Below are positions 1-64,000 of a DNA stretch of 64,000 nucleotides, piece by piece (the first letter of the stretch is position 1; every line of letters starts with the position of its first letter). This DNA is from a virus. The DNA is taken from positions 62,001 to 126,000 of the IMG/VR virus record IMGVR_UViG_3300042389_001478. One strand, given 5' to 3'. The notes below the pieces were generated by a model. It ran no database searches. It was not told the DNA's origin and saw only the letters and a program-made list of their open reading frames with translations. The translations under genes were made by a program, and so were the position numbers.

Positions 1-56
1 AAACAGGTAGTGATGTGATTGAAGGCAATCTACCAGTTCCTGGTACCGACTTCTAA
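1..56 (+). CDS. 3' end of an upstream gene (truncated by window edge)
   Basis: An open frame enters from the left edge and stops at TAA 54-56. The last residues read TGSDVIEGNLPVPGTDF. The other two forward frames hit stops within the first 20 bases, so this is the only frame that can carry a gene into the window. The position just upstream of tail-assembly genes would suit a tail tube or another tail structural protein, but 17 residues are too few to identify a family. Confidence 0.5.
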   Translation, partial: TGSDVIEGNLPVPGTDF

Positions 57-101
57 TAGTAGACTGATAATTAACAAAAGATACAAGGCTCGGGGAAAGA
101 A

Positions 102-254
102 ATGGAAGAAATATTTTCAACAATCGGTAAATTATATCTAGACTTATTACAAAGTCAAAAAATTATAGAAGGCCTGCAAAAAAAGGTAGACAATCTTGAA
201 AAAGACCTATCTAATCTGCAGGCTTCTATTATTTCACGAGAAAATCAAGTGTGA
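102..254 (+). CDS. Small 50-residue coiled-coil protein
   Basis: A short gene with ATG at 102, preceded by the purine-rich GGGGAAAG a few bases upstream as a plausible ribosome site. It ends in TGA at 252-254. The protein starts MEEIFSTIGKLYLDLLQSQK. From about residue 15 to 45 it is heptad-like, with alternating leucine, lysine and glutamate, which suggests one amphipathic helix or a short coiled coil. The stop overlaps the GTG start of the next gene (GTGA at 251-254), so the two are probably translationally coupled. Function is unknown. In tail modules such small helical proteins are often assembly factors, which is an inference from position only. Confidence 0.6.
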   Translation: MEEIFSTIGKLYLDLLQSQKIIEGLQKKVDNLEKDLSNLQASIISRENQV

Positions 255-1282
255 ATGATTCAAGGAAAAATGAAGCATTAGTTCATAGAATATTATCAGG
301 AAAACAAATCTTTGTTCATCAGGATAATACGTATGAACTTAGAAAGCCGTCCTTATCTTTAAAAATGAGGGGCGACTTATTATATGAGACAACTTATCAG
401 GATCATATTTATGATAATTTTTGGTTCTTAGAGGATATTGATATTTTATTATTTGATTTACAGCTTTTGTCTCCTAACTATAAAGAATCGCTATCTAAGC
501 TAGAAAAAAACTTAGAAAAAACTAAGATTAATCTTTTTCAACAGTATTTTGATACCACAAAAAGAAAAAAGATAAAACAGAGAATCCAAGACTTAAAAGA
601 TAATATTGATAGTATTTATAGCCAACAACACTCTCTAGATTTTTTAACACTAGAGCATTATTGTGATAATATTAAAAATGAGCTTATTATAAGTCGTACT
701 CTTTATTTTTACGATTCTGAAGAATTAGTATTTGAACAAAATATAGACTCTAATCTTTTTAATCAGATCGTAACACAAATATCAAAGAATATGATTAGTT
801 TACCATCATATAAAAAAGTTGCTCGTAGTGATTATTGGAGAAACTATTGGAATAATAATAAAACTAATATTTTAGACGAACCAGTTAAAGAATGGTCAGA
901 AGAACAAAAAAGTTTGATAAATATTTCTTATATGTATGATAAGATATATGAGCATCCGGGATGTCCAAAAGATGATATTATTGATGACGATGACGCATTA
1001 GACGGATGGATGTTATTCCAAAAACAAGAAAATGAAAGACAAAAGAAAGAAAAGGGTGTAGAAAGTATATTGAGTGGGAATATGAAAAATGCAAATGAAG
1101 TATTCTTGATGGCTGGAAACAAGGAACAGGCACAGAATGTTTTGGACCTTAATTCAGAAGGATCACTAGCTACTTTACAGCAAAAACTTGGTTTTATAAA
1201 TTCTAGTTCTACGCCAGTTAGAGATGCTCAGTTACCCGACGTTAAACAAAGATTAATGCAGCAATTACAGGAAAGAGGATAA
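251..1282 (+). CDS. Hypothetical tail-module protein, possible tail-assembly factor
   Basis: A 343-residue soluble protein beginning at a GTG that overlaps the previous stop by four bases. The middle (about residues 75-125) is lysine and glutamate rich and probably helical. Around residues 195-265 there is an aromatic and acidic stretch with YWRNYW, then CPKDDIIDDDDALDGWML, then a charged helix rich in Q, K and E. I recognise no enzymatic motif. Placement between the previous structural gene and the tape measure is where tail-assembly chaperones normally lie, so that role is inferred from synteny. It is followed after two bases by the next gene, in an operon-like run. Confidence 0.75.
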   Translation: MNDSRKNEALVHRILSGKQIFVHQDNTYELRKPSLSLKMRGDLLYETTYQDHIYDNFWFLEDIDILLFDLQLLSPNYKESLSKLEKNLEKTKINLFQQYFDTTKRKKIKQRIQDLKDNIDSIYSQQHSLDFLTLEHYCDNIKNELIISRTLYFYDSEELVFEQNIDSNLFNQIVTQISKNMISLPSYKKVARSDYWRNYWNNNKTNILDEPVKEWSEEQKSLINISYMYDKIYEHPGCPKDDIIDDDDALDGWMLFQKQENERQKKEKGVESILSGNMKNANEVFLMAGNKEQAQNVLDLNSEGSLATLQQKLGFINSSSTPVRDAQLPDVKQRLMQQLQERG

Positions 1283-1284
1283 AT

Positions 1285-1605
1285 ATGGATAATGATATGT
1301 ATAATCCAGACAGACTACAATTTTATATGAAAAGAAGAATTCAAACCACAATGATTGGCGCCTTGGCTCGCATGGAGCGTCATTTTGGATTTCTGTGGGG
1401 ACAGAACAAAGAGGGCGAATTGACTCCAGAAGAAGAAAACTTTGCTGATATCTGGGATTTTACCAGAAATGAAATTCTAAACCATGGAAATAAACAAATG
1501 AGAGAAGTGGCTGATGACTTTTATGAATATGGTGGTTTATTTAAAAACAAATACCATTACAACTTTAGAGTAGTTCAAGATAATCAAAAAAGGAAGGATA
1601 ATTAA
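1285..1605 (+). CDS. Small tail-module protein, candidate assembly chaperone
   Basis: A 106-residue acidic and helical protein. It starts two bases after the previous stop, with GAAAGAGGA just upstream as ribosome site. It contains a basic, methionine-rich helix (RRIQTTMIGALARMERHFGF) and a tryptophan-containing acidic middle. There is no signal peptide or membrane segment. The next gene follows after one base. In siphophages one or two short genes directly before the tape measure encode the chaperones that coat it during assembly. No slippery sequence joining this gene to the next was evident, so a lambda G/GT-type frameshift product is not supported. Confidence 0.7.
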   Translation: MDNDMYNPDRLQFYMKRRIQTTMIGALARMERHFGFLWGQNKEGELTPEEENFADIWDFTRNEILNHGNKQMREVADDFYEYGGLFKNKYHYNFRVVQDNQKRKDN

Positions 1606-1606
1606 T

Positions 1607-2491
1607 ATGAAGACCGAAAATTTTAGTACAGTAGTAGGTGGGACAGAAAAGCATTTTGTGGTTAGATCTCCGTCATTAAATGACCAGAGAGAGGCCCAGA
1701 AGGCTTATAATCAAGCTTTTACGGACGCTATTAAAAGCAAGAGTATCGTAAGAGCCAAGATGGACGATCTTTTAGAAGAGCAAGGACTGTGGGACAGAGA
1801 GAAACAGGCCAAGTTCACCAACCTGCAACAAGAACTTCTTGATGGCGAAAAGAGATTAGCCAAGGGTGGTTTCGGTATTTCAGAGGCCAGAAATTTGGCC
1901 CTTAAGATGAAAGAAGTTCGTTCTGAGATACGAGAACTAATTAGTGTCAGAACATCTCTTGATAATCATAGTGCTGAAGGTCAAGCTGATAATGCTAGAT
2001 TTAATTATTTAGTATCTGCTTGTGTGGTGTATAGAGATAGCAATGAGCCTTATTTTAAGAATTTGGAAGAGTATCTAAATAGAGCAGACGACCCCGTTGC
2101 TCTACTAGGTGCTCAAAAATTGGCCAGTATGATTTATGGATTGGATAACAATTTTGAGAAGACACTTCCAGAAAACAAATTTTTACAGAAGTATAAGTTT
2201 GTTGACGAGAAACTTCGCCTAATTGATAAGAAGGGTCGTTTGGTTGATGCTGATGGCAGGCTAATAGATGATAATGGTAGATTCATTGACGAACAAGGCA
2301 ACTTTGTTGATAAGTACGGTGCCAGAGTGGATAAGGAGGGCGATTATGTTGTTGAAACAGAGCCATTCCTTGATGATGATGGAAAACCTGTAGTTTTAGA
2401 AGAGACTAAACTAGAAGAAACTAAACCAAATGATGCTACTACTACCCCCACTACAGAAGCAGCAGCACCAGAAGTCACTCCAGCTAGTTGA
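1607..2491 (+). CDS. Tail-assembly chaperone-like protein with heptapeptide repeats
   Basis: A 294-residue protein just upstream of the tape measure. Residues 1-200 are mostly helical and charged, with a long amphipathic stretch around 60-115. Residues 204-245 are six tandem seven-residue units of the form RLIDxxG. A degenerate pair follows, and then a Thr/Pro/Ala-rich tail that looks disordered. It ends in TGA and is followed by a strong terminator hairpin, so it is the last gene before an expression step-down into the tape-measure gene. Position suits a tape-measure chaperone. The family is not recognised from sequence alone. Confidence 0.75.
   Translation: MKTENFSTVVGGTEKHFVVRSPSLNDQREAQKAYNQAFTDAIKSKSIVRAKMDDLLEEQGLWDREKQAKFTNLQQELLDGEKRLAKGGFGISEARNLALKMKEVRSEIRELISVRTSLDNHSAEGQADNARFNYLVSACVVYRDSNEPYFKNLEEYLNRADDPVALLGAQKLASMIYGLDNNFEKTLPENKFLQKYKFVDEKLRLIDKKGRLVDADGRLIDDNGRFIDEQGNFVDKYGARVDKEGDYVVETEPFLDDDGKPVVLEETKLEETKPNDATTTPTTEAAAPEVTPAS
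2216..2341 (+). repeat. Six tandem heptapeptide repeats (RLIDxxG)
   Basis: Codons 204-245 of the 294-residue protein encode RLIDKKG, RLVDADG, RLIDDNG, RFIDEQG, NFVDKYG and ARVDKEG in register, 21 bases each. A weaker PFLDDDG unit sits at residues 253-259. Aspartate at position 4 and glycine at position 7 are invariant. The period and the D...G pattern suggest a short beta-repeat, possibly metal-binding. That structural reading is inferred. Confidence 0.85.
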
Positions 2492-2521
2492 TAATTACTC
2501 TTTGTTAAAGTATTTACACTT

Positions 2522-2562
2522 GAGCACCATGTTGCTATTACGCAGCATGGTGTTCTTTTTTT
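2522..2562 (+). terminator. Rho-independent terminator before the tape-measure gene
   Basis: A 14-base-pair stem is formed by 2522-2535 and 2542-2555, with two G-T wobbles and a six-base loop. Seven T residues follow at 2556-2562. It fills most of the 88-base gap between the 294-residue protein and the tape measure. Because no promoter is visible after it, it probably acts as a partial terminator that lowers tape-measure transcript relative to upstream genes. Confidence 0.85.
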
Positions 2563-2579
2563 GAGAACGAGGATAGAAT

Positions 2580-5500
2580 ATGGCAAAAGGATTTAATTTA
2601 ACAGCGGAAATTAATTTACGAGGACCATCTAATATTAGATCGGTTGTTGCCGATATTAAAAGACAGGTAGGGTCTGTTAGTGTTGATGTCAGTCCAACGC
2701 TCAATAGGGCTTCTGTTAGAACTATTGCTAATGATATTAGGCGTCAGATAGGAAATTTATCAGCAGAAATTAATGTAAGAGCTAATGCTGGCTCAATTAG
2801 AAACTTATCAAGAGATATTCGACAGAGACTGGGAACATTAACTGCTGATGTTCAAGTCAGAGCAGATGCCTCGTCAATTAGAAGATCTGTTGCTAATATA
2901 AGATCTCAATTTAGGAATATTAGCACCAATGTCGCAGTATCTGCATCGCCATCATCTATTAGACAAGCATCGTCAGCAATTAGGAGACAGCTTGGAAATA
3001 TTAATGCAAATGTCAGGGTTAATGTTTCCGCAGGATCAGTAAGACAAGCAGCAGCCAATATTCGTAGACAACTAGGCTCTATTAACACCACAGTTAACGT
3101 TGGAATCAATGCAGCGTCATTACGAGGCATTGGGGCATATACAGCAAATCTTACAAGATTAAATGCAACTTTAGCTCAAACTACAATTACTGCTACTAAT
3201 GCTGCCGGAGCAATTGCAACTTTAACCGCGGCTATGGGCGCTGCTGGACGAGTAAATCTTGGTCAAATCAATGTTAATCTTGGTAATGCTGGTAATGCTG
3301 CTAGAAATACTGCTAATAATATTCAGTTAGCTGGTAATGAAATTGAAAACTTCGGTCGTCAAGCGGGCTTGGCTATAAGGCGTTTTGCTGCTTTTAGTGT
3401 TGTTACGGGTGTGGTCTTTGGTATTACTAATGCTTTTAAGAATGGCGTTAGTGCTTTTATTGAATATGATCAGCAGCTTACCAGAATTAGCCAAGTTACC
3501 GGAGATGCCAAAGAAAGTCTTGGTAAAATTAATAGTACAATTAGTGAGCTCTCAACAAGCTTAGGTGTTTCATCTAAAGAATTAGCAGCAACATCAGTAA
3601 CGTTAGCTCAGGCAGGTTTAACAGCACGAGACACCGAGACTGCATTAAAGGCATTGGCCTTAAGTGCATTGGCTCCGTCTTTCGATGACATGAATCAGAC
3701 GGTAGAAGGCTCTATCGCATTAATGAGACAGTTCGGCATTTCCAGCAAAGAACTAGAAGGATCATTAGGATCAATCAACGCTGTTGCTGCAAAGTTCGCT
3801 GTCGAAGCTAGCGATATTATTACTGCCATTCAACGTACCGGTGGTGTGTTTGCTGCTGCTGGTAAAGGAGTTAGTGAAGGCACTAATGCTTTAAATGAGT
3901 TCATTGCTGTATTCACTAGTATTAGAGCAACAACTCGTGAAAGCGCAGAAACCATTGCTACTGGCTTAAGAACAATTTTTACAAGAATTCAGAGAGCCGA
4001 TACTATCGAGGCCCTCAAAGAGTTCGGCGTTACATTAACAGACTTAGAGGGTAAGTTCGTTGGACCATATATTGCTGTTCAAAGATTAAGTGAAGGATTA
4101 TCAAAACTGGATCCTAGAGATTTGAGCTTCTCTAGAATTGTGGAAGAGCTTGGTGGATTCCGACAGATTGGCAAGGTTCTACCACTTATTCAACAGTTCG
4201 CCACCGCACAAGACGCTTTGAGGGTTGCCCAGCAAGGACAAGGATCATTATCGGCCGACGCAGCCAAAGGACAAATGGCATTAGCAATTCAAATAGCAAA
4301 AGTTAGAGAAGAATTTTTAGCATTAATTAGAAGTGTTGGAAATACTGATAGTTTTCAAAATATGGTTAAGGTTGGACTAGACTTGGCCAGTGCCTTAATA
4401 AAGGTAGCAGATGCTGCTAAAGGATTAATTCCATTAGTTGGATTATTTGCGGCGTTCAGGGGAGCTCAAGCTATTACTCAATTTGCTGGTGGTTTTGGAA
4501 GAGGTTTTAGAGGAGCACCAACACAAAGAGCCTCAGAAGGTGGCCCTATTAGACACTTTGCTTCTGGAGGCTATGTTCCTGGTTTTGGTAACGGAGACAC
4601 TGTTTCTGCAAAATTAACTCCTGGCGAGTTTGTTATGAGCAAACCAGCTGTACGGTCTATTGGAGTTGGTAATCTTAGTAGAATGAATAAAGGCGATAGA
4701 GCTAGCAAATTTGATAAGGGTGGTCCAGTAACAGTATCCGCCTTATTAACTAGATCTGGAGGACCGTCAATCAGAAATGCTATTAATACTACTAATTTAG
4801 AACCAGATGATACAGTATCGATAAATATTGTTCCTAAACAAGTACCACTAAACCAGACCGACTTTTTAAATATATGGTTACGAGGTAATTCTTCTGCTAA
4901 AAAAGGAACAGGAAAATTCAAAAATTATGCTGGAATTAATGTTAGTCAAGAGAATAGAGATAGATTAAAAAATTTAGCAGGAAAAAATACAAAACAGCAA
5001 CAAGAAATTAAACGTGGTTATGGGGCCGGTATTTCTGAACAAGTGAGTATGCTACAAAGCGCGGAAGGAAGATGGGGGTTAGCATATGAAGAATTTTTGA
5101 TTAATAAACTTCGAGCTAATTGGACCAAAGCTAGTTCTAAAAACAACTACCCAGTTGATCTTGTTCAAAAACTAACAAATAATTCTATAAAGCGTATTGG
5201 AGAGGTTAAATTTCGCACGACACCTACTGAAGATATAGATCTTATTAGTAAGTTATTAAGATATCGAATAGAAAGAGGATCTATTAACAGATACTTTAGA
5301 GAAAATGAAGAAATTCCCAAAGACTTGGATAAAAATATAGGTTCGTTAGATTATTTTTGGGCTGGAAACTATAAAAAACAATTCTATAAGTTTATAGAAG
5401 AGAGACAAAAAATACAGGCTCCTGGTTTTGTTCGTGCGGCAGCTGGTGGACAAATACAAAGATTCCCTAGGGGCGGAAATGTTCAAAAACTAGCTAATGT

Positions 5501-8500
5501 TGGAGTAACCAAGGAAAAGAAACAGACTAATATAAATGAAACTGCTGCACAAGCTCTTCTCGAACAAAATGCAGGTAAATCTCCTGTTATTAGAAGAATA
5601 TTAAGTAAACCAAAAGCTGGTAGAGATTTTGCACAAATACTTAAAAAACAAGGAGTGACTATACCACCATTTCCAAAATTTGTGGGATCTGGAATGGCTA
5701 ACGCGGTTTTTGATATCGGAAATAAGAAAATGTTAAAAGTTTCTCTCACGGGCTTTGGCGATAATATGATGGCAGGAAATTTCTTTGGAGAGAATGTTGC
5801 TGAAAAAATGGGTATGACAGGTAATTATCAATTACCGATGGGTGTTCCTGGAGTAGCTGGATATTCATCTCATATTGATGCGGGAGTCTTGTCGTCTGCT
5901 ATTCAAGACAAAGCTGTTATGAAAATAAAAGGAAGAAGTAAAAATAAAGATGCTAACGAGCTAATCAAGCGATTGCGTAAACAAGAAGGACTTACAGGGA
6001 TTGATCTTCATAACGACAATATAGGATATAGATATAATCCCAAAACTAAAAAACAAGAACCAGCAATTATAGATGGTTTAGTAGTTCATGATGATAAATT
6101 ACCTCCTGGATTTGATTTTTCGAATCGTTTTAAAATTGGTGGAGAAGTACAGAGATTCCCTATTGGTGGAGAAGTTAGAAGAACCAAAAAAGAACGATAC
6201 AAAAAAATATCAGTAGCAGATGCAGAAAAGCTATCAGCTTCTCAGATTATAACCGGCCTTACTACAGGACAATCCGCTCCAGCTAGAGTAGGGGGTATGG
6301 ATGTTGTAACTATGAGAAAGATTCTCGGCCAACGCAATAGAACACCAGATGATCAACGCAAGAGAGATGAAATTCTAAATGCTTATACTAGAAGAATAAA
6401 TGGAGAAGTAGATCAACGTCTTGGAGTTACTAAGCAGAGACAAACAGCAGGATTACTATTTGGTATTGCTGGTTTGTACGGGTCTCCATTTGCCCCAACC
6501 GATATGGTTGTTGGAGATAAAGGAGAACTTACAAAACCCACAACCGTTCAGGTAATGGGTGGTGTTCCTCGTAAAAAATTAATGGATAGAGCTAATCTAA
6601 GTATTAATGACCTAGACATTTATGGTAAAGATTTTAAAAAGTCTGTTAAAAAAGGAGCTAAAAGATTATTAGTATCAGATATTCTTAGCCAACTAGGTTT
6701 AGGCAAAGCTCTTTATGCTGACTTTGATCGAACATTAGTGTTTGGTGCTGATGATCTTCCAGATATCCAGTCTTTTAATGACAAGAGAAAAGTGGGCAGG
6801 CAATTATTATCAAAAAAAGCTAGACTGAGCGTTCTTGGTCAAAAATTAAGAGATTTATTAGTAGCTAAGCCACAGCTCACACCATCTGTAAAAATATTAA
6901 CAGCAAGACCACGCTCTACACTTGGTCTTTTACAAGCTTTTCTTAGACGACAAAATCTTAATATACCTTCTTCTCAATTTACTGGGGTCGGTGGTAATAA
7001 TTTAAACGAAGCAGCAATAGCAAAATTAAAAGCTGCAGAATTACCTTCTGGATCAGTTTTAGTTGATGATAATGCAAAAAATATAAGAGCAGCAGAGCTA
7101 AAATCTAAAGCACTAAAAGCTCAAGGCGAAGCTGGTATTACAACATTTAGATATAAGAGCGCTAGGAGCCCACTAGATAAGCCGGGCGAAGATACTGCTG
7201 CTGGTCTTGCGTTCCAAGAATCATTAAGAGGACTTCTTTCAGAAAAAAGAGCAGTGGCCGCATTTGCTGAAACAGGAGGGAAGAGCATAGATTTCCCGCT
7301 AGGATTAGGAAGACGAGCAGCATTATTCGGACTAAAACCAAATATACCCACAGATGCTAAAAGAACATTAACTGGTCCATCAACAGCAAAAGAGAATATT
7401 ACTAATTATTTGAAAGCTAGATCATATTCTGCTGGCGGAGATATTCAAAAGTTTCCACAAGGAGGAACACCATCGCCGGGTGGACATTCCTCAAATATTG
7501 TACCAGCATTAGTTAGCACTGGAGAAGCTTACTTTCCACCAGAAGAAGCAAAAAATATAGGCTTAGACAAATTAAGAAAAATGAATCAAGCAGATCGTAA
7601 TGGCATGAAATCCTTTGCTCGGGGTGGTGTTAGTGTTTTCAGAGGTCCGGGATCAGGAACTAGTGATAGCATAGGACCAATAGGTTTGCCAGTAGGAAGC
7701 TTTATCGTTCGAGCAGCTGCAACAAAAGCTTTGGGTCTTAGTTCGGGTGGATCTGTTGGTAATGTACAAAAATTTGCCGCAGGAGGAGCTGCTCAAAGAT
7801 TATTTGTTGGAGGATTATTAAATCCACCACCAGCAGCTAGGCCAGATCTTGGTGGTATGAATGATTCTGAAGCTCGAAGAGTTGTTGGAGTAGTTAATAG
7901 CGTTAATCAGCAACTAGGACAATTAGCAGGAGTATTAGAAGAGCTTGGTGTTGCATCAGGAGATACTGCAAGGTTAATGCAAAGAGGAAGTCAGGCTACT
8001 TATGCTCAAGCTATTCAAGCGACAGAAGCTGATATTAGACGAGCCAGAATAGCAGGAGCATCAGCTCAACAAATAGCAGCTGCAGAAAGTGTGCTACGGG
8101 ATATTAGACAACAAGCTGATAGAGATATCAGAGCAAGAAGAGCATCTGTAGATACTCCGGGCGGAGCTAGAGCTTCCTTGGGTAGTTTAGGTGGACAAGA
8201 TTTACAGAGAATAGATTCTAGAGCCGATCAGCTACGTCAACAAATGATGGAAACAGAAAGAAATCGACTACAGAACCAAACTGTAACTCGCGGAGGAAGA
8301 ACAACAGCAAGATATTCTAATGAACAAGTCGAAGAAAGACTACAAAGACGAGCAGGAAGATTTAATAGACAATCCTACGAACAAGCAACTACTCAAGTTA
8401 CCGGCGGACGAGTCGATCTTGGTGCTGTTGGTTTAACTGGAGATGATGCTCAAAGATATATCCAACAAAGTATGAGAGACCGTAATACTTTAGCTCAGAT

Positions 8501-11500
8501 GGATAGAGCATATATACCACGACGAGCCGCACAGATTAGACAACAATTAGAAGCAGAGCGTGGTGTCGGAGCAACAGCAAGAGAAAGAGCGGCATTAGCA
8601 CGACAAGCATTACGCATGGCTGAGCAAGAGGCAAGAGACAGAGCCAATACTGCACGAGCCGCTGCCAGAGCCGCTGGAGCAGCTGGCCCCGGAGGAGGCC
8701 CAGAAAGCGGTATGGCTAGAAGCATGGGCATGGCCTTTGGTCTACAGATGGTAGGCTCCCTACTTGCACAACAGATTAATCCAGAATCTAGCTCTTCAAA
8801 TGCTCAGATATCTGCTGGTTTACAAGGTGGAACAAACATGCTGGCTACTGGCACCATGATTGGTAGTGGTGTGATGGAAATGTTCCCAGCAATGACACGA
8901 TTACTAGGTCCGATAACGATTTTAACAACAGTCGCACTAGCTGCTGGTCAAGCTTTAATTGATGCTCGAAATGCCGCCATAGAATTTGAGAAAAAATTAG
9001 CTGACAAAAGAGTTCAAGATGCAATGGAGAGAGTTGGTCAAGGCTTTGATAAACTAAGTAAAAATATCAAAGATATTAAAATTCAAGATGATATTACTAA
9101 CAATTTAATTGAAGCTAGTAGAAATGTTAGAAAATCAGTAGAAGCAGATAAAACAACAGCCAAGGCTTTTTGGGCTAATATTACTGATGTTTTTACCTCC
9201 AACACATCATCAAACTTAGCTGAGGCTGCGCAAAATGTATATAACTCCAAGCCAGCTGCTGGCAGAACAGACGCTGATAGAAATGCCTTAGCTGCTGTCA
9301 CAATAAACACCCAAGCTGCTGCAGCTAGCAGGAGCAAGATTTTAGAAAAAGAGGGGGTGTCAGCGTATCTTAGTACTACTAGCATGGGACAATTTTTAAG
9401 TGGAGCTGGCTCACAATCATCTTCTAGAGCTGAAGAAAGAAGATCATCGCTCTCTCTGGGTATGATACCGGAAACAGCCAGAGAAGACTCTAAAAAATAT
9501 GTTGAAGTCGCACAAAGTATGCAAAGAATTATTGAAGATAAATTAAGAAGTGGCTTGAGTGTTAGAGAATTATTAACAGCACCAAAACATGAATTTGAAC
9601 AAATTGCTAGAACAATGGCCATGGCAGACCAAGCCACCCATGCTAATATATTAGCAATCCAACAAGACACTAATCTAACCACAGCAGAAAAAGAAGCTAA
9701 AATCAAAAATATTGCTACGCTTTATGCTGAAGACAAGATTCGCAAATCTGCTAAGTCCGTGGACACGGAAAAAGCGAGTAAAAACTTTGAGAAGAATATT
9801 AATAATATGAGCCGTAGTTTGGAAAGAATGTTCCAAAATATGGATCAAGCTATTGAGAGAACAAGCTTTAGTTTAAGACAAATGTCTCAAGATATGGATC
9901 TCATATCAGCATCTCTTGGTGGACAAGCTAAAACTGGTGATACATCTCTTAAGTCCATGAATATTTTACAAAATCCAAGAGCATATGGTGGACTAGAAAC
10001 CAATGCTGCTAGGGATCAAGCTTCTTCCTTCTTTACTGGGGAACGTAATTTAGTTAAGGGACTATTATCAGTTGGAGATAATTTAGAAACTAGCATAATG
10101 TCTAGTATTAATAAAACTCTTACTGATAATCCAGCAGCTAGCAATGAGCAAATTGGTATCAATATTGAAAAACAAGTTACTAAACAAATTGCTAAACTAC
10201 AACTGCCTCCTGATGTTGGGAACAAACTTGGAGAACAAGTTAAGACCGCGTTGGACGAAATGAGAAAACGCGGAGATGAGAATCTAAATTTTGATGATTT
10301 AATGGAAAAAATCCCAGGATTAAGCAAGGTTCTGGAGAGCGGCAAAAGAGCACAAGAATCTGCACTTAAAGCACTAGAACATTGGCAGAGTTCACTAAAT
10401 TCGTATTCAGAAAAAATTAATCAATTAATAGATCTACAAATCGATACCAATGAAAGACTACGAAGATCAAGTGAATTGGTGATTCGTGGCAATATGGAAG
10501 TATCTCGCGCCCTTGGTAAAGATGTTAGTGTTTCATCTGTTAGATCAGCAAGAAATGTTGGCATAGCTCAACAAACTGGTGGCTTAACGGATGCTGATGC
10601 TATAGCCAAAAACATAATGTCATTAGAAGGCCAACGACGATCACTAGAATCATCGGCTAATTCTGCTGGTAATAGAGGATTAGCTGGGGCTAATGATTTT
10701 GTTAAATTTAAGAGCGGACTATTAGACACTAATGTTGCATTAAGAGAAAATATTGCAGCATTAAAATCTTTAGCAGAAAATGGCGATGTTGCTTCAGCAG
10801 CATTAGGAAAAATACAAGAAGCCCAACAGAAACAAGCTAGCAAAGTTGGATTCATTGAAAAGCTAGTAACTAGCACACCAGAAGAAGTTAATTCTTTAGA
10901 ACGTGCTATGGCTAGATTACAAAATAATATAAATGGTCAACTAAATACTATCAACAACAGTGTTGGTGCACAAAAGGCATATAATGATGCTATAGCGCAA
11001 GGAGCCACAAATGCAGAGGCCATGAGCGCAGCACAAGTTGCTTTTGCTGGCGAAAGAAAAGAAACACTAGGCGCTCTAAATGATTTATTGCCATTTTTAA
11101 GTAATAATCAACAGGGCAATAATATTAAAGCTAATGTACTAGAGAGTATGGCTAGAGAGTCTGGTGTTGGTATTAATCCAATGATGCAAGAGGTGATTAA
11201 TTCTTTAAGAAATCCACAGGCCGACCCTCAAACTCAAGCTGCTATGCAGCAATATCAACAGGCAATTAGTGAACAAGCTAGAGCTAATACTTTACTAGCA
11301 CAACTTAATAGTACTTTGGCTAATGATATTGCTACCAAATCAGCAGCAGCATTGAGCCAAGCTTTAACTGGCGCCTCGATTAAATTTCAGAGCAGTCAAT
11401 TAGACGATATTGCTAAGAATGTTAGATCTATTTCATTAAGAGGTGGTGATCAGCCAGTACCAGCAGCTGGAAAAGCCAATGGTGGCATGATTTATGCTGC

Positions 11501-14500
11501 CGCTGGTACAATGGTTAATTTCCAGCCCAAAGGAACCGACACTGTACCAGCAATGCTTACTCCCGGCGAATTCGTGGTCAACAGAGCTGCTACATCTCGT
11601 AATCTTCCATTATTGCAAAGCATTAATAGTGGTGGCTATAGTAAGGGCGGCAGCGTTAATTATTATTCTTCTGGTGGATATGTTAGTAGCGTATTTAAGA
11701 GTGAGTATTTAGACTCCAAGAACTTAGAGAATAGCGAAAAGCAATATATTGATCCAGAAGATAAAATAATAAAAGATATTATTAGTGGAGACGATAAACC
11801 ATTTATGATTAGGTCTGGATGGAAAAATTTCACTAGACTACAATCACCAGCTAACCAATATCACAGTGCTCAATTTAAAAAGACTTATGTTGGTAGAGTC
11901 GGAGGTTATTTTGGGTTTGGTCTTGATGAAACAAACGATAAAATTCCATTTGAGACCAGTGGTAAATTAGTACCTGGGTCTGCTCCGATCATTGATATTA
12001 ACTCCATAGATGGTGAATATGTTTATAAAAACACACCACCTCCTAATTTATGGCCAGCTGGTAATAGAGAGCTAGGATACTTATTATCAGATAGAAAATT
12101 TAATACTAAAAATATTGCTAAGAATGATTTGTCTAAATATAGAGATATTATCAATGGGCTTATTAGTGTTGTTCCTCCTGGTAGAGTTTGGGGTACAGAT
12201 CCATCAAGCTTTGAATTTAGTTCTCCAGATGATCTTTCCGGCGGCCAGAGCGGCTTTCCATATAATCCTAATTTAAGCAGCGCAAAACCGGTAGGCTTGA
12301 TTTTATCTAGAGGAGCTACTGATATAGGACAGCAAGCCACAGAAAGCACAGATGGAATTCAGAAAATCTTTAATAACAGCAGAGCATTTACCGGACAATC
12401 AGAAGAAGCTTCAGATAGAGCTGGAAATACAACTAGAATATATGGAGATATACAAGGAACGGTCTCTGCTGGGAAACTAACCAACGCAGCAAAACTTGCT
12501 CAAAGAGGTTTTATTAACGACGTTCCAACAGATAATGACACATTTAAATGGATTACTGAAACCAAAAAAATTAGCGAACTAAGAGACACTCAAAAAGAAA
12601 ATCTATCTCTACTTAAAAATACCACCACAGATATTTTTGGTAATAAAATTAATTGGCTTAAAAACACTGAAAAAAATAATAAACTTATTTCTTTACAACA
12701 AAAACTACAAAAAATTTATGAGGGTGGATCATTAATAGAAGATCTTGATGTTTCAGAAAGAGAGTTGATAGATAATACTCAGCTAAGACTAGATGATGCA
12801 TCCGGTAAGTTTTCATTGTTATCTAAACAATTAGAACCCCAATTAGCTAAAAGAGTAGCAGAGCTATCGTCTAGACCAATAGATCAACAGCTTCCAAAAG
12901 ATAAAGAAAATGCTAGAATTGCAACACTAACAAGAATAGGTGGAGCAGCAGGCTGGGCAGACGGAGATCCATTCCCGATCAACTTTAGTGAAAACGGACT
13001 AACCAAACCAACAGTCTCATTTCCATGGATAGCTAATATTGAACCAGAATTTTTCTTACAAAATATTAAAGAACAACAAGAGCAACAAGCTAAAGACCGA
13101 GCATCTGGTAAAGACTATGGGTTTAATATTAGCTCACTAGGATTACAACCGTATGCTGCTAAATTACCGGCACCACTAGACAAAGTAAGCTTCAATTATA
13201 AGGCTGCTTATACCAAATATAGTGGTAGACTATTTGATTTAAGACAAAAAGAACTAGATAATACCAGACCATTAAATGACGCTTTTATTATTGACCCTAA
13301 GCACGATGATGCTCTCAATATATTTAAAAATGCTAATTTCCCAGACAAATCCTTCTTTACAGGATTTCCCGGACCATACCAACCACAAGATTTAGCCAAG
13401 AGAATAAGCGTTAAAGATCCTCAGTCCATTCTAGACTACATGCAAGCTTTACGCAATAATGATCCCAATGCCGATGCTTTAGCTGGAAAAATTAATGGGG
13501 TATCTTTAGCTTTGGGACCAGCCCTGCTCAAGGTTATGAATGATAAGCCATTATATTTACCTGACGACTTATATTATGGTATTGATAATACTTTTCAAAA
13601 TCTTGATATTAGTCCATTTGTAGTAGCATCAGCAAAAGATGCTGCCGGGCAACTTGGTCGTTTAGCCAAAGAAAAAAGCTCCCAGATCAATACCCCAGGA
13701 TCAAAAACTCAAAGTATAAGCGAAGCTGATCTTGGTCCAACAGTGCAAAGAATAGCACAAGCATCTTTAGGCATTTTTGGACGTAGACCAGGAATACCAT
13801 CCGGATATCTTTATAGTCAATTTGGAAGAGCATTATCTAATATTAGTGATCCAATCAAAGCTAAGAATACGGCTTCTGGTATCAGTGGAGTTTTTAGTAA
13901 TTTAGTCAAACAAATTCATGGCATGGCTCCCAGAAATTCAAGAGAATTTGCAGCACTAAGAGATTCCAATATTTTAGCAACAGGCGCCTCTGCTGTTTTT
14001 AACAAACTAGCTTCTGGTAGTACTAATTATATTAAATCATTTTTAGGTGGTGGATCTTCTATAGAAAATCTCTTTAGGTCATTAGGTTCTGGATCTTTCT
14101 TTAATGAGATGGGTAGTCAACAGTTTAGTGAAGATTTTACTAAACAGCTTGGGGCTGATCTTAAGGGAAGCAAATTAGCTAAAATTGGAGCTGATGGCTC
14201 TATCGATTTAACAGATATGAATGAGCAGGATGTTCCTAAGAATTACCAAGGATTAGTTGATCTTGCTATTAATCCTTATCATGAATTTGGAAATAGATCA
14301 GTTCGTCAGGGAATTTTCCAAAAATTAATGACAGACATTCCTAATTTTAGAGCTAATCATAATGTTACAGATCCAAAAACTGGCACTATTTTAGAAAAAC
14401 GACAAACCCAACTACCATTATTTGGGCCTGCTGCTCTTAAGATGATAATGACTAATTTGAATAATTTATCACAATGGTATGGTGGAAATGGTGCTTGGGC

Positions 14501-17500
14501 TGGTCAAGACTATCTTAATGAGAACGACCCTGCTACTACTCCAAATGAAAGAGCAGAATTCTTAGCATCTAATTTCGATGGTGCTTTATATACTACAGCA
14601 ACAGAAGCCCACAGACAACTTGGCGGATTAGCAAACTTTGGAGATATTCCTAATAGAGAATGGCTTATGGCTAGAGGTCAGGCAAAGATGCCCGATATGA
14701 AACCAGTAGTTAAACTTGCTACTGGTGGTATGGTTTATGCGTCTAATGGACAGTATGTTAATTTCCAACCAAGAGGAACTGATACTGTTCCTGCAATGTT
14801 AACGCCAGGAGAGTTCGTTGTTAATCGAAGTGCTACTCAACAAAATCTTCCGCTACTAAGAGCAATTAATAATGGAGCTGATGCTTATAGTATGGGCGGT
14901 GTAGTTTACGCTGCTGGAGGATTTGATCCTTCTCGAATGGCCCAAGGAGCATATCCGTCACAAAGTACTAGTCCTAAGCCATCAATGTGGAGTAGAATGT
15001 TTGGTGCTAGAAATCCTGGAGCTTTTAGACCACGCGGTATGTTTCCAACTTTTGGTGGTGCCGTCGGACATATGGAAAATGGGCTACACAAAGCTTTTGT
15101 TAGAACATCTGGATGGGCTGGTAGGCAGGTCGGAGATGTGGGGAGAGCATTTGGTAACATTGGACATGCTCCGATCAGACCAACTGCTATCCTTAATCAA
15201 TTAACCCAATGGCAGGCTGCGCAACAAGGGGCAATGTTTCCTGCCAGCACAAGTGGTGCTGCTTACCAGAGAATGCAGCAAAATGTACTTAAACAGCTGG
15301 CACAGTACAGTTCGGCTGCAACAAATTATAATGCTAGCAATACCCTATTAGCCAGAGCAGGAAGAGGAGCAACTAGTTTAGCCACTAAGGCCGTTGGAGG
15401 TACAGCAGCTTTCAACTCTGGAATTAATATATTGACTGAAGGATCAAGCGCTCTATATGGTTTTGGTAATGCTGCTTTAGGAGGACGTAATACATATGTA
15501 GATAGTAGACGAGAACAAGCTGCTCAAACCAATAATACTATTTTAGGAGGAGCAGCTACAGGATTTATGTCTCCAATTACCACTATGGCCCAGATGGGTT
15601 TTACTGTTGCTGAACTTAATGAAACTAGGAGAAGAGCTAGTAAAGGAGAAAGTTTAAATAGTGAAGGACGAAAGATATCTGTATCAAACATTGCTAATAG
15701 ACAATATTCTGGAGATGAAAGACATTTATCTGGATTAACAGCAGTAGAAGCTACTTATATTAGACAGATCATAAATTTAGAAAAAGCTTTAGCCAAAGAA
15801 AAAGTTGGGACTAAACGGTACGACCAGCTACAACAAAATTTAAATGATGCAAAATCTAGAAATGTTACAGAAAAAACTCGTGGTATGCTATGGGGTACCA
15901 CAAAAACTACTAGCAGAAAGGCCGGTCTTAGTAGTGGTGACGACGTATTAGACAAAGCTATTGATCAACATAGAGAATATGAGGTTAGATTAGAAGCACA
16001 AAGAGTTGCTCAGGCAGCTGCAGAAAAAGCAGAAGAAGCTAGACTAAAAGCTCAACAACAACAAGCTGAAGCTCAAAATAGAACAAGAGCTGCTGTTACG
16101 GTAGTGTCTAATGCTGGACAAGCAGCTTATAATTTTGGGGTCTCTATGTTTAATAAATTCAAAGAAGATAGAAAGAATGCTATAAATGCTGATAGATCTA
16201 AGAGAACAGCAGCAGCATCTCAGTATTTAGATAAGCCCGCAGTGCCAGATCTAATTAAAGATAGTCAAACTTTCAGAGACGAAAGACAAGCTGCTATCGA
16301 TGAAGTTCGTCGTTTGGATGGGGTTTATCAACAAGAGTCACAGCTAAATAAAAATAGAGGAGATAGCGAAGCAGAACTTAAACGATTAAAGGATTCATAC
16401 GACAAAGAACGAGAAGCCGCACTAGCAGCTGTTGCTAAAGTTGATAGTAAAATTATTGACAGAAATAAAGAAGCAGAAAAACTCAGCCCAGACGAAAGAC
16501 AAGCAGCATGGAAGTCATACAATGATAATCAAGCTAAAACAGCCAAAGATGAAGCATTAGCTCAAGCAAGATACCAAAGTAGAGTTGCTAAAACACAACT
16601 TAAAAAACAGGCCGACGGTCAATTGGCCATAGCAGAAATTACTAGAGTACCCAGACCAACAAAAGATATGAACCCTGAATCATTCTTTAGATGGTCAGAA
16701 AATGCTCGTAAGACATTAAATAGAAAATTCAAGCTGAGCGGAAATGATGAAAAAGACATGGCTATTTTAAGTGCTGCTGGATTATCTCCAGAAATAGCTA
16801 AAGAAGTTATCCAGCCTATCTCTAAAGAGAATAGCTCACTATTATTAGAAATGATGTCAACTAGCGGTAAATATAGTAAACAAGAACTAGGACTATTACA
16901 GCTTAGTGGAGATCAAATAGAACAGTTAACTAGAGCTAGCTCTGGTATGGGTGGCTCAGCCACCGCACAAATGACACTAGACGAAAGAAACAAAGTTCTG
17001 AAAAAACAAAGGGGCTTGGCAGTTAAAACTCAAAAGCAATTGAGTAGAATTGAAAAACAAATTGAGGCTGCTGAAAGACTTGGCCCAGAAGGAAGAATAC
17101 GTCGTCAATCCGCTATTCAACAACAACTATTAAGACAAGGATTAGTATCAGCATCTCAAGATGGTCCTGCTAATCAAGCTAGACTAGAACAATTAGGAAT
17201 GAATAAGGAAAGAGTTGGTTTCATATTCCAACAGCAAGGAAATCAACAAGGTGCTCCAGCAAATGGTATGAGTAACGGAGGAGTGGTTTATGCTGCTGGC
17301 GGAACATTGATTCCATATTCTCCAAGAGGAACCGACACTGTTCCTGCTATGCTAACGCCCGGAGAATTTGTTGTTAATGCTAAGGCCACAAGTCAAAATC
17401 TTCCATTGTTACAAAGTATTAATAAAAGTAGTGGAGGGGTAATTTATCGAGCGGAGGGTGGCGGAAGTGACGCTTTCTCTAACAGACAGCCGACCTCATC

Positions 17501-20500
17501 TGCAGAAAAATCAGGATCGATTAGAGCAACAGAATTAAATACTAGACTACAACAACAAATAGCTAATAATACAAAAAATACAGCCGATACTGTTCCAACT
17601 ATAGCAAAAATTACTAGTGAAACAGCAAATAAGCAAATACCGACATTATCTAATAAAACATCATCATTAGAACAAAATAATGCTAAGGCTTTTTCCAACA
17701 TAAATACAAAAGCTACAGATATTAATAAAATAACTTCAACTATTCCACAATTTGACAAAACAGCAAATGAAAAATTAGATGAATTATTAAGAAGAACTGA
17801 AGGGTTGCCAGAGACAGTTGCACAAATTGTTACTTTGATTATTGGGGATATACAACAGAGACAGCCTGGAGGTAATTTTGCAGGATTTGGGTTGAATCAA
17901 GGCCCTAATGCAATACAAGCAATAAATGATGCTATTAGAAATAGGTTTGATAATATTCTTAATGCTGCCGCTTTACAGATGGGCAGGGGCTTTAGTAGTG
18001 GAGGTATGGTCTATGCTTCAAATGGAATGATGATTCCTTATGAACCTAGAGGTACTGATACTGTTCCGGCGATGCTAACTCCGGGTGAGTTTGTGGTGAA
18101 CAGAGTTGCTACCCAAGCCAATTTACCTTTATTACAAGCTATTAATAAGAGTAAAGGTGGGAATATCAAAAAGCTTGCTGAGGGTGGAGTAGTTTATGCT
18201 GCTACTGGCGGAACAATGCCAACTAAACCAGACGGTTCTGCTGATACTAATTTTGATGCTCGCAAAGCTCAACGAAAAGCATCTTTAGAGAGACAGATTC
18301 GAACACAGGAAGAAAAAGAATTTAAGAAATTAGGTATCTTATACAATGATACCACAGACAAAGAAGATATCATACAAGCTCTTAAAAAACAAACTCAGCC
18401 TTATCCTTATCCTTTAAATATTGATTATTATCTAAGACAATTTAGTAGGGATAAAGCATTTGACATAGACCTAAAAAGATTTCCAAGAATTAGCGAAGCG
18501 GCAAAATCAATCTTAGCCAAACAAGAACAACCAAAAGCTAATCCTTTTGATATGGGTCAGCAACCAGCAGCAACTCCACAATCACTCTCAAGAGGTGGAG
18601 TAGTTTATGCTTCTGGTGGCGGAGAGATGACAAAAATTCCAGAGCCACCAATAGCTATGCCATTCGGATTTGCTCCACAAAAGGGATTTGCTGTTCCTTT
18701 GGATAAAACTAAGGCCATACAAGCACATCAACAATCAGAAAAATACCCTGATCCTTTTACTCCAGAAGCTGATAGGGCCTGGAGACAATTTGACTTGAGT
18801 CCAGTAGAAAGTATGGCGGATGATGCTCATGAATTTTTACAAGAAAAATTAGGAGGAAACAAACAAATTCCCCTTAATGGTCCACCCATGCCATTTGGTG
18901 TCGGTCCTAGAGCTAGGCATATGGATAACACTGTTGCTGGACAACTTCAAGGATTGTATTATTCGTTAATACCTGATAATACCAAAGGTGGTCAGGGTTT
19001 AGAAAATTATTTAGACCAATATAAAAATCATTTTGCTCCAAACGCACCATATGGGGCTCAGCCGATCTTACCAAATAAAGATTCGTTGATGCCTCAAATG
19101 AAAGCTAAGGGTGGAGTAGTTTATGCTCAAGAAGGATTTGATCCATCAAGACCATTAAATCCTATGATGAATCGTCAAGGAAAGGGTTCAGCTTCCACAT
19201 TAACCTCATCTCCAATTAGTAATTTTAATAATGAGAAGTTAGCTGAAGAAGGTAAAGCTTTTATGTACGGAGCTGCTAAGTCCGTACTTCCAGGTTTAGC
19301 TGGTTTGGGTGCTGGACTTTTAGGACTACCCACCACGGGTCCTGGTGGATTTGCTATTGGCTTAGGAGCAGGGACCGCAGTATATCAAGCTCAAGAAAAT
19401 TATTTGAATGCTTTTGCTCCAGAAACAAATAGACAGATGAAAGATATCACCGAGGAGCACTGGCAGGCTTCATTATTGGGATCTATAGCTAGTGGTTTTG
19501 GTGTTGATAAGGCGGGTCGTAAGCTACTCTCTCCTTTTATGAAAAATACTCTCAGAATGCCCGCCACACTTCCTAATAATAATGCTTCTGTAAGACCAGA
19601 TATTAAGAGTGCTAGTCAAGAAGCTATGGAGGAATTTTCTTTAAGAAGTAGACCAGCAGCTAGCGCCCCATTAGATGTACCAAAAGCTGATAAAGCTTTA
19701 CCGCTTCTTCGTAGTCTAGAAGAAAAGGGTGTTATAAAAACTACTCAATCATCATCAACATCTAAATTTAACAGTGATAACAGACGAGACCTATATCAGA
19801 TTGATCAAATTTTATATCACGGCACAGGACATACTATAGATGATATAGATCCATCCAAAGGCGGAGGTATATTAGGCGGTGGTTTCTATACTGGATTTGA
19901 AGGTCACGAAGGAATCGCTGCAAGATTTGCAGCAATGGGTAAAGCAAATAAGCATGTGTATCCAGTAAGAGTCAGTGGTGGTATAGGTGATTTTCCTGAG
20001 GCTACAGAAACTCTTGGCGGTAACTCTAAAATTTTATCAGTCATAGAAAAATTATTTACTGAACAGAACTTATCTAGACAAACTCGTCAGTTCTCAGGCA
20101 AATGGGGGAAAACAGGTCCTATTTATGACAACGTAGATTTAAATCTGAAAGACATGACATTCAAAGACGTTGTTGATTTGCTTAAGAATAGATATTCTGA
20201 AACCATAAAGAAAACTCTAGAGCAAGAAAATGGTATTTCTTTATCAAAAATATCGCCTCAAGAAATTGCTACAAGAGCAGATAAATTAGGTGAAGAACAG
20301 GTAAGACAACTATTGGTTAAAGCTGGTATACCAGGAGCCAAAGATACAACAGGAAAATTATCGGGTACTGGCGAACCTATGGTCTCCATATATGATCAAA
20401 GCAGGCTAAGCAAAGAAGGAAAACCTTTTGTTCCAAATAGTTTGAAACCCCAGATGAAAGCCAATGGTGGTGTAATTTATGCTCAAGATGGTATGAGAAT

Positions 20501-23279
20501 CCCGTTTAATTTAAATGATATTGCTGATAAAAATCCAGCAAAAGTGGGATACTCAACATCAGCAGAAGAACGATATATGGAAAGATGGAAGAAAACACAT
20601 ACCGACTTACTAGCAGACCCGTCAGAAGGTCCTGGTATGTTGGGTGCTCCGTTTCATGAAAGATTTTCAGCTGGCTTAAATATGCTTGCTGATATTGGTT
20701 CAGCAAAAATGGCTGGAGCAAAAGCTACAGGAGCAAGAGGTCAAAAATTTGCTAGTGTGCCAAGATCAGGCAGATCCATGAGGAAACCACCGACCTCTAT
20801 AGTGAAACCAAGTGCTCCTTCTGTAGGAGATCTTAAAGCTCTGCAATATAGTCAAGAAAATATACCAAATTTATTAGGAGATGGAGAGAGACCATTATTT
20901 AGTAAAGATTTTCCAAAAACCGTTAAACCAAAAGATATTGAAGCAAAATTAGCCCAAGATAGAACTGAAATAGAAAGTATAGCAAAATTACTCTCTGAAA
21001 GACTAGGAAGACCGGTTGATCCAGTGGAAGCTAAGGATATGTTAGTTAAAAGAATGACTGATATGATGATTGAAGCTAAGTCTGGCGAAGATAATATGAA
21101 AGGTAGAACTGTTGATAGTAAAACATTTATAATATCTTCTTCACAAGGAAGAACTAATCGAGCTTTTGTAGAAGCGTCTCCTAAAGCATCATTATTACGC
21201 AAAATAGCCTCAAAACTATCTTTTGGTAAAATAGATAGATTATCTCCAAAACAACAATTAGATAGAGACGAACTATTTGCCATACAACGAATACAGAGTT
21301 ATATGTATGATCAGTTACATCCTGAAAGAATGGGTGGTTTAATTATTCCTTCTCGTAAACTATCTTTTGCTGAAGCTTATGATGAAATAGATTCATTACA
21401 ACCAGGAAAATATGGTTATTTCAAAGGGCTAACTGAACCCGGAGGCAAAGCATTAAAAAATCTTCTATCCAGCGGAAGAATAGATAAAGAAACATTGATG
21501 ACTCAACGTAAACAAGTATCAGATAAGTTAATATCTGAAGGTAAATTAGATCCACAAGATCTACCAGAAGCAAGAATGGCGGAAGACCCCACAAAATCTC
21601 AAATGATAATGCAGAGAGTAAACAGAAATTCTGATATGATAATTAGATATCAAGGAAATGATGTCAGATTAAATCCAGATATTTTAAAATTAGCAGATAA
21701 AGGTGTCTACCAGTCACCCGTAACCACAAATGATCCACAACAACAAATATACCCTACATCTCCATTAGATTTTTATCAGAAATTTATGGCTCCACAGAAT
21801 AAATCATCTGGTGGTGTAATTTATGCTTCAACAGGAACATTAGTAAATTATCAGCCTCGTGGCACCGACACAGTACCCGCAATGCTTACGCCCGGTGAGT
21901 TTGTTGTAAACAGAGCCTCTACTCAAAAACACCTTCCACTATTACAATCTATTAATAGTGGGAACTATGAAAATGGCGGAATAGTATCATACTATCGAAG
22001 AGGTGGTCGTATTACTGCAGCAGAACTAGCATCAAATAGAAGAGAATATTTAGATCGCAAAAAAGCAGAGAAAAAGCAAAGAGATGATGATAAAAAAGCT
22101 AGAGAAGATAATTTTGCAGCAGCACGACAACAACAGATTGAAGACCGTAGAGCTAGATCTACAAGTGGCATCTCTGTGCAAACCAGGGGCGGGTCCTATG
22201 CTCGATCTGCAATGAGTTCTAGTCAAGCACAACCAAACCAACCACAACAAACAGCACAGAGCACCATAGCACAAGCTATTATCAATGTGGCTCAAGCAGC
22301 TATAAATATTGCAAATGCTACTACTAGTTCTAGCTCCTCTAATAATAATCAAACCGGCACTCCGTCTTATATGACTAGTAGTATTAATGGACCAAGAACT
22401 CAACGAACTCAGGATTTCTTTGAAGCTAGAAGAATAAATAGAAACAGCAGAGAACAAGAAGAGAATGACAGAACATTATATAGAAGAAGAAATCGCAGGC
22501 CATCAGACACAACAGCTTATAGTAATGCTTTAGCTAGTAGAAATACTCCCGTGGCTGCTAATAATCAAAATTCCCCAGCACAAAATAGCATATTCGGTAA
22601 CTTGCTACAAGCCATACAAAGCATGTTTGGATCGGCCCAAACAGCAACGAGAGGTGCACAGAATCAACAAACTGGAACACCAAGATATCTAACAAGCTCT
22701 ATCAATACTCCCGGCGTTCAGCGAACACAAGAATTCTTTGAGATGAGAAGAATTAACCAAGAAGCTCAACAGGCTGAAAGAGACAGAAGAAATCAAAGAG
22801 CTGCAGTGGCACAAGCGGCCAATAGTCCAAATGTTCCATCTGGCCAAAATCCAGCACAAAATAATAACATATGGACAGTATTAAATAATAATGCTCTCCA
22901 ATTTAGTAATGCTTTAAATACAGCTACCACCGCTTTAAACACAGCCTCCGCCGCGATACAGCAATATAATCAACAATTGGCTGGTGGTGTATCTAATAAA
23001 GGAAACCCTGATAAAACCAATCTTGATGGAATTAGCCTATTTACAAGCACATTCCAATCATTTATTGATCAATTGAAAAATATTAATCCGGTAATAAATA
23101 TGAGAGGAAATCATACAGTAACAGTAAATTTCGGTTCTGGTGCAGATGTTTTTGCAAGAATGGAAGGAAGAGTTAAGGAGTTTGTTATTGATCAAATTAA
23201 TGCCGGATTAAATAATGTAAATACTACACTAAGAGATAGCACCGAAGGCTCTATTGATAATGTTCGAAATTTAGCTTAA
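2580..23279 (+). CDS. Giant tape measure protein with embedded enzyme-like domains
   Basis: One uninterrupted frame of 6,899 residues, with ATG preceded by GAGGA. Tape measure proteins set tail length and are ejected ahead of the DNA. Residues 18-179 are six 27-residue repeats. About 257-643 is the conserved tape-measure core (IRRFAAFSVVTG onward, with a hydrophobic segment near 605-635). Then come enzyme-like segments: nuclease about 828-890, kinase about 1033-1170, HAD about 1377-1520, and ADP-ribosyltransferase about 5741-5947. A second hydrophobic segment lies at 2101-2127. Long Gln/Ala/Arg-rich helices fill 1800-3000 and 5000-5150. Five near-identical modules carrying GTDTVPAMLTPGEFVVN punctuate residues 2968-6467. 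The C-terminus has a typical tape-measure ending (INMRGNHTVTVNFGSG). At about 0.15 nm per residue the upper bound on tail length is near 1 micrometre. Tape-measure identity is very secure; the embedded domains are motif-level calls. Confidence 0.95.
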   Translation: MAKGFNLTAEINLRGPSNIRSVVADIKRQVGSVSVDVSPTLNRASVRTIANDIRRQIGNLSAEINVRANAGSIRNLSRDIRQRLGTLTADVQVRADASSIRRSVANIRSQFRNISTNVAVSASPSSIRQASSAIRRQLGNINANVRVNVSAGSVRQAAANIRRQLGSINTTVNVGINAASLRGIGAYTANLTRLNATLAQTTITATNAAGAIATLTAAMGAAGRVNLGQINVNLGNAGNAARNTANNIQLAGNEIENFGRQAGLAIRRFAAFSVVTGVVFGITNAFKNGVSAFIEYDQQLTRISQVTGDAKESLGKINSTISELSTSLGVSSKELAATSVTLAQAGLTARDTETALKALALSALAPSFDDMNQTVEGSIALMRQFGISSKELEGSLGSINAVAAKFAVEASDIITAIQRTGGVFAAAGKGVSEGTNALNEFIAVFTSIRATTRESAETIATGLRTIFTRIQRADTIEALKEFGVTLTDLEGKFVGPYIAVQRLSEGLSKLDPRDLSFSRIVEELGGFRQIGKVLPLIQQFATAQDALRVAQQGQGSLSADAAKGQMALAIQIAKVREEFLALIRSVGNTDSFQNMVKVGLDLASALIKVADAAKGLIPLVGLFAAFRGAQAITQFAGGFGRGFRGAPTQRASEGGPIRHFASGGYVPGFGNGDTVSAKLTPGEFVMSKPAVRSIGVGNLSRMNKGDRASKFDKGGPVTVSALLTRSGGPSIRNAINTTNLEPDDTVSINIVPKQVPLNQTDFLNIWLRGNSSAKKGTGKFKNYAGINVSQENRDRLKNLAGKNTKQQQEIKRGYGAGISEQVSMLQSAEGRWGLAYEEFLINKLRANWTKASSKNNYPVDLVQKLTNNSIKRIGEVKFRTTPTEDIDLISKLLRYRIERGSINRYFRENEEIPKDLDKNIGSLDYFWAGNYKKQFYKFIEERQKIQAPGFVRAAAGGQIQRFPRGGNVQKLANVGVTKEKKQTNINETAAQALLEQNAGKSPVIRRILSKPKAGRDFAQILKKQGVTIPPFPKFVGSGMANAVFDIGNKKMLKVSLTGFGDNMMAGNFFGENVAEKMGMTGNYQLPMGVPGVAGYSSHIDAGVLSSAIQDKAVMKIKGRSKNKDANELIKRLRKQEGLTGIDLHNDNIGYRYNPKTKKQEPAIIDGLVVHDDKLPPGFDFSNRFKIGGEVQRFPIGGEVRRTKKERYKKISVADAEKLSASQIITGLTTGQSAPARVGGMDVVTMRKILGQRNRTPDDQRKRDEILNAYTRRINGEVDQRLGVTKQRQTAGLLFGIAGLYGSPFAPTDMVVGDKGELTKPTTVQVMGGVPRKKLMDRANLSINDLDIYGKDFKKSVKKGAKRLLVSDILSQLGLGKALYADFDRTLVFGADDLPDIQSFNDKRKVGRQLLSKKARLSVLGQKLRDLLVAKPQLTPSVKILTARPRSTLGLLQAFLRRQNLNIPSSQFTGVGGNNLNEAAIAKLKAAELPSGSVLVDDNAKNIRAAELKSKALKAQGEAGITTFRYKSARSPLDKPGEDTAAGLAFQESLRGLLSEKRAVAAFAETGGKSIDFPLGLGRRAALFGLKPNIPTDAKRTLTGPSTAKENITNYLKARSYSAGGDIQKFPQGGTPSPGGHSSNIVPALVSTGEAYFPPEEAKNIGLDKLRKMNQADRNGMKSFARGGVSVFRGPGSGTSDSIGPIGLPVGSFIVRAAATKALGLSSGGSVGNVQKFAAGGAAQRLFVGGLLNPPPAARPDLGGMNDSEARRVVGVVNSVNQQLGQLAGVLEELGVASGDTARLMQRGSQATYAQAIQATEADIRRARIAGASAQQIAAAESVLRDIRQQADRDIRARRASVDTPGGARASLGSLGGQDLQRIDSRADQLRQQMMETERNRLQNQTVTRGGRTTARYSNEQVEERLQRRAGRFNRQSYEQATTQVTGGRVDLGAVGLTGDDAQRYIQQSMRDRNTLAQMDRAYIPRRAAQIRQQLEAERGVGATARERAALARQALRMAEQEARDRANTARAAARAAGAAGPGGGPESGMARSMGMAFGLQMVGSLLAQQINPESSSSNAQISAGLQGGTNMLATGTMIGSGVMEMFPAMTRLLGPITILTTVALAAGQALIDARNAAIEFEKKLADKRVQDAMERVGQGFDKLSKNIKDIKIQDDITNNLIEASRNVRKSVEADKTTAKAFWANITDVFTSNTSSNLAEAAQNVYNSKPAAGRTDADRNALAAVTINTQAAAASRSKILEKEGVSAYLSTTSMGQFLSGAGSQSSSRAEERRSSLSLGMIPETAREDSKKYVEVAQSMQRIIEDKLRSGLSVRELLTAPKHEFEQIARTMAMADQATHANILAIQQDTNLTTAEKEAKIKNIATLYAEDKIRKSAKSVDTEKASKNFEKNINNMSRSLERMFQNMDQAIERTSFSLRQMSQDMDLISASLGGQAKTGDTSLKSMNILQNPRAYGGLETNAARDQASSFFTGERNLVKGLLSVGDNLETSIMSSINKTLTDNPAASNEQIGINIEKQVTKQIAKLQLPPDVGNKLGEQVKTALDEMRKRGDENLNFDDLMEKIPGLSKVLESGKRAQESALKALEHWQSSLNSYSEKINQLIDLQIDTNERLRRSSELVIRGNMEVSRALGKDVSVSSVRSARNVGIAQQTGGLTDADAIAKNIMSLEGQRRSLESSANSAGNRGLAGANDFVKFKSGLLDTNVALRENIAALKSLAENGDVASAALGKIQEAQQKQASKVGFIEKLVTSTPEEVNSLERAMARLQNNINGQLNTINNSVGAQKAYNDAIAQGATNAEAMSAAQVAFAGERKETLGALNDLLPFLSNNQQGNNIKANVLESMARESGVGINPMMQEVINSLRNPQADPQTQAAMQQYQQAISEQARANTLLAQLNSTLANDIATKSAAALSQALTGASIKFQSSQLDDIAKNVRSISLRGGDQPVPAAGKANGGMIYAAAGTMVNFQPKGTDTVPAMLTPGEFVVNRAATSRNLPLLQSINSGGYSKGGSVNYYSSGGYVSSVFKSEYLDSKNLENSEKQYIDPEDKIIKDIISGDDKPFMIRSGWKNFTRLQSPANQYHSAQFKKTYVGRVGGYFGFGLDETNDKIPFETSGKLVPGSAPIIDINSIDGEYVYKNTPPPNLWPAGNRELGYLLSDRKFNTKNIAKNDLSKYRDIINGLISVVPPGRVWGTDPSSFEFSSPDDLSGGQSGFPYNPNLSSAKPVGLILSRGATDIGQQATESTDGIQKIFNNSRAFTGQSEEASDRAGNTTRIYGDIQGTVSAGKLTNAAKLAQRGFINDVPTDNDTFKWITETKKISELRDTQKENLSLLKNTTTDIFGNKINWLKNTEKNNKLISLQQKLQKIYEGGSLIEDLDVSERELIDNTQLRLDDASGKFSLLSKQLEPQLAKRVAELSSRPIDQQLPKDKENARIATLTRIGGAAGWADGDPFPINFSENGLTKPTVSFPWIANIEPEFFLQNIKEQQEQQAKDRASGKDYGFNISSLGLQPYAAKLPAPLDKVSFNYKAAYTKYSGRLFDLRQKELDNTRPLNDAFIIDPKHDDALNIFKNANFPDKSFFTGFPGPYQPQDLAKRISVKDPQSILDYMQALRNNDPNADALAGKINGVSLALGPALLKVMNDKPLYLPDDLYYGIDNTFQNLDISPFVVASAKDAAGQLGRLAKEKSSQINTPGSKTQSISEADLGPTVQRIAQASLGIFGRRPGIPSGYLYSQFGRALSNISDPIKAKNTASGISGVFSNLVKQIHGMAPRNSREFAALRDSNILATGASAVFNKLASGSTNYIKSFLGGGSSIENLFRSLGSGSFFNEMGSQQFSEDFTKQLGADLKGSKLAKIGADGSIDLTDMNEQDVPKNYQGLVDLAINPYHEFGNRSVRQGIFQKLMTDIPNFRANHNVTDPKTGTILEKRQTQLPLFGPAALKMIMTNLNNLSQWYGGNGAWAGQDYLNENDPATTPNERAEFLASNFDGALYTTATEAHRQLGGLANFGDIPNREWLMARGQAKMPDMKPVVKLATGGMVYASNGQYVNFQPRGTDTVPAMLTPGEFVVNRSATQQNLPLLRAINNGADAYSMGGVVYAAGGFDPSRMAQGAYPSQSTSPKPSMWSRMFGARNPGAFRPRGMFPTFGGAVGHMENGLHKAFVRTSGWAGRQVGDVGRAFGNIGHAPIRPTAILNQLTQWQAAQQGAMFPASTSGAAYQRMQQNVLKQLAQYSSAATNYNASNTLLARAGRGATSLATKAVGGTAAFNSGINILTEGSSALYGFGNAALGGRNTYVDSRREQAAQTNNTILGGAATGFMSPITTMAQMGFTVAELNETRRRASKGESLNSEGRKISVSNIANRQYSGDERHLSGLTAVEATYIRQIINLEKALAKEKVGTKRYDQLQQNLNDAKSRNVTEKTRGMLWGTTKTTSRKAGLSSGDDVLDKAIDQHREYEVRLEAQRVAQAAAEKAEEARLKAQQQQAEAQNRTRAAVTVVSNAGQAAYNFGVSMFNKFKEDRKNAINADRSKRTAAASQYLDKPAVPDLIKDSQTFRDERQAAIDEVRRLDGVYQQESQLNKNRGDSEAELKRLKDSYDKEREAALAAVAKVDSKIIDRNKEAEKLSPDERQAAWKSYNDNQAKTAKDEALAQARYQSRVAKTQLKKQADGQLAIAEITRVPRPTKDMNPESFFRWSENARKTLNRKFKLSGNDEKDMAILSAAGLSPEIAKEVIQPISKENSSLLLEMMSTSGKYSKQELGLLQLSGDQIEQLTRASSGMGGSATAQMTLDERNKVLKKQRGLAVKTQKQLSRIEKQIEAAERLGPEGRIRRQSAIQQQLLRQGLVSASQDGPANQARLEQLGMNKERVGFIFQQQGNQQGAPANGMSNGGVVYAAGGTLIPYSPRGTDTVPAMLTPGEFVVNAKATSQNLPLLQSINKSSGGVIYRAEGGGSDAFSNRQPTSSAEKSGSIRATELNTRLQQQIANNTKNTADTVPTIAKITSETANKQIPTLSNKTSSLEQNNAKAFSNINTKATDINKITSTIPQFDKTANEKLDELLRRTEGLPETVAQIVTLIIGDIQQRQPGGNFAGFGLNQGPNAIQAINDAIRNRFDNILNAAALQMGRGFSSGGMVYASNGMMIPYEPRGTDTVPAMLTPGEFVVNRVATQANLPLLQAINKSKGGNIKKLAEGGVVYAATGGTMPTKPDGSADTNFDARKAQRKASLERQIRTQEEKEFKKLGILYNDTTDKEDIIQALKKQTQPYPYPLNIDYYLRQFSRDKAFDIDLKRFPRISEAAKSILAKQEQPKANPFDMGQQPAATPQSLSRGGVVYASGGGEMTKIPEPPIAMPFGFAPQKGFAVPLDKTKAIQAHQQSEKYPDPFTPEADRAWRQFDLSPVESMADDAHEFLQEKLGGNKQIPLNGPPMPFGVGPRARHMDNTVAGQLQGLYYSLIPDNTKGGQGLENYLDQYKNHFAPNAPYGAQPILPNKDSLMPQMKAKGGVVYAQEGFDPSRPLNPMMNRQGKGSASTLTSSPISNFNNEKLAEEGKAFMYGAAKSVLPGLAGLGAGLLGLPTTGPGGFAIGLGAGTAVYQAQENYLNAFAPETNRQMKDITEEHWQASLLGSIASGFGVDKAGRKLLSPFMKNTLRMPATLPNNNASVRPDIKSASQEAMEEFSLRSRPAASAPLDVPKADKALPLLRSLEEKGVIKTTQSSSTSKFNSDNRRDLYQIDQILYHGTGHTIDDIDPSKGGGILGGGFYTGFEGHEGIAARFAAMGKANKHVYPVRVSGGIGDFPEATETLGGNSKILSVIEKLFTEQNLSRQTRQFSGKWGKTGPIYDNVDLNLKDMTFKDVVDLLKNRYSETIKKTLEQENGISLSKISPQEIATRADKLGEEQVRQLLVKAGIPGAKDTTGKLSGTGEPMVSIYDQSRLSKEGKPFVPNSLKPQMKANGGVIYAQDGMRIPFNLNDIADKNPAKVGYSTSAEERYMERWKKTHTDLLADPSEGPGMLGAPFHERFSAGLNMLADIGSAKMAGAKATGARGQKFASVPRSGRSMRKPPTSIVKPSAPSVGDLKALQYSQENIPNLLGDGERPLFSKDFPKTVKPKDIEAKLAQDRTEIESIAKLLSERLGRPVDPVEAKDMLVKRMTDMMIEAKSGEDNMKGRTVDSKTFIISSSQGRTNRAFVEASPKASLLRKIASKLSFGKIDRLSPKQQLDRDELFAIQRIQSYMYDQLHPERMGGLIIPSRKLSFAEAYDEIDSLQPGKYGYFKGLTEPGGKALKNLLSSGRIDKETLMTQRKQVSDKLISEGKLDPQDLPEARMAEDPTKSQMIMQRVNRNSDMIIRYQGNDVRLNPDILKLADKGVYQSPVTTNDPQQQIYPTSPLDFYQKFMAPQNKSSGGVIYASTGTLVNYQPRGTDTVPAMLTPGEFVVNRASTQKHLPLLQSINSGNYENGGIVSYYRRGGRITAAELASNRREYLDRKKAEKKQRDDDKKAREDNFAAARQQQIEDRRARSTSGISVQTRGGSYARSAMSSSQAQPNQPQQTAQSTIAQAIINVAQAAINIANATTSSSSSNNNQTGTPSYMTSSINGPRTQRTQDFFEARRINRNSREQEENDRTLYRRRNRRPSDTTAYSNALASRNTPVAANNQNSPAQNSIFGNLLQAIQSMFGSAQTATRGAQNQQTGTPRYLTSSINTPGVQRTQEFFEMRRINQEAQQAERDRRNQRAAVAQAANSPNVPSGQNPAQNNNIWTVLNNNALQFSNALNTATTALNTASAAIQQYNQQLAGGVSNKGNPDKTNLDGISLFTSTFQSFIDQLKNINPVINMRGNHTVTVNFGSGADVFARMEGRVKEFVIDQINAGLNNVNTTLRDSTEGSIDNVRNLA
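2631..3116 (+). repeat. Six tandem 27-residue helix-strand repeats at the tape-measure N-terminus
   Basis: Residues 18-179 divide exactly into six 27-residue units (81 bases each). Each has the pattern S(I/V)RxxxxxIRRQLGxI followed by an alternating polar and hydrophobic strand such as NANVRVNV. A partial seventh unit starts SLRGIG. Arginines at unit positions 3 and 10 recur in almost every copy. The DNA copies are clearly diverged, so the repeat is old and maintained at protein level. Confidence 0.9.
4566..4722 (+). repeat. Founding LTPGEF linker module in the tape measure
   Basis: Residues 663-714 read GGYVPGFGNGDTVSAKLTPG and continue with EFVMSKPAV, ending in a GDRASKFDKGG-like tail. This is the standard form of a glycine-rich motif widely seen after the core of phage tape measures (GG.V.G.G..DTV.A.LTPGEFV). 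It marks the end of the conserved core and the start of the variable inserted segments. More diverged versions follow near 7470-7620 and 7655-7790. Confidence 0.75.
5061..5240 (+). other. PD-(D/E)XK nuclease-like segment inside the tape measure
   Basis: About residues 828-887. AYEEFLINKL supplies a candidate N-terminal glutamate (E837 or E838) in a helix. PVDLV at 858-862 gives D860, and GEVKF at 874-878 gives E875 and K877. The order helix-E, P-x-D, 14 residues, E-x-K is the restriction-endonuclease-like fold signature. The segment is bounded by the LTPGEF module on the left and a GGQIQRFPRGG linker at 5445 on the right, so it is a discrete insertion. The motif is short, so a chance match is possible. 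Confidence 0.5.
5445..5477 (+). repeat. GGxxQRFPxGG linker repeat, copy 1
   Basis: Residues 956-966 read GGQIQRFPRGG. It separates the nuclease-like segment from the kinase-like segment. Two further copies at 6138 and 7434 share GG, Q, FP and GG, and bound the kinase and HAD segments. Confidence 0.8.
5676..6090 (+). other. Protein/aminoglycoside-kinase-like domain inside the tape measure
   Basis: About residues 1033-1170. A glycine loop GSGMAN (1036-1041) is followed by a strand and KMLKVSL with the candidate ATP-contacting K1053. GIDLHNDNIG (1140-1149) matches the catalytic loop of APH/choline-kinase folds (compare GDLHPGN), with D1142 and N1147. AIIDG gives the metal-binding D1165 in the DFG position. 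All core catalytic residues are present in the correct order and spacing. The C-terminal lobe is short, about 20 residues past the DFG-like site before the next linker, so this may be a minimal kinase or a degenerate one. Confidence 0.65.
6138..6170 (+). repeat. GGxxQRFPxGG linker repeat, copy 2
   Basis: Residues 1187-1197 read GGEVQRFPIGG, directly between the kinase-like and HAD-like segments, and run on into a second GGEV. The sequence matches copy 1 in 8 of 11 positions. Confidence 0.8.
6708..7140 (+). other. HAD-like phosphatase domain inside the tape measure
   Basis: About residues 1377-1520. Motif I is YADFDRTLV, with nucleophile D1381 and acid D1383 followed by T1385. Motif II is ILTARP, with T1441. 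Motif IV is VLVDDNAKN, with D1496 and D1497. A lysine for motif III can be found between motifs II and IV but is not uniquely placed. The order and spacing are typical of small soluble HAD hydrolases. The domain is flanked by GGEVQRFPIGG (6138) and GGDIQKFPQGG (7434) linkers. Confidence 0.7.
7434..7466 (+). repeat. GGxxQRFPxGG linker repeat, copy 3
   Basis: Residues 1619-1629 read GGDIQKFPQGG, after the HAD-like segment. It leads into a diverged module (VPALVSTGEAYFPPEEAKNI) that looks like a decayed LTPGEF unit. Confidence 0.8.
11481..11652 (+). repeat. GTDTVPAMLTPGEFVVN module, copy 1
   Basis: Residues 2968-3024. It starts GGMIYAAAGTMVNFQPK, has the 17-residue invariant core, and then RAATSRNLPLLQSIN and a GG-rich end. 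It introduces a roughly 1,000-residue segment of unknown fold. Confidence 0.9.
14724..14921 (+). repeat. GTDTVPAMLTPGEFVVN module, copy 2
   Basis: Residues 4049-4114. It starts GGMVYASNGQYVNFQPR, has the invariant core, then RSATQQNLPLLRAIN, and ends in GGVVYAAGG. The core peptide is the same as copy 1, while the codons differ at many third positions. Confidence 0.9.
17277..17465 (+). repeat. GTDTVPAMLTPGEFVVN module, copy 3
   Basis: Residues 4900-4962. It starts GGVVYAAGGTLIPYSPR, has the invariant core, then AKATSQNLPLLQSIN, and ends GGVIYRAEGG. It separates a coiled-coil region from a short helical region. Confidence 0.9.
18000..18212 (+). repeat. GTDTVPAMLTPGEFVVN module, copy 4
   Basis: Residues 5141-5211. 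It starts GGMVYASNGMMIPYEPR, has the invariant core, then RVATQANLPLLQAIN, and ends GGVVYAATGG. Shorter GGVVYA or GGVIYA units recur near 18594, 19110 and 20466, each starting a new segment. Confidence 0.9.
19800..20420 (+). other. ADP-ribosyltransferase-like domain inside the tape measure
   Basis: About residues 5741-5947. LYHGTG gives H5747 and GGGFYTG gives Y5770, the H and Y of the H-Y-E type ADP-ribosyltransferase fold. The second motif is followed by a helix IAARFAAMG, as in phage and toxin ARTs. A plausible third-strand acidic residue is E5932 in TGEPMVSIY. The segment starts after a GGVVYAQEG linker and hydrophobic stretch and ends before a GGVIYAQDG linker at about 20466. The first two motifs are clear; the third is uncertain. 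Confidence 0.6.
21810..21980 (+). repeat. GTDTVPAMLTPGEFVVN module, copy 5
   Basis: Residues 6411-6467. It starts GGVIYASTGTLVNYQPR, has the invariant core, then RASTQKHLPLLQSIN and NGG. It is the last copy, after which the basic, low-complexity C-terminal region begins. Confidence 0.9.
22350..22439 (+). repeat. 30-residue direct repeat near the tape-measure C-terminus, copy 1
   Basis: Residues 6591-6620 begin QTGTPSYMTSSINGPRTQRT. 23 of the 30 residues are identical to the copy at 22668-22757, and the spacing between copies is Asn/Gln-rich. Confidence 0.85.
22668..22757 (+). repeat. 30-residue direct repeat near the tape-measure C-terminus, copy 2
   Basis: Residues 6697-6726 begin QTGTPRYLTSSINTPGVQRT. 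They share the QRTQ(D/E)FFE core and RRIN end with copy 1, with synonymous differences throughout, so the duplication is not recent. Confidence 0.85.
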
Positions 23280-23295
23280 AACAAGGTATACTATA

Positions 23296-26200
23296 ATGAA
23301 TGAAACAATTTCTGGTACATTGCTTATTGGCTCCGGACTCACTCCAGACATCAGACTATCTGAAACATCTGGAATAGCCACAAGCTTTAATAATAATAAG
23401 AAAAATATTGATTTTAGTATATCAGGAACAGGAAATAATGGCCTAATTTATTTTGATGCTTCTACTGGTCGTTTAGGAGTAGGCACCGGATTACCAGATG
23501 CTGTTCTTCATATTGTTGCTCCGTGCGCCAAAGATGGACTTATTGTTGAGAGTGTTACAAATTGCCCCACTGGCGTAACCCTACTATTAGTACACAACCC
23601 ACAAACTGCTCCACAAAGCGGTAGTTATCCAGCTATTATTAATTTAGCCGGAAGAGACACCAACTATGAAGAAATAGCTTATGGCCAGATAATGTCCCGC
23701 ATACTAGATCCAATTACTGGATTTACTAGTGGCGAACTAATTTTCACAGTTGATGAAACTGGAGTTAATAAACCAATTTTTGTTGGTAATCTACAAAGCA
23801 TAGTTCTTGGCGGAAGAAATCAAATATCTGGATCTAACTATGAAGTAATTGGAAGTACAAACTCAATCACTGGAGTTGGCTTTACTAATATAGGATCTTA
23901 TAATAGTGGATTGTCTACTAGTGGTATTTTAATTGGTAATTTAAATTATGTTAACGGTATTAAAACTTTAGCATTAATTAATAGTGCTAGTATAGTGGGC
24001 AATAACAACATTGGAATGGGTGATCAGATAAAAATTTCTGGGTTGTCTAATGTATTGGTCGGCAATAATAATAGCTTGTCTGGATCACAGAACGTGCTAT
24101 TAGGAGGAAATAACGATTTATTAGCAAGCTACTCAGTAGGCTTGGCTCAATATTCCGTATCTTCTGGAATTTCTGGCATAGCTCTTGGTTCATATATTAA
24201 TAATACTGGTGACTATAATATTTACATAGGTAATCTTAATAGCTTATCGGGTAATAACAATAGTATAGTAGGTTCGTACGTAAGCCTCACCGGAACCAAC
24301 ACTGTTGTTTATGGAAGTTCTGATAATATTTCTGGTAATAGTTTAATAGTCATTGGATCTAATCAGTCAGTGATTAATGTTAATAGTGGTATTTTTATTG
24401 GAAATAATATAACCAGTGAAGATTCATATCGAAGTGTTATTGTTGGATTAGGCAATGCTATTCAAAGCGGTTTGCAAGATAGTATTCTTGTTGGTATTAA
24501 TAACAATCTGTCCAATGGAAATCCAAGCAGCCTGCTTTTGGTAGGACAAGCTAACGTTACTAAAGATATTACAGGATCATTGGTTGTTGGCAATACTAAT
24601 AATTTAAGTGGAACAGTATCTAATAACTTAGTATTGGGTAGTATCAATGCTGTTCCGTCCACAAGCAACAACAACCTAGTGCTTGGAGTACTAAATAACC
24701 AAACTGGGGTTTATATCGATTCAGCTGGTTCTATATATGGAACTCCCAGAAGAACTAATGGCTCAGTAAATAATTCCATAGTTGCTGGTGTCCATAACAT
24801 TATTTCTAATGGTAATGCCGATATTCTTTTAGGTAATAAAAATTCGGTATCAGGATCAAATGCAAATATCTTAGGGTCATACAATAATCTTAAAAATTCT
24901 TCTAACACATATAATGTTGGTAATTCTAACTTTATTGTTGGAGATAAGGTTGGAACACTAGGAAGTAAAATATCTGTAATAGGTCAAGAGTCTGTAGTAT
25001 TTAATACTGCAGATCGTAAAATGGATGTTTTTGGTAGTGGTAATATCGTTATTGGTCATAACGCAGCCGTATCAAGCGGTATTATAGTCGGCACATCAAA
25101 CAAAGCCCATGGAACTAATAATATTATTTATGGTAAAAATAATACAGTTGGTTCCATACGCCACCAATTTACTACGAATAGCCCATTTGCTAATAGTGTT
25201 ACTATTGGTTCGCTGAACGTTGCTAACAAATACACTATAGGAGATACGGTACTAATTTATGTTCAAAATCCTCCTTCTATAACTAATACATTCGTTCGAG
25301 AAATTCAGGACATTGTTGAAGATATAGATACAACGACTATTACGTTCACTACTTCTATTAGTATGGATAGTAGTAATGGCTATTATTCTATTAATCAGGC
25401 TTTCGATGATAATAATTCTCCATCACCTTCCATAAGCGGATTAATTATGCCATACCAGCAAGGTGGTGGCATTGGTGGTCCAGAAACAAATCCCACCTAT
25501 GGTTCTGATAATATCATCGTTGGATCTAATAATAACTATATTTTTAGTAGCGGCGTTGTTATTGGAAATAATAATACTGTTTCTGGGGTTAAAAATGTTG
25601 TTATCGGATATGGCATGAGTGGGGTAGCCAATAATACATTATATGTGGGAACTAATAATAACAATAAAATTATTTTAGACAACGATAAAACAGTATTTAA
25701 CTCAGGTTCAGTACAAGATAATTTCATTATTAAATCTAGTAGTGATAATACCTCTGTAGTTAATATGGATTTAAATAGTAATTATTTTGGTATTAATACC
25801 GACAACCCCACGGCTGCACTCTCGGTCAGTGGACTAACGAGCACATCCACCGTAAGAATAGGTTTTTCTGCACCAGATCAATATGTTTTAACTACAAACG
25901 TCAATGGCTATGGCACATGGCAGCTTCCGGTCAGAATATCTGGAACCGATAATGGATTAATGTATAGAGTAAATAATAAGGTTGCTAGTGGTATTACTGA
26001 AGTTCAGTATGATCCAACAACATCTACAATGGGCTTTAATCTTGATGGGGCCAATGGTTTTTATATCACTTCATCTGGACTATTAGTCAATGACGAAGGT
26101 AATACTTATGGCATTAGGGTACGAGGAAGCGGAGGATCAGATTTCGCCAGAACCTTGCTTCAAACAAATTTTGGTAGAAATAGAATTGACTTTTTTAATA

Positions 26201-27648
26201 TAAGTGGCAATTCTGGTAATTTTAATAATTTCTCTGTTGGTAGTGGAATGATTTTGCCAGTTAGCTTAACTGGTACATTTTTATATGTTAATAATTCTGG
26301 TAATCTAACAAGCTTTGGCTCTAGGGCTTATAGTATACTATTTTCTAATGCTAATTCATGGGCTACTGGTAACACTAGCTATAGATGGATTGATAATCAA
26401 TCTACATTAGTGATGGGGTCTACCGGCGTTGTGTCCTATGATGTTTTAGCTACTAGTACTAATGACACAAGATACAACATATTATTAAGCTCCAATAAAG
26501 ACATAGATACCGTATTTAATAATTTGGGTTTGGGTAATAAATTTTCTGTCATCAATTCTGGACAATTAAACACCAGACGTGGATTACACATCAATCCCGC
26601 TAGCGGACAGGTTGCGATCAACGTTATTCCTGATACTTATGCCGGAATAGCAAGTCAATCGCATTTGTATGTTGAGGGTAAAACACACACCCAGTCATTA
26701 AGAATAGGGAATAATAGTATTTCTGGACTATATCTCAGAGTAGATAATAGTGGCAATGTTTTTTCTAGCCTATTAGATCTCAAGACCCAATTTAGTGGAT
26801 TGTGGCCGTTTTCTGTTACAACAACCTCTTTGGGCGGCAGTGATACTTTTAGGGTTGATCTTGGGCTATCCAATCAAGATAGGTCAAATTTTAGTATGGT
26901 CGGAGTGTCTGGTGATGGCCGGTTCTTAGTTTTTGACTCAACTAAGTGGGACTTATCTAATAGTTTGAAAGTGCCTCAATCAACATGGGTTACTAACAAC
27001 ACTGGTCCTGTTCTCAGGACTCTCAGAGGTATTGAATTTGGATACAGGCCCAAAATTAATTACACATACCACAGCCACGTTTTTGCATCAAGTTCTTTCT
27101 TAGATTCATCATCTTTGTATGATGGATCATCTCAGTTCTCCCAATATTACCTAAGATCCCGCACAGTAGGCAACGACATAGCTGAACTTACTACAGACTG
27201 GGGTAAAAATAGCAGTAATGACGTAAGCCAATATAATACCATTAGTTTAAAAAACACAAATGGTTATGATTATGATAATGTATGGAACTATAAGATTTTT
27301 GTATCAGTAATTTGGCAAGATGGTACCACCACACAAACCGTTACTGGTCCAAAATCTGCTGCTGGCATGACTATTGAAGGATGTGTTTTTAGATCAGCAG
27401 ATGGAGGAATATTCACTAAACTAGGCAAGGAGAATATTAATGTGTATGCTACTGGTATTGGAGCAGTTGGGATGCCTGCTGGTATGGGTATTGCAACATA
27501 CATAGACAATGATGCTAATCAAACATTAATGCCTCGATTAGCTATTCAAGCCACAGGAGTTGCTGGAAAAACGACATTATGGAGCGCCTCTGCTCAGATT
27601 AATCAATTAAATCACCCTGCTGGATCTAATTTATTCGGAAATACTTAG
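23296..27648 (+). CDS. Tail fibre/adhesin with YadA-like beta-roll repeats
   Basis: A 1,450-residue protein with AAGGT ahead of the ATG. Residues about 55-75 carry GRLGVGTGLPDAVLHI, a form of the G(I/V)GTxxPxxxLHV motif at the head of many phage fibres. A second such motif (NYFGINTDNPTAALSVSG) lies near residue 835. From about 170 to 630, and again near 735-795, there are dozens of short units such as VLVGNNNSLSGSQNVLLGG, with a hydrophobic pair, G, N and SG every 13-20 residues. This is the left-handed beta-roll pattern of trimeric autotransporter adhesin heads. The C-terminal 300 residues are non-repetitive and may bind the receptor. It is probably trimeric and displayed on the tail tip. 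No intramolecular chaperone or peptidase motif was recognised at the C-terminus. Confidence 0.8.
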   Translation: MNETISGTLLIGSGLTPDIRLSETSGIATSFNNNKKNIDFSISGTGNNGLIYFDASTGRLGVGTGLPDAVLHIVAPCAKDGLIVESVTNCPTGVTLLLVHNPQTAPQSGSYPAIINLAGRDTNYEEIAYGQIMSRILDPITGFTSGELIFTVDETGVNKPIFVGNLQSIVLGGRNQISGSNYEVIGSTNSITGVGFTNIGSYNSGLSTSGILIGNLNYVNGIKTLALINSASIVGNNNIGMGDQIKISGLSNVLVGNNNSLSGSQNVLLGGNNDLLASYSVGLAQYSVSSGISGIALGSYINNTGDYNIYIGNLNSLSGNNNSIVGSYVSLTGTNTVVYGSSDNISGNSLIVIGSNQSVINVNSGIFIGNNITSEDSYRSVIVGLGNAIQSGLQDSILVGINNNLSNGNPSSLLLVGQANVTKDITGSLVVGNTNNLSGTVSNNLVLGSINAVPSTSNNNLVLGVLNNQTGVYIDSAGSIYGTPRRTNGSVNNSIVAGVHNIISNGNADILLGNKNSVSGSNANILGSYNNLKNSSNTYNVGNSNFIVGDKVGTLGSKISVIGQESVVFNTADRKMDVFGSGNIVIGHNAAVSSGIIVGTSNKAHGTNNIIYGKNNTVGSIRHQFTTNSPFANSVTIGSLNVANKYTIGDTVLIYVQNPPSITNTFVREIQDIVEDIDTTTITFTTSISMDSSNGYYSINQAFDDNNSPSPSISGLIMPYQQGGGIGGPETNPTYGSDNIIVGSNNNYIFSSGVVIGNNNTVSGVKNVVIGYGMSGVANNTLYVGTNNNNKIILDNDKTVFNSGSVQDNFIIKSSSDNTSVVNMDLNSNYFGINTDNPTAALSVSGLTSTSTVRIGFSAPDQYVLTTNVNGYGTWQLPVRISGTDNGLMYRVNNKVASGITEVQYDPTTSTMGFNLDGANGFYITSSGLLVNDEGNTYGIRVRGSGGSDFARTLLQTNFGRNRIDFFNISGNSGNFNNFSVGSGMILPVSLTGTFLYVNNSGNLTSFGSRAYSILFSNANSWATGNTSYRWIDNQSTLVMGSTGVVSYDVLATSTNDTRYNILLSSNKDIDTVFNNLGLGNKFSVINSGQLNTRRGLHINPASGQVAINVIPDTYAGIASQSHLYVEGKTHTQSLRIGNNSISGLYLRVDNSGNVFSSLLDLKTQFSGLWPFSVTTTSLGGSDTFRVDLGLSNQDRSNFSMVGVSGDGRFLVFDSTKWDLSNSLKVPQSTWVTNNTGPVLRTLRGIEFGYRPKINYTYHSHVFASSSFLDSSSLYDGSSQFSQYYLRSRTVGNDIAELTTDWGKNSSNDVSQYNTISLKNTNGYDYDNVWNYKIFVSVIWQDGTTTQTVTGPKSAAGMTIEGCVFRSADGGIFTKLGKENINVYATGIGAVGMPAGMGIATYIDNDANQTLMPRLAIQATGVAGKTTLWSASAQINQLNHPAGSNLFGNT

Positions 27649-27673
27649 GACTTTTTAATTTAGGAAATTATTT

Positions 27674-29263
27674 ATGGCAAATGGAGCTTATATAAAATAC
27701 GGAAACTTTAGTTTTCTTGCTAATAGTGGATATCCAATTCCATCAATAAGCATATCTCAAGAATACCAAAGAGATGGAGCTGGCCGCCAGATAGGAGCTA
27801 CTGTTTCTATTGCTTTAGAAGGAAAGATTTATAGTGGTAGTGGAGATAAAGGTTTTTCTCATTTACTTACTAAAGAAAGCGGTTTAAGACAAGCTTTTAG
27901 TTATGATGGTAATAACTTTGTTGTTGGGTGTAGTGATGGAACTCAAACCACCTTTAGTGGTATAAAAGTTTCTCGATACAATGCTAGTAAAACCGAAAAT
28001 AATTGGACAACCACTATAGACTATAGTATTGATTTACAATCAGAAGTAGCAAATACTGGTAGCGGTATTTTCAACGTTACTAGCACTCAAGATGATTGGA
28101 GCATAGAAACGATTGATGAATTTTCATATTCACGATCTCCAGTAAGCATGAGCCTTTTGGGTTTTGGATCTAATTTTCAGTTTCCACAAGGAAAAAATTA
28201 TCCTTTTTATAGAATCAGTCGCACAATAGGAGCAGTTGGTAAGTTTATACCAACAAGCGGCTCTGGTGGCAACGTATCTCTTACTGGTATCAATACCGCA
28301 GTCTCTAACGCTAAAAACTGGGTTAATTATCATCTTCCACTAAATCCAACCTATTCTGGTATTATTAAAAGTTTATCTTTGTATAATTTTGTTAGAAATG
28401 TCAATAGTAGTGAAATTGAAGGCTCTTATAGAATAACAGATAATTGGATAGCTATTCCTAGTGGGTTAAGTGGGCTATACACCGAAAGCTTTAATATTGA
28501 AAGCTCATTAGACTCTTCATTAATGAGAACCGTAACCCTCAATGGTACTGTGAAAGGATTAGAGCTATTTAATAGTGGTAATTATAATAATTCATCACTA
28601 GATAATTTATCTAATAATATTAAATTAACAAGTAATGGTTCTACAAAATTTGATAACGCCATTAGCGGATACTCCTCTGTTAAAAACTTGCTATATGGTA
28701 GAGCACAGACTTTTATGGTTAGCGGCAGTGCTGCGACGGCAACCTTTTATGGTGGACTCGGAAGTGTTGTCGCCGGACAATTTGCTAATAGAACCGAAAG
28801 TCCTTTGAACCCTATTCCAGTAAGCGCTACCGAAGGGTTTAATCCAGCAGAAGGAAGCATAACATATAGTTGGTCTTTTAATAATCGTCCTATGAACATT
28901 ATTAGCGGAGCTATTAGCGAAACATTAACCGTTGATGATACATTTCCAACACAAGTAGTAGGAAGTATTTATGTGCTTGGTAGAAGATTAGGACCAGTTT
29001 TACAGGATATCGGCACAGTAACTTCTTATAGTAGATCGGTTACGATGGAAGTGGTTTTCCCCAAACCATCTAGTCTTAGAAATATAACATTTCCTGGAGA
29101 TGCTTATAGATCTATAACAGGAATAATCGATTCGTTAGATCCTAAAAATCTATATGCTGACGGAATACGATCATTTGTTAAGCAAAATAGTGAAAACTGG
29201 AATGCAACCGAAGGAAGATTTACCAAGACTAAAGCGTGGGAATATACAAGATGCATCTACTAA
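27674..29263 (+). CDS. Tail structural protein next to hub (distal-tail-like candidate)
   Basis: A 529-residue protein with AGGAAA ahead of the ATG. Residues 1-130 form a beta-rich domain (GYPIPSISISQEYQRDGAG onward, with repeated strands and SVSIALEG-like turns), as found at the N-terminus of tail-tip ring proteins. The rest is also beta-rich, with Gly/Ser/Asn turns and only two cysteines. Position between the fibre and the large hub candidate fits a distal tail or adaptor protein. I do not recognise the family by sequence, so the role rests on gene order. The next start follows after 16 bases with an AGAGGA ribosome site. Confidence 0.6.
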   Translation: MANGAYIKYGNFSFLANSGYPIPSISISQEYQRDGAGRQIGATVSIALEGKIYSGSGDKGFSHLLTKESGLRQAFSYDGNNFVVGCSDGTQTTFSGIKVSRYNASKTENNWTTTIDYSIDLQSEVANTGSGIFNVTSTQDDWSIETIDEFSYSRSPVSMSLLGFGSNFQFPQGKNYPFYRISRTIGAVGKFIPTSGSGGNVSLTGINTAVSNAKNWVNYHLPLNPTYSGIIKSLSLYNFVRNVNSSEIEGSYRITDNWIAIPSGLSGLYTESFNIESSLDSSLMRTVTLNGTVKGLELFNSGNYNNSSLDNLSNNIKLTSNGSTKFDNAISGYSSVKNLLYGRAQTFMVSGSAATATFYGGLGSVVAGQFANRTESPLNPIPVSATEGFNPAEGSITYSWSFNNRPMNIISGAISETLTVDDTFPTQVVGSIYVLGRRLGPVLQDIGTVTSYSRSVTMEVVFPKPSSLRNITFPGDAYRSITGIIDSLDPKNLYADGIRSFVKQNSENWNATEGRFTKTKAWEYTRCIY

Positions 29264-29279
29264 TTAGCTAGAGGAAATA

Positions 29280-32200
29280 ATGACAGATACGTGTACTAAT
29301 AGATTACCATATAAGGCTGTCGGACCATATAATCAAACTTTATTCTTGGGTTGCAGTATAACTAATTTTAATATTAGTTTAGGGTGGGGTGGAGAAGCCA
29401 GCACTTTAACAGTGAACCTGTTAGATGATCGAGCATATCACCCATCATCAGCAGTCTTTGCGTCAATGGAAAATCGTCTAGTGCAGATCAATACTCAGTC
29501 TCAATCTCAATCCAATGCTTCTAATGCGCTTAAGGTTAATCCGACAACAGGCGATGTGGAAACTGATAATACTAAAACTATGCATCGAACCATTTCTCAA
29601 GAAATGGAAAACCAAGAAAGATCACGATTTTCAAATAATAAAAGACTTTACGATAATCCTCAAACGACCGATAATCAAAATATTATTGATAACGGCAAGG
29701 TTTGCTGGAGCTCTGCGGGGACTAAAAAGTTTTGGACAGATCCCGACCTTGGATTTTTAGGCTTGCCTAATAAGTTTAATAATAGAGGATATGATATTAT
29801 AGGAACTCCGGTTCTTTTTAAGTTTGATGATTTATTTTTTGGGGGAATGATTTATTCTTGGAAAAATGTTGGGTCGCAGGGTGGTTGGCCAACATATGAA
29901 GTTGAAATACGAAGTTTTGCTAGCTTATTGAATGGGTCTCAATTAATTATTGATGGATACGCCGGTACTGTCGCATCTCTTGTTGGTAATACTAGTGATA
30001 ATCCAACAGGGCTAGATGTTTGCGTTCCTCATTCATATCTTAGATTGCCCGGCGGAAATTCGGCTTTACCATATAACGGATCGATAGTGCAGGGTAATTT
30101 ACCCAATGTTTTTAATATTTATGGACATTTAGAGGCAGATGGTTTTGGCAATTCAGGACGAACGGATAGAGGCATTTCTGCTCTGGCAATATACAATGCT
30201 TTAGTCTCTATGCTAGGCCCAGGAACCGATGAAAGTCATAGTCCATTTAATCCGTATGGAGCCCTTCTTGGAAGAACAATTACTGATATGGACGGCAATT
30301 CTGTTGATCCCTATAACACCATTTATCGACCTAGTTTAACCAATCCAAATTATCAGTTATCTTTGCATGATATTGGAATTTGTCGTAATAGAGTTCCGGT
30401 GGTCGCAGCCAATGGAGCAACTCCAGATACTAGCTTTAGACGAAGTATGTTTAAACTAGACCTAAGCCAAGTTCCAGCTCCGCCAGCCGCTTTATATATG
30501 CAGGGCCCAACAATATCCATCATGCAGTTTCTTACAGAGATTTGCGACGGCGCTGGGGTAGATTTTTTCATAGACTTTATACCAGCAAGCGGAAACGACG
30601 ATTATGCTGGTACCATTAAAGTGCGAACCGTATCTCGTAGGGTTCAACCAAATAGAGAAATCATAAAAAACATTGTTGATAATCTAATATCAGAGCATAT
30701 ACAAGTAAGTTCATATAATTATGGACAAGAATTTAATGATCAAAATACTAGAGTAATGTATGTTGGAGGAAAACAAAAACGATTATTGCAAGTAAAGTCT
30801 ACTCCATTAGCTAGTAAACAGAATACATTAATATTCGATCCATTTGCAAATGACGGACTTGGATCATTTATTGACTATTCAGCCCTGGGGCAGCCAGGAA
30901 CAAATCAAGTACGAGAACCAAACCTGATGAGCACCAGAAGCTATAGATACAGAATGGCTCCTGGTGGTGGTGCTGTAGTAGCAGAATCTCAAACAAAAGA
31001 AAATTTTCCCGCTGGAGGCTATAGCGACGGATCTTTTGCTGACCCAACCTATTTCGCAGATGCTGGTTCCTCACTACTTATTAATAGAGGTAACTATCAT
31101 GACGCTAAAAATATACAAACTATACAAACAACAGTAGCTCTTCCTATGGCTAATCATCCATATTACACTAATATGATTAGTCCGTATTTTGGTGTTGGGG
31201 CCAATGGTCTTGGTAGGAAGGTATTTTTTGATCCTGCTATGGGTCAAATGCAAATTATCTTTGATGTTAAAGATATTACAGATATTGTCTCTGCGACCAC
31301 TCCTGGCTATGATGGTTTTAGTTCTAACTCTCCACAGTTTATGGTTTTAGAAAATGAACTTAGAGCAGCCTCCAAGGGCCTCGGTGAATGGATGGTTTAT
31401 TGTTTTAATAGTCCTTTTACCACTGATATTGAAGAATTAACATACAAAATCTTTAGACAGTCTTTTGGTCCCATGGGGTCTAGGGAAAAGTTTTTTGATG
31501 TTAAATCGTTTGTCATCCTTGAATCTATTAGTAAGTTTAATCAAATCAATCAAGGAAGGCCCCACAGAGTTAATTTAAATTCGGCTGCGGCATATATGAA
31601 AATATGGTATAAAAATTTTGAGGCTATTCATCAATTTTTTCAAAAAATAGCATCAGAGTACTACGGCAAACAATTTATGATCAAGATGCCATCACCGAGA
31701 TGGTATGAAGATAGCAGTATTTTACCCACAGAAACCGCTAATATAAACACCCTGCTCAATACTGGAGTCTCTAATACCATAACAATCAGACAAGGCTCTG
31801 GAAAGATTTATACTGATTGGGAATTATCTCCTGACGGAGCATGGGAAGAGCCGGGCAATTTAATAGATGATATGATATATATCGGATCTCCTAACGCCAG
31901 CATGATGATGGATGAACAAGGCAAAATACCACCAATAATAGGGTACAATGCCTCCGCTGAATATGACTATAAACAAATGTATCTTGGAAGATTTTACGCT
32001 GCTCAGGCTTCTATTTCAAATGCGGTTCTTGGCAGTGTTTGGGGAAACTATATTGATCTTATCAGATTTGAGGTCAGAAATAATGCCAGAGACCATTTTT
32101 ATAGTTCCATAAACCACTCATTGCCTTCCAATGAATATATAACACTACCATATAATAATGCAGCAGCTAGAAATTTAAAAACCGCGCACGGGCAACCATT

Positions 32201-34856
32201 AAATGGTAATAATCTATCCAAAATGTATGTTAAGTCCTCGTTATCTAGCGATATAGTCTTTTTAGATTTTATCAACGGAAACTATGCTGAGCCAAGAGCC
32301 ATTATGACCATATCTTCTCCAGTATTTATTGGAGCAAACAGAAACACTACGGATAATCAGCTGGACGCAATTCAGCGTTATGATAGCATAGCTAAATATA
32401 CAAGAGGAAGCAGCATACCCACACCGGCTATTGGCATAGCAGCAGGAAATACTATTTGGGGCGGATTAAGATGGAAAATTAATCCAAGCGCTACTACATA
32501 TAGAAATATCGTAGCTGGAACAGCTAGGGCCGAGGCTTCTTTATACGGAACTAGCTCCAACCCAGATGATCCAAGCAGTGCGAATGTGCATGTTCTAGAA
32601 AAGGCCGCTGTGCCATCGTTTGCTGCTATACCAATTCAGTCTAATTTAGCTATTTACGGACCCTGGATCAATCATCCTGGATCGATAGCCGCTGGAAGTA
32701 ATGGAATTTTTTCTGGTCGTGTTAACCCATATTACGATGTTAATAATCTAATTGGTGGATCAAAAGTTAATATTGACGAGGGTTTGGTTCCATGGAATTA
32801 TGGAGGAATGGACGCTCTTGACAGCGCTGTTTTAGAGAAAATTTTTGAAGACGTTAATTATCAACAGATCAATGAACAGGGAAGCATACAAGTTCCAGGA
32901 TACATGCTCACCACGAGCACGAACGGTTCTGCATATAACGTTGGAGATGCTTTGCAGTATCTTGGAGTGGCTAATGGTCCAATAGTCAGCAATATTCAGG
33001 TACAGGTTGGAGAAGGAGGTATTACGACATCCTATAACATGAGAACATATGTTAGAAAACTTGGTTTTTTTAATAAAGAAAATTCTGATCGTATGAAATT
33101 AATAGGACAAGAAGCGATTAAAAGACGCAAAGAAATAGCCACAAGTATTGCTACCCTAACTCAAAAACTAGGCACTGGATCGTCTAATGGTTTTGGTAGC
33201 ATGGGCGCTGATGAGATTTATGATGTTCTACAAAATCATACCTCTTTTCCGGCTATGTTACGAACTAGTCCTTTAACAGTATTAGCGGGACAAGCATATC
33301 CTAATGTGAATCATAAAAGCAGTTTGACTGATCTTCAAACCCAACTGGGTTATTCCCCATCTTGGAATATGCTACCAGCTAGTTTGGATAGTAGCATATC
33401 ATATACTCCAGAGCAAATGATTAAACAACTAACATATAGCTCATTATATGATGTAGAAGAGGTTCCTAAAGAATTAGTAGCGGACTATCATAAAAAATCT
33501 TTTATGAGTTTAGATGGATTATTATCGCCAATATCATTTTATCCAACAGAATTTAGTGCAACATATCATGCTACAAAGTATCCAACAGAAGCATGTCCGT
33601 TTTGCAAAGGGACGAGGAGGTATAAATATACAACAGCATCGGACACCAATCTACAATCAACATTAGCTTCTAACGGTAACTGTCAAAATATTATGTCCTT
33701 AGTAGCCAATAGTCGTGTTACTATGACTGAGGACTGTAGGTTTTGTGAACCAACAGCTGATAAAGTTAAGAGAAGCTTTATTAGCGCGTCGTCTAAAGAA
33801 ACTACTCCTCCGTATGTCATTGCTAGCGGAGACGACTTAACCCTGGTTAATAATCTTAGATTTGCTGGCTTGACTGGCAATCCTATTATTAATCAAAACA
33901 CATTAAATCCAATATTAACTTCGCTAGGAGAATTTAGTTGTTTTCAAAATAGGCAAGTGGGCGATCTTACTGCTCATTCTATAGAAATTATTGGAGACGG
34001 ATTAACCCCTCCAGAAAATAAGAATTTTATGCAATTGCCTTACTCTGATAATATCAACAAGAGATACTCCGCATACGATCTTAAATTAGTCGAGTTTTCA
34101 CAGTCCCACCCGAATCTAAATATTGATCAAAATTTTGCTGTGGCTAATAATATGAAATTTTTTGGTTTGCGTGGTCCTCTTATGGTCCATGGTTGGGGGT
34201 ACGACCTAGAGGGATATCCTGTACCAAATTCATCTGGAGAACCAAAGATAGAGAATGGGCAAATCGTTAGGGATACAGCAGGAAATATTATATATAAAAA
34301 TCAAGAGCTTCAATTTGATGGAACATGGACAAAGCCATATAAAGAAAATACTTTCTATAAGGGATGGGGTCAGTTGCCTGGCACCTGGCCTGTGGGTCCA
34401 GTTGATCTCAGATGGGATGCTAAGGCCGGGGTATGGACAGTAGGAGCAAACTATAAGTCCGTTTGGATTCAAATTGAAACTGATTTGATAGAGAACCAGC
34501 CGGTTAGAGGCGTTATGGTTGAGGATGCTTCAAATGAAGTGCTTCCAGATGGTTTAAGAAAATTAGTTTTTGTAAAAGACAACCTAGGCATTAACCCGGC
34601 ACCTAGAGGAGCTCAAATATATTGTAGATATGATAGTCAAAACGGATTTTATGAACCGATCTATAATAAGCCATACATCACTTCGGGTATTATACAAAAC
34701 GCAACAGCTGCGAATATTTATAAAATCTACGATACATCATTAAGCAGATATAGCACAACATATAAAAATCCTTTAGGTTTTAATGTCTCTAATGGTGATA
34801 TTGGATTATTTATTTTTATGGATAAGAACTGGACACTACAATCTGTTAGGTCTTAA
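29280..34856 (+). CDS. Large tail hub/tip protein candidate
   Basis: A 1,858-residue protein with AGAGGA ahead of the ATG. The first 250 residues are beta-rich (CSITNFNISLGWGGEASTLT). The middle is mixed with many Asn/Gly/Pro turns, and no lysozyme or peptidase active-site motif is evident. Around residues 1440-1495 two CxxC pairs (CPFC and CRFC, about 47 residues apart) suggest a single zinc- or disulfide-stabilised knob. Length and place after the distal-tail-like gene fit a Tal/gpJ-type hub that would close the tail and contact the host. The next gene starts two bases after the stop, so they are probably co-translated. Confidence 0.6.
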   Translation: MTDTCTNRLPYKAVGPYNQTLFLGCSITNFNISLGWGGEASTLTVNLLDDRAYHPSSAVFASMENRLVQINTQSQSQSNASNALKVNPTTGDVETDNTKTMHRTISQEMENQERSRFSNNKRLYDNPQTTDNQNIIDNGKVCWSSAGTKKFWTDPDLGFLGLPNKFNNRGYDIIGTPVLFKFDDLFFGGMIYSWKNVGSQGGWPTYEVEIRSFASLLNGSQLIIDGYAGTVASLVGNTSDNPTGLDVCVPHSYLRLPGGNSALPYNGSIVQGNLPNVFNIYGHLEADGFGNSGRTDRGISALAIYNALVSMLGPGTDESHSPFNPYGALLGRTITDMDGNSVDPYNTIYRPSLTNPNYQLSLHDIGICRNRVPVVAANGATPDTSFRRSMFKLDLSQVPAPPAALYMQGPTISIMQFLTEICDGAGVDFFIDFIPASGNDDYAGTIKVRTVSRRVQPNREIIKNIVDNLISEHIQVSSYNYGQEFNDQNTRVMYVGGKQKRLLQVKSTPLASKQNTLIFDPFANDGLGSFIDYSALGQPGTNQVREPNLMSTRSYRYRMAPGGGAVVAESQTKENFPAGGYSDGSFADPTYFADAGSSLLINRGNYHDAKNIQTIQTTVALPMANHPYYTNMISPYFGVGANGLGRKVFFDPAMGQMQIIFDVKDITDIVSATTPGYDGFSSNSPQFMVLENELRAASKGLGEWMVYCFNSPFTTDIEELTYKIFRQSFGPMGSREKFFDVKSFVILESISKFNQINQGRPHRVNLNSAAAYMKIWYKNFEAIHQFFQKIASEYYGKQFMIKMPSPRWYEDSSILPTETANINTLLNTGVSNTITIRQGSGKIYTDWELSPDGAWEEPGNLIDDMIYIGSPNASMMMDEQGKIPPIIGYNASAEYDYKQMYLGRFYAAQASISNAVLGSVWGNYIDLIRFEVRNNARDHFYSSINHSLPSNEYITLPYNNAAARNLKTAHGQPLNGNNLSKMYVKSSLSSDIVFLDFINGNYAEPRAIMTISSPVFIGANRNTTDNQLDAIQRYDSIAKYTRGSSIPTPAIGIAAGNTIWGGLRWKINPSATTYRNIVAGTARAEASLYGTSSNPDDPSSANVHVLEKAAVPSFAAIPIQSNLAIYGPWINHPGSIAAGSNGIFSGRVNPYYDVNNLIGGSKVNIDEGLVPWNYGGMDALDSAVLEKIFEDVNYQQINEQGSIQVPGYMLTTSTNGSAYNVGDALQYLGVANGPIVSNIQVQVGEGGITTSYNMRTYVRKLGFFNKENSDRMKLIGQEAIKRRKEIATSIATLTQKLGTGSSNGFGSMGADEIYDVLQNHTSFPAMLRTSPLTVLAGQAYPNVNHKSSLTDLQTQLGYSPSWNMLPASLDSSISYTPEQMIKQLTYSSLYDVEEVPKELVADYHKKSFMSLDGLLSPISFYPTEFSATYHATKYPTEACPFCKGTRRYKYTTASDTNLQSTLASNGNCQNIMSLVANSRVTMTEDCRFCEPTADKVKRSFISASSKETTPPYVIASGDDLTLVNNLRFAGLTGNPIINQNTLNPILTSLGEFSCFQNRQVGDLTAHSIEIIGDGLTPPENKNFMQLPYSDNINKRYSAYDLKLVEFSQSHPNLNIDQNFAVANNMKFFGLRGPLMVHGWGYDLEGYPVPNSSGEPKIENGQIVRDTAGNIIYKNQELQFDGTWTKPYKENTFYKGWGQLPGTWPVGPVDLRWDAKAGVWTVGANYKSVWIQIETDLIENQPVRGVMVEDASNEVLPDGLRKLVFVKDNLGINPAPRGAQIYCRYDSQNGFYEPIYNKPYITSGIIQNATAANIYKIYDTSLSRYSTTYKNPLGFNVSNGDIGLFIFMDKNWTLQSVRS

Positions 34857-34858
34857 TT

Positions 34859-37800
34859 ATGGGATGTAACTTATATAAAAAGCCTTTTTTATTTGATGTA
34901 GACTATAATCAATTTAATATTGATATTTCTAAATTAAGAGATTTAATTCCTAGGTTTGATCCAGCCACTAGTGGTCTTTGGTTTCCTGTTATTGTTAAAT
35001 CTAGTCAATCAAATACTAGTAAAGTAGACCCATTAATACCAGCACGAAGCAATGTTGTCAGCGCATCTTTTGATCCTACCAATTGTATTCCTGATACGAC
35101 CAAGGACTACGATCAGCTAGAATCAGACCCCATAGTTAATTGCCAGTACTGTTCTGTAAAAGAACCAAACTATCAGAAACAATGGCAGTTAAAAGATACA
35201 GAAGGGAATGTTAGACAGACAAGGAACGGAGACCTCCCTCTTGAAGATCAATATATTTATTCGAATTGTTGCAACGGAGCTTGTGACACCAGAATGAAAA
35301 AAGACGATTATATTCCTAAAATTCCTTTTATTAATCAAAATTATATTACTTCATTTTCTGATTTTAAATATTTAAATCAATTTCCTGCAACCAACAATCC
35401 TGGCTTGGGATTTGAGGACTTTATTACGCTAAATGAAAATGGATTATCAAGTTTTAATATCTCTCCATCTCTTATTATTGACTGGAAACTAAGAGAAACT
35501 ATTTCTGAAATACCCTACGACGAATTAACCTCTCAACATGCTAATATAGAACAGCACAATAAATCATTTAATAAGTCATTAAATACTAATAGAACTTGTG
35601 GAAATTTTATATTAACACAAATTAATCCAGCTGTTCAGGATATACATCCTGCTTATCCTATATTTTCTGGACTTATTGGAGACTCAGATCAATCAAGGGT
35701 CACTCTTCCACTAGGTCAGCTATTGCCAGTCGCCTCTAATTTTACTAATCCTTATGGTTTTTCTAAAAACACATATGATAATATATTTATCCACAATGAA
35801 AAATTGGGGTCTCACTGGAAATGGAATTATAGCTCTGGTGTTTTATGCTGGTACAGATATTTTGATACTAATTTAACAAACGACCCTCGCCCTATAAGGG
35901 GTATCGATTTATATATTTCTCCTGGAGATGTCTTTTTTGCTACTAACGATGGACCAGAACCGCTACCTGTTGCCTATGATGTAAATAGGGTGGACATAAA
36001 ACCATGTCCATCTGGAATAAAATTATTAAAGAATGGCTCTGTTGCTGGCGTTATACCTAGTGGATCAAACTTTACTTATATTTCTAGTAATATTTATAAC
36101 AAATTTATAGAATTATACGAGAGAATTAGCGAAGCAGATATTTTGGATGAAACTAATATGACACCAAAAGCTAGATTTGACTTGGCGGCCTTAATGTCCA
36201 CAGCCCCCGAGTATGATGAGATCACTGTAGATCTTTTAAAAAGAAATAGATCATATGAATATAATATAAACCAATATAAGCAGATAACTGAGCTAAATAA
36301 GGATATGACCACTAGCAAGATTGGTTCAGTATCTAAGCTAAATTTTATTGCAGACAAAGAAAGTTTAATTAATACTTTGGCAGATAAGTACGGGTGTTAT
36401 CTTTGGTTTCCTCCAGGCTCTAATAGTGAGGCCAGGACGACCACCCTTAAGTTGAGTAATAAAATTAAAAGTCAATGCCTCATAGACCTTGAGTTTGATG
36501 TTGTCTTCGATCATGAAGATACACAATTCGCTCTTGGTGCTTCATGCGACACAACGATAGACTGTGATGACAATATTTTTATAAAATCATTTGTGTATAA
36601 TCAACAATTTTCTTTAGGTAATATAAAAGTTAATACCGAAGTAGATACTAGTACCAGATATGCTACAAAATGTGCTGAAAAGGGAATAGTCAAGACTAAA
36701 TCCGCAAAAACAGCAGGAATATTTTTAAACAATGGACTAATTAAGGAAATAATCTATAATAGTGGCTGTTCAGTTTTCCAAGATAATTATCCTAGAATTA
36801 TAACAGATAGTACTCCTAATACTAGCTATTGTTCTGAGTGCGGAAGCGAGTCCAGCTATAAGCTGCCAAATGTACAAAGCGATAATATCTGTAGGGGTTA
36901 TTCTGGTGACCAAAGCTGGTGCGATGCTACACTAGCCAGATTCTATAATAACAGCGAAGGTCAAAACATAACAGGAGATAGACTATCCAGATCGATTTTG
37001 GACGGAACATTATATTTTAAGAGAACATACCCAGTAAATACATTTAATCCTCATATTGATAGACTAGCATTTCATAGTCAAGGTGGTCTTTATTATGTTT
37101 CAAATATTTTAGGAGGCATCAGCGGAACCACTATTTTTGCTAAAAATGCTTCTCAATTATTTACTGGTTCTGATGGAGACCAACTATCTATTTCTTTTAC
37201 CAATAAGAATGTTGGAATTAAACTATTTAATATTTCTATTCAAAAACTTAGAAGCTCATCAAGCGATACCTATGATTGCAAAGCTTTTCCTGTCAAAGAC
37301 TCATGTCAATGTTTTAATCTAAGCACTTTTGCAGACTATCCGTCTAAGTGTGGAGATGGAGCAATTACATACACAAACAACCCCATATTATATACTCCTG
37401 GTCTTTCTACTAATAATAGCCCTAGACTCAAAGCATATGGAGGATATTCTCTAGAAAAAATTGCAGAATTATTGGGTGGCGCTGATATAGTAGAAAATAT
37501 ATCCAGAACAGAACAACAAATTCTTGCTACTAAGAAAAAAATAGCTCTTACTGTAGATCCGGATACTTTGTCTACATTAAATAATACGCTTAGTGAACTA
37601 TTAAGAGAACTATCTGGACTTAGAGAGTCTTTATCTTTAACGTCAAGAATACCAAATCATCCAGCACCTGGGTCTTTATTGTCTCCTGTCAACACCAAAA
37701 TTGATCCATTAAATCCATATGGGTGTGAGAAGTCTGTTACTATCACATTAAATAATTATGTTGCAACTAATTGGACGGTGCTTTTGCCGTCCTATAATAC

Positions 37801-40800
37801 TATACATGCTGATGTTTGGGCAGAAGTTCTTGAAAATGTTAATTTATTTAAGTCTAATGTGTTTAGTGTAGATTTTGATAGTGGAGATATAGTATCGACA
37901 CCTAATCAAGGATATCAGAGATTCACTACTAAAGTTGTTTTAAATGAAAACATTACGATATATGATCAACAAAAAAAGGCGATTATTAACAAGGGAGGTG
38001 GACAAGCTTCTTCGGTAGTTATAGACTTGGTTAACCCATTTTTATCTGCCTTAATAGGACGAAGAGATGACGGTAATGATTTTTGTCTTTATCCACCAGC
38101 TGGGTCGTTGTGTGATACAAATAATGTTTTTGCTACTAGAGGCGATGAAATATCTAGCATTCCAATTAAATTTAGTAGAATTCCAAGAAAACAAATTTTA
38201 AATTTTTCTATACCAGCATATACCGCTATGGGAAATCTAAAAAGAGGCTTTTTCCATCCGAATAGTGGGTTGTCTTTTAATAGAGAATATTTTAATTTAT
38301 CACCAATTATTCAGGATAGGAGTAAGCATACTTCATATATAGATTACGAAAAAGAAGTCTTCAACCCAGAAGCATCATATGGAAATGGTTTGGTTTTAAT
38401 TGGAGAATTAAATAGCGATATCGAGCGAGTCTTAACGCAAGTTAATAATTTTTCAGATCACAGAAAACTCAGACTATATTTAAAGCTTGGTGACGGCTGG
38501 TATATGTATAATAATCCAAATAGTTTTGGATTTTTTAATAAAGAACAATTGTATGTTGGTGAACCATTTATGTTTGAATATTTATCTTCAGAAGATAAAT
38601 CAACAATACAAGGACCATGGACACAAACCTGCGCTAAAGAGCCCATAGAATTCGATTTTCTATATAATTATCGCCCCACCGGAACTAGTATATTAGACTA
38701 TAATACCAACAAATATCCATTATACATTGCATCTGTTAGTAAAAACCCAAATAAACAAGATACTGTTATGCTAGATGGAGCTAGACCATATTTTTATATC
38801 GGAGAAAAAGAGAATGTAGTAGTATCTAACAGTAGCTCAATCGAGGGATTGGACTCAGTAGAACAAGACCTAATCTCCACTACGAACCCAGTTGTTTTAT
38901 TAACTAATGGAGATAGATGGAAATATTTAGGGGGAAGTAAAACAAGCCTATCGTCTTATGAATTAACAGACTATAATTATTTATATAGTAATTTTAGCAG
39001 TTTACATATTGACTATGCCTTAAAAAGTAAAAAAGGATATGTATATAACACTAAAATGTTTTGTGACCAAGACGTGACAATAGTTAATAAAGCAAATCCA
39101 AAACAAAAATATACAAGTAAAATTATAGAAAAATCTATTTATTCTTTTGCTGTTGATCAATATGGAAACTCTCTGGATGCTGATTCTATAAATCCCGGAA
39201 AATATATCAAAATTTACACTAGATTAAAACTAGACAAAAAACTTAAATATGATAATGCATACCTGGATTTCTCGACCCTATATAATAATTTTCAAACACT
39301 AAACGGTATTGATTCTTTTATAGTTTATAGAGATTTTAAACCTCTCCTTAAAAATGAGACGGATGAACTTTTACGAAATTCTTTGTTTTCTACCAAATGG
39401 GGAGATGTTATTGAGTTTGACAATAGGCTTAGCTCTGAATTAAATCAATATATTAGTTCTGCTGCTTATATTAATAATAATTATCCATATTCTTTATATG
39501 ATAATTTATTTTATAAAATAATTATTAACAATACTAATATTGAAAAATTTAATTATATTATTAAGCCCAAAAATAATTCCGACATACAAGTATCATATGA
39601 CGGCCCAGTATACTACACTCTTCATCAAAAATATAATATCGGATCAAATAATTATTTGACAAAATCTGATTTTCATAGTCAGGACAATTATTTGCCTTTG
39701 ATAGATATCAATTTTATACCCACACCAGGAACAAACTCACAGTCAGTAAGAGGTCAGATATCACAGCAACTGAGCTCGTTGCAAAATCAGAGCCTATTAA
39801 ATGGAAAAATTATTATTAGCGGAGCATATAAGAACTTAGCCCCAGACCATGAATGGGGTGATTTTAAATCGCCGAATGATACAAGATATTTTTGGATCAA
39901 TATGAACCCAAGTAATAAGTTAAAATCTGCTCTTTCATTTACCAGCGAGACTCATTTTTACTCAAACACCTTAAGAGTAGACGACCCCCCATTTACATTA
40001 TCTTCCTTAAATAGCTCTATGCAATTTGGTCAATCTAATTGCTTCAGATCGTTTACTGCTTCACTTCCAAATTATAATAATTTAACTATTAGCTCTAATA
40101 ATTTAAATTTTACAAACTTTAATACTAATATATTTCAGACAGATGTTTTTGCAAGATATCCTATATATTGTGATACTGATACTGTTGGTAATTGTGCCAG
40201 TCAATTATGTGGCATTAATACTGCTGGGTGGACAACAGTAAAGGCGGATTATACAACATATACAGAAAAAGAACCAGATATTAGTAGTATTTTATCTAAT
40301 AGTATTCCTTTTATGTTGTCATATGATGCTGGCTTATATAATATTGTTGGTAATACTGGTATCAAATATATTCAAAGATTCGAACTAGAACCTAATAACA
40401 TACTATATCCCGAATCAGCTTGCGATAGTTCTGTGGGGCCAAGGCCAGCGGCAGCAAGATATTCAGTATTAAACAGCGAGTATCAGTCTTTGTTGTCTAA
40501 TAGTATTGTAAACGACCACACCAGCGTTGTTACTAATACAGATATATTAGCTAATGAAATGTTGTTTAGGTTGCTATATGGAGAACAACAACGAATTAAT
40601 TTAGACAGGATTGACGGATCAAGAGATAGAGTTACCTTAACTGATTTATTAAAGTATAGTTATCCCAAAGTAGAAGCAAAAGACGTATATAAAAATATAC
40701 CATATGATTTAGATATTGATGCCGATATTTCTAATCGTAAAACTACTGGGTCCATATCTATAGATGGCATCTTAGCAGTAGGAAAAAATATAACTATTAC

Positions 40801-43141
40801 TATAAATAATTTAGATATTAATATTAAAATATCAAGAGTGAACGGCAAGATTAAAGCAATAGCAAGTATTTCTGGTCATGACAGCTTAGAATCAATTCTA
40901 TATTCAGAAGAGGATATTTATACCACCCCCTTTGTTTCTACTCAGCCTGTTTTTCCGGCAAATGAAGATGAATACTTTGATGATCCGATACTATGTAAAG
41001 AACGACAACAAGTGAGTATTAATCTAAGTAGTAAGATTGTAAAAGCCACTATTAAAAATAGGGCATGCGATGGAACAGATGTGGAGTTTCCATACTGGAA
41101 AGCTTCGGATAATCCAAATGGTAGGCCATGTAATCCGAATGGACTTGGCGACAACATTTGGGGAGCATGCTTACCGGAGCGAGTTCACCTGGGCTGGGGA
41201 AATTATATTGATATTCGCCCAGAAGATAGGGGTCATCCAGGAATAGCTTTTGTTAATGTTGGAGGGTGTGCTGGCACAGCAACAACGCCATATAACGCAT
41301 GTACTAATCGAGGGGTTGGCGAAACACAAATACCAAATGGATGCTCGATTATAGCTGCTCCAAAGAATCCTTTTAAGGCTACCCTCAGATCTAATGGAGT
41401 ATCTAGAGGGGTTATGTATGGTTGTCATATTAATGGAGGAACTGCAACAACCCAATACGATTTAGCATATACCAATGAAGGAGGGATAGAAAGCTTTATT
41501 AGCACCAGCCTTATAGACGGTGTACGAGGTTTATCATTAAATCCCAGATACGAATCCTCAGACTGCGGCACTTGTTTTAGTTTAAATGCTAGTAGTTGGA
41601 ATAATATTCCGATATACAATAGTCTAGGTAGAGATTGGCCAGTTGTCCCCGTAACAACAAATGACGCATGTGAATGCTCCGATTACACTTATGGATACTG
41701 TAGAAGTTCTGAGAATATTCAAGGATGTGCTTGTAAATCTTTAAATTATGAGTATGCTGATTTCGATTATAATTTTGAGTATTGTAGACACTCTATCAAG
41801 CTCAAAGGATTTAAGAGAAAGCTTACAGGATATCTAAAAGATCCTAAAATGATTATTGATGATCCTCCAGATTTTGGTGGTAGAGTTGCCCCAACCACCT
41901 TAGCTAGTGGTGATATAGACAACTTAAAGATTGAAGAAGAGTGTGTGTGGTATTCTTGTCCATTGACTAATCCGATAACTTATTATGTGTATAATAGACA
42001 AAATATAATTCGTCGCAGCGCATATGCCACCAATTGTCCAACGCGTTTATGTGATATAACCTATAATAATAATAGTACTACAATAGTATTATCTGGAGCG
42101 AATGGGTTGATATCCAGATGTATTAAGAATAGTCTTGGAAGCGATTGTCCAAAAATAAGGGTGGTTGTTCCTGATGATAGTTTTAAGGTTGTTGACTCAA
42201 TTAATAGCTCATGCGACATTTGCGGATCAGAAACCGATGAAGCTATCATGATAGATCAGCATCCAGCTTGGGATATTATTACCGAGACGAGAACATGTGT
42301 CTTAGGGTATTTATTACAAAATAATCCTAATACAAATGGTCCGGTAGGAATTGGCGGATGTCAAACAATTCCTTGTGATATTTGTCTGGCATGTCCTGAT
42401 GCTAATAGCTGTAATGGCTGGTCTAGTACTCATTGTGGCCGGGGTTTGTGTGGAAAGTCCGCGCCGGAGTCTTTCCCGTGGCATGTTTGTATAAATAAAA
42501 TAGGAGGAGGAAGCGTTGGAATACCAGGCAATACAGACGCTGTACGTCTTATTGGGGAATATTTTGGTGGCCAAAACCCAAATTATAATGGCAGGACACC
42601 CACAATTATAGGATGCGACATCCCCGTGAACTTTGATCTGGCTACTTCTGGAGCAGGTAACCGACTATTGAATTCTGAGTGGGAGTCCAATATGAAACAA
42701 GCTTATGATAATATTGCTGTGTGCAAGAACAATATAGACCGATATAGGATTGAAGATATTGTAGAAGGTGTTATTCCCGGTACTTGTGGTAAGTTAACTT
42801 TCACAGAATTAATTTATCCAGGCATTAAATATAGGTCTACTTTAGGAAGCATTTCTTCTCCAGCCATACCCGATGTTGAAGATATTGACATTATAGTAAG
42901 ACTGGCATATTATACATATCAATACAGAAGACCTAAAACTATTCAAGATATTTTAAAAGGAGTAGAAACTTCTATTAAATGCAACGAACAAGCCACCTCC
43001 TGCATGACATCTAATATTAGGCTATCTTCCGCATATAAAAGCATAGATTGCAATTCAACGCCAATTTGTTATAATACAGACGCATCAAGATGCGATAGTA
43101 CTAACAGGTGTTGTCAAGCAGGCAGGATTCAATATGAATAA
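34859..43141 (+). CDS. Giant cysteine-rich tail protein of unknown fold
   Basis: A 2,760-residue protein starting two bases after the hub candidate. The N-terminal 100 residues carry CQYC and then CCNGAC. CSECG lies near residue 660. The final third has dense cysteine clusters: CECSDYTYGYC, CACKS, CDICG, CDICLACPDANSC and a terminal CDSTNRCCQAG. The rest is Asn/Ser/Tyr-rich and beta-like, with one leucine/glutamate helical stretch near residues 880-930. Spaced CxxC pairs suggest zinc or disulfide cross-links in an extracellular fibre. I recognise no catalytic motif. Position as the last large tail gene suggests a side fibre or tail-tip appendage. The stop overlaps the next start by eight bases. 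Confidence 0.65.
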   Translation: MGCNLYKKPFLFDVDYNQFNIDISKLRDLIPRFDPATSGLWFPVIVKSSQSNTSKVDPLIPARSNVVSASFDPTNCIPDTTKDYDQLESDPIVNCQYCSVKEPNYQKQWQLKDTEGNVRQTRNGDLPLEDQYIYSNCCNGACDTRMKKDDYIPKIPFINQNYITSFSDFKYLNQFPATNNPGLGFEDFITLNENGLSSFNISPSLIIDWKLRETISEIPYDELTSQHANIEQHNKSFNKSLNTNRTCGNFILTQINPAVQDIHPAYPIFSGLIGDSDQSRVTLPLGQLLPVASNFTNPYGFSKNTYDNIFIHNEKLGSHWKWNYSSGVLCWYRYFDTNLTNDPRPIRGIDLYISPGDVFFATNDGPEPLPVAYDVNRVDIKPCPSGIKLLKNGSVAGVIPSGSNFTYISSNIYNKFIELYERISEADILDETNMTPKARFDLAALMSTAPEYDEITVDLLKRNRSYEYNINQYKQITELNKDMTTSKIGSVSKLNFIADKESLINTLADKYGCYLWFPPGSNSEARTTTLKLSNKIKSQCLIDLEFDVVFDHEDTQFALGASCDTTIDCDDNIFIKSFVYNQQFSLGNIKVNTEVDTSTRYATKCAEKGIVKTKSAKTAGIFLNNGLIKEIIYNSGCSVFQDNYPRIITDSTPNTSYCSECGSESSYKLPNVQSDNICRGYSGDQSWCDATLARFYNNSEGQNITGDRLSRSILDGTLYFKRTYPVNTFNPHIDRLAFHSQGGLYYVSNILGGISGTTIFAKNASQLFTGSDGDQLSISFTNKNVGIKLFNISIQKLRSSSSDTYDCKAFPVKDSCQCFNLSTFADYPSKCGDGAITYTNNPILYTPGLSTNNSPRLKAYGGYSLEKIAELLGGADIVENISRTEQQILATKKKIALTVDPDTLSTLNNTLSELLRELSGLRESLSLTSRIPNHPAPGSLLSPVNTKIDPLNPYGCEKSVTITLNNYVATNWTVLLPSYNTIHADVWAEVLENVNLFKSNVFSVDFDSGDIVSTPNQGYQRFTTKVVLNENITIYDQQKKAIINKGGGQASSVVIDLVNPFLSALIGRRDDGNDFCLYPPAGSLCDTNNVFATRGDEISSIPIKFSRIPRKQILNFSIPAYTAMGNLKRGFFHPNSGLSFNREYFNLSPIIQDRSKHTSYIDYEKEVFNPEASYGNGLVLIGELNSDIERVLTQVNNFSDHRKLRLYLKLGDGWYMYNNPNSFGFFNKEQLYVGEPFMFEYLSSEDKSTIQGPWTQTCAKEPIEFDFLYNYRPTGTSILDYNTNKYPLYIASVSKNPNKQDTVMLDGARPYFYIGEKENVVVSNSSSIEGLDSVEQDLISTTNPVVLLTNGDRWKYLGGSKTSLSSYELTDYNYLYSNFSSLHIDYALKSKKGYVYNTKMFCDQDVTIVNKANPKQKYTSKIIEKSIYSFAVDQYGNSLDADSINPGKYIKIYTRLKLDKKLKYDNAYLDFSTLYNNFQTLNGIDSFIVYRDFKPLLKNETDELLRNSLFSTKWGDVIEFDNRLSSELNQYISSAAYINNNYPYSLYDNLFYKIIINNTNIEKFNYIIKPKNNSDIQVSYDGPVYYTLHQKYNIGSNNYLTKSDFHSQDNYLPLIDINFIPTPGTNSQSVRGQISQQLSSLQNQSLLNGKIIISGAYKNLAPDHEWGDFKSPNDTRYFWINMNPSNKLKSALSFTSETHFYSNTLRVDDPPFTLSSLNSSMQFGQSNCFRSFTASLPNYNNLTISSNNLNFTNFNTNIFQTDVFARYPIYCDTDTVGNCASQLCGINTAGWTTVKADYTTYTEKEPDISSILSNSIPFMLSYDAGLYNIVGNTGIKYIQRFELEPNNILYPESACDSSVGPRPAAARYSVLNSEYQSLLSNSIVNDHTSVVTNTDILANEMLFRLLYGEQQRINLDRIDGSRDRVTLTDLLKYSYPKVEAKDVYKNIPYDLDIDADISNRKTTGSISIDGILAVGKNITITINNLDINIKISRVNGKIKAIASISGHDSLESILYSEEDIYTTPFVSTQPVFPANEDEYFDDPILCKERQQVSINLSSKIVKATIKNRACDGTDVEFPYWKASDNPNGRPCNPNGLGDNIWGACLPERVHLGWGNYIDIRPEDRGHPGIAFVNVGGCAGTATTPYNACTNRGVGETQIPNGCSIIAAPKNPFKATLRSNGVSRGVMYGCHINGGTATTQYDLAYTNEGGIESFISTSLIDGVRGLSLNPRYESSDCGTCFSLNASSWNNIPIYNSLGRDWPVVPVTTNDACECSDYTYGYCRSSENIQGCACKSLNYEYADFDYNFEYCRHSIKLKGFKRKLTGYLKDPKMIIDDPPDFGGRVAPTTLASGDIDNLKIEEECVWYSCPLTNPITYYVYNRQNIIRRSAYATNCPTRLCDITYNNNSTTIVLSGANGLISRCIKNSLGSDCPKIRVVVPDDSFKVVDSINSSCDICGSETDEAIMIDQHPAWDIITETRTCVLGYLLQNNPNTNGPVGIGGCQTIPCDICLACPDANSCNGWSSTHCGRGLCGKSAPESFPWHVCINKIGGGSVGIPGNTDAVRLIGEYFGGQNPNYNGRTPTIIGCDIPVNFDLATSGAGNRLLNSEWESNMKQAYDNIAVCKNNIDRYRIEDIVEGVIPGTCGKLTFTELIYPGIKYRSTLGSISSPAIPDVEDIDIIVRLAYYTYQYRRPKTIQDILKGVETSIKCNEQATSCMTSNIRLSSAYKSIDCNSTPICYNTDASRCDSTNRCCQAGRIQYE

Positions 43142-43625
43142 TGGAACATATTGCGACTTAAAACCACTCAATGCTTTTTTTAATAATAAGCCCCTTTATA
43201 AGTGCGATTATTGTGGATTAACGGTGGGCTTAGAGATACCTGACACCAAGATTTTATGCTTTAAAAAGATGGAAGACATAACAAATAAAATTCATCAATC
43301 TCATACTGGGCAAAGTCAGAACGCGGAACATATCTCAGGCAATCAAGATGTATCCAGCGTTATTTTGGACAAGATCGCAGAAGACAGCAAAGAGAAATAT
43401 TTAAGAGAGCAAGAGCAAAATCAGAAGCAGAACCAGCCCGATAATCTGTGCTCGCCTCAACAAATAGAAGAAAGATTAAAGGTTTGTAACTCTTGCGAAT
43501 ATTTCCAAAATAATTCTTGTTTATTGTGTGGTTGTACTGTTATTAGGGATGCTAATCATCAAAATAAATTAGCTCATAAAGACCAAAAATGTCCAGCAGA
43601 TAAGTGGGGGCCTATTGTGGATTAG
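43134..43625 (+). CDS. Small zinc-binding protein with C-terminal Cys-rich domain
   Basis: A 163-residue protein whose ATG lies inside the end of the preceding gene (eight-base overlap). CDYC (residues 24-27) is an N-terminal knuckle. The middle, about 60-105, is Gln/Glu-rich and probably helical or disordered. The C-terminus has CNSCEYFQNNSCLLCGCTV, then a histidine and CPADKWG. This cysteine arrangement ending in CPxxKW is a small zinc domain seen in several phage proteins (DUF6171-like, recalled by pattern only). Its last 14 bases overlap the end of the convergent gene on the other strand. Confidence 0.7.
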   Translation: MNNGTYCDLKPLNAFFNNKPLYKCDYCGLTVGLEIPDTKILCFKKMEDITNKIHQSHTGQSQNAEHISGNQDVSSVILDKIAEDSKEKYLREQEQNQKQNQPDNLCSPQQIEERLKVCNSCEYFQNNSCLLCGCTVIRDANHQNKLAHKDQKCPADKWGPIVD

Positions 43626-44643
43626 GCTTATCTATATTAAGATCTTTGGTGGAAAAGCGTATAACTTGTTGTGGTTGCTGACCAAAAACCGCCATAGCTT
43701 TTATAGTTTTAGTCCCCTTGTTTGTCTTTATTAAGACAGTAACCGGCACGGAAGGTAATCCAGACCAATTTCTAAAGTTATGTATGCCAACAATAAAGTC
43801 TCCATCAGGAGATGATCCAAAAGGCCAGAAAACATTTTCAACAGCCCGAGCAGCCAAGTTAGCGGGGTGGGCATTCATATCAACATCCAACATCCCACCA
43901 TTAATACCTGCTCTATTCATCCACGAGATATAAGAAAACTGCCCAAACTTATCTTGAAACTTAACATGAAGATCAATATCGTCCACAGAATCCCAGGCTA
44001 AAGAAATCTGAACATCTCCAGTTTTAGCTCCAGCGCCCTGTAGTCTTTGTCTAATTTTAGCAACTTCCGTAGAATCCTCAGTATCTCCGATAACATTATC
44101 AGCCCCTAGGGTTCTTTGATTTCTAAAGGGCTGTTGATTGGGGAAAGGATTCCTATGGGTTGTTCTCGCTTCGATTCTATCAGTGGTTCTGATTAGTTGT
44201 TTTGAAACCTTCTCTTTTTCTTCTGAAACTATTACTCTATTCAGGTCTTCATTTGATACTAATTCTGTAATATCTTTTTCTCTAGAAGTTTCTTTCTCAA
44301 TTTCTGGAGACTGAATATCTGAGACTTCTACCGAGGAATCTATAGCATCATCGAGAAACGAAGTGTCCTGAGCTATTTCTTCATTTTGCTGCGTTTGTTC
44401 TATCTCTATTTCTGGAATATCTTCTAGGCTCACAGCATTATTGTCGCTAGCAGATGAGAAAGACAAAGATAGCTTTACTGTTTTAGTCTGCTCATTACTG
44501 AAAATGGTTAATGCCATAATCAAAAATAAGCAGGTGTGAATAATAGTGCTATGAATTATACCGGTTTGGTATAGCTGCATTATAGCAGAATCTATTTTGG
44601 CCTGAGTTGTTTTTAGCTTTTTTCTACCTGATTTTTTTGCCAT
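43612..44643 (-). CDS. Membrane-anchored protein with DUF2135/YfaP-like C-terminal domain
   Basis: About 343 residues from the ATG at 44643. A TTG nine bases further upstream is possible, but neither has a strong ribosome site. A basic N-terminus is followed by one hydrophobic helix (about residues 31-49, HSTIIHTCLFLIMALTI). A long acidic, disordered linker extends to about 190. A beta-sandwich-like domain from about 209 reads QISLAWDSVDDIDLHV, GGMLDVDMN and VENVFWPFGSSPDG. The domain pattern matches the DUF2135/YfaP-type module. The N-terminal anchor plus acidic linker layout is common in Planctomycete proteins. It is likely membrane-bound with the domain outside. Function is unknown; host-envelope interaction is inferred. 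The start overlaps the preceding gene by about 31 bases. Confidence 0.7.
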   Translation of the reverse strand: MAKKSGRKKLKTTQAKIDSAIMQLYQTGIIHSTIIHTCLFLIMALTIFSNEQTKTVKLSLSFSSASDNNAVSLEDIPEIEIEQTQQNEEIAQDTSFLDDAIDSSVEVSDIQSPEIEKETSREKDITELVSNEDLNRVIVSEEKEKVSKQLIRTTDRIEARTTHRNPFPNQQPFRNQRTLGADNVIGDTEDSTEVAKIRQRLQGAGAKTGDVQISLAWDSVDDIDLHVKFQDKFGQFSYISWMNRAGINGGMLDVDMNAHPANLAARAVENVFWPFGSSPDGDFIVGIHNFRNWSGLPSVPVTVLIKTNKGTKTIKAMAVFGQQPQQVIRFSTKDLNIDKPNPQ

Positions 44644-44945
44644 TTGTGCCAACCATTATTTGGTAACCAATTGTTTTCTTCATCCTTACGTCTCGGGAAG
44701 AGCGTTCCGCCCTTTTTATGCTGGCCGAAGGCCAACACCGCGCCACAATCATTACATCTTAATTCATAGTAGTCGTTACCATCGACATTTCTTACTACAA
44801 ATTTCAAATTAGATTTACCACATAAGCCACACTTTTCTTCAGAAAAAATCTCCTGAATTAAGGCTAACTCCTTAAAGATTTCTTTTTGTCCAGCGCCTTC
44901 TAGCTCAAACGACAATCTTTCATTAGCCTTATATGTTGCTTTCAT
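44613..44945 (-). CDS. Zinc-ribbon protein paired with recombination gene
   Basis: A 110-residue protein. The N-terminal 35 residues form a strand and helix (LSFELEGAGQKEIFKELALI). A zinc ribbon follows, with CGLC (39-42) and CNDC (64-67), and then a basic tail (HKKGGTLFPRRKDEENN). It begins two bases after the Rad52/ERF-like gene. Small zinc-ribbon proteins of this form commonly neighbour phage single-strand annealing genes, so a DNA-binding accessory role is inferred. The 3' end overlaps the next gene. Confidence 0.7.
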   Translation of the reverse strand: MKATYKANERLSFELEGAGQKEIFKELALIQEIFSEEKCGLCGKSNLKFVVRNVDGNDYYELRCNDCGAVLAFGQHKKGGTLFPRRKDEENNWLPNNGWHKWQKNQVEKS

Positions 44946-44947
44946 AG

Positions 44948-45682
44948 TTACTTCCAGTTTGCTTGATAGCCTAATAAATCTGAAGGAATTTTACTCATAT
45001 CTTGCTGATAGGCGGTGAGTTGTTTTATGATACCCACTGCGTTCTCATGAGATATATTATATATGTTGCTTTCAGTTATGGCAAGCTGACTTATTAGTAA
45101 AATAACATTAATATTTAGCCTTTGGGCAATCACATCTATAAAGTTGATTTGGTTCACACTAATTTTAGATACCGAGTTTTCATCTGGATGATCTTCAATA
45201 TCTTTTGCTATTTCTTCAGCAGCCACAACCTTTCTTAGCTTAAGGGCTCGCCTCAAAGCCCTACCCTCAGCCCTGGTTTCTGCAACAGCGGTCGGATGGT
45301 TACGATATGTCTTATCACAATTACCCCAGTAAACGTCAGCAGAGCCGCTGACAGTCCTGAATTTAGATTCTTGGGGTAGTGTCTCATCCTTTAAAAAATA
45401 AGCCAGCCTATGGACAACCGTAGCTCTCTTTTCGTTCTCTGGAGTAGGAACTTGTGTTACGTCGCTTGTGGACTCAATCAGATCACAATTTAGAGCAATT
45501 TCAAAAATACGTCTTAGTCCATCAGTTGTTGGATTACCGGCTATTTTTTCATCGTCGGACAATAGGCTTAAAACATGATCGGTCCAACCAATATCATTAG
45601 GCGTTAGTTTAACAACCTCAACAGCTGGTGTGCTGACTGGCTCCTCGATTGATTCTGTAGCGATCTTCTTTTCCTTGGCCAT
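44948..45682 (-). CDS. Putative single-strand annealing/recombination protein (Rad52/ERF-like)
   Basis: A 244-residue protein. After a short acidic leader, residues 25-150 form a domain (LTPNDIGWTDHVLSLL, DGLRRI, RTVSGSADVYWGNCDKTY) ending in HPTAVAETRAEGRALRRALK. This PxAxAETRAxGRALRxAL signature is characteristic of phage recombination proteins near Rad52/ERF/Sak types. Residues 170-244 form a small helical C-terminal domain. The pairing with a zinc-ribbon gene and the nearby ssb, recA and polymerase genes support a repair or recombination role. The exact superfamily is not certain from sequence alone. Confidence 0.55.
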   Translation of the reverse strand: MAKEKKIATESIEEPVSTPAVEVVKLTPNDIGWTDHVLSLLSDDEKIAGNPTTDGLRRIFEIALNCDLIESTSDVTQVPTPENEKRATVVHRLAYFLKDETLPQESKFRTVSGSADVYWGNCDKTYRNHPTAVAETRAEGRALRRALKLRKVVAAEEIAKDIEDHPDENSVSKISVNQINFIDVIAQRLNINVILLISQLAITESNIYNISHENAVGIIKQLTAYQQDMSKIPSDLLGYQANWK

Positions 45683-45685
45683 TAT

Positions 45686-46474
45686 TTAGTCCTCTATTTC
45701 TGTAATATGACTGGTTTTATAACTATTTGTTTTTAATAAGCCTAATAATTGATCATATATTAAATTGGCTCTAGCATTTGAAAAATCTTTTTTTTGCTTA
45801 ATTCTTATCAGAGCCATACCTTTACCAATAAGCAAACCATTCTTTTTTTCGTCGTATTTCTTATTTTTAGCCAGAGCATCATCGCCCCAAATTGGAGCAA
45901 AGTGTGATGGGCCATCAACTTCGATAGCCACATTCATAGTAGGGAGAAAAAGATCAATTTGCAACTTTGTATTTGATAAGACTTGCTCTTTATGAAATTC
46001 AACAGAATATCCGTCTTTGAGTAGCTGATTAAGTAAAAACTTTTCAAGCTTTGATCCTGTTTTGCTACTTAGTCTGGCAGCGGTATTTGCTGACTTTAGG
46101 ATGTTCTCTTTGATATTCTCATCCATGCCTTCCCACAAAGCCTTGCTCTTAGCCCTCCTCTGCTTAAGTTCTTTTTCGCTTAGTTCGTCCCAGGAGTTCA
46201 TCACCGCTTTGCCAATTTTATCTTTGGTCTCTTTGGATCTTTGAGATCCTTTGGTTGGATGCTTATGCTTACCTGTTTTTAGGGCGTTTTTTTGAGCATC
46301 GCTTTTGTTCCTTATTTTAATATTTAGTCTTTTAGCATCTCTGCGAATTTGATTGGCATAAGTATCAAACTTGGATGCAATATCTTGAAAACTAAGTTTT
46401 TCTTGAACGTATAATTTCTTTAAAATATCTAGTTTTTGACTATCATTAAGAGATTTATAGTTTAGAGAGGACAT
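45686..46474 (-). CDS. Free-standing homing-type endonuclease (HTH + NUMOD3 + Vsr/EDxHD-like)
   Basis: A 262-residue protein. Residues 10-55 resemble a helix-turn-helix (LSFQDIASKFDTYANQIRRD). Residues 60-135 contain NUMOD3-like DNA-binding units (GSQRSKETKDKIGKAV; RRAKSKALW). Residues 140-230 form the nuclease: E144 in SKLEKFL, D174 in LQIDLFLP, E185 and D187 in AIEVDG, and H191. This order matches Vsr/EDxHD homing nucleases, the type known from I-Bth0305I. No split gene or intron is evident beside it, so it appears free-standing between recombination and glycan genes. The start overlaps the previous gene by 20 bases. Confidence 0.7.
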   Translation of the reverse strand: MSSLNYKSLNDSQKLDILKKLYVQEKLSFQDIASKFDTYANQIRRDAKRLNIKIRNKSDAQKNALKTGKHKHPTKGSQRSKETKDKIGKAVMNSWDELSEKELKQRRAKSKALWEGMDENIKENILKSANTAARLSSKTGSKLEKFLLNQLLKDGYSVEFHKEQVLSNTKLQIDLFLPTMNVAIEVDGPSHFAPIWGDDALAKNKKYDEKKNGLLIGKGMALIRIKQKKDFSNARANLIYDQLLGLLKTNSYKTSHITEIED

Positions 46475-46922
46475 TTTGTAATTCCTTGCTATTAATTTCA
46501 GACATTAGTCCTATGGGTTTTTTCCAACAAATATCTATTATATCATGAGTTTCTTGTTTATCAGTAAGTAGCTCAATGTGGGGCTTCATGTAAATGTTAT
46601 ACCAAAACCCATATGGCAAAGAGGGATTAATTGACCATTCTGGTTCTGACATAAAAAGAATCTGTTTCTTTGGACACGGGAAGGTTTGACTCAGCATCGC
46701 ACTTTTAGTGTCAAATACAAATAACAGGCCGTCGAAATACTTTGCTTGCTGAATATGAAGCATATAGTATTTGTGTCTATGGTCTAATCTATTAAATTGA
46801 TTATTGAAGACCACTATGTTATCATATGGACGATCTTCACATAACTTATTAATTGCTGTTAAAATTTTCGTTTGTAAAACATTTTTTGCCTCTATGTCCA
46901 GTAAGTAGAATCCTATGTCCAT
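46455..46922 (-). CDS. Hypothetical protein in glycan cassette
   Basis: A 155-residue soluble alpha/beta protein with alternating hydrophobic strands (GLLFVFDTKSAMLS, KKQILFMSEPEW). No catalytic signature is recognised. It starts one base after the end of the upstream GT-like gene, so it is probably co-transcribed with the glycan cluster. It could be a nucleotide-sugar-related protein, but only context suggests this. Confidence 0.6.
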   Translation of the reverse strand: MDIGFYLLDIEAKNVLQTKILTAINKLCEDRPYDNIVVFNNQFNRLDHRHKYYMLHIQQAKYFDGLLFVFDTKSAMLSQTFPCPKKQILFMSEPEWSINPSLPYGFWYNIYMKPHIELLTDKQETHDIIDICWKKPIGLMSEINSKELQNVLSKL

Positions 46923-46923
46923 T

Positions 46924-47709
46924 TTATGTTGTCCTTATAATTTTTGGTGAAAATATTTTTTTGAAAAAATTATCATAAGATAGCTTATCGGCGTTTTCTA
47001 TTATCTCTTTTGTGGTATTGTTTTGAATATTTTTTAATAGATCGTCCTCTGTTGATATATTAGGAATTCCGCAAACTTGCGACTCTAATCGAAAACTATC
47101 ATCGATATCAATAAGGGCTTTGTATGTATTAAATATCACGCAAGTATCTGCTGGATTTAGCATACCTACATTTTGTGGATGTTTATATGTTGGTGAATTA
47201 AACAATACTAGTTTTTCTGATGAATTAGGATATAGCAAAGACCCTAGAGACAAGGCGCTTTTTGTATCATCAGAAGATAAAATTACAGCTATTTTATCAT
47301 TTCTAACACTATTATCTATCTGACTATAGACAGTATCATCATAGAGAGAGTCATATTGAAGCCATAAACCAGCGTCGTTAGCACCAGCGAAATAAATAGA
47401 TTTTCCTACTACCGACACGTTGTTTTCATTCCAAAACTTAAAAATATCTTTCTTATCGACATGGACGTTAAGAAATAATACTACTTTAGTACTATTATGG
47501 TATTCTGTTATAAAGTCATGAAACTCTTGAGTATATTCGCTCACTGGAAGTATAACAAACTCAGGCTTAGTTTGATAATAAATTTCGAATAAATTACCAT
47601 GTACACTGGTATTCATTAATTGAATATTATCACTTTCATTATTATAGAAAGTTTTAACAAATGACTGGTATTCCGTATGACCACAAATATGTATTAATAT
47701 TTTTTGCAT
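46924..47709 (-). CDS. GT-B-like protein, possible degenerate glycosyltransferase
   Basis: A 261-residue Rossmann-type alpha/beta protein. The N-terminal half (QKILIHICGHTEYQSFVKTF) resembles a GT-B first domain. The second half includes VIFNTYKALIDIDDSFRLESQVCGIPNIS, which mirrors the end of a GT-B nucleotide-sugar domain, where an acidic patch precedes a small-residue turn and CG(I/V)P. The EX7E motif of GT4 enzymes is not clear. It lies two bases after the nucleotidyltransferase-like gene. Role in glycan assembly is inferred from context. Confidence 0.5.
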   Translation of the reverse strand: MQKILIHICGHTEYQSFVKTFYNNESDNIQLMNTSVHGNLFEIYYQTKPEFVILPVSEYTQEFHDFITEYHNSTKVVLFLNVHVDKKDIFKFWNENNVSVVGKSIYFAGANDAGLWLQYDSLYDDTVYSQIDNSVRNDKIAVILSSDDTKSALSLGSLLYPNSSEKLVLFNSPTYKHPQNVGMLNPADTCVIFNTYKALIDIDDSFRLESQVCGIPNISTEDDLLKNIQNNTTKEIIENADKLSYDNFFKKIFSPKIIRTT

Positions 47710-47711
47710 GA

Positions 47712-48410
47712 TTACTCTTTAATTTTATGTTTATCCTTCATTCCTGTAATAATACTAATGGATTCTGGTGGTACCACAACCTGACTAAATTGTATTTGAT
47801 GGTTTGCTATTGATCTATTAATTATCTCAAACAAAAACATGTTGTCGTAAAAGGAGTTTATAGACAGCTTTAATTTAATAACATCCTTCCTACACAAATA
47901 AAAAGAATCACACCATACATGGTCTCCTATATCATAAAAAATATAGTCTATGACGCCATTTTCTGACGTTACAGATCCCATGTATTTTTTTTGAGAGGTA
48001 TTTCTTTTATTTTTGTGAGATAATACCCAGGACCTATTATCAGGAAAACCCCCATTCTTTGCATTAGAACTCTTTATTAAAGTGCCGCTATTAATAATAA
48101 AACACCCAGAGTATTTTGATATATCTATTTTTGATAATATCAGTTTTAATGCATATCCATGATTCTTATTTTCATACTCAGCATTTAGTATCGTATTTAT
48201 TTTTGCTGGTAGTTTTTTGTCTAACTTATCGGAACCAAAGCCAGAAATAATAAATATGTCTGGATTATCAAATATTCTATATAAGCTATCAATTTGACAC
48301 AAGATCAATTCTTTAGCCGAGGCGTTGGGTTTCAATAATCCTATTGGTCCAAATGATTTCATTCCTTTGGTAATTTCATAAGATAATATAAAACAAGCTA
48401 CCTTATTCAT
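47712..48410 (-). CDS. Sugar nucleotidyltransferase-like protein
   Basis: A 232-residue GT-A-like protein. The N-terminus VACFILSYEITKGMKSFGPI occupies the place of the G-rich nucleotide-binding loop, with a lysine in GLLKP. FIISGFGSDKL and YENKNHGYALKLIL correspond to the middle strands and helix of sugar-phosphate nucleotidyltransferases. GCFIINSGTLI resembles the metal-site strand, but a clear DxD is missing there. It probably activates a sugar for the adjacent glycosyltransferases, or is an inactive relative. Start and previous stop overlap as ATGA. Confidence 0.5.
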   Translation of the reverse strand: MNKVACFILSYEITKGMKSFGPIGLLKPNASAKELILCQIDSLYRIFDNPDIFIISGFGSDKLDKKLPAKINTILNAEYENKNHGYALKLILSKIDISKYSGCFIINSGTLIKSSNAKNGGFPDNRSWVLSHKNKRNTSQKKYMGSVTSENGVIDYIFYDIGDHVWCDSFYLCRKDVIKLKLSINSFYDNMFLFEIINRSIANHQIQFSQVVVPPESISIITGMKDKHKIKE

Positions 48411-48820
48411 TTATTTTTTTCAATTACTGCTACGGAGTGAATGTCTTCGCTATACAACTTGATCAGTTGATAGCCTTGTATCTGAGAAATTATAGCAAGA
48501 AAGTCGGGTTCTGTCCATGATGACTTTATTCCATCAACCATGTCAGCAAATCCCATCCCGTCAACCAAACCATTCTTAATCTTATTGCATACTAGTATTG
48601 GATTCAGAAATCTAATAGTTAGCTGTCCTCCCGGACCGAGCTTTTTTAGCATTTCCATAAAAAGACTATTTCTGGTATTTTTGGATATCTTGTCAGCACA
48701 ATTACATATAATTGTATTAACATATCCGTTGGTTAGTTGCGGCAATTTTTCTAAATCAATATTATTATATCCTTGAACTGCCTCATCGATATTTGTAATT
48801 ATATTTACTTGCGGTATCAT
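48407..48820 (-). CDS. Truncated SAM-methyltransferase-like protein
   Basis: A 137-residue protein. It has the second half of a class I methyltransferase fold: NIDLEKLPQLTNGYVNTIIC for strands 2-4 and LFMEMLKKLGPGGQLTIRFLNP for the post-motif III helix and strand with PGG. The glycine-rich SAM-binding motif I should precede this, but the protein begins too late to contain it. It may be an accessory or inactive subunit, or may need a partner. ATGA overlaps link it to genes on both sides. No frameshifted upstream motif I was seen because the upstream gene fills that DNA in another frame. Confidence 0.5.
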   Translation of the reverse strand: MIPQVNIITNIDEAVQGYNNIDLEKLPQLTNGYVNTIICNCADKISKNTRNSLFMEMLKKLGPGGQLTIRFLNPILVCNKIKNGLVDGMGFADMVDGIKSSWTEPDFLAIISQIQGYQLIKLYSEDIHSVAVIEKNK

Positions 48821-49737
48821 AGAACAAAAGCCTCCGTATTAGCATTAATCATTAACTTGTTTATATCTCGTGAAAACGTATCGAAATTAAAAACCTTATT
48901 AGCTTCGGAAGAAAAAACTTCTTTTTCTGCATCTGGTATTGTTAATAGATCTTTTATATTCTCCACAAGATCATTAACAGAGTCTACTAATATTAATCCA
49001 GGAAGATTATAGTCGTTTGACATCATCGGAGTTTTTAGAGATACCCCAACACAACCAGAAGAGATGGCACATAATAAATTCGATATATTATGCTCCGCTA
49101 AATCAATACATATTTTATATTCGTTGAATTGATTGTTAATAAATTCTGGACTATTAACCCCAGAAGTCATTACCTCACAAGTATAACCCTTTGACATCAA
49201 GGCTTGGTAAAGCTGGTGGTTGTGGGGTAAATTTTCGAAATTTAATATGAGAACATCTTTTCTTTCTGACGGAGCCTTTGATATGGCAAAATTTTTAGGA
49301 ATCCCGTACTTCATAGTTATAGATCGACCCTGAAGGTTCCAAGAGTCCTTTGATGATTCACTAAAGAATATTTTTGTTTCTCTTGCTAGCCTCTGACCCA
49401 TTAACAAAGCATCCTCTTTTTTAATATATGGCGGCTTATATGAGTGAGTAAAAATTAAAGAATTAATATGCCATTGTTTTAGGTTTTTTGAAGTAAATTC
49501 CACAATATTACTAGTACAATATAGGTTGTAGTTATACAGATCTGTGTGGGTGGGTGGAAGATCTATGACATTTGGAAGATTATAATTGGTCTTGTTTTCT
49601 CCAAATATATAGTAGTTATGCTCAGAAAGACTCATTAGCATCACATCAAATAAATTATTTTGTGGATAGTAAACCACATTATAATTATCTTTAGAAAATT
49701 TTTGCAAAACATTCCCGGTAATAAAACTTAAATACAT
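48817..49737 (-). CDS. GT-B-type glycosyltransferase-like protein
   Basis: A 306-residue protein. The second half contains ILNFENLPHNHQLYQALMSK and EHNISNLLCAISSGCVGVSL, followed by PMMSN and GLILVDSVNDLVENIKDLL. This is the shape of the GT4 C-terminal donor domain, where E-x7-E precedes a small-residue turn. Here the second glutamate is not conserved. The N-terminal half is a Rossmann-like acceptor domain without a signal peptide. It is coupled to the neighbouring GT4 gene by a 10-base overlap. Confidence 0.55.
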   Translation of the reverse strand: MYLSFITGNVLQKFSKDNYNVVYYPQNNLFDVMLMSLSEHNYYIFGENKTNYNLPNVIDLPPTHTDLYNYNLYCTSNIVEFTSKNLKQWHINSLIFTHSYKPPYIKKEDALLMGQRLARETKIFFSESSKDSWNLQGRSITMKYGIPKNFAISKAPSERKDVLILNFENLPHNHQLYQALMSKGYTCEVMTSGVNSPEFINNQFNEYKICIDLAEHNISNLLCAISSGCVGVSLKTPMMSNDYNLPGLILVDSVNDLVENIKDLLTIPDAEKEVFSSEANKVFNFDTFSRDINKLMINANTEAFVL

Positions 49738-50852
49738 AACTTGCTTCCTATAGAGGAGTAACTAAATCGATCCATGCTCGAAAGACCAAGATCTCTTTTT
49801 TCTTCCAGCTTTTTTCTATTTTCCTTATGCATCTGATAAACCAGCTTCATTTTTTCAATCAAATCATAAATATTAATCCTGTACCAGAATTCATTAGCAT
49901 TATAAATATCGAAATCTTTAGATAAAGTTCTTTGATCAACAATAACTGGTGTTTTAGAACTATTAACAACAAAACCGTTTTCGCCATTGATATAGTCGAT
50001 CATACCAGTATTGTCTGTAACAATAGGAGTCTTTCCTAAACACAATGCTTCTGCTACTGGCCTACAGAATGCTTCTCCGTAAGACGGAGAGACGAGACAA
50101 TCACAAGAATTATGTAGTCCAATTATATCACTATATGATAGTTTTTCGGTGATAATAATTTCTTTTTTATATCTTTGATTAATATTAAGTTTTTGTTTAA
50201 TTTCGTTTAAGTCTTTTTCAATAGTTTTTAATGAATCATTAGGTGACATTCCCGGTATGCTAGTTTTAAGTATCAGAGATACTGGCTGATTAATGTCAAA
50301 AGCTAAATGAAATGCAGTAATTAAATCTTTAATATTTTTACGTTCTACATACTCACCAATAAAATAGAATTTAAAAGTTTTATTTACTATGGGGTTGAAA
50401 TCAAGCTTATGACTAGTATACTTCTTTATATTCTCAATATCTAGTGGTTGAGAAATTGACTTAATTGGCTTTGTTACCCCAGATTTTATTAAACATTTTT
50501 TCTCTTGTTCACTGGGAACCCAAATTTCATCCATCTGGTTGATGTTTGAGACGCATCTAGAGTTAGAAATATTATTAGTTTCTAGGACGAATAATCCGAT
50601 ATTTTTCTTAAATCTGCCATCATAAAATAAACAATGTGGAAGAGTTTTTTGTATAACAACATCGTATTGATCATACACGGAGTTTTCATACCCAAGAAGA
50701 TCACTATCTAGTTCATTAGATGCATTTCCAGCTAAAAAGATCGGTCTTGTAGTTAATTCTTTTACCTGTGTTGCAACAGCTTTGATATAGCTTTGTGTCG
50801 CTAGTCCCCAGCCGTCTTGCTGTCTATAGGGTCCTATAAAAAGTACACTCAT
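49728..50852 (-). CDS. GT4-family glycosyltransferase
   Basis: A 374-residue retaining glycosyltransferase. The N-terminus MSVLFIGPYRQQDGWGLATQ has the GxGxx acceptor-domain loop form. Residues 160-175 (KFYFIGEYVERKNI) match the strand and R(K)N motif before the donor domain. EAFCRPVAE gives the EX7E pair E260 and E268, followed by ALCLGKTPIVTDNTGM. It would transfer a sugar from a nucleotide donor to an unknown acceptor (DNA base, capsid or host glycan). It starts inside an ATGA overlap with the upstream 555-residue GT4. Confidence 0.8.
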   Translation of the reverse strand: MSVLFIGPYRQQDGWGLATQSYIKAVATQVKELTTRPIFLAGNASNELDSDLLGYENSVYDQYDVVIQKTLPHCLFYDGRFKKNIGLFVLETNNISNSRCVSNINQMDEIWVPSEQEKKCLIKSGVTKPIKSISQPLDIENIKKYTSHKLDFNPIVNKTFKFYFIGEYVERKNIKDLITAFHLAFDINQPVSLILKTSIPGMSPNDSLKTIEKDLNEIKQKLNINQRYKKEIIITEKLSYSDIIGLHNSCDCLVSPSYGEAFCRPVAEALCLGKTPIVTDNTGMIDYINGENGFVVNSSKTPVIVDQRTLSKDFDIYNANEFWYRINIYDLIEKMKLVYQMHKENRKKLEEKRDLGLSSMDRFSYSSIGSKLCI

Positions 50853-52516
50853 TGTAGTTTTTCTTTCATATTTGCATATTCTATGAAGTCTTCGTTTCGT
50901 AATTGTCTTAAGTCGTTCTTTGCGTTTTGAGCAAGGTTGTTGTTTGAAATAATGTTATTCAAAACATCCAAAGCCTTAGAAATATTGTATGGCTCGGTAT
51001 GCATTCCATTAATAGCAAAACCATAGTCTAGATCTTTTATCATGTTTAACAAAATCATAGATGATGCCATTTGATGATTTGGCAAATGCTTAGAAACTAG
51101 TGTGGTTAAAATATCATACGCAGTATTAGCCTGTGGTAATTCTTTGATGGTGTCTAGCGTTAATAGATTTTCATGCCATTTACCTTGTAATCCAGTTAGC
51201 TTAACAGAGTCGAAGTAATCCTCCCACCTGCGAGCTATATCGTCCCAATTATAGTGTTGCTCAGTTAGTTTTCTGGTTTCGAAGCTTTTTTGCTCTCGTA
51301 AAAACTCTGGCATCTTACTAAAATCATACAATACTTCGACTAAATGATCGTTGTCGGGATATACTCTAATAGCTTTGGTTTCTAGTTCTTTAAAGTATTG
51401 ATTAATCTTAATCGGATATCCGTTTAGTTTTCTAACAACATCGCTCATAGCGCTATAGTCCACAGAAGCTATAGGAACACCACATGCTCCGGCTTCCACT
51501 TGTGGCATTCCAAAACCCTCACAAATAGCATATTGAACATAGATATCAAAGGAATTAATAATGGTGGCTAAGGTTTGTGATGTTACTCCTGAGCTAACAT
51601 TCGGCATAGAAAAAGACTTTTGGCCGCATCTTGGGCAAAAACTAACAGGATGTTGATATAAACAAGGAGCAAAATATGCGCAATTTTTACAATTATAGGT
51701 GAACAATACTCTGTTTCCTACCTTGTATTCTTTTAATAATTGCGGTAGATCCCAGCCAGCGTCGGGGTAGCTTGTATGTAGATATAGATAAGTATTCTTG
51801 CCCTTTTCGTCTCCTTCTTTTTCAAATTTCTCTAATAGGCTTTTTAAAGAAGCAAATAATTCTGGCATGAGTTTGCGTTTCTGGTTTCTCATAACAGAAC
51901 CAATAATAAATGATGATTCACTAAGACCTAGGGCCTTTTTAACGAATTGCTTATTCCCGATGATATTAAATGTTGCCAGGTCTACTCCTGGCGAAGTTGT
52001 ACTGATATATTTAATTTTATTATTGCTTTGCTGCAGCAGCGTGTCTCTGCCGAAGTCTGAGTATGTGAATATCGCATCCGCATGAAGAAATGTATCTATC
52101 CATTCTTCTTGTTGTGGTGCCGAATCAACTGTTGGCATTAGAACCCAATGATAGAAAGGTCTTAGAGGAGAAAACTGTTGATAAGAACTCATCCAGTAGT
52201 CTCTAACATCAAACACTATATCTGGTTGAAAATCTAATAGTACTCTCTCGAATCTCCATCTTCCAAACTGATTTTCGGTTGAACTGCTGTATTCTTTATG
52301 TCTAGGGTCTTTATCGTCAACAGCATTCGCGTAATATTTCCATGTTATACCAACATCCTTAGGATCATTCACTTTGCCATATGATGCAAATTCTGCTATC
52401 TCATATTTGCCAGTGGCGTGAAGTCTTTTAAGTATTTCTTTAGAGTAAGTACCAAAGCCAGAACTTAAAAAGCTAGCCTCAGAGCACATGAGAATCTTTA
52501 GTTTTTTTGATGACAT
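50849..52516 (-). CDS. GT4-family glycosyltransferase with zinc-ribbon insertion
   Basis: A 555-residue protein. KILMCSEASFLSSGFGTYSK at the N-terminus is a GT4 acceptor domain with a glycine loop. EGFGMPQVE (E333 and E341) is the EX7E motif, followed by AGACGVPIASVD. Between the two domains lies an insertion with C276, C279, C285, C294 and C297 (CKNC, CPRC) that looks like a zinc ribbon. The C-terminal 140 residues are helical. No ribosome site is evident before the ATG, which sits just past a GC-rich hairpin. First gene of the glycan cassette after ssb. Confidence 0.8.
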   Translation of the reverse strand: MSSKKLKILMCSEASFLSSGFGTYSKEILKRLHATGKYEIAEFASYGKVNDPKDVGITWKYYANAVDDKDPRHKEYSSSTENQFGRWRFERVLLDFQPDIVFDVRDYWMSSYQQFSPLRPFYHWVLMPTVDSAPQQEEWIDTFLHADAIFTYSDFGRDTLLQQSNNKIKYISTTSPGVDLATFNIIGNKQFVKKALGLSESSFIIGSVMRNQKRKLMPELFASLKSLLEKFEKEGDEKGKNTYLYLHTSYPDAGWDLPQLLKEYKVGNRVLFTYNCKNCAYFAPCLYQHPVSFCPRCGQKSFSMPNVSSGVTSQTLATIINSFDIYVQYAICEGFGMPQVEAGACGVPIASVDYSAMSDVVRKLNGYPIKINQYFKELETKAIRVYPDNDHLVEVLYDFSKMPEFLREQKSFETRKLTEQHYNWDDIARRWEDYFDSVKLTGLQGKWHENLLTLDTIKELPQANTAYDILTTLVSKHLPNHQMASSMILLNMIKDLDYGFAINGMHTEPYNISKALDVLNNIISNNNLAQNAKNDLRQLRNEDFIEYANMKEKLQ

Positions 52517-52525
52517 AATGAAAAC

Positions 52526-52543
52526 GGGGGATATTTCACCCCC
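52526..52543 (-). promoter_or_regulatory. GC-rich hairpin between ssb and the glycan cassette
   Basis: GGGGG at 52526-52530 pairs with CCCCC at 52539-52543 across an eight-base loop. On the minus strand it is followed by GTTTT and then the ATG of the GT4 gene ten bases later. It could be a weak terminator for ssb transcripts or a leader hairpin over the GT4 ribosome site. The T run is short, so either role is uncertain. Confidence 0.35.
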
Positions 52544-52576
52544 ATCTCCCGGAAATGATTGGTAGTGATAATAAGA

Positions 52577-52948
52577 TTAAAAGCTGACTACTTCTTCTGC
52601 TGATTCCTTGCTTTTCTTTGAAAGCTTAGTAATCTTAGAAAAATTATTTACACGAACCTTAAGAGAGTTATGCTTAACACCATCCTTCTCCCAAGAGTCG
52701 TTCCTTAATGAGCCTTCGACCAAAACCAAATCACCCTTCTTGAAAGACTGGCCGATGATTTCTGCTCCACTATCCCAGGCTTCACAAGGCACAAAGGTTG
52801 TTACCTTGTCCTTCTCTCCATTAGCCTTAGTGTACTCACGAGATACAGCAACAGTAAAATTGACTACTGAAGTCTGCTTGCCTGCTGTATTAACCACACG
52901 AACTTCTGGATCTCTAGCTAAATTACCGCGTAAAATGTTAATATTCAT
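52577..52948 (-). CDS. ssb: Single-stranded DNA-binding protein
   Basis: A 123-residue OB-fold protein that coats single-stranded DNA at the fork. It begins MNINILRGNLARDPEVR. Typical SSB features follow: VVNFTVAVSREYT, TTFVPCEAWDSGAEII, KKGDLVLVEGSLRNDSW and a short acidic tail ending EEVVSF. The ATG at 52948 is chosen over an in-frame ATG 48 bases upstream, because AAGGAG lies six bases before it and the upstream extension runs through the -10 element of the promoter. The C-terminal tail is acidic but lacks the classic DDDIPF ending. Confidence 0.92.
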   Translation of the reverse strand: MNINILRGNLARDPEVRVVNTAGKQTSVVNFTVAVSREYTKANGEKDKVTTFVPCEAWDSGAEIIGQSFKKGDLVLVEGSLRNDSWEKDGVKHNSLKVRVNNFSKITKLSKKSKESAEEVVSF

Positions 52949-52954
52949 TAACTT

Positions 52955-52960
52955 CTCCTT
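52955..52960 (-). promoter_or_regulatory. Strong ribosome binding site of ssb
   Basis: AAGGAG on the minus strand, six bases before the ATG at 52948. It decides the start of ssb. Confidence 0.85.
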
Positions 52961-52985
52961 GAAAAAAAGACCAATGTACTGAACT

Positions 52986-53013
52986 ATTATAGCCATGACG
53001 CGACGAGCGTCAA
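52986..53013 (-). promoter_or_regulatory. Sigma-70-type promoter for ssb
   Basis: On the minus strand TTGACG (53013-53008) and TATAAT (52991-52986) are separated by 16 bases. The start of transcription would fall near 52979, giving a leader of about 30 bases before the ssb ATG. The -35 overlaps the TGA stop of the polymerase C-half gene. It is the only near-consensus promoter seen in the replication half of the window. Confidence 0.8.
52996..53012 (-). promoter_or_regulatory. Palindrome overlapping the ssb promoter (candidate operator)
   Basis: TGACGC at 53012-53007 and GCGTCA at 53001-52996 form a perfect six-base inverted repeat around five bases. It covers the -35 and most of the spacer. 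A repressor or activator bound here would control ssb. Alternatively it is a short hairpin at the end of the polymerase transcript, though no T run follows. Confidence 0.55.
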
Positions 53014-54638
53014 GTTTTTGGAATATAAGTTTTTTCTACGATAAACGAATCGCCGTTCTTTGATCTGTTGCCTTTGACAATAATAACATTGCCTTGAAAT
53101 AAAATATTTCGATAAGCTTTGTAAGCTTCGGGAAAAAAAATAACAGAATCTAAAACACCAGTACCGTCACTCAGTGTAACAAACGCCATCTCTAATCCAG
53201 GATTTTTACCAGTCTTGGTTTTAGTAACACTTAGGTTATCAATCTCGCCACATAAGATCAGATTGTCACTCATTAGAGATGTCTTAAAATCTTTACATGT
53301 TGTATTTGTCATAGTGATATCATACATATCGACCTTAGAACAAGTAATGCTGCAGCCGAGTATCTCGTCCTCGGTGTCAGAAATCCATTCTGGATTGTCT
53401 TCCAAAGAATGCGGAGGCTTATTAAAGTTATTAATTAGTCCCAATATTATAGATTTTCTATTCTTATTAGACTTTCCGTTGTGATAAAGATCATATAATC
53501 CATCTCCAAGGGATTTATATTTATGTATATTGCCTAGAATAAATTCTGCTTCTTTTTTGGTTAGTTCAGAAGCTAGATTAAGTTCAAACAGCATACATGT
53601 CCTACTTTTATTTAAATAGGATAGCGCCCCACTTTGTATTAATGCTTTTGCGGCAATGGAGTTGATATTCATTAAAACCTGCAGCAGCATTTCTGTCCAG
53701 TTCATTGTATCAAAATCTAAATGCTTAGTATTTTTTATATTACTAAGTTTATCAAATACCGACTGTCCAAATCCTTTAATATCTGTTAGGCCAAAGTATA
53801 TCTTATCATTCTTTAAAATAAATAGTTTATTAAGGTTTCTAATGTCTGGTATTGATACTGAAACATCCATTTCGCTAGCATTTTGAACCAGTTCTTTAAT
53901 TTCTGCTTTTGGGTCAATTTTATCCTTAGCAAATCTTAAATATGAAGCGAAAAAGATCTTAGGGAAATGGGCTTTGGTAAATGCTGACAAATATGCGTTT
54001 ATAGCATAAGATACAGAGTGGGACTTATTGAATGAATACCTCTGAGATTTTTCGATCCATCCGAAAATTTCCTCTGCTTGATCAGCTGATACTGTGCCAA
54101 TTTTTTCGCACCCTTGTATAAACTTAACTTTAATTTTTGCCATTTCTTCAGGCTTCTTTTTCCCAATAGCCTTTCTTAACATGTCTGCTTCTTGCAAATC
54201 AAAGCCAGCAACAGTTTTAGCTATTTCCATTGCCTGTTCTTGATAAATCATCTCTCCATATGTTTCCTTTAAAATAGGTTCCAAAGACGGATGATAATAA
54301 TCTACAGACTCCTGCGCATTCTTCTTGTCTATAAAATGATTAGAAACAGATTTGCCATCTCTAAAAGCCTCAAGACAACCAGGTCTCATAATACTAATTA
54401 AGGCAGAGAGCTGTTCTATATTCTCTGGCTTTAATTTTTTAGCCATAGACTTGCCGAGCCTAGACTCTAGCTGAAAACATCCCTTAGTATTGCCATCAGA
54501 AAGCAATTGCCAAGTTTTTGAACAATCTAAATGAATATGTTCTATGGTTGGATCAAAATTGATATGAATATGCTCATCCGTAGAGTCTGGCATAATATCA
54601 AAAGAGCATCCACAAGAATATTGAAATGTTTTAGGCAT
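53010..54638 (-). CDS. dnaE: DNA polymerase III alpha subunit, C-terminal half
   Basis: A 542-residue protein covering the part of DnaE downstream of the palm. It has a Cys-rich leader (FQYSCGCSFDI, IHLDC), then TWQLLSDGNTKGCFQLESRLG, ISIMRPGCLEAFR, IYQEQAMEIAKTVAGF, EADMLRKAIGKKKPEEM, SFNKSHSVSYAI, helix-hairpin-helix-like repeats, and a C-terminal OB fold (NLILCGEIDNLSVTKTKTGK). It carries the fingers and DNA-binding regions, but no catalytic aspartate; those are in the separate N-half. It overlaps the DnaQ-like gene by eight bases. The split probably gives a two-chain polymerase. Confidence 0.92.
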   Translation of the reverse strand: MPKTFQYSCGCSFDIMPDSTDEHIHINFDPTIEHIHLDCSKTWQLLSDGNTKGCFQLESRLGKSMAKKLKPENIEQLSALISIMRPGCLEAFRDGKSVSNHFIDKKNAQESVDYYHPSLEPILKETYGEMIYQEQAMEIAKTVAGFDLQEADMLRKAIGKKKPEEMAKIKVKFIQGCEKIGTVSADQAEEIFGWIEKSQRYSFNKSHSVSYAINAYLSAFTKAHFPKIFFASYLRFAKDKIDPKAEIKELVQNASEMDVSVSIPDIRNLNKLFILKNDKIYFGLTDIKGFGQSVFDKLSNIKNTKHLDFDTMNWTEMLLQVLMNINSIAAKALIQSGALSYLNKSRTCMLFELNLASELTKKEAEFILGNIHKYKSLGDGLYDLYHNGKSNKNRKSIILGLINNFNKPPHSLEDNPEWISDTEDEILGCSITCSKVDMYDITMTNTTCKDFKTSLMSDNLILCGEIDNLSVTKTKTGKNPGLEMAFVTLSDGTGVLDSVIFFPEAYKAYRNILFQGNVIIVKGNRSKNGDSFIVEKTYIPKT

Positions 54639-55329
54639 GGCTAGCGGTGAAAGAGTCTTTGAATTTTATTTTATTGCTTAGATTACGATGGAGCTTAAGG
54701 AATCGAATTAGGATATCGGCGCAGTCCTTAACGTCTTTTAAGGCATCGTGTGCTCCAACCTTAGAGATTCCAAAATAGTCTCTTAATGAATCTAGGGTAT
54801 AACTCTTTAAGTCTCCATTATTTTCAAACCAATAAAAAATTAAATTCATGATATCAACAACATCTCTAGGATAAAAGATATCGGTCTTTGATTCTTTATT
54901 TACGTTACCATATTTATTGCTTAGTCTATCAACTATTGGTAGATCAAAACGATAAATATTATAGCCAGCAGCTATTGGAGCACTAAATTGACTTTTTTTA
55001 GATGATCTGCTGTGATACATTTCTAAATAGTTGGTAAACATCTTCCAAGATTGCTCTTGTGAAGGATACTGTTTCCAGTCTTTTAGAATGTCATCCTTAG
55101 AACATCCCTTAACTTTAGCATGAAAGTCCAGAATATCTGTTGTATATTCATAATTTTCGTCTTTTGCCAGAACATCTGGCTTAAAGAAAATATTAAATTC
55201 AGACTTTGGTACTATTTCGAGTTTAATAGGATCAATAATAACCGAGGCTATCTGAACCGGACTGCAAATCCTGGGATCAGATCCGTCTGTTTCAAAATCA
55301 AAAACACAGATTTTATTATAGTTAATCAT
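54631..55329 (-). CDS. DnaQ-like 3'-5' exonuclease (DEDDh)
   Basis: A 232-residue proofreading-type exonuclease. ExoI is VFDFETDGSD (D11, E13). ExoII is AGYNIYRFDLPIV (D129). ExoIII is VGAHDALKDVKDCADIL (H194, D199). All five DEDDh residues are present. Its position between the two halves of the polymerase gene suggests it serves the phage polymerase, as DnaQ serves DnaE. It starts four bases after the small upstream gene. Confidence 0.9.
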   Translation of the reverse strand: MINYNKICVFDFETDGSDPRICSPVQIASVIIDPIKLEIVPKSEFNIFFKPDVLAKDENYEYTTDILDFHAKVKGCSKDDILKDWKQYPSQEQSWKMFTNYLEMYHSRSSKKSQFSAPIAAGYNIYRFDLPIVDRLSNKYGNVNKESKTDIFYPRDVVDIMNLIFYWFENNGDLKSYTLDSLRDYFGISKVGAHDALKDVKDCADILIRFLKLHRNLSNKIKFKDSFTASHA

Positions 55330-55333
55330 TAGT

Positions 55334-55531
55334 TTAGTCGTTTACTTCTACTTCTATTAGTGGTAAAACTTGGATACGTTGAGCTTGATCCGACAGCAAT
55401 GCTGCATTAATAGCCTTACAGCAACTAACTCTTTCTTCTGTCAGCTTTATATATTCATTAACCGCGCCCTGGTCATTTTTTAGTTTAAATGTCTGACCGA
55501 TAGCAACTTCCATAAACTTTTTAATCGCCAT
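55334..55531 (-). CDS. Small hypothetical protein between polymerase halves
   Basis: A 65-residue protein with a short beta-barrel-like pattern (FMEVAIGQTFKLKNDQGAVNEYIKL and a C-terminal IQVLPLIEVEV). Similar small proteins with an F..L..G..F.......Y.K pattern occur in phage genomes without known function. Two bases separate it from the polymerase N-half, so it is co-translated. It might bridge the polymerase halves, but nothing in the sequence proves this. Confidence 0.65.
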   Translation of the reverse strand: MAIKKFMEVAIGQTFKLKNDQGAVNEYIKLTEERVSCCKAINAALLSDQAQRIQVLPLIEVEVND

Positions 55532-55533
55532 AT

Positions 55534-57408
55534 TTATTCTCCTGTTCTTAAAATATCTCGAATAGTCATAATTTTATCTAACATTGCTACGCCTAAAATA
55601 TCAAATTTAATTATACCCAATGATTCTAAATCTTGCATCTCCATGCCCGCTATCATCTGTTCATTTTTTGAATCATAAACCATCGGACACGATACGTTCA
55701 AGGGGTTGGCACTAATTGCTATACCAGCGGCGTGTTTGGACTGATTAGACTTCGTGCCCTCCAATCTTATAGCCTGCTCAAATCTTTTTGCAAGCGGGCC
55801 TTGTAGTTCATTCTTTTCGTCAATAAAGCACCATTCTTTGAGTTTATCTGGCTGATTTTCCAAAGCCCATCTTATAATTGATGCTTCGCCGGTCTCTTCT
55901 TTCATTTCTTGAAGATCATCGGCAATCTTAGACTCATCTGGGATACTTTTGGTAATTTTGTTCATCTCATCGAAAGAAATATTGCCATATACTCTTAATA
56001 CGTCTTTGATAGCTCCTCTGCCTTTAATGGTATTGAACGTTATCATCTGAGACACCTTATCTTGACCATAACATTGTTTAATATATTCAATAACATTTTC
56101 TCTTTTGTTAATTGGTACGTCAACATCGATATCTGGCATTGAGATATGATCTTTACTATTACGACCAGCATTATAAAATCTGTCAAAGAGGAGATTATAT
56201 TTAATTGGATCTATGCTAGTTATGCCAATCAAATATGAGACCAAACAACCTGCAGCACTTCCTCTTCCAGGTCCTGGCAGCCAATTATTAGATCTCACAT
56301 AGTTAACAATATCTTGGACAATTAAAAAGTAGCTTGATAAATCGGCACCCTGCAAAACATCAAGCTCGTACTTAATTCTATCAACATATTTTTGATGGTC
56401 TTCTTTTGGAATATCGTTAGCAATTTTTTCTCTCCAACCCTTTCTACATAATTCTCGTAGATATTCGGCATCATCCGAATTATTAGGACAGGGGAACGGA
56501 GGTAGTTGTGGCTTGTCTAGAATATTGTATTCTTCACATAAATTAGCCACAAAATTGGTATTTTCGATTTCCTCATCTGTATGAAATGATCGTATTTCTT
56601 CCTGGGATAATATATGAAAGTTATCAGAAGTAAAAAAGCATCCAAGAGGAACTTCCTCGTCGTTTGTGATCTTTCTGCTGATCTCTGGGAAGGTTGTTTT
56701 TAAATTATTGCACAGCAACACTCTCTGATCAATTGCATCCTCCTTACGGCAATAATGAGCGTCTGGCGTGGCTATGATCTTAGTGGCAGTCTGCTTGGAA
56801 AGTTCTCTCATCGCATCGGTCAATATCTTTTGGATTGGCGAGTTTTCTGAGTCCATGAGTTGAGCCTCAAGGAAAAAGTTGTCTTTTCCAAAGATCTCCT
56901 TATATAGACCAATTTGTTGAATACCAATTTCTTTCCAGTCTGGATTTAGGCTTTCTCCTAACATAATTTTATCGGCTATCGTGGAGCCAGCATGTCCACA
57001 AAAACCAATAATATTATTGTTGCAAAACTGGGCTAGTGTCGATAGATTAAGTCTTGGTTTATGGTAATAAAAGTCTGGCCTGTTGGATTCCGAAGTTATT
57101 CTTATTAAGCTTTTCCATCCTTCAAAGTTTTTTGCTAATATAACAAAATGACTAAGGTCTCTATTTTCTTTGCTTTGTATTGATGGGTCATCATTGCAAA
57201 TATATAGCTCACAACCTAGGATCGGTTTGATTCCATGCTTTTTCATTTCGGTATAAAACTTTACAGTTCCGGCGATATTGCCATGATCTGTTAGGGCACA
57301 GGAAGAAGCTCCAATTTCTTGACATCTTTCAGCCATTGTTTTTGGCTGAGATAATCCGTCCAATAAGCTATACATCGAATGACAATGGAGAGGGGTGTAA
57401 TTTTTCAT
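55534..57408 (-). CDS. dnaE: DNA polymerase III alpha subunit, N-terminal half (PHP + palm)
   Basis: A 624-residue protein. The PHP domain starts PLHCHSMYSLLDG and keeps the metal-site set H8, H10, D17, H42, E67, H87, C137, D216 and H218, as in DnaE proteins with an active PHP exonuclease. The palm begins PGPGRGSAAGCLVSYLIG, with catalytic D428 and D430 in MPDIDVDVP and D603 in GIIKFDILG. The chain ends about 20 residues after D603, where normal DnaE proteins continue into the fingers. No intein residues are seen at the end. ATGA overlap couples it to the upstream nuclease gene. Together with the gene at 53010 it makes one full DnaE. Confidence 0.94.
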   Translation of the reverse strand: MKNYTPLHCHSMYSLLDGLSQPKTMAERCQEIGASSCALTDHGNIAGTVKFYTEMKKHGIKPILGCELYICNDDPSIQSKENRDLSHFVILAKNFEGWKSLIRITSESNRPDFYYHKPRLNLSTLAQFCNNNIIGFCGHAGSTIADKIMLGESLNPDWKEIGIQQIGLYKEIFGKDNFFLEAQLMDSENSPIQKILTDAMRELSKQTATKIIATPDAHYCRKEDAIDQRVLLCNNLKTTFPEISRKITNDEEVPLGCFFTSDNFHILSQEEIRSFHTDEEIENTNFVANLCEEYNILDKPQLPPFPCPNNSDDAEYLRELCRKGWREKIANDIPKEDHQKYVDRIKYELDVLQGADLSSYFLIVQDIVNYVRSNNWLPGPGRGSAAGCLVSYLIGITSIDPIKYNLLFDRFYNAGRNSKDHISMPDIDVDVPINKRENVIEYIKQCYGQDKVSQMITFNTIKGRGAIKDVLRVYGNISFDEMNKITKSIPDESKIADDLQEMKEETGEASIIRWALENQPDKLKEWCFIDEKNELQGPLAKRFEQAIRLEGTKSNQSKHAAGIAISANPLNVSCPMVYDSKNEQMIAGMEMQDLESLGIIKFDILGVAMLDKIMTIRDILRTGE

Positions 57409-58403
57409 GCGGTGCTTCCGGGTGCTTTGTAGTGTCCAATACTATAACCCGGAGTCTGGTATTCGTCAATCACGGTTTCTGTGCCTTTTGTGTCTATATC
57501 GTGTTTTACTTGCTCACACTTGGTCATGCATTTATCTTTTGGTATTAGCTGGTTATCTCTGTATTCTTTTAGTGGAGTTACCGAGGTATTCTCAAATGTT
57601 GTTTTTCCAAAATGGCATAGCTTAGTACATTTCCAACTCTTGTTAAGTTGGGGTTTTTGTGTATTCTTTATAGTTTCAAATTTGTTCTTTAGCATGATTT
57701 CCGTTTTAAAAAGATCGCTTTTATCAAAACAAATAGTAAATGCTCCGCCATCATTAATAAAATCAATAGATATCATTACATGCTCAATCTCTGGATACAG
57801 GTGTTGTATCGCATAATGATATATTCTCAACTGAGGATCATTTTGCAATTTTTCATGAGTTTTTTCTTCTCCGGTTGCCCAATCTAGCCTTCTTCCGGTT
57901 TTCCAATCTATTACTTCTAAAGTCTTATCGTTTATTTTAGTGATAAGATCAATGGTACCCTTGATTGCTAAATTGCCTTCTAGTAATCCCTCTTTAGTAT
58001 CATATTTATAAGAAGACCATGGTTTTTTAATTTCAATGTCAAAATGCTGCTCTGGTTGCACTATGTTCCTATTCCTTGGGTCAAACATACCACCATTATA
58101 TTCTAGGGCTTTGTAAACCCATCCGTGACAATCTTTATAGTCTTTCAGATCCCATTCGTGGTGAGTAAATCTAGACGTATAATACTTATATACTTTTTCT
58201 ATGATTGTGTTTAGGCTATAGCTATTAATGTCTACGGCCCCCACAACATCATCTTCAAAAACATCTATCTTGTTTTGCTGATTAAGTTTGACATATGCCA
58301 ATATTTCTAGAACCTTATGTACTACAGTACCTTTGTCCGCTTTTTTATTAGACGGAGATCTCAAGCCAAGGATATATTCGAAAAAATATTGCTGAGGGCA
58401 CAT
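57405..58403 (-). CDS. RecB/Cas4-like PD-(D/E)XK nuclease
   Basis: A 332-residue nuclease from the ATG at 58403. Motifs are GTVVHKVLE (H29), IKGTIDLI (D152), LEVIDWKTG (D166, K168) and a QLRIYHYAIQ helix. C2, C259, C263, C292 and C296 could hold an iron-sulfur cluster as in AddB/Cas4 proteins. The true start is probably upstream: in-frame codons before the ATG read YLRSSSYGTHS, matching the usual S-S-L..Y..CP lead-in. No in-frame ATG, GTG or TTG exists there, but an ATT at 58446-58448 has GAGGGG seven bases ahead. It is likely involved in recombination or genome processing. Confidence 0.85.
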   Translation of the reverse strand: MCPQQYFFEYILGLRSPSNKKADKGTVVHKVLEILAYVKLNQQNKIDVFEDDVVGAVDINSYSLNTIIEKVYKYYTSRFTHHEWDLKDYKDCHGWVYKALEYNGGMFDPRNRNIVQPEQHFDIEIKKPWSSYKYDTKEGLLEGNLAIKGTIDLITKINDKTLEVIDWKTGRRLDWATGEEKTHEKLQNDPQLRIYHYAIQHLYPEIEHVMISIDFINDGGAFTICFDKSDLFKTEIMLKNKFETIKNTQKPQLNKSWKCTKLCHFGKTTFENTSVTPLKEYRDNQLIPKDKCMTKCEQVKHDIDTKGTETVIDEYQTPGYSIGHYKAPGSTA

Positions 58404-58441
58404 TGAGTGGGTGCCGTAAGAACTACTTCTTAGATATGTTA

Positions 58442-59032
58442 TTATAATGAGAACACCCCTCTTTTTTGTAAAAATGATACAATGAGATTATTTTGCTCTG
58501 CAATACCAATTTTCTCATTATGTACAACTAGATCAAAATGATCAGGATTATAGTTGTCTGGATCAAGAGCAGTTTCGCTCGCATGATTAGAATTATATAG
58601 ATTTCTGGTTAGCTTTATTACTATGCCACCAGCATTCTTTACGGCCTCTACTTCATTTGGAAATCTACAATCAGCGATAACAGCTAAGCCCAAATGTTCT
58701 CGATTAATTTTAGAGATTGTAGCATTTACCCAAACCCCATTATACATTTTGCGAAAAATATCCGTACCGACTATTTGCATAACTTCTCTTGCATTAAGTT
58801 TCTGCCCCTCCCACTCTATATGAGTGGCGGTGTTTTTATCCATGTCTGATCCATAGCATTGGTCATAGCTCAATCCAAGTATATTCATGCAAATATCTTG
58901 TTTTAGTGGATCAGCAAAATTATATACTTTAGATAAGCCAGAGTATTTACTATTATAGTAGTCACATATATTTTCAGAACATGTGGTTTTTCCGGACTGT
59001 TTTCTTCCAGCAAATGCAATAATTGTACTCAT
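58442..59032 (-). CDS. Deoxynucleoside monophosphate kinase
   Basis: A 196-residue P-loop kinase. FAGRKQSGKTTCSENIC is the Walker A. NFADPLKQDIC, NAREVMQIVGTDIFRKMYNGVWVNA and VIADCRFPNEVEAVKNAGG match phage dNMP kinases of the T4 gp1 type. It phosphorylates dNMPs for phage DNA synthesis. It is linked to the primase gene by a 4-base overlap, and its stop lies within the presumed start region of the following nuclease. Confidence 0.88.
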   Translation of the reverse strand: MSTIIAFAGRKQSGKTTCSENICDYYNSKYSGLSKVYNFADPLKQDICMNILGLSYDQCYGSDMDKNTATHIEWEGQKLNAREVMQIVGTDIFRKMYNGVWVNATISKINREHLGLAVIADCRFPNEVEAVKNAGGIVIKLTRNLYNSNHASETALDPDNYNPDHFDLVVHNEKIGIAEQNNLIVSFLQKRGVFSL

Positions 59033-60189
59033 ACTATACTTTCTAGATATGGTTTAATTTCAGTATTAATTTCTTCTGAGGTCATTTCTCCCACATCAGG
59101 CTTGCTGATCGATGGAATAAAAATTCGATAAGTATTTTGACACTTTGACTTAATCTGATCAGCCGCTTTTCTGCCAGCTTCATCATTATCTGTTAAAATT
59201 ACGATAGTCATAGCGCCAGATGAATCAAGAAGAATTTTTTGTCTATCGCTCAATGACGAACCAAATATTGCAACACTGTTATGAATACCGTTTTCTTCTA
59301 GTCTCCAGACATTGCCTGGGCTTTCAACAATAATAACCTGATTACTCTTCATAATGTGTTCTTTTGCAAACCAGAAGTTGTATAAAGAATTTTGGCTTTT
59401 AAAGTTTGCGCTATGTTTCCATTTTGGATAAAGCCATTTCTTTTCGTCTGGTGGGCACTTTTCGCTTTCGTTATGATATGAGGAACAGTGGCCGCATTTA
59501 TTGGAAACGCTTCTTCCGGTACATGCTATCATATGAGTATAATCATTATTGTAGATTGGCACCACTATTCTATTATACATTTCCTTGGTGGGATTATCGC
59601 ATAGTCCAACATCGTACTTGTCAAGCGTTTGTAAAGAATATCCTCTTTTTACATAGTAGTCTGGGGACATTTGTAAATGTTTTCTTACTTGCTCTCTTGT
59701 TGGTAGTTGAGCTACTTTATCTACAGTTTGATTATCTTTAGATAAATAGCTAACTGTACTAGTAAAAGATTTTTTATCTCTTTCTGTTTTTGAGATCTTT
59801 ATATTTTTTAGGTCTTTGTTGATAAACTTAAGACAAAATTCTAAAGCCTCATTAAAACTACAGGTCTTGTCTCCATTCTCTTCCCATCCGTGCTTTTGGT
59901 GCGATAATATTCCCCTAACAAATCCTATTACAGAAGACTTAAATACTTGTTCGCATCCGTGTGTTCTACACTTCCAGTTACCCCTATACCTATCTCCTTC
60001 TGGATAGAGATTAATTGCTGACATATTATCTCCTCCATGAATGGGGCAGGACATAGAGATCATTTTATTATTAGACCTATATTCCAAACCAAAAGCATCA
60101 AGCAAAGGATATATGTTGTCGCAAATGTCGTCGCAAACTATTTTAAGTTTGGTCTGATCATTATTATTCGAACGGGATTTCTTGTTCAT
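59029..60189 (-). CDS. DNA primase (CHC2 zinc finger + TOPRIM)
   Basis: About 386 residues from the ATG at 60189. The open frame extends upstream to a GTG at 60276, but that would overlap the helicase by over 110 bases and adds no conserved sequence. The zinc motif is C48, H51, C74 and C79 (CPIHGG, CRTHGC). The TOPRIM has E289 in IIVESPGN and D334/D336 in ILTDNDEAGRK. A second cluster, CGHC...C, lies before the TOPRIM. It makes RNA primers for the DnaB-type helicase encoded just upstream. The start overlaps the helicase end by 26 bases, and the ribosome site is weak. Confidence 0.9.
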   Translation of the reverse strand: MNKKSRSNNNDQTKLKIVCDDICDNIYPLLDAFGLEYRSNNKMISMSCPIHGGDNMSAINLYPEGDRYRGNWKCRTHGCEQVFKSSVIGFVRGILSHQKHGWEENGDKTCSFNEALEFCLKFINKDLKNIKISKTERDKKSFTSTVSYLSKDNQTVDKVAQLPTREQVRKHLQMSPDYYVKRGYSLQTLDKYDVGLCDNPTKEMYNRIVVPIYNNDYTHMIACTGRSVSNKCGHCSSYHNESEKCPPDEKKWLYPKWKHSANFKSQNSLYNFWFAKEHIMKSNQVIIVESPGNVWRLEENGIHNSVAIFGSSLSDRQKILLDSSGAMTIVILTDNDEAGRKAADQIKSKCQNTYRIFIPSISKPDVGEMTSEEINTEIKPYLESIV

Positions 60190-61618
60190 TTGTATTGTTG
60201 ACGATAAAACCATCTGATGATCCGCCCTTATTGTTAAGTACCTCAAGTCTAGTTTTGCCTTCTGTGATCTTGGCACACCAACCCTTCATATGACAATTGA
60301 TATAGTCATTGTCATCCAAGCCTCCTCCGTGTCTGCTGATTAGTGGCACTAATTTACGATTTCCATTATCTGGTCCATCTTCAGCTATTTCTTCTGGGGT
60401 CTTTCGCTTGAAGATACTAAAGTTACTACATAGCCATATAATACGATCAGATCCGCTAGCAGAGTCTGTGCTTTCTTTTGTGATGCCGTCTCTATTTAAT
60501 TGTATAAATGCAACAATAGGAACCTTATATCTTGTGGCAAAATTATGTAAAGAAGTCATCATAAATCCTAATACCTGATATTCTTTTAAATCTTGACTCA
60601 TGCCAGCACTATCCATTAGTTTTAGATAGTCATAAAAAATTACACATTCCTTAGCTGTGCCATCATCATTAAGACCAACTTCTTTTAGTACCCACCTTCT
60701 CATGATCGCCAGCTGATCTTCAAATGGTTGACCAGCAATGCTTTTATGAAATAGTTTAGTCTTTTTTAATTCTGTGGCCGCTGCTATTAGCTTATTCTTT
60801 TTGTCTGGGGATTCTGCAAACTTTCCGGTTTCTATAGCATTGATTTCAATTTCTGTCATCATAGCTAATATTCTATTAATATGGTCTTCTTTATTCATCT
60901 CTGTATCCATATTAAGCACTGGTATGCCTAGCTTGGCTATGTTATTGCCGATATTATCAGATAGTAATGTTTTGCCTGTTTTGGGTCTAGCTCCGATCAC
61001 ATTAACTGTTCCTTTTCTGAGACCGCCACCTATAGCATGATCATAAGCCGGAAATCCAGTAGGTATTCCAACTTGGTCAACTCTATTGTGTTCTAGGTTG
61101 TGTATATATGCGTCTAGATCATTACCGATTGGTACAGGGTTGTTGTCTGAGTCGTTAAGAAGAGAAGTGAAGTTAAATATGGTTTCTTCAGCTATGCCTA
61201 AAATAGAGCCGATAGGCTCTGTACCATTAACATCCAGTATCTTTTCTTGCGCCAACTCAAGCTGCTTGCGTAATAGTCTTGCTATTTCAAGTTTTCTAAT
61301 TTTAGCCGCAAACTTCCTCACGTTGTCAACAGCAACCGGAAAATCAATGATTGCTCTTAAATGCTGGGCTTCTTCTTTCTTTGCTAAAATATGACCAAAC
61401 CCAAGCTCTTCTGCTACAGAAAAAATAGTCGCTATATCAATATTTGGCTTCTGTTCCCTTTCACAGACGACCTTCAAGCACTTAAAGATAATAGAATTAC
61501 TATCAATTGTAAAAGAAGAGTCTTGTACAATATCTGCCACATCCAAATAAGCATCCTCTCCGTAATTACATATACCGGACAGGACAGCTCTTTCTGCTGC
61601 TGAATCACACAAAATCAT
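60164..61618 (-). CDS. dnaB: Replicative DNA helicase (DnaB-like)
   Basis: A 484-residue hexameric helicase. The N-terminal helical domain (CDSAAERAVLSGI, FTIDSNSIIFKCLK) is followed by a linker and then a RecA-type motor. Motor motifs are GIPTGFPAYDHAIGGGLRKG, Walker A GARPKTGKT (209-217), MDTEM, Walker B VIFYD (D330), and PIVAFIQLNR with SGSDRIIWLCSN. It ends NTNEQEIPFE. It would unwind the fork and recruit the primase encoded next in the same operon. Typical length for DnaB. Confidence 0.93.
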   Translation of the reverse strand: MILCDSAAERAVLSGICNYGEDAYLDVADIVQDSSFTIDSNSIIFKCLKVVCEREQKPNIDIATIFSVAEELGFGHILAKKEEAQHLRAIIDFPVAVDNVRKFAAKIRKLEIARLLRKQLELAQEKILDVNGTEPIGSILGIAEETIFNFTSLLNDSDNNPVPIGNDLDAYIHNLEHNRVDQVGIPTGFPAYDHAIGGGLRKGTVNVIGARPKTGKTLLSDNIGNNIAKLGIPVLNMDTEMNKEDHINRILAMMTEIEINAIETGKFAESPDKKNKLIAAATELKKTKLFHKSIAGQPFEDQLAIMRRWVLKEVGLNDDGTAKECVIFYDYLKLMDSAGMSQDLKEYQVLGFMMTSLHNFATRYKVPIVAFIQLNRDGITKESTDSASGSDRIIWLCSNFSIFKRKTPEEIAEDGPDNGNRKLVPLISRHGGGLDDNDYINCHMKGWCAKITEGKTRLEVLNNKGGSSDGFIVNNTNEQEIPFE

Positions 61619-61619
61619 A

Positions 61620-62033
61620 TCAACCTGCTCCTGCTGAACATTTGTTACACTTATATCTATCGAGAGAATCTGTTATTAAAACCGGATTAATATCCTCTGT
61701 TCTGCCACACACCCGGCAGGTTGCCTTAAGCATTCTAAATTTTCTGGCTCTTGGTACTGGGGGTTGAATGGCTAACTTTTTATCAACAGCAATGTCTTCT
61801 CTATGCATATTTAGTTCAGCCATTTGGTCAAACTTATTTTCTCGCAATGGCTTGGCCTTGATATCATGAGTGGCAGAATTTGCCGTCTTTTTCCTTGGCT
61901 TCCTTTTCGGCGGGGTGGTGGAATTATCCGTCCCGTCAGTTGTAGTAGAGGGTTGACCGGCTGGAGGCAACATCGCTTGCAGTAACTGAATCATTTGTTG
62001 TATTTGTTGCGGATCTAGACTTATATTATCCAT
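61620..62033 (-). CDS. Small protein with C-terminal zinc ribbon
   Basis: A 137-residue protein. Residues 8-24 form a Gln/Leu-rich helix. Residues 25-55 are Thr/Pro/Lys-rich and disordered. The C-terminal part has CRVCGR and CNKC about 20 residues apart, a zinc ribbon. It lies directly upstream of the helicase, one base from its start. Possible replication or transcription accessory; the family is not recognised. Confidence 0.65.
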   Translation of the reverse strand: MDNISLDPQQIQQMIQLLQAMLPPAGQPSTTTDGTDNSTTPPKRKPRKKTANSATHDIKAKPLRENKFDQMAELNMHREDIAVDKKLAIQPPVPRARKFRMLKATCRVCGRTEDINPVLITDSLDRYKCNKCSAGAG

Positions 62034-62517
62034 GTTTCACCATTTTTATTTTTTGAATAGAAAGAAGAATATCAGACAAGTTTTTAACAGAGTTGGCTAG
62101 ATACGACAGCCTATCGGTTCTTTGCTTCGCGTATATCCTAATTTTGTTTAATGATTGTGCTTTGTCATTATGCTTAATGGCTTGGTTAGCTTTTTCAACA
62201 TATCCATAGCCCTTATAGTTATTAATATCGTCTGCGATAACTACTTTTATGGTATCGTCTGCCCAATTATTTCTAGCAATTTCTCTATTTATGGTTCTTT
62301 GTATATGGAATGCAAATTGTCCTAATCTATAAGATATTTGTCCACAGTCTTCTGGCGTAAGTTTTTCTAGCTCATCTCTATTCATTGATAAATAGTTGTT
62401 GAGCTCTGTCTCTGGTAATATGCCGCTACTGTATTTAGGCAAACCAATACCTGATTCATATTCATCAAGTAAATCATCCCAGTCATGTAGTTCTTCTTTA
62501 GCTGTTTTGTTGCTCAT
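62026..62517 (-). CDS. Helical hypothetical protein in the recombination-replication operon
   Basis: A 163-residue mostly helical protein. An acidic N-terminus (WDDLLDEYESGIGLP) is followed by long charged helices (FHIQRTINREIARNNW; KIRIYAKQRTDRLSYLANSV). There is no enzymatic motif. It overlaps its neighbours by 8 and 20 bases. Given its place between a nuclease and a zinc-ribbon protein next to RecA, a replication or recombination accessory role is guessed, not shown. Confidence 0.65.
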   Translation of the reverse strand: MSNKTAKEELHDWDDLLDEYESGIGLPKYSSGILPETELNNYLSMNRDELEKLTPEDCGQISYRLGQFAFHIQRTINREIARNNWADDTIKVVIADDINNYKGYGYVEKANQAIKHNDKAQSLNKIRIYAKQRTDRLSYLANSVKNLSDILLSIQKIKMVKHG

Positions 62518-62917
62518 TTTTTATCCTATTTAGCCATGATTCTTCATTCTCGTTAAAGGGCAACTCTATATATGAGATACCATTTATTTCACACCATTCT
62601 TTTTTTTCTTGGTCTCTCTTTTTGTGTTTTACAAAACCTAATAATGTACTATGATAAAATGGGGTAAATTTGTAGTGTTGTTCACCATGTACTTCAATAG
62701 TGCGTTTTAAAAGAGGGATATAAAAATCTAAGTATAGAGTCTCTGATCTCCTCAAAGGAACAGGTACCTCCTCCAGTATTTGCATGGTTGGGAAGCATTG
62801 ATGTATTAGCTGTCTGGCAGTCAAATGCAAAGAGGATTTATTTTTAGCGGCCCCGTGGGCTATGCCTCCAATGAGTTGCCAATTGCAAAGGTTGCCATCA
62901 AGATCTTTTATTTGCAT
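62498..62917 (-). CDS. Vsr/EDxHD-type endonuclease
   Basis: A 139-residue nuclease-like protein. LYLDFYIPLLKRTIEVHGEQHY gives D64, E75, H77, E79 and H81. A lysine/aspartate helix follows (KHKKRDQEKKEW) and then SYIELP. The order matches small Vsr-like PD-(D/E)XK nucleases. It sits just after recA with a 10-base overlap. It may be a recombination nuclease or a compact homing enzyme; it has no NUMOD domain, unlike the gene at 45686. Confidence 0.65.
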   Translation of the reverse strand: MQIKDLDGNLCNWQLIGGIAHGAAKNKSSLHLTARQLIHQCFPTMQILEEVPVPLRRSETLYLDFYIPLLKRTIEVHGEQHYKFTPFYHSTLLGFVKHKKRDQEKKEWCEINGISYIELPFNENEESWLNRIKNEQQNS

Positions 62918-63933
62918 TTAATACCCATGGTCTCTTTAACTTGTGCTAATAGGCTTTCATAAATATCTGGATGATCAACTAAGTATTGTCTAACCTTTTC
63001 TGTTCCTTGAAATTTTGGCTTATCTTCCACCGAAGTTAATGTGTACCAAGCTCCCCCTTTTTGAATTAGACCAATATCGGCAGCAAGCATTAATAGCTCC
63101 ATCTGCTTATCAATGCCTTGGCCATATCTAATATAGCTAGTAATGGTACCACCAGGAGCACCAAGCGCCGAACAAACCACTTGCCACTGTATCTCTTGTC
63201 CAATTTGTTGACCATCTTCTGATGTCCCGATTTTCCATGCCCTATGAAATTGTGCCCTTAGTTTAATATCTGTTTGATAAGCAATAGCCTGACCACTCTT
63301 CTCTTTCCATTCAACATGGCCAGTCCCAGGATTACCCATAAGATGAGTAATGCCAATCACAATATTCCTATTAACAGGAATAACATTAGCCACCTTCCTG
63401 CAAAACTTAGCTAACAACTTGGCACCATCTGCTCTTTGCATCTTGCTCATATCTGACGTAATTTCTGTCTCAGTGCATAATGCAGAGTATGAGTCTATGA
63501 TTAGTACTGATCCTGGGATTTCATTAATGATTCTTTCACCAATTTGGAGATATTCTTCTGCGTGTAATATCTTTCCTTGTTGAGAGCCAATAATATGAAA
63601 TCGTTCAAGATTGAGTCCTGGAATACCTTCTAAATCTCTTTTCTTAAGTCTTCCTTCAATATTAAGGTAATATATTTCTCTTCCTTCTTTGAATCCCTTG
63701 TAAGCGTACTCTGGTTTTTGTGCTGTAGCAGCGAAATCTAAGGATGTTGTGGTTTTTCCGCATTTAGGTTGACCGGTTAAAATCATGAAGCTACCTTCCG
63801 GCACTCCACCATTTAATATGATATCTAAGGATGGGCTTACTGGGATGGTAATTAATTTCTTGTCTACAACAGCACTTGCTGTTAGCATAATTTCATTACC
63901 AAAATCTTTAATAACGTCTTCTTTTAAGCTCAT
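62908..63933 (-). CDS. RecA-like recombinase
   Basis: A 341-residue recombinase. The core begins IPVSPSLDIILNGGVPEGSF. Walker A is GQPKCGKTT (54-62). E93 in YYLNIEGRL occupies the place of RecA E96. Walker B is SVLIIDSYSAL with D147. A DNA-binding loop precedes VIGITHLMGNPGTGHVEWKE. It would catalyse strand exchange for phage recombination and repair. The gene is intact, with no intron or intein visible. ATGA overlap joins it to the gene at the right edge. Confidence 0.92.
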   Translation of the reverse strand: MSLKEDVIKDFGNEIMLTASAVVDKKLITIPVSPSLDIILNGGVPEGSFMILTGQPKCGKTTTSLDFAATAQKPEYAYKGFKEGREIYYLNIEGRLKKRDLEGIPGLNLERFHIIGSQQGKILHAEEYLQIGERIINEIPGSVLIIDSYSALCTETEITSDMSKMQRADGAKLLAKFCRKVANVIPVNRNIVIGITHLMGNPGTGHVEWKEKSGQAIAYQTDIKLRAQFHRAWKIGTSEDGQQIGQEIQWQVVCSALGAPGGTITSYIRYGQGIDKQMELLMLAADIGLIQKGGAWYTLTSVEDKPKFQGTEKVRQYLVDHPDIYESLLAQVKETMGIKCK

Positions 63934-64000
63934 TGGTCTAGATCCTTCAATTTAGAAATAATGTTTTTTGATTGAGATTTACTGCTACCAAAAGAGATAT
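63930..64000 (-). CDS. 3' end of a gene entering from the right edge
   Basis: An open frame on the minus strand runs in from the edge and stops at TGA 63932-63930, overlapping the recA-like ATG as ATGA. The last 22 residues begin ISFGSSKSQSKN and end KLKDLDQ. This gene is upstream of recA in the same operon. Too short to name. Confidence 0.5.
   Translation of the reverse strand, partial: ISFGSSKSQSKNIISKLKDLDQ

Follow-up and report, generated by a model that had tools for sequence, protein, structure and literature searches.

The sequence analyzed here, hereafter the window, comprises 64,000 nucleotides corresponding to positions 62,001 to 126,000 of the IMG/VR record IMGVR_UViG_3300042389_001478, which measures 192 kb as a whole and may be incomplete. 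On its minus strand lies a block of six genes (Table 1), transcribed in the order PD-(D/E)XK nuclease, DnaE-N, small protein S, exonuclease, DnaE-C and SSB, in which the alpha subunit of DNA polymerase III (DnaE) is encoded by two separate genes. The spacing is tight, since the nuclease and DnaE-N genes overlap by 4 nt, DnaE-N is followed by S after 2 nt and S by the exonuclease after 4 nt, while the exonuclease and DnaE-C genes overlap by 8 nt. The initial annotation had described a DnaE split around a 65-residue gene and a DnaQ-like exonuclease gene, and the coordinates, the Pfam matches and TIGR00594 all agree with that description. On the 3' side of the SSB gene there are two glycosyltransferase genes (window 49728-52516, minus strand), both of which also adjoin the split DnaE of a distant relative (L170), and the larger is also found near the split DnaE of two others (L198 and L205). 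Elsewhere in the window, a plus-strand open reading frame of 6,899 aa (2580-23279) carries, close to its beginning, a PhageMin_Tail (tape measure) domain; three further very long genes follow (1450, 1858 and 2760 aa), to which no family was assigned.

Table 1. Genes of the conserved block, in order of transcription, with positions in the window.
Feature	Position	Strand	Basis
PD-(D/E)XK (Cas4/RecB-like) nuclease, first gene of the block	57405..58403	-	PF12705 E 4e-18; synteny in relatives
DnaE-N, PHP + palm of DNA polymerase III alpha, 624 aa	55534..57408	-	PF02811 E 5e-35; PF07733 E 2e-73; TIGR00594 1-572
Small protein S, 65 aa, predicted SH3-like five-strand beta-barrel	55334..55531	-	AlphaFold pLDDT 95; 71-member alignment
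Exonuclease, DnaQ-like DEDDh 3'-5', 232 aa, candidate proofreading subunit	54631..55329	-	PF00929 E 8e-9; phrog_192 E 1e-23
DnaE-C, fingers + HHH + OB, 542 aa	53010..54638	-	PF17657 E 6e-48; PF14579; PF01336
SSB, last gene of the block	52577..52996	-	PF00436 E 4e-24; synteny

The break falls in the palm-fingers linker, between residues ~565 and 586 of E. coli alpha (the alignment carries the N-half to ~564 and resumes with the C-half at 586), and therefore leaves whole domains in each chain. DnaE-N and DnaE-C cover positions 1-572 and 581-1022 of the 1022 positions of TIGR00594, with a gap of ~8 positions at the junction, and positions 42-614 and 614-1071 of phrog_405. All three catalytic aspartates (D426, D428 and D603, the last within IKFDILG) reside in DnaE-N, which ends 21 residues after D603, matching the distance of about 20 residues given initially; the second gene likewise begins just before the fingers as proposed, with the landmark motif GCFQLES at residues 53-59 of DnaE-C. 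Approximately 52 residues precede this motif, and ~25 of them have no counterpart in other DnaEs. Taken over the two genes, the PHP domain, the three-Asp palm, the fingers, the HHH and the OB domain of a family C polymerase occur in DnaE order; what is absent is the single continuous chain, a usual but not strictly defining trait of DnaE, as two frames are present in all members of the clade while a single frame is found in the bacterial and most of the phage DnaEs examined. The palm catalytic residues are invariant across 39 N-halves, one of them at 28% identity. The PHP metal-ligand positions, assigned according to the known family, are intact in the window and in nearly all of these N-halves, the exceptions being L197, which has lost the metal ligands and retained the palm, and a few late-starting rows at the first two positions. 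The AlphaFold model of DnaE-C (pLDDT 87) matched the PolIII alpha structure 4iqj (Taq alpha) in Foldseek with an E-value of 2e-20 over ~530 columns, and the poor overall superposition is probably explained by a different domain orientation when the N-half is missing.

The gene between the halves bears the DEDDh signature of the DnaQ/epsilon-type class, with the Exo I, II and III motifs present in 91, 93 and 94 of 94 distinct homologues, respectively, and it matches a family annotated as 'DNA polymerase exonuclease subunit' (phrog_192); it is probably the proofreader. In two loci, DUF1559 pilin-like and ThyX-like genes lie between the exonuclease and DnaE-C (L040:5593-6576; L047:5806-6879). Regarding S, only C37 and C38 are invariant in the 71-member alignment, and this pair is conserved down to 20% identity. 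Pfam and PDB searches with S returned no useful match, Foldseek gave weak Tudor/SH3-like matches (none at E <0.001), and phrog_2183, of unknown function, was matched by 26 of the 71 small proteins. Since S is always placed after DnaE-N, it could be read, at a weak level, as an accessory polymerase subunit.

DnaE-C opens with a segment that we refer to as the Cys cap, consisting of a CGC motif (C9 and C11) and a third cysteine, C39. C9, G10, C11 and C39 are invariant in 73 sequences, all 98 distinct C-halves start with CGCxF followed by the third Cys in C..[TV]W, and the three cysteines are conserved to ~36% identity. The motif was absent from the unsplit DnaE junctions inspected. AlphaFold predicts a beta-hairpin at residues 4-15 of DnaE-C with CGC at its tip, and a zinc knuckle has four metal ligands where three invariant cysteines are seen here; the hairpin probably acts as a zinc-binding or otherwise stabilizing cap in place of the linker. 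The cap and the Cys-Cys pair of S are both additions to the initial annotation, and their invariance points to selection.

The same split, which the initial annotation had recommended looking for in other phages, proved to be widespread in IMG/VR and in contigs from cellular genomes. Scanning IMG/VR with DnaE-C gave 402 candidate relatives, and the best 80 of the 402 were all broken at the same place and kept the six-gene order wherever the available sequence reached. Together with further scans from a divergent member and of cellular genome contigs (MAGs), the collection reached 162 loci, some of them on contigs included twice, and 98 different C-half proteins. Because the best 80 loci and the 98 distinct C-halves share one arrangement, the split is not a chance event, and an assembly error is ruled out by an identical break in >160 loci. 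Moreover, 12 of 12 records, whose completeness is not certified, contained exactly one palm gene (frame of 553-645 aa) and exactly one fingers gene (537-563 aa). The split members form one clade in the phylogenetic tree (support 90/83), and their nearest neighbor is an unsplit phage enzyme, L206, with a support of 100/99 for the join. The lineage carrying the split is large and uncultured, and its phages are mostly aquatic. No sequence with ≥60% identity to either half was found among 50,697 phage records; many of the top 'phage' matches in the databases (Y1, SA 1306 Kay and fecal scaffolds) resemble fragments of bacterial chromosomes and were excluded as phage precedents.

Deeper relatives keep the break with other surroundings. 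L197 and L198 have the same break, a C-half at ~36% identity starting MIFDCGCEF...FQCPKVW, and an S homologue immediately after DnaE-N; in L198, this homologue was matched by an S HMM built without it (E 7e-5), and HNH-type genes adjoining the exonuclease lie between the halves. L205 shows the same break with RNase HII and zinc-ribbon genes between the halves (C-half start NNCTC...LECKAPYDLL). L170, from a contig in the bin of a Phycisphaerales MAG, is a stand-alone C-half (FKSCKC...LDCAATW); it shares the SSB and glycosyltransferase neighbors, no exonuclease or N-half is found upstream of it on that contig, and the MAG encodes its own DnaE as a single frame of 1220 aa. As the split persists in these loci although different genes separate or precede the halves, an exonuclease in between is not a requirement. 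It follows that the single translational unit of proofreading and polymerase parts proposed initially holds for the window and nearly all close relatives, in which the exonuclease and DnaE-C genes overlap or lie ≤50 nt apart in 91 of 96 cases, but does not extend to L197/L198, L205 and L170. The break and the Cys cap thus co-occur and are old, while S plus an exonuclease in the gap characterize the crown group plus L197/L198.

Two-gene phage DnaEs were already known, once with a break at the palm-fingers linker, and what is new is a lineage-wide variant; the lineage, the Cys cap and the operon were not described in any paper found in the open-licence literature. The closest precedent is Rossellomorea phage phiT1 (PV767480; gp20 and gp18), whose two DnaE genes also part at the palm-fingers linker and flank a tiny gene. 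It has no Cys cap and no exonuclease in the gap, however, and its small gene is unrelated. Its position was unresolved in a first, narrower tree; with wider sampling phiT1 falls among unsplit phage DnaEs, and a single clade with the window lineage is disfavored (AU p 0.025), so that its split is probably independent. The group 2.2 jumbo phages carry a minimal PolIII alpha split into two genes and expected to reassemble unspliced, in which distant genes encode NTP-binding and Mg/template-binding parts without other PolIII domains, accompanied by a family B replicase (Iyer et al., 2021; PMC7824862). The window form differs in keeping the PHP and OB domains, in sharing one operon and in being the sole polymerase found; membership in this minimal-core class is ruled out by the PHP domain, the adjacent genes and the lack of a PolB in the record. 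Two adjacent DnaE-related genes have also been reported in Microbacterium cluster EF phages (PMC7302621), and in one of them, OverHedge (gp55/gp56), gene lengths and the fingers match place the break between PHP and palm rather than between palm and fingers. The breaks of KLEB27-3 and MMB025 look to be of endonuclease or intron type and lie at other sites, and that of Jayan is inside the palm, so none of these is the same arrangement. In Bacillus phage G the DnaE is also in pieces (gp329, gp330 and gp339; L196:5246-8554 and L188:3363-5183), where gp329 holds the PHP domain with an intein-like insert at GPGRG/SAAG and ends before the DIDVD motif, gp330 is a homing endonuclease and gp339 runs from KFDILG through the fingers. 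Compared with the E. coli Pol III core (alpha-epsilon-theta), which likewise pairs a DnaE alpha with a separate DnaQ-type proofreader, the window alpha has two chains instead of one and is accompanied by S, an unrelated SH3-like small protein.

Considering that DnaE is a classic intein host, the two halves might be joined into one chain by a split intein acting in trans or by intron splicing. Cyanobacterial DnaEs (Ssp/Npu) are also encoded by two genes, and there a split intein joins the two products, at a different site, inside the fingers. Intein- or intron-type breaks do occur elsewhere in the DnaEs of relatives, namely the split intein of the crown members L028 and L043 (inside DnaE-N at GPGRG/SAAG, its parts flanking a nuclease-like ORF), the cis-intein of L170 and the HNH intron-like break of KLEB27-3. 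However, intein models gave no match in either window half at E <=0.1, although the intein N-terminal model, as a positive control, detected the split inteins of L028 (E 1.5e-8) and L043 (E 7e-7), which bears out the initial reading that the junction carries no intein motifs. Besides, the short stretch of DnaE-N past its last Asp is too small for an N-intein, a search of the window and four relatives with Rfam came back without an intron, and none would fit where only 2 and 4 nt separate the genes and the last two, exonuclease and DnaE-C, overlap by 8 nt. The window thus belongs to neither the split-intein nor the intron-interrupted class of DnaEs, and splicing into a single chain is extremely improbable.

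Several insertions occur in these loci. Through the split intein, DnaE is spread over three genes in L028:4047-7123 and L043:4074-7134, and likewise in L045. The cis-intein of L170 (4293-6584) sits in the fingers of the stand-alone DnaE-C, at GFNR/C...N/SHAVSYG. A frame-breaking insertion of ~1.1 kb near DIDVD (residue ~430) of DnaE-N, containing an endonuclease-like ORF, was found in L094:4400-5544 and L073:5417-6519. The PD-(D/E)XK nuclease has an intein-like in-frame insertion at residue 168/169 in L062:3302-5239 and also in L073 and L086-L092; the frame was read in L062 only, and splicing-domain models match it weakly.

Since the junction has neither intein nor intron, non-covalent assembly of the two chains is inferred as the best reading. 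The 192-kb record yielded neither a full-length DnaE nor a polymerase of family A or B, and no beta-clamp C-terminal domain either. We consider it highly likely that the phage makes its own replicative DnaE permanently as two polypeptides, PHP plus palm and fingers plus HHH plus OB, which would assemble without splicing. The two genes could instead have different jobs, with DnaE-N acting, for example, as an independent PHP nuclease or regulator, a suggestion that the intact PHP metal site and the halves lying unlinked or far apart in some relatives would accommodate; yet the palm aspartates and the fingers residues are all invariant although neither half could polymerize alone, L197 has a degenerate PHP domain with the palm kept, and searches of the record revealed no further replicase, so that such a division of labor is very improbable. 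The split might also be neutral debris of an old mobile endonuclease, in which the halves happen to work and the cap and S have no role at the junction. The HNH-type genes between the halves of L198 and the endonuclease-interrupted DnaE genes of phage G, KLEB27-3 and Alicyclobacillus phage MMB025 are compatible with such an origin, which nevertheless seems somewhat unlikely given gene ends that are clean and fixed across the lineage and cysteines that, in the cap as in S, have apparently been kept by selection.

For a two-chain polymerase of this kind, both halves would be co-translated from one operon, which would help assembly, and the native interface of palm and fingers would, by analogy, probably be where DnaE-N and DnaE-C dock. 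The Cys3 hairpin would cap the free start of DnaE-C and stand in for the missing linker, and proofreading would fall to the DEDDh exonuclease whose gene separates the halves. A more ambitious proposal, which we hold tentatively and regard as rather unlikely, is that the Pol III core has four parts and its alpha obligately two chains, where a metal-binding Cys3 cap and the Cys-Cys protein S would bridge palm and fingers and thereby make assembly with the exonuclease controllable.

The host is hinted at by the DUF1559-type gene of L040 (PF07596), with its close copy in L047, and by the placement of L170 in a Planctomycetota MAG, as DUF1559 genes are common in Planctomycetota; a host in this phylum would be consistent with both, whereas three close relatives occur in MAGs of Flavobacteriales, Chitinophagia and Alphaproteobacteria.

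Annotation pipelines otherwise label such halves as fragments or pseudogenes. Moreover, the palm-fingers break marks a place, found in nature, where polymerases of this type could be divided for engineering or control. Family C replicases usually consist of a single chain with at least about 1000 residues, and a lineage in which fingers that grip the template and the catalytic palm belong to different chains offers a natural test of the need for covalent continuity in the speed and processivity of these enzymes.
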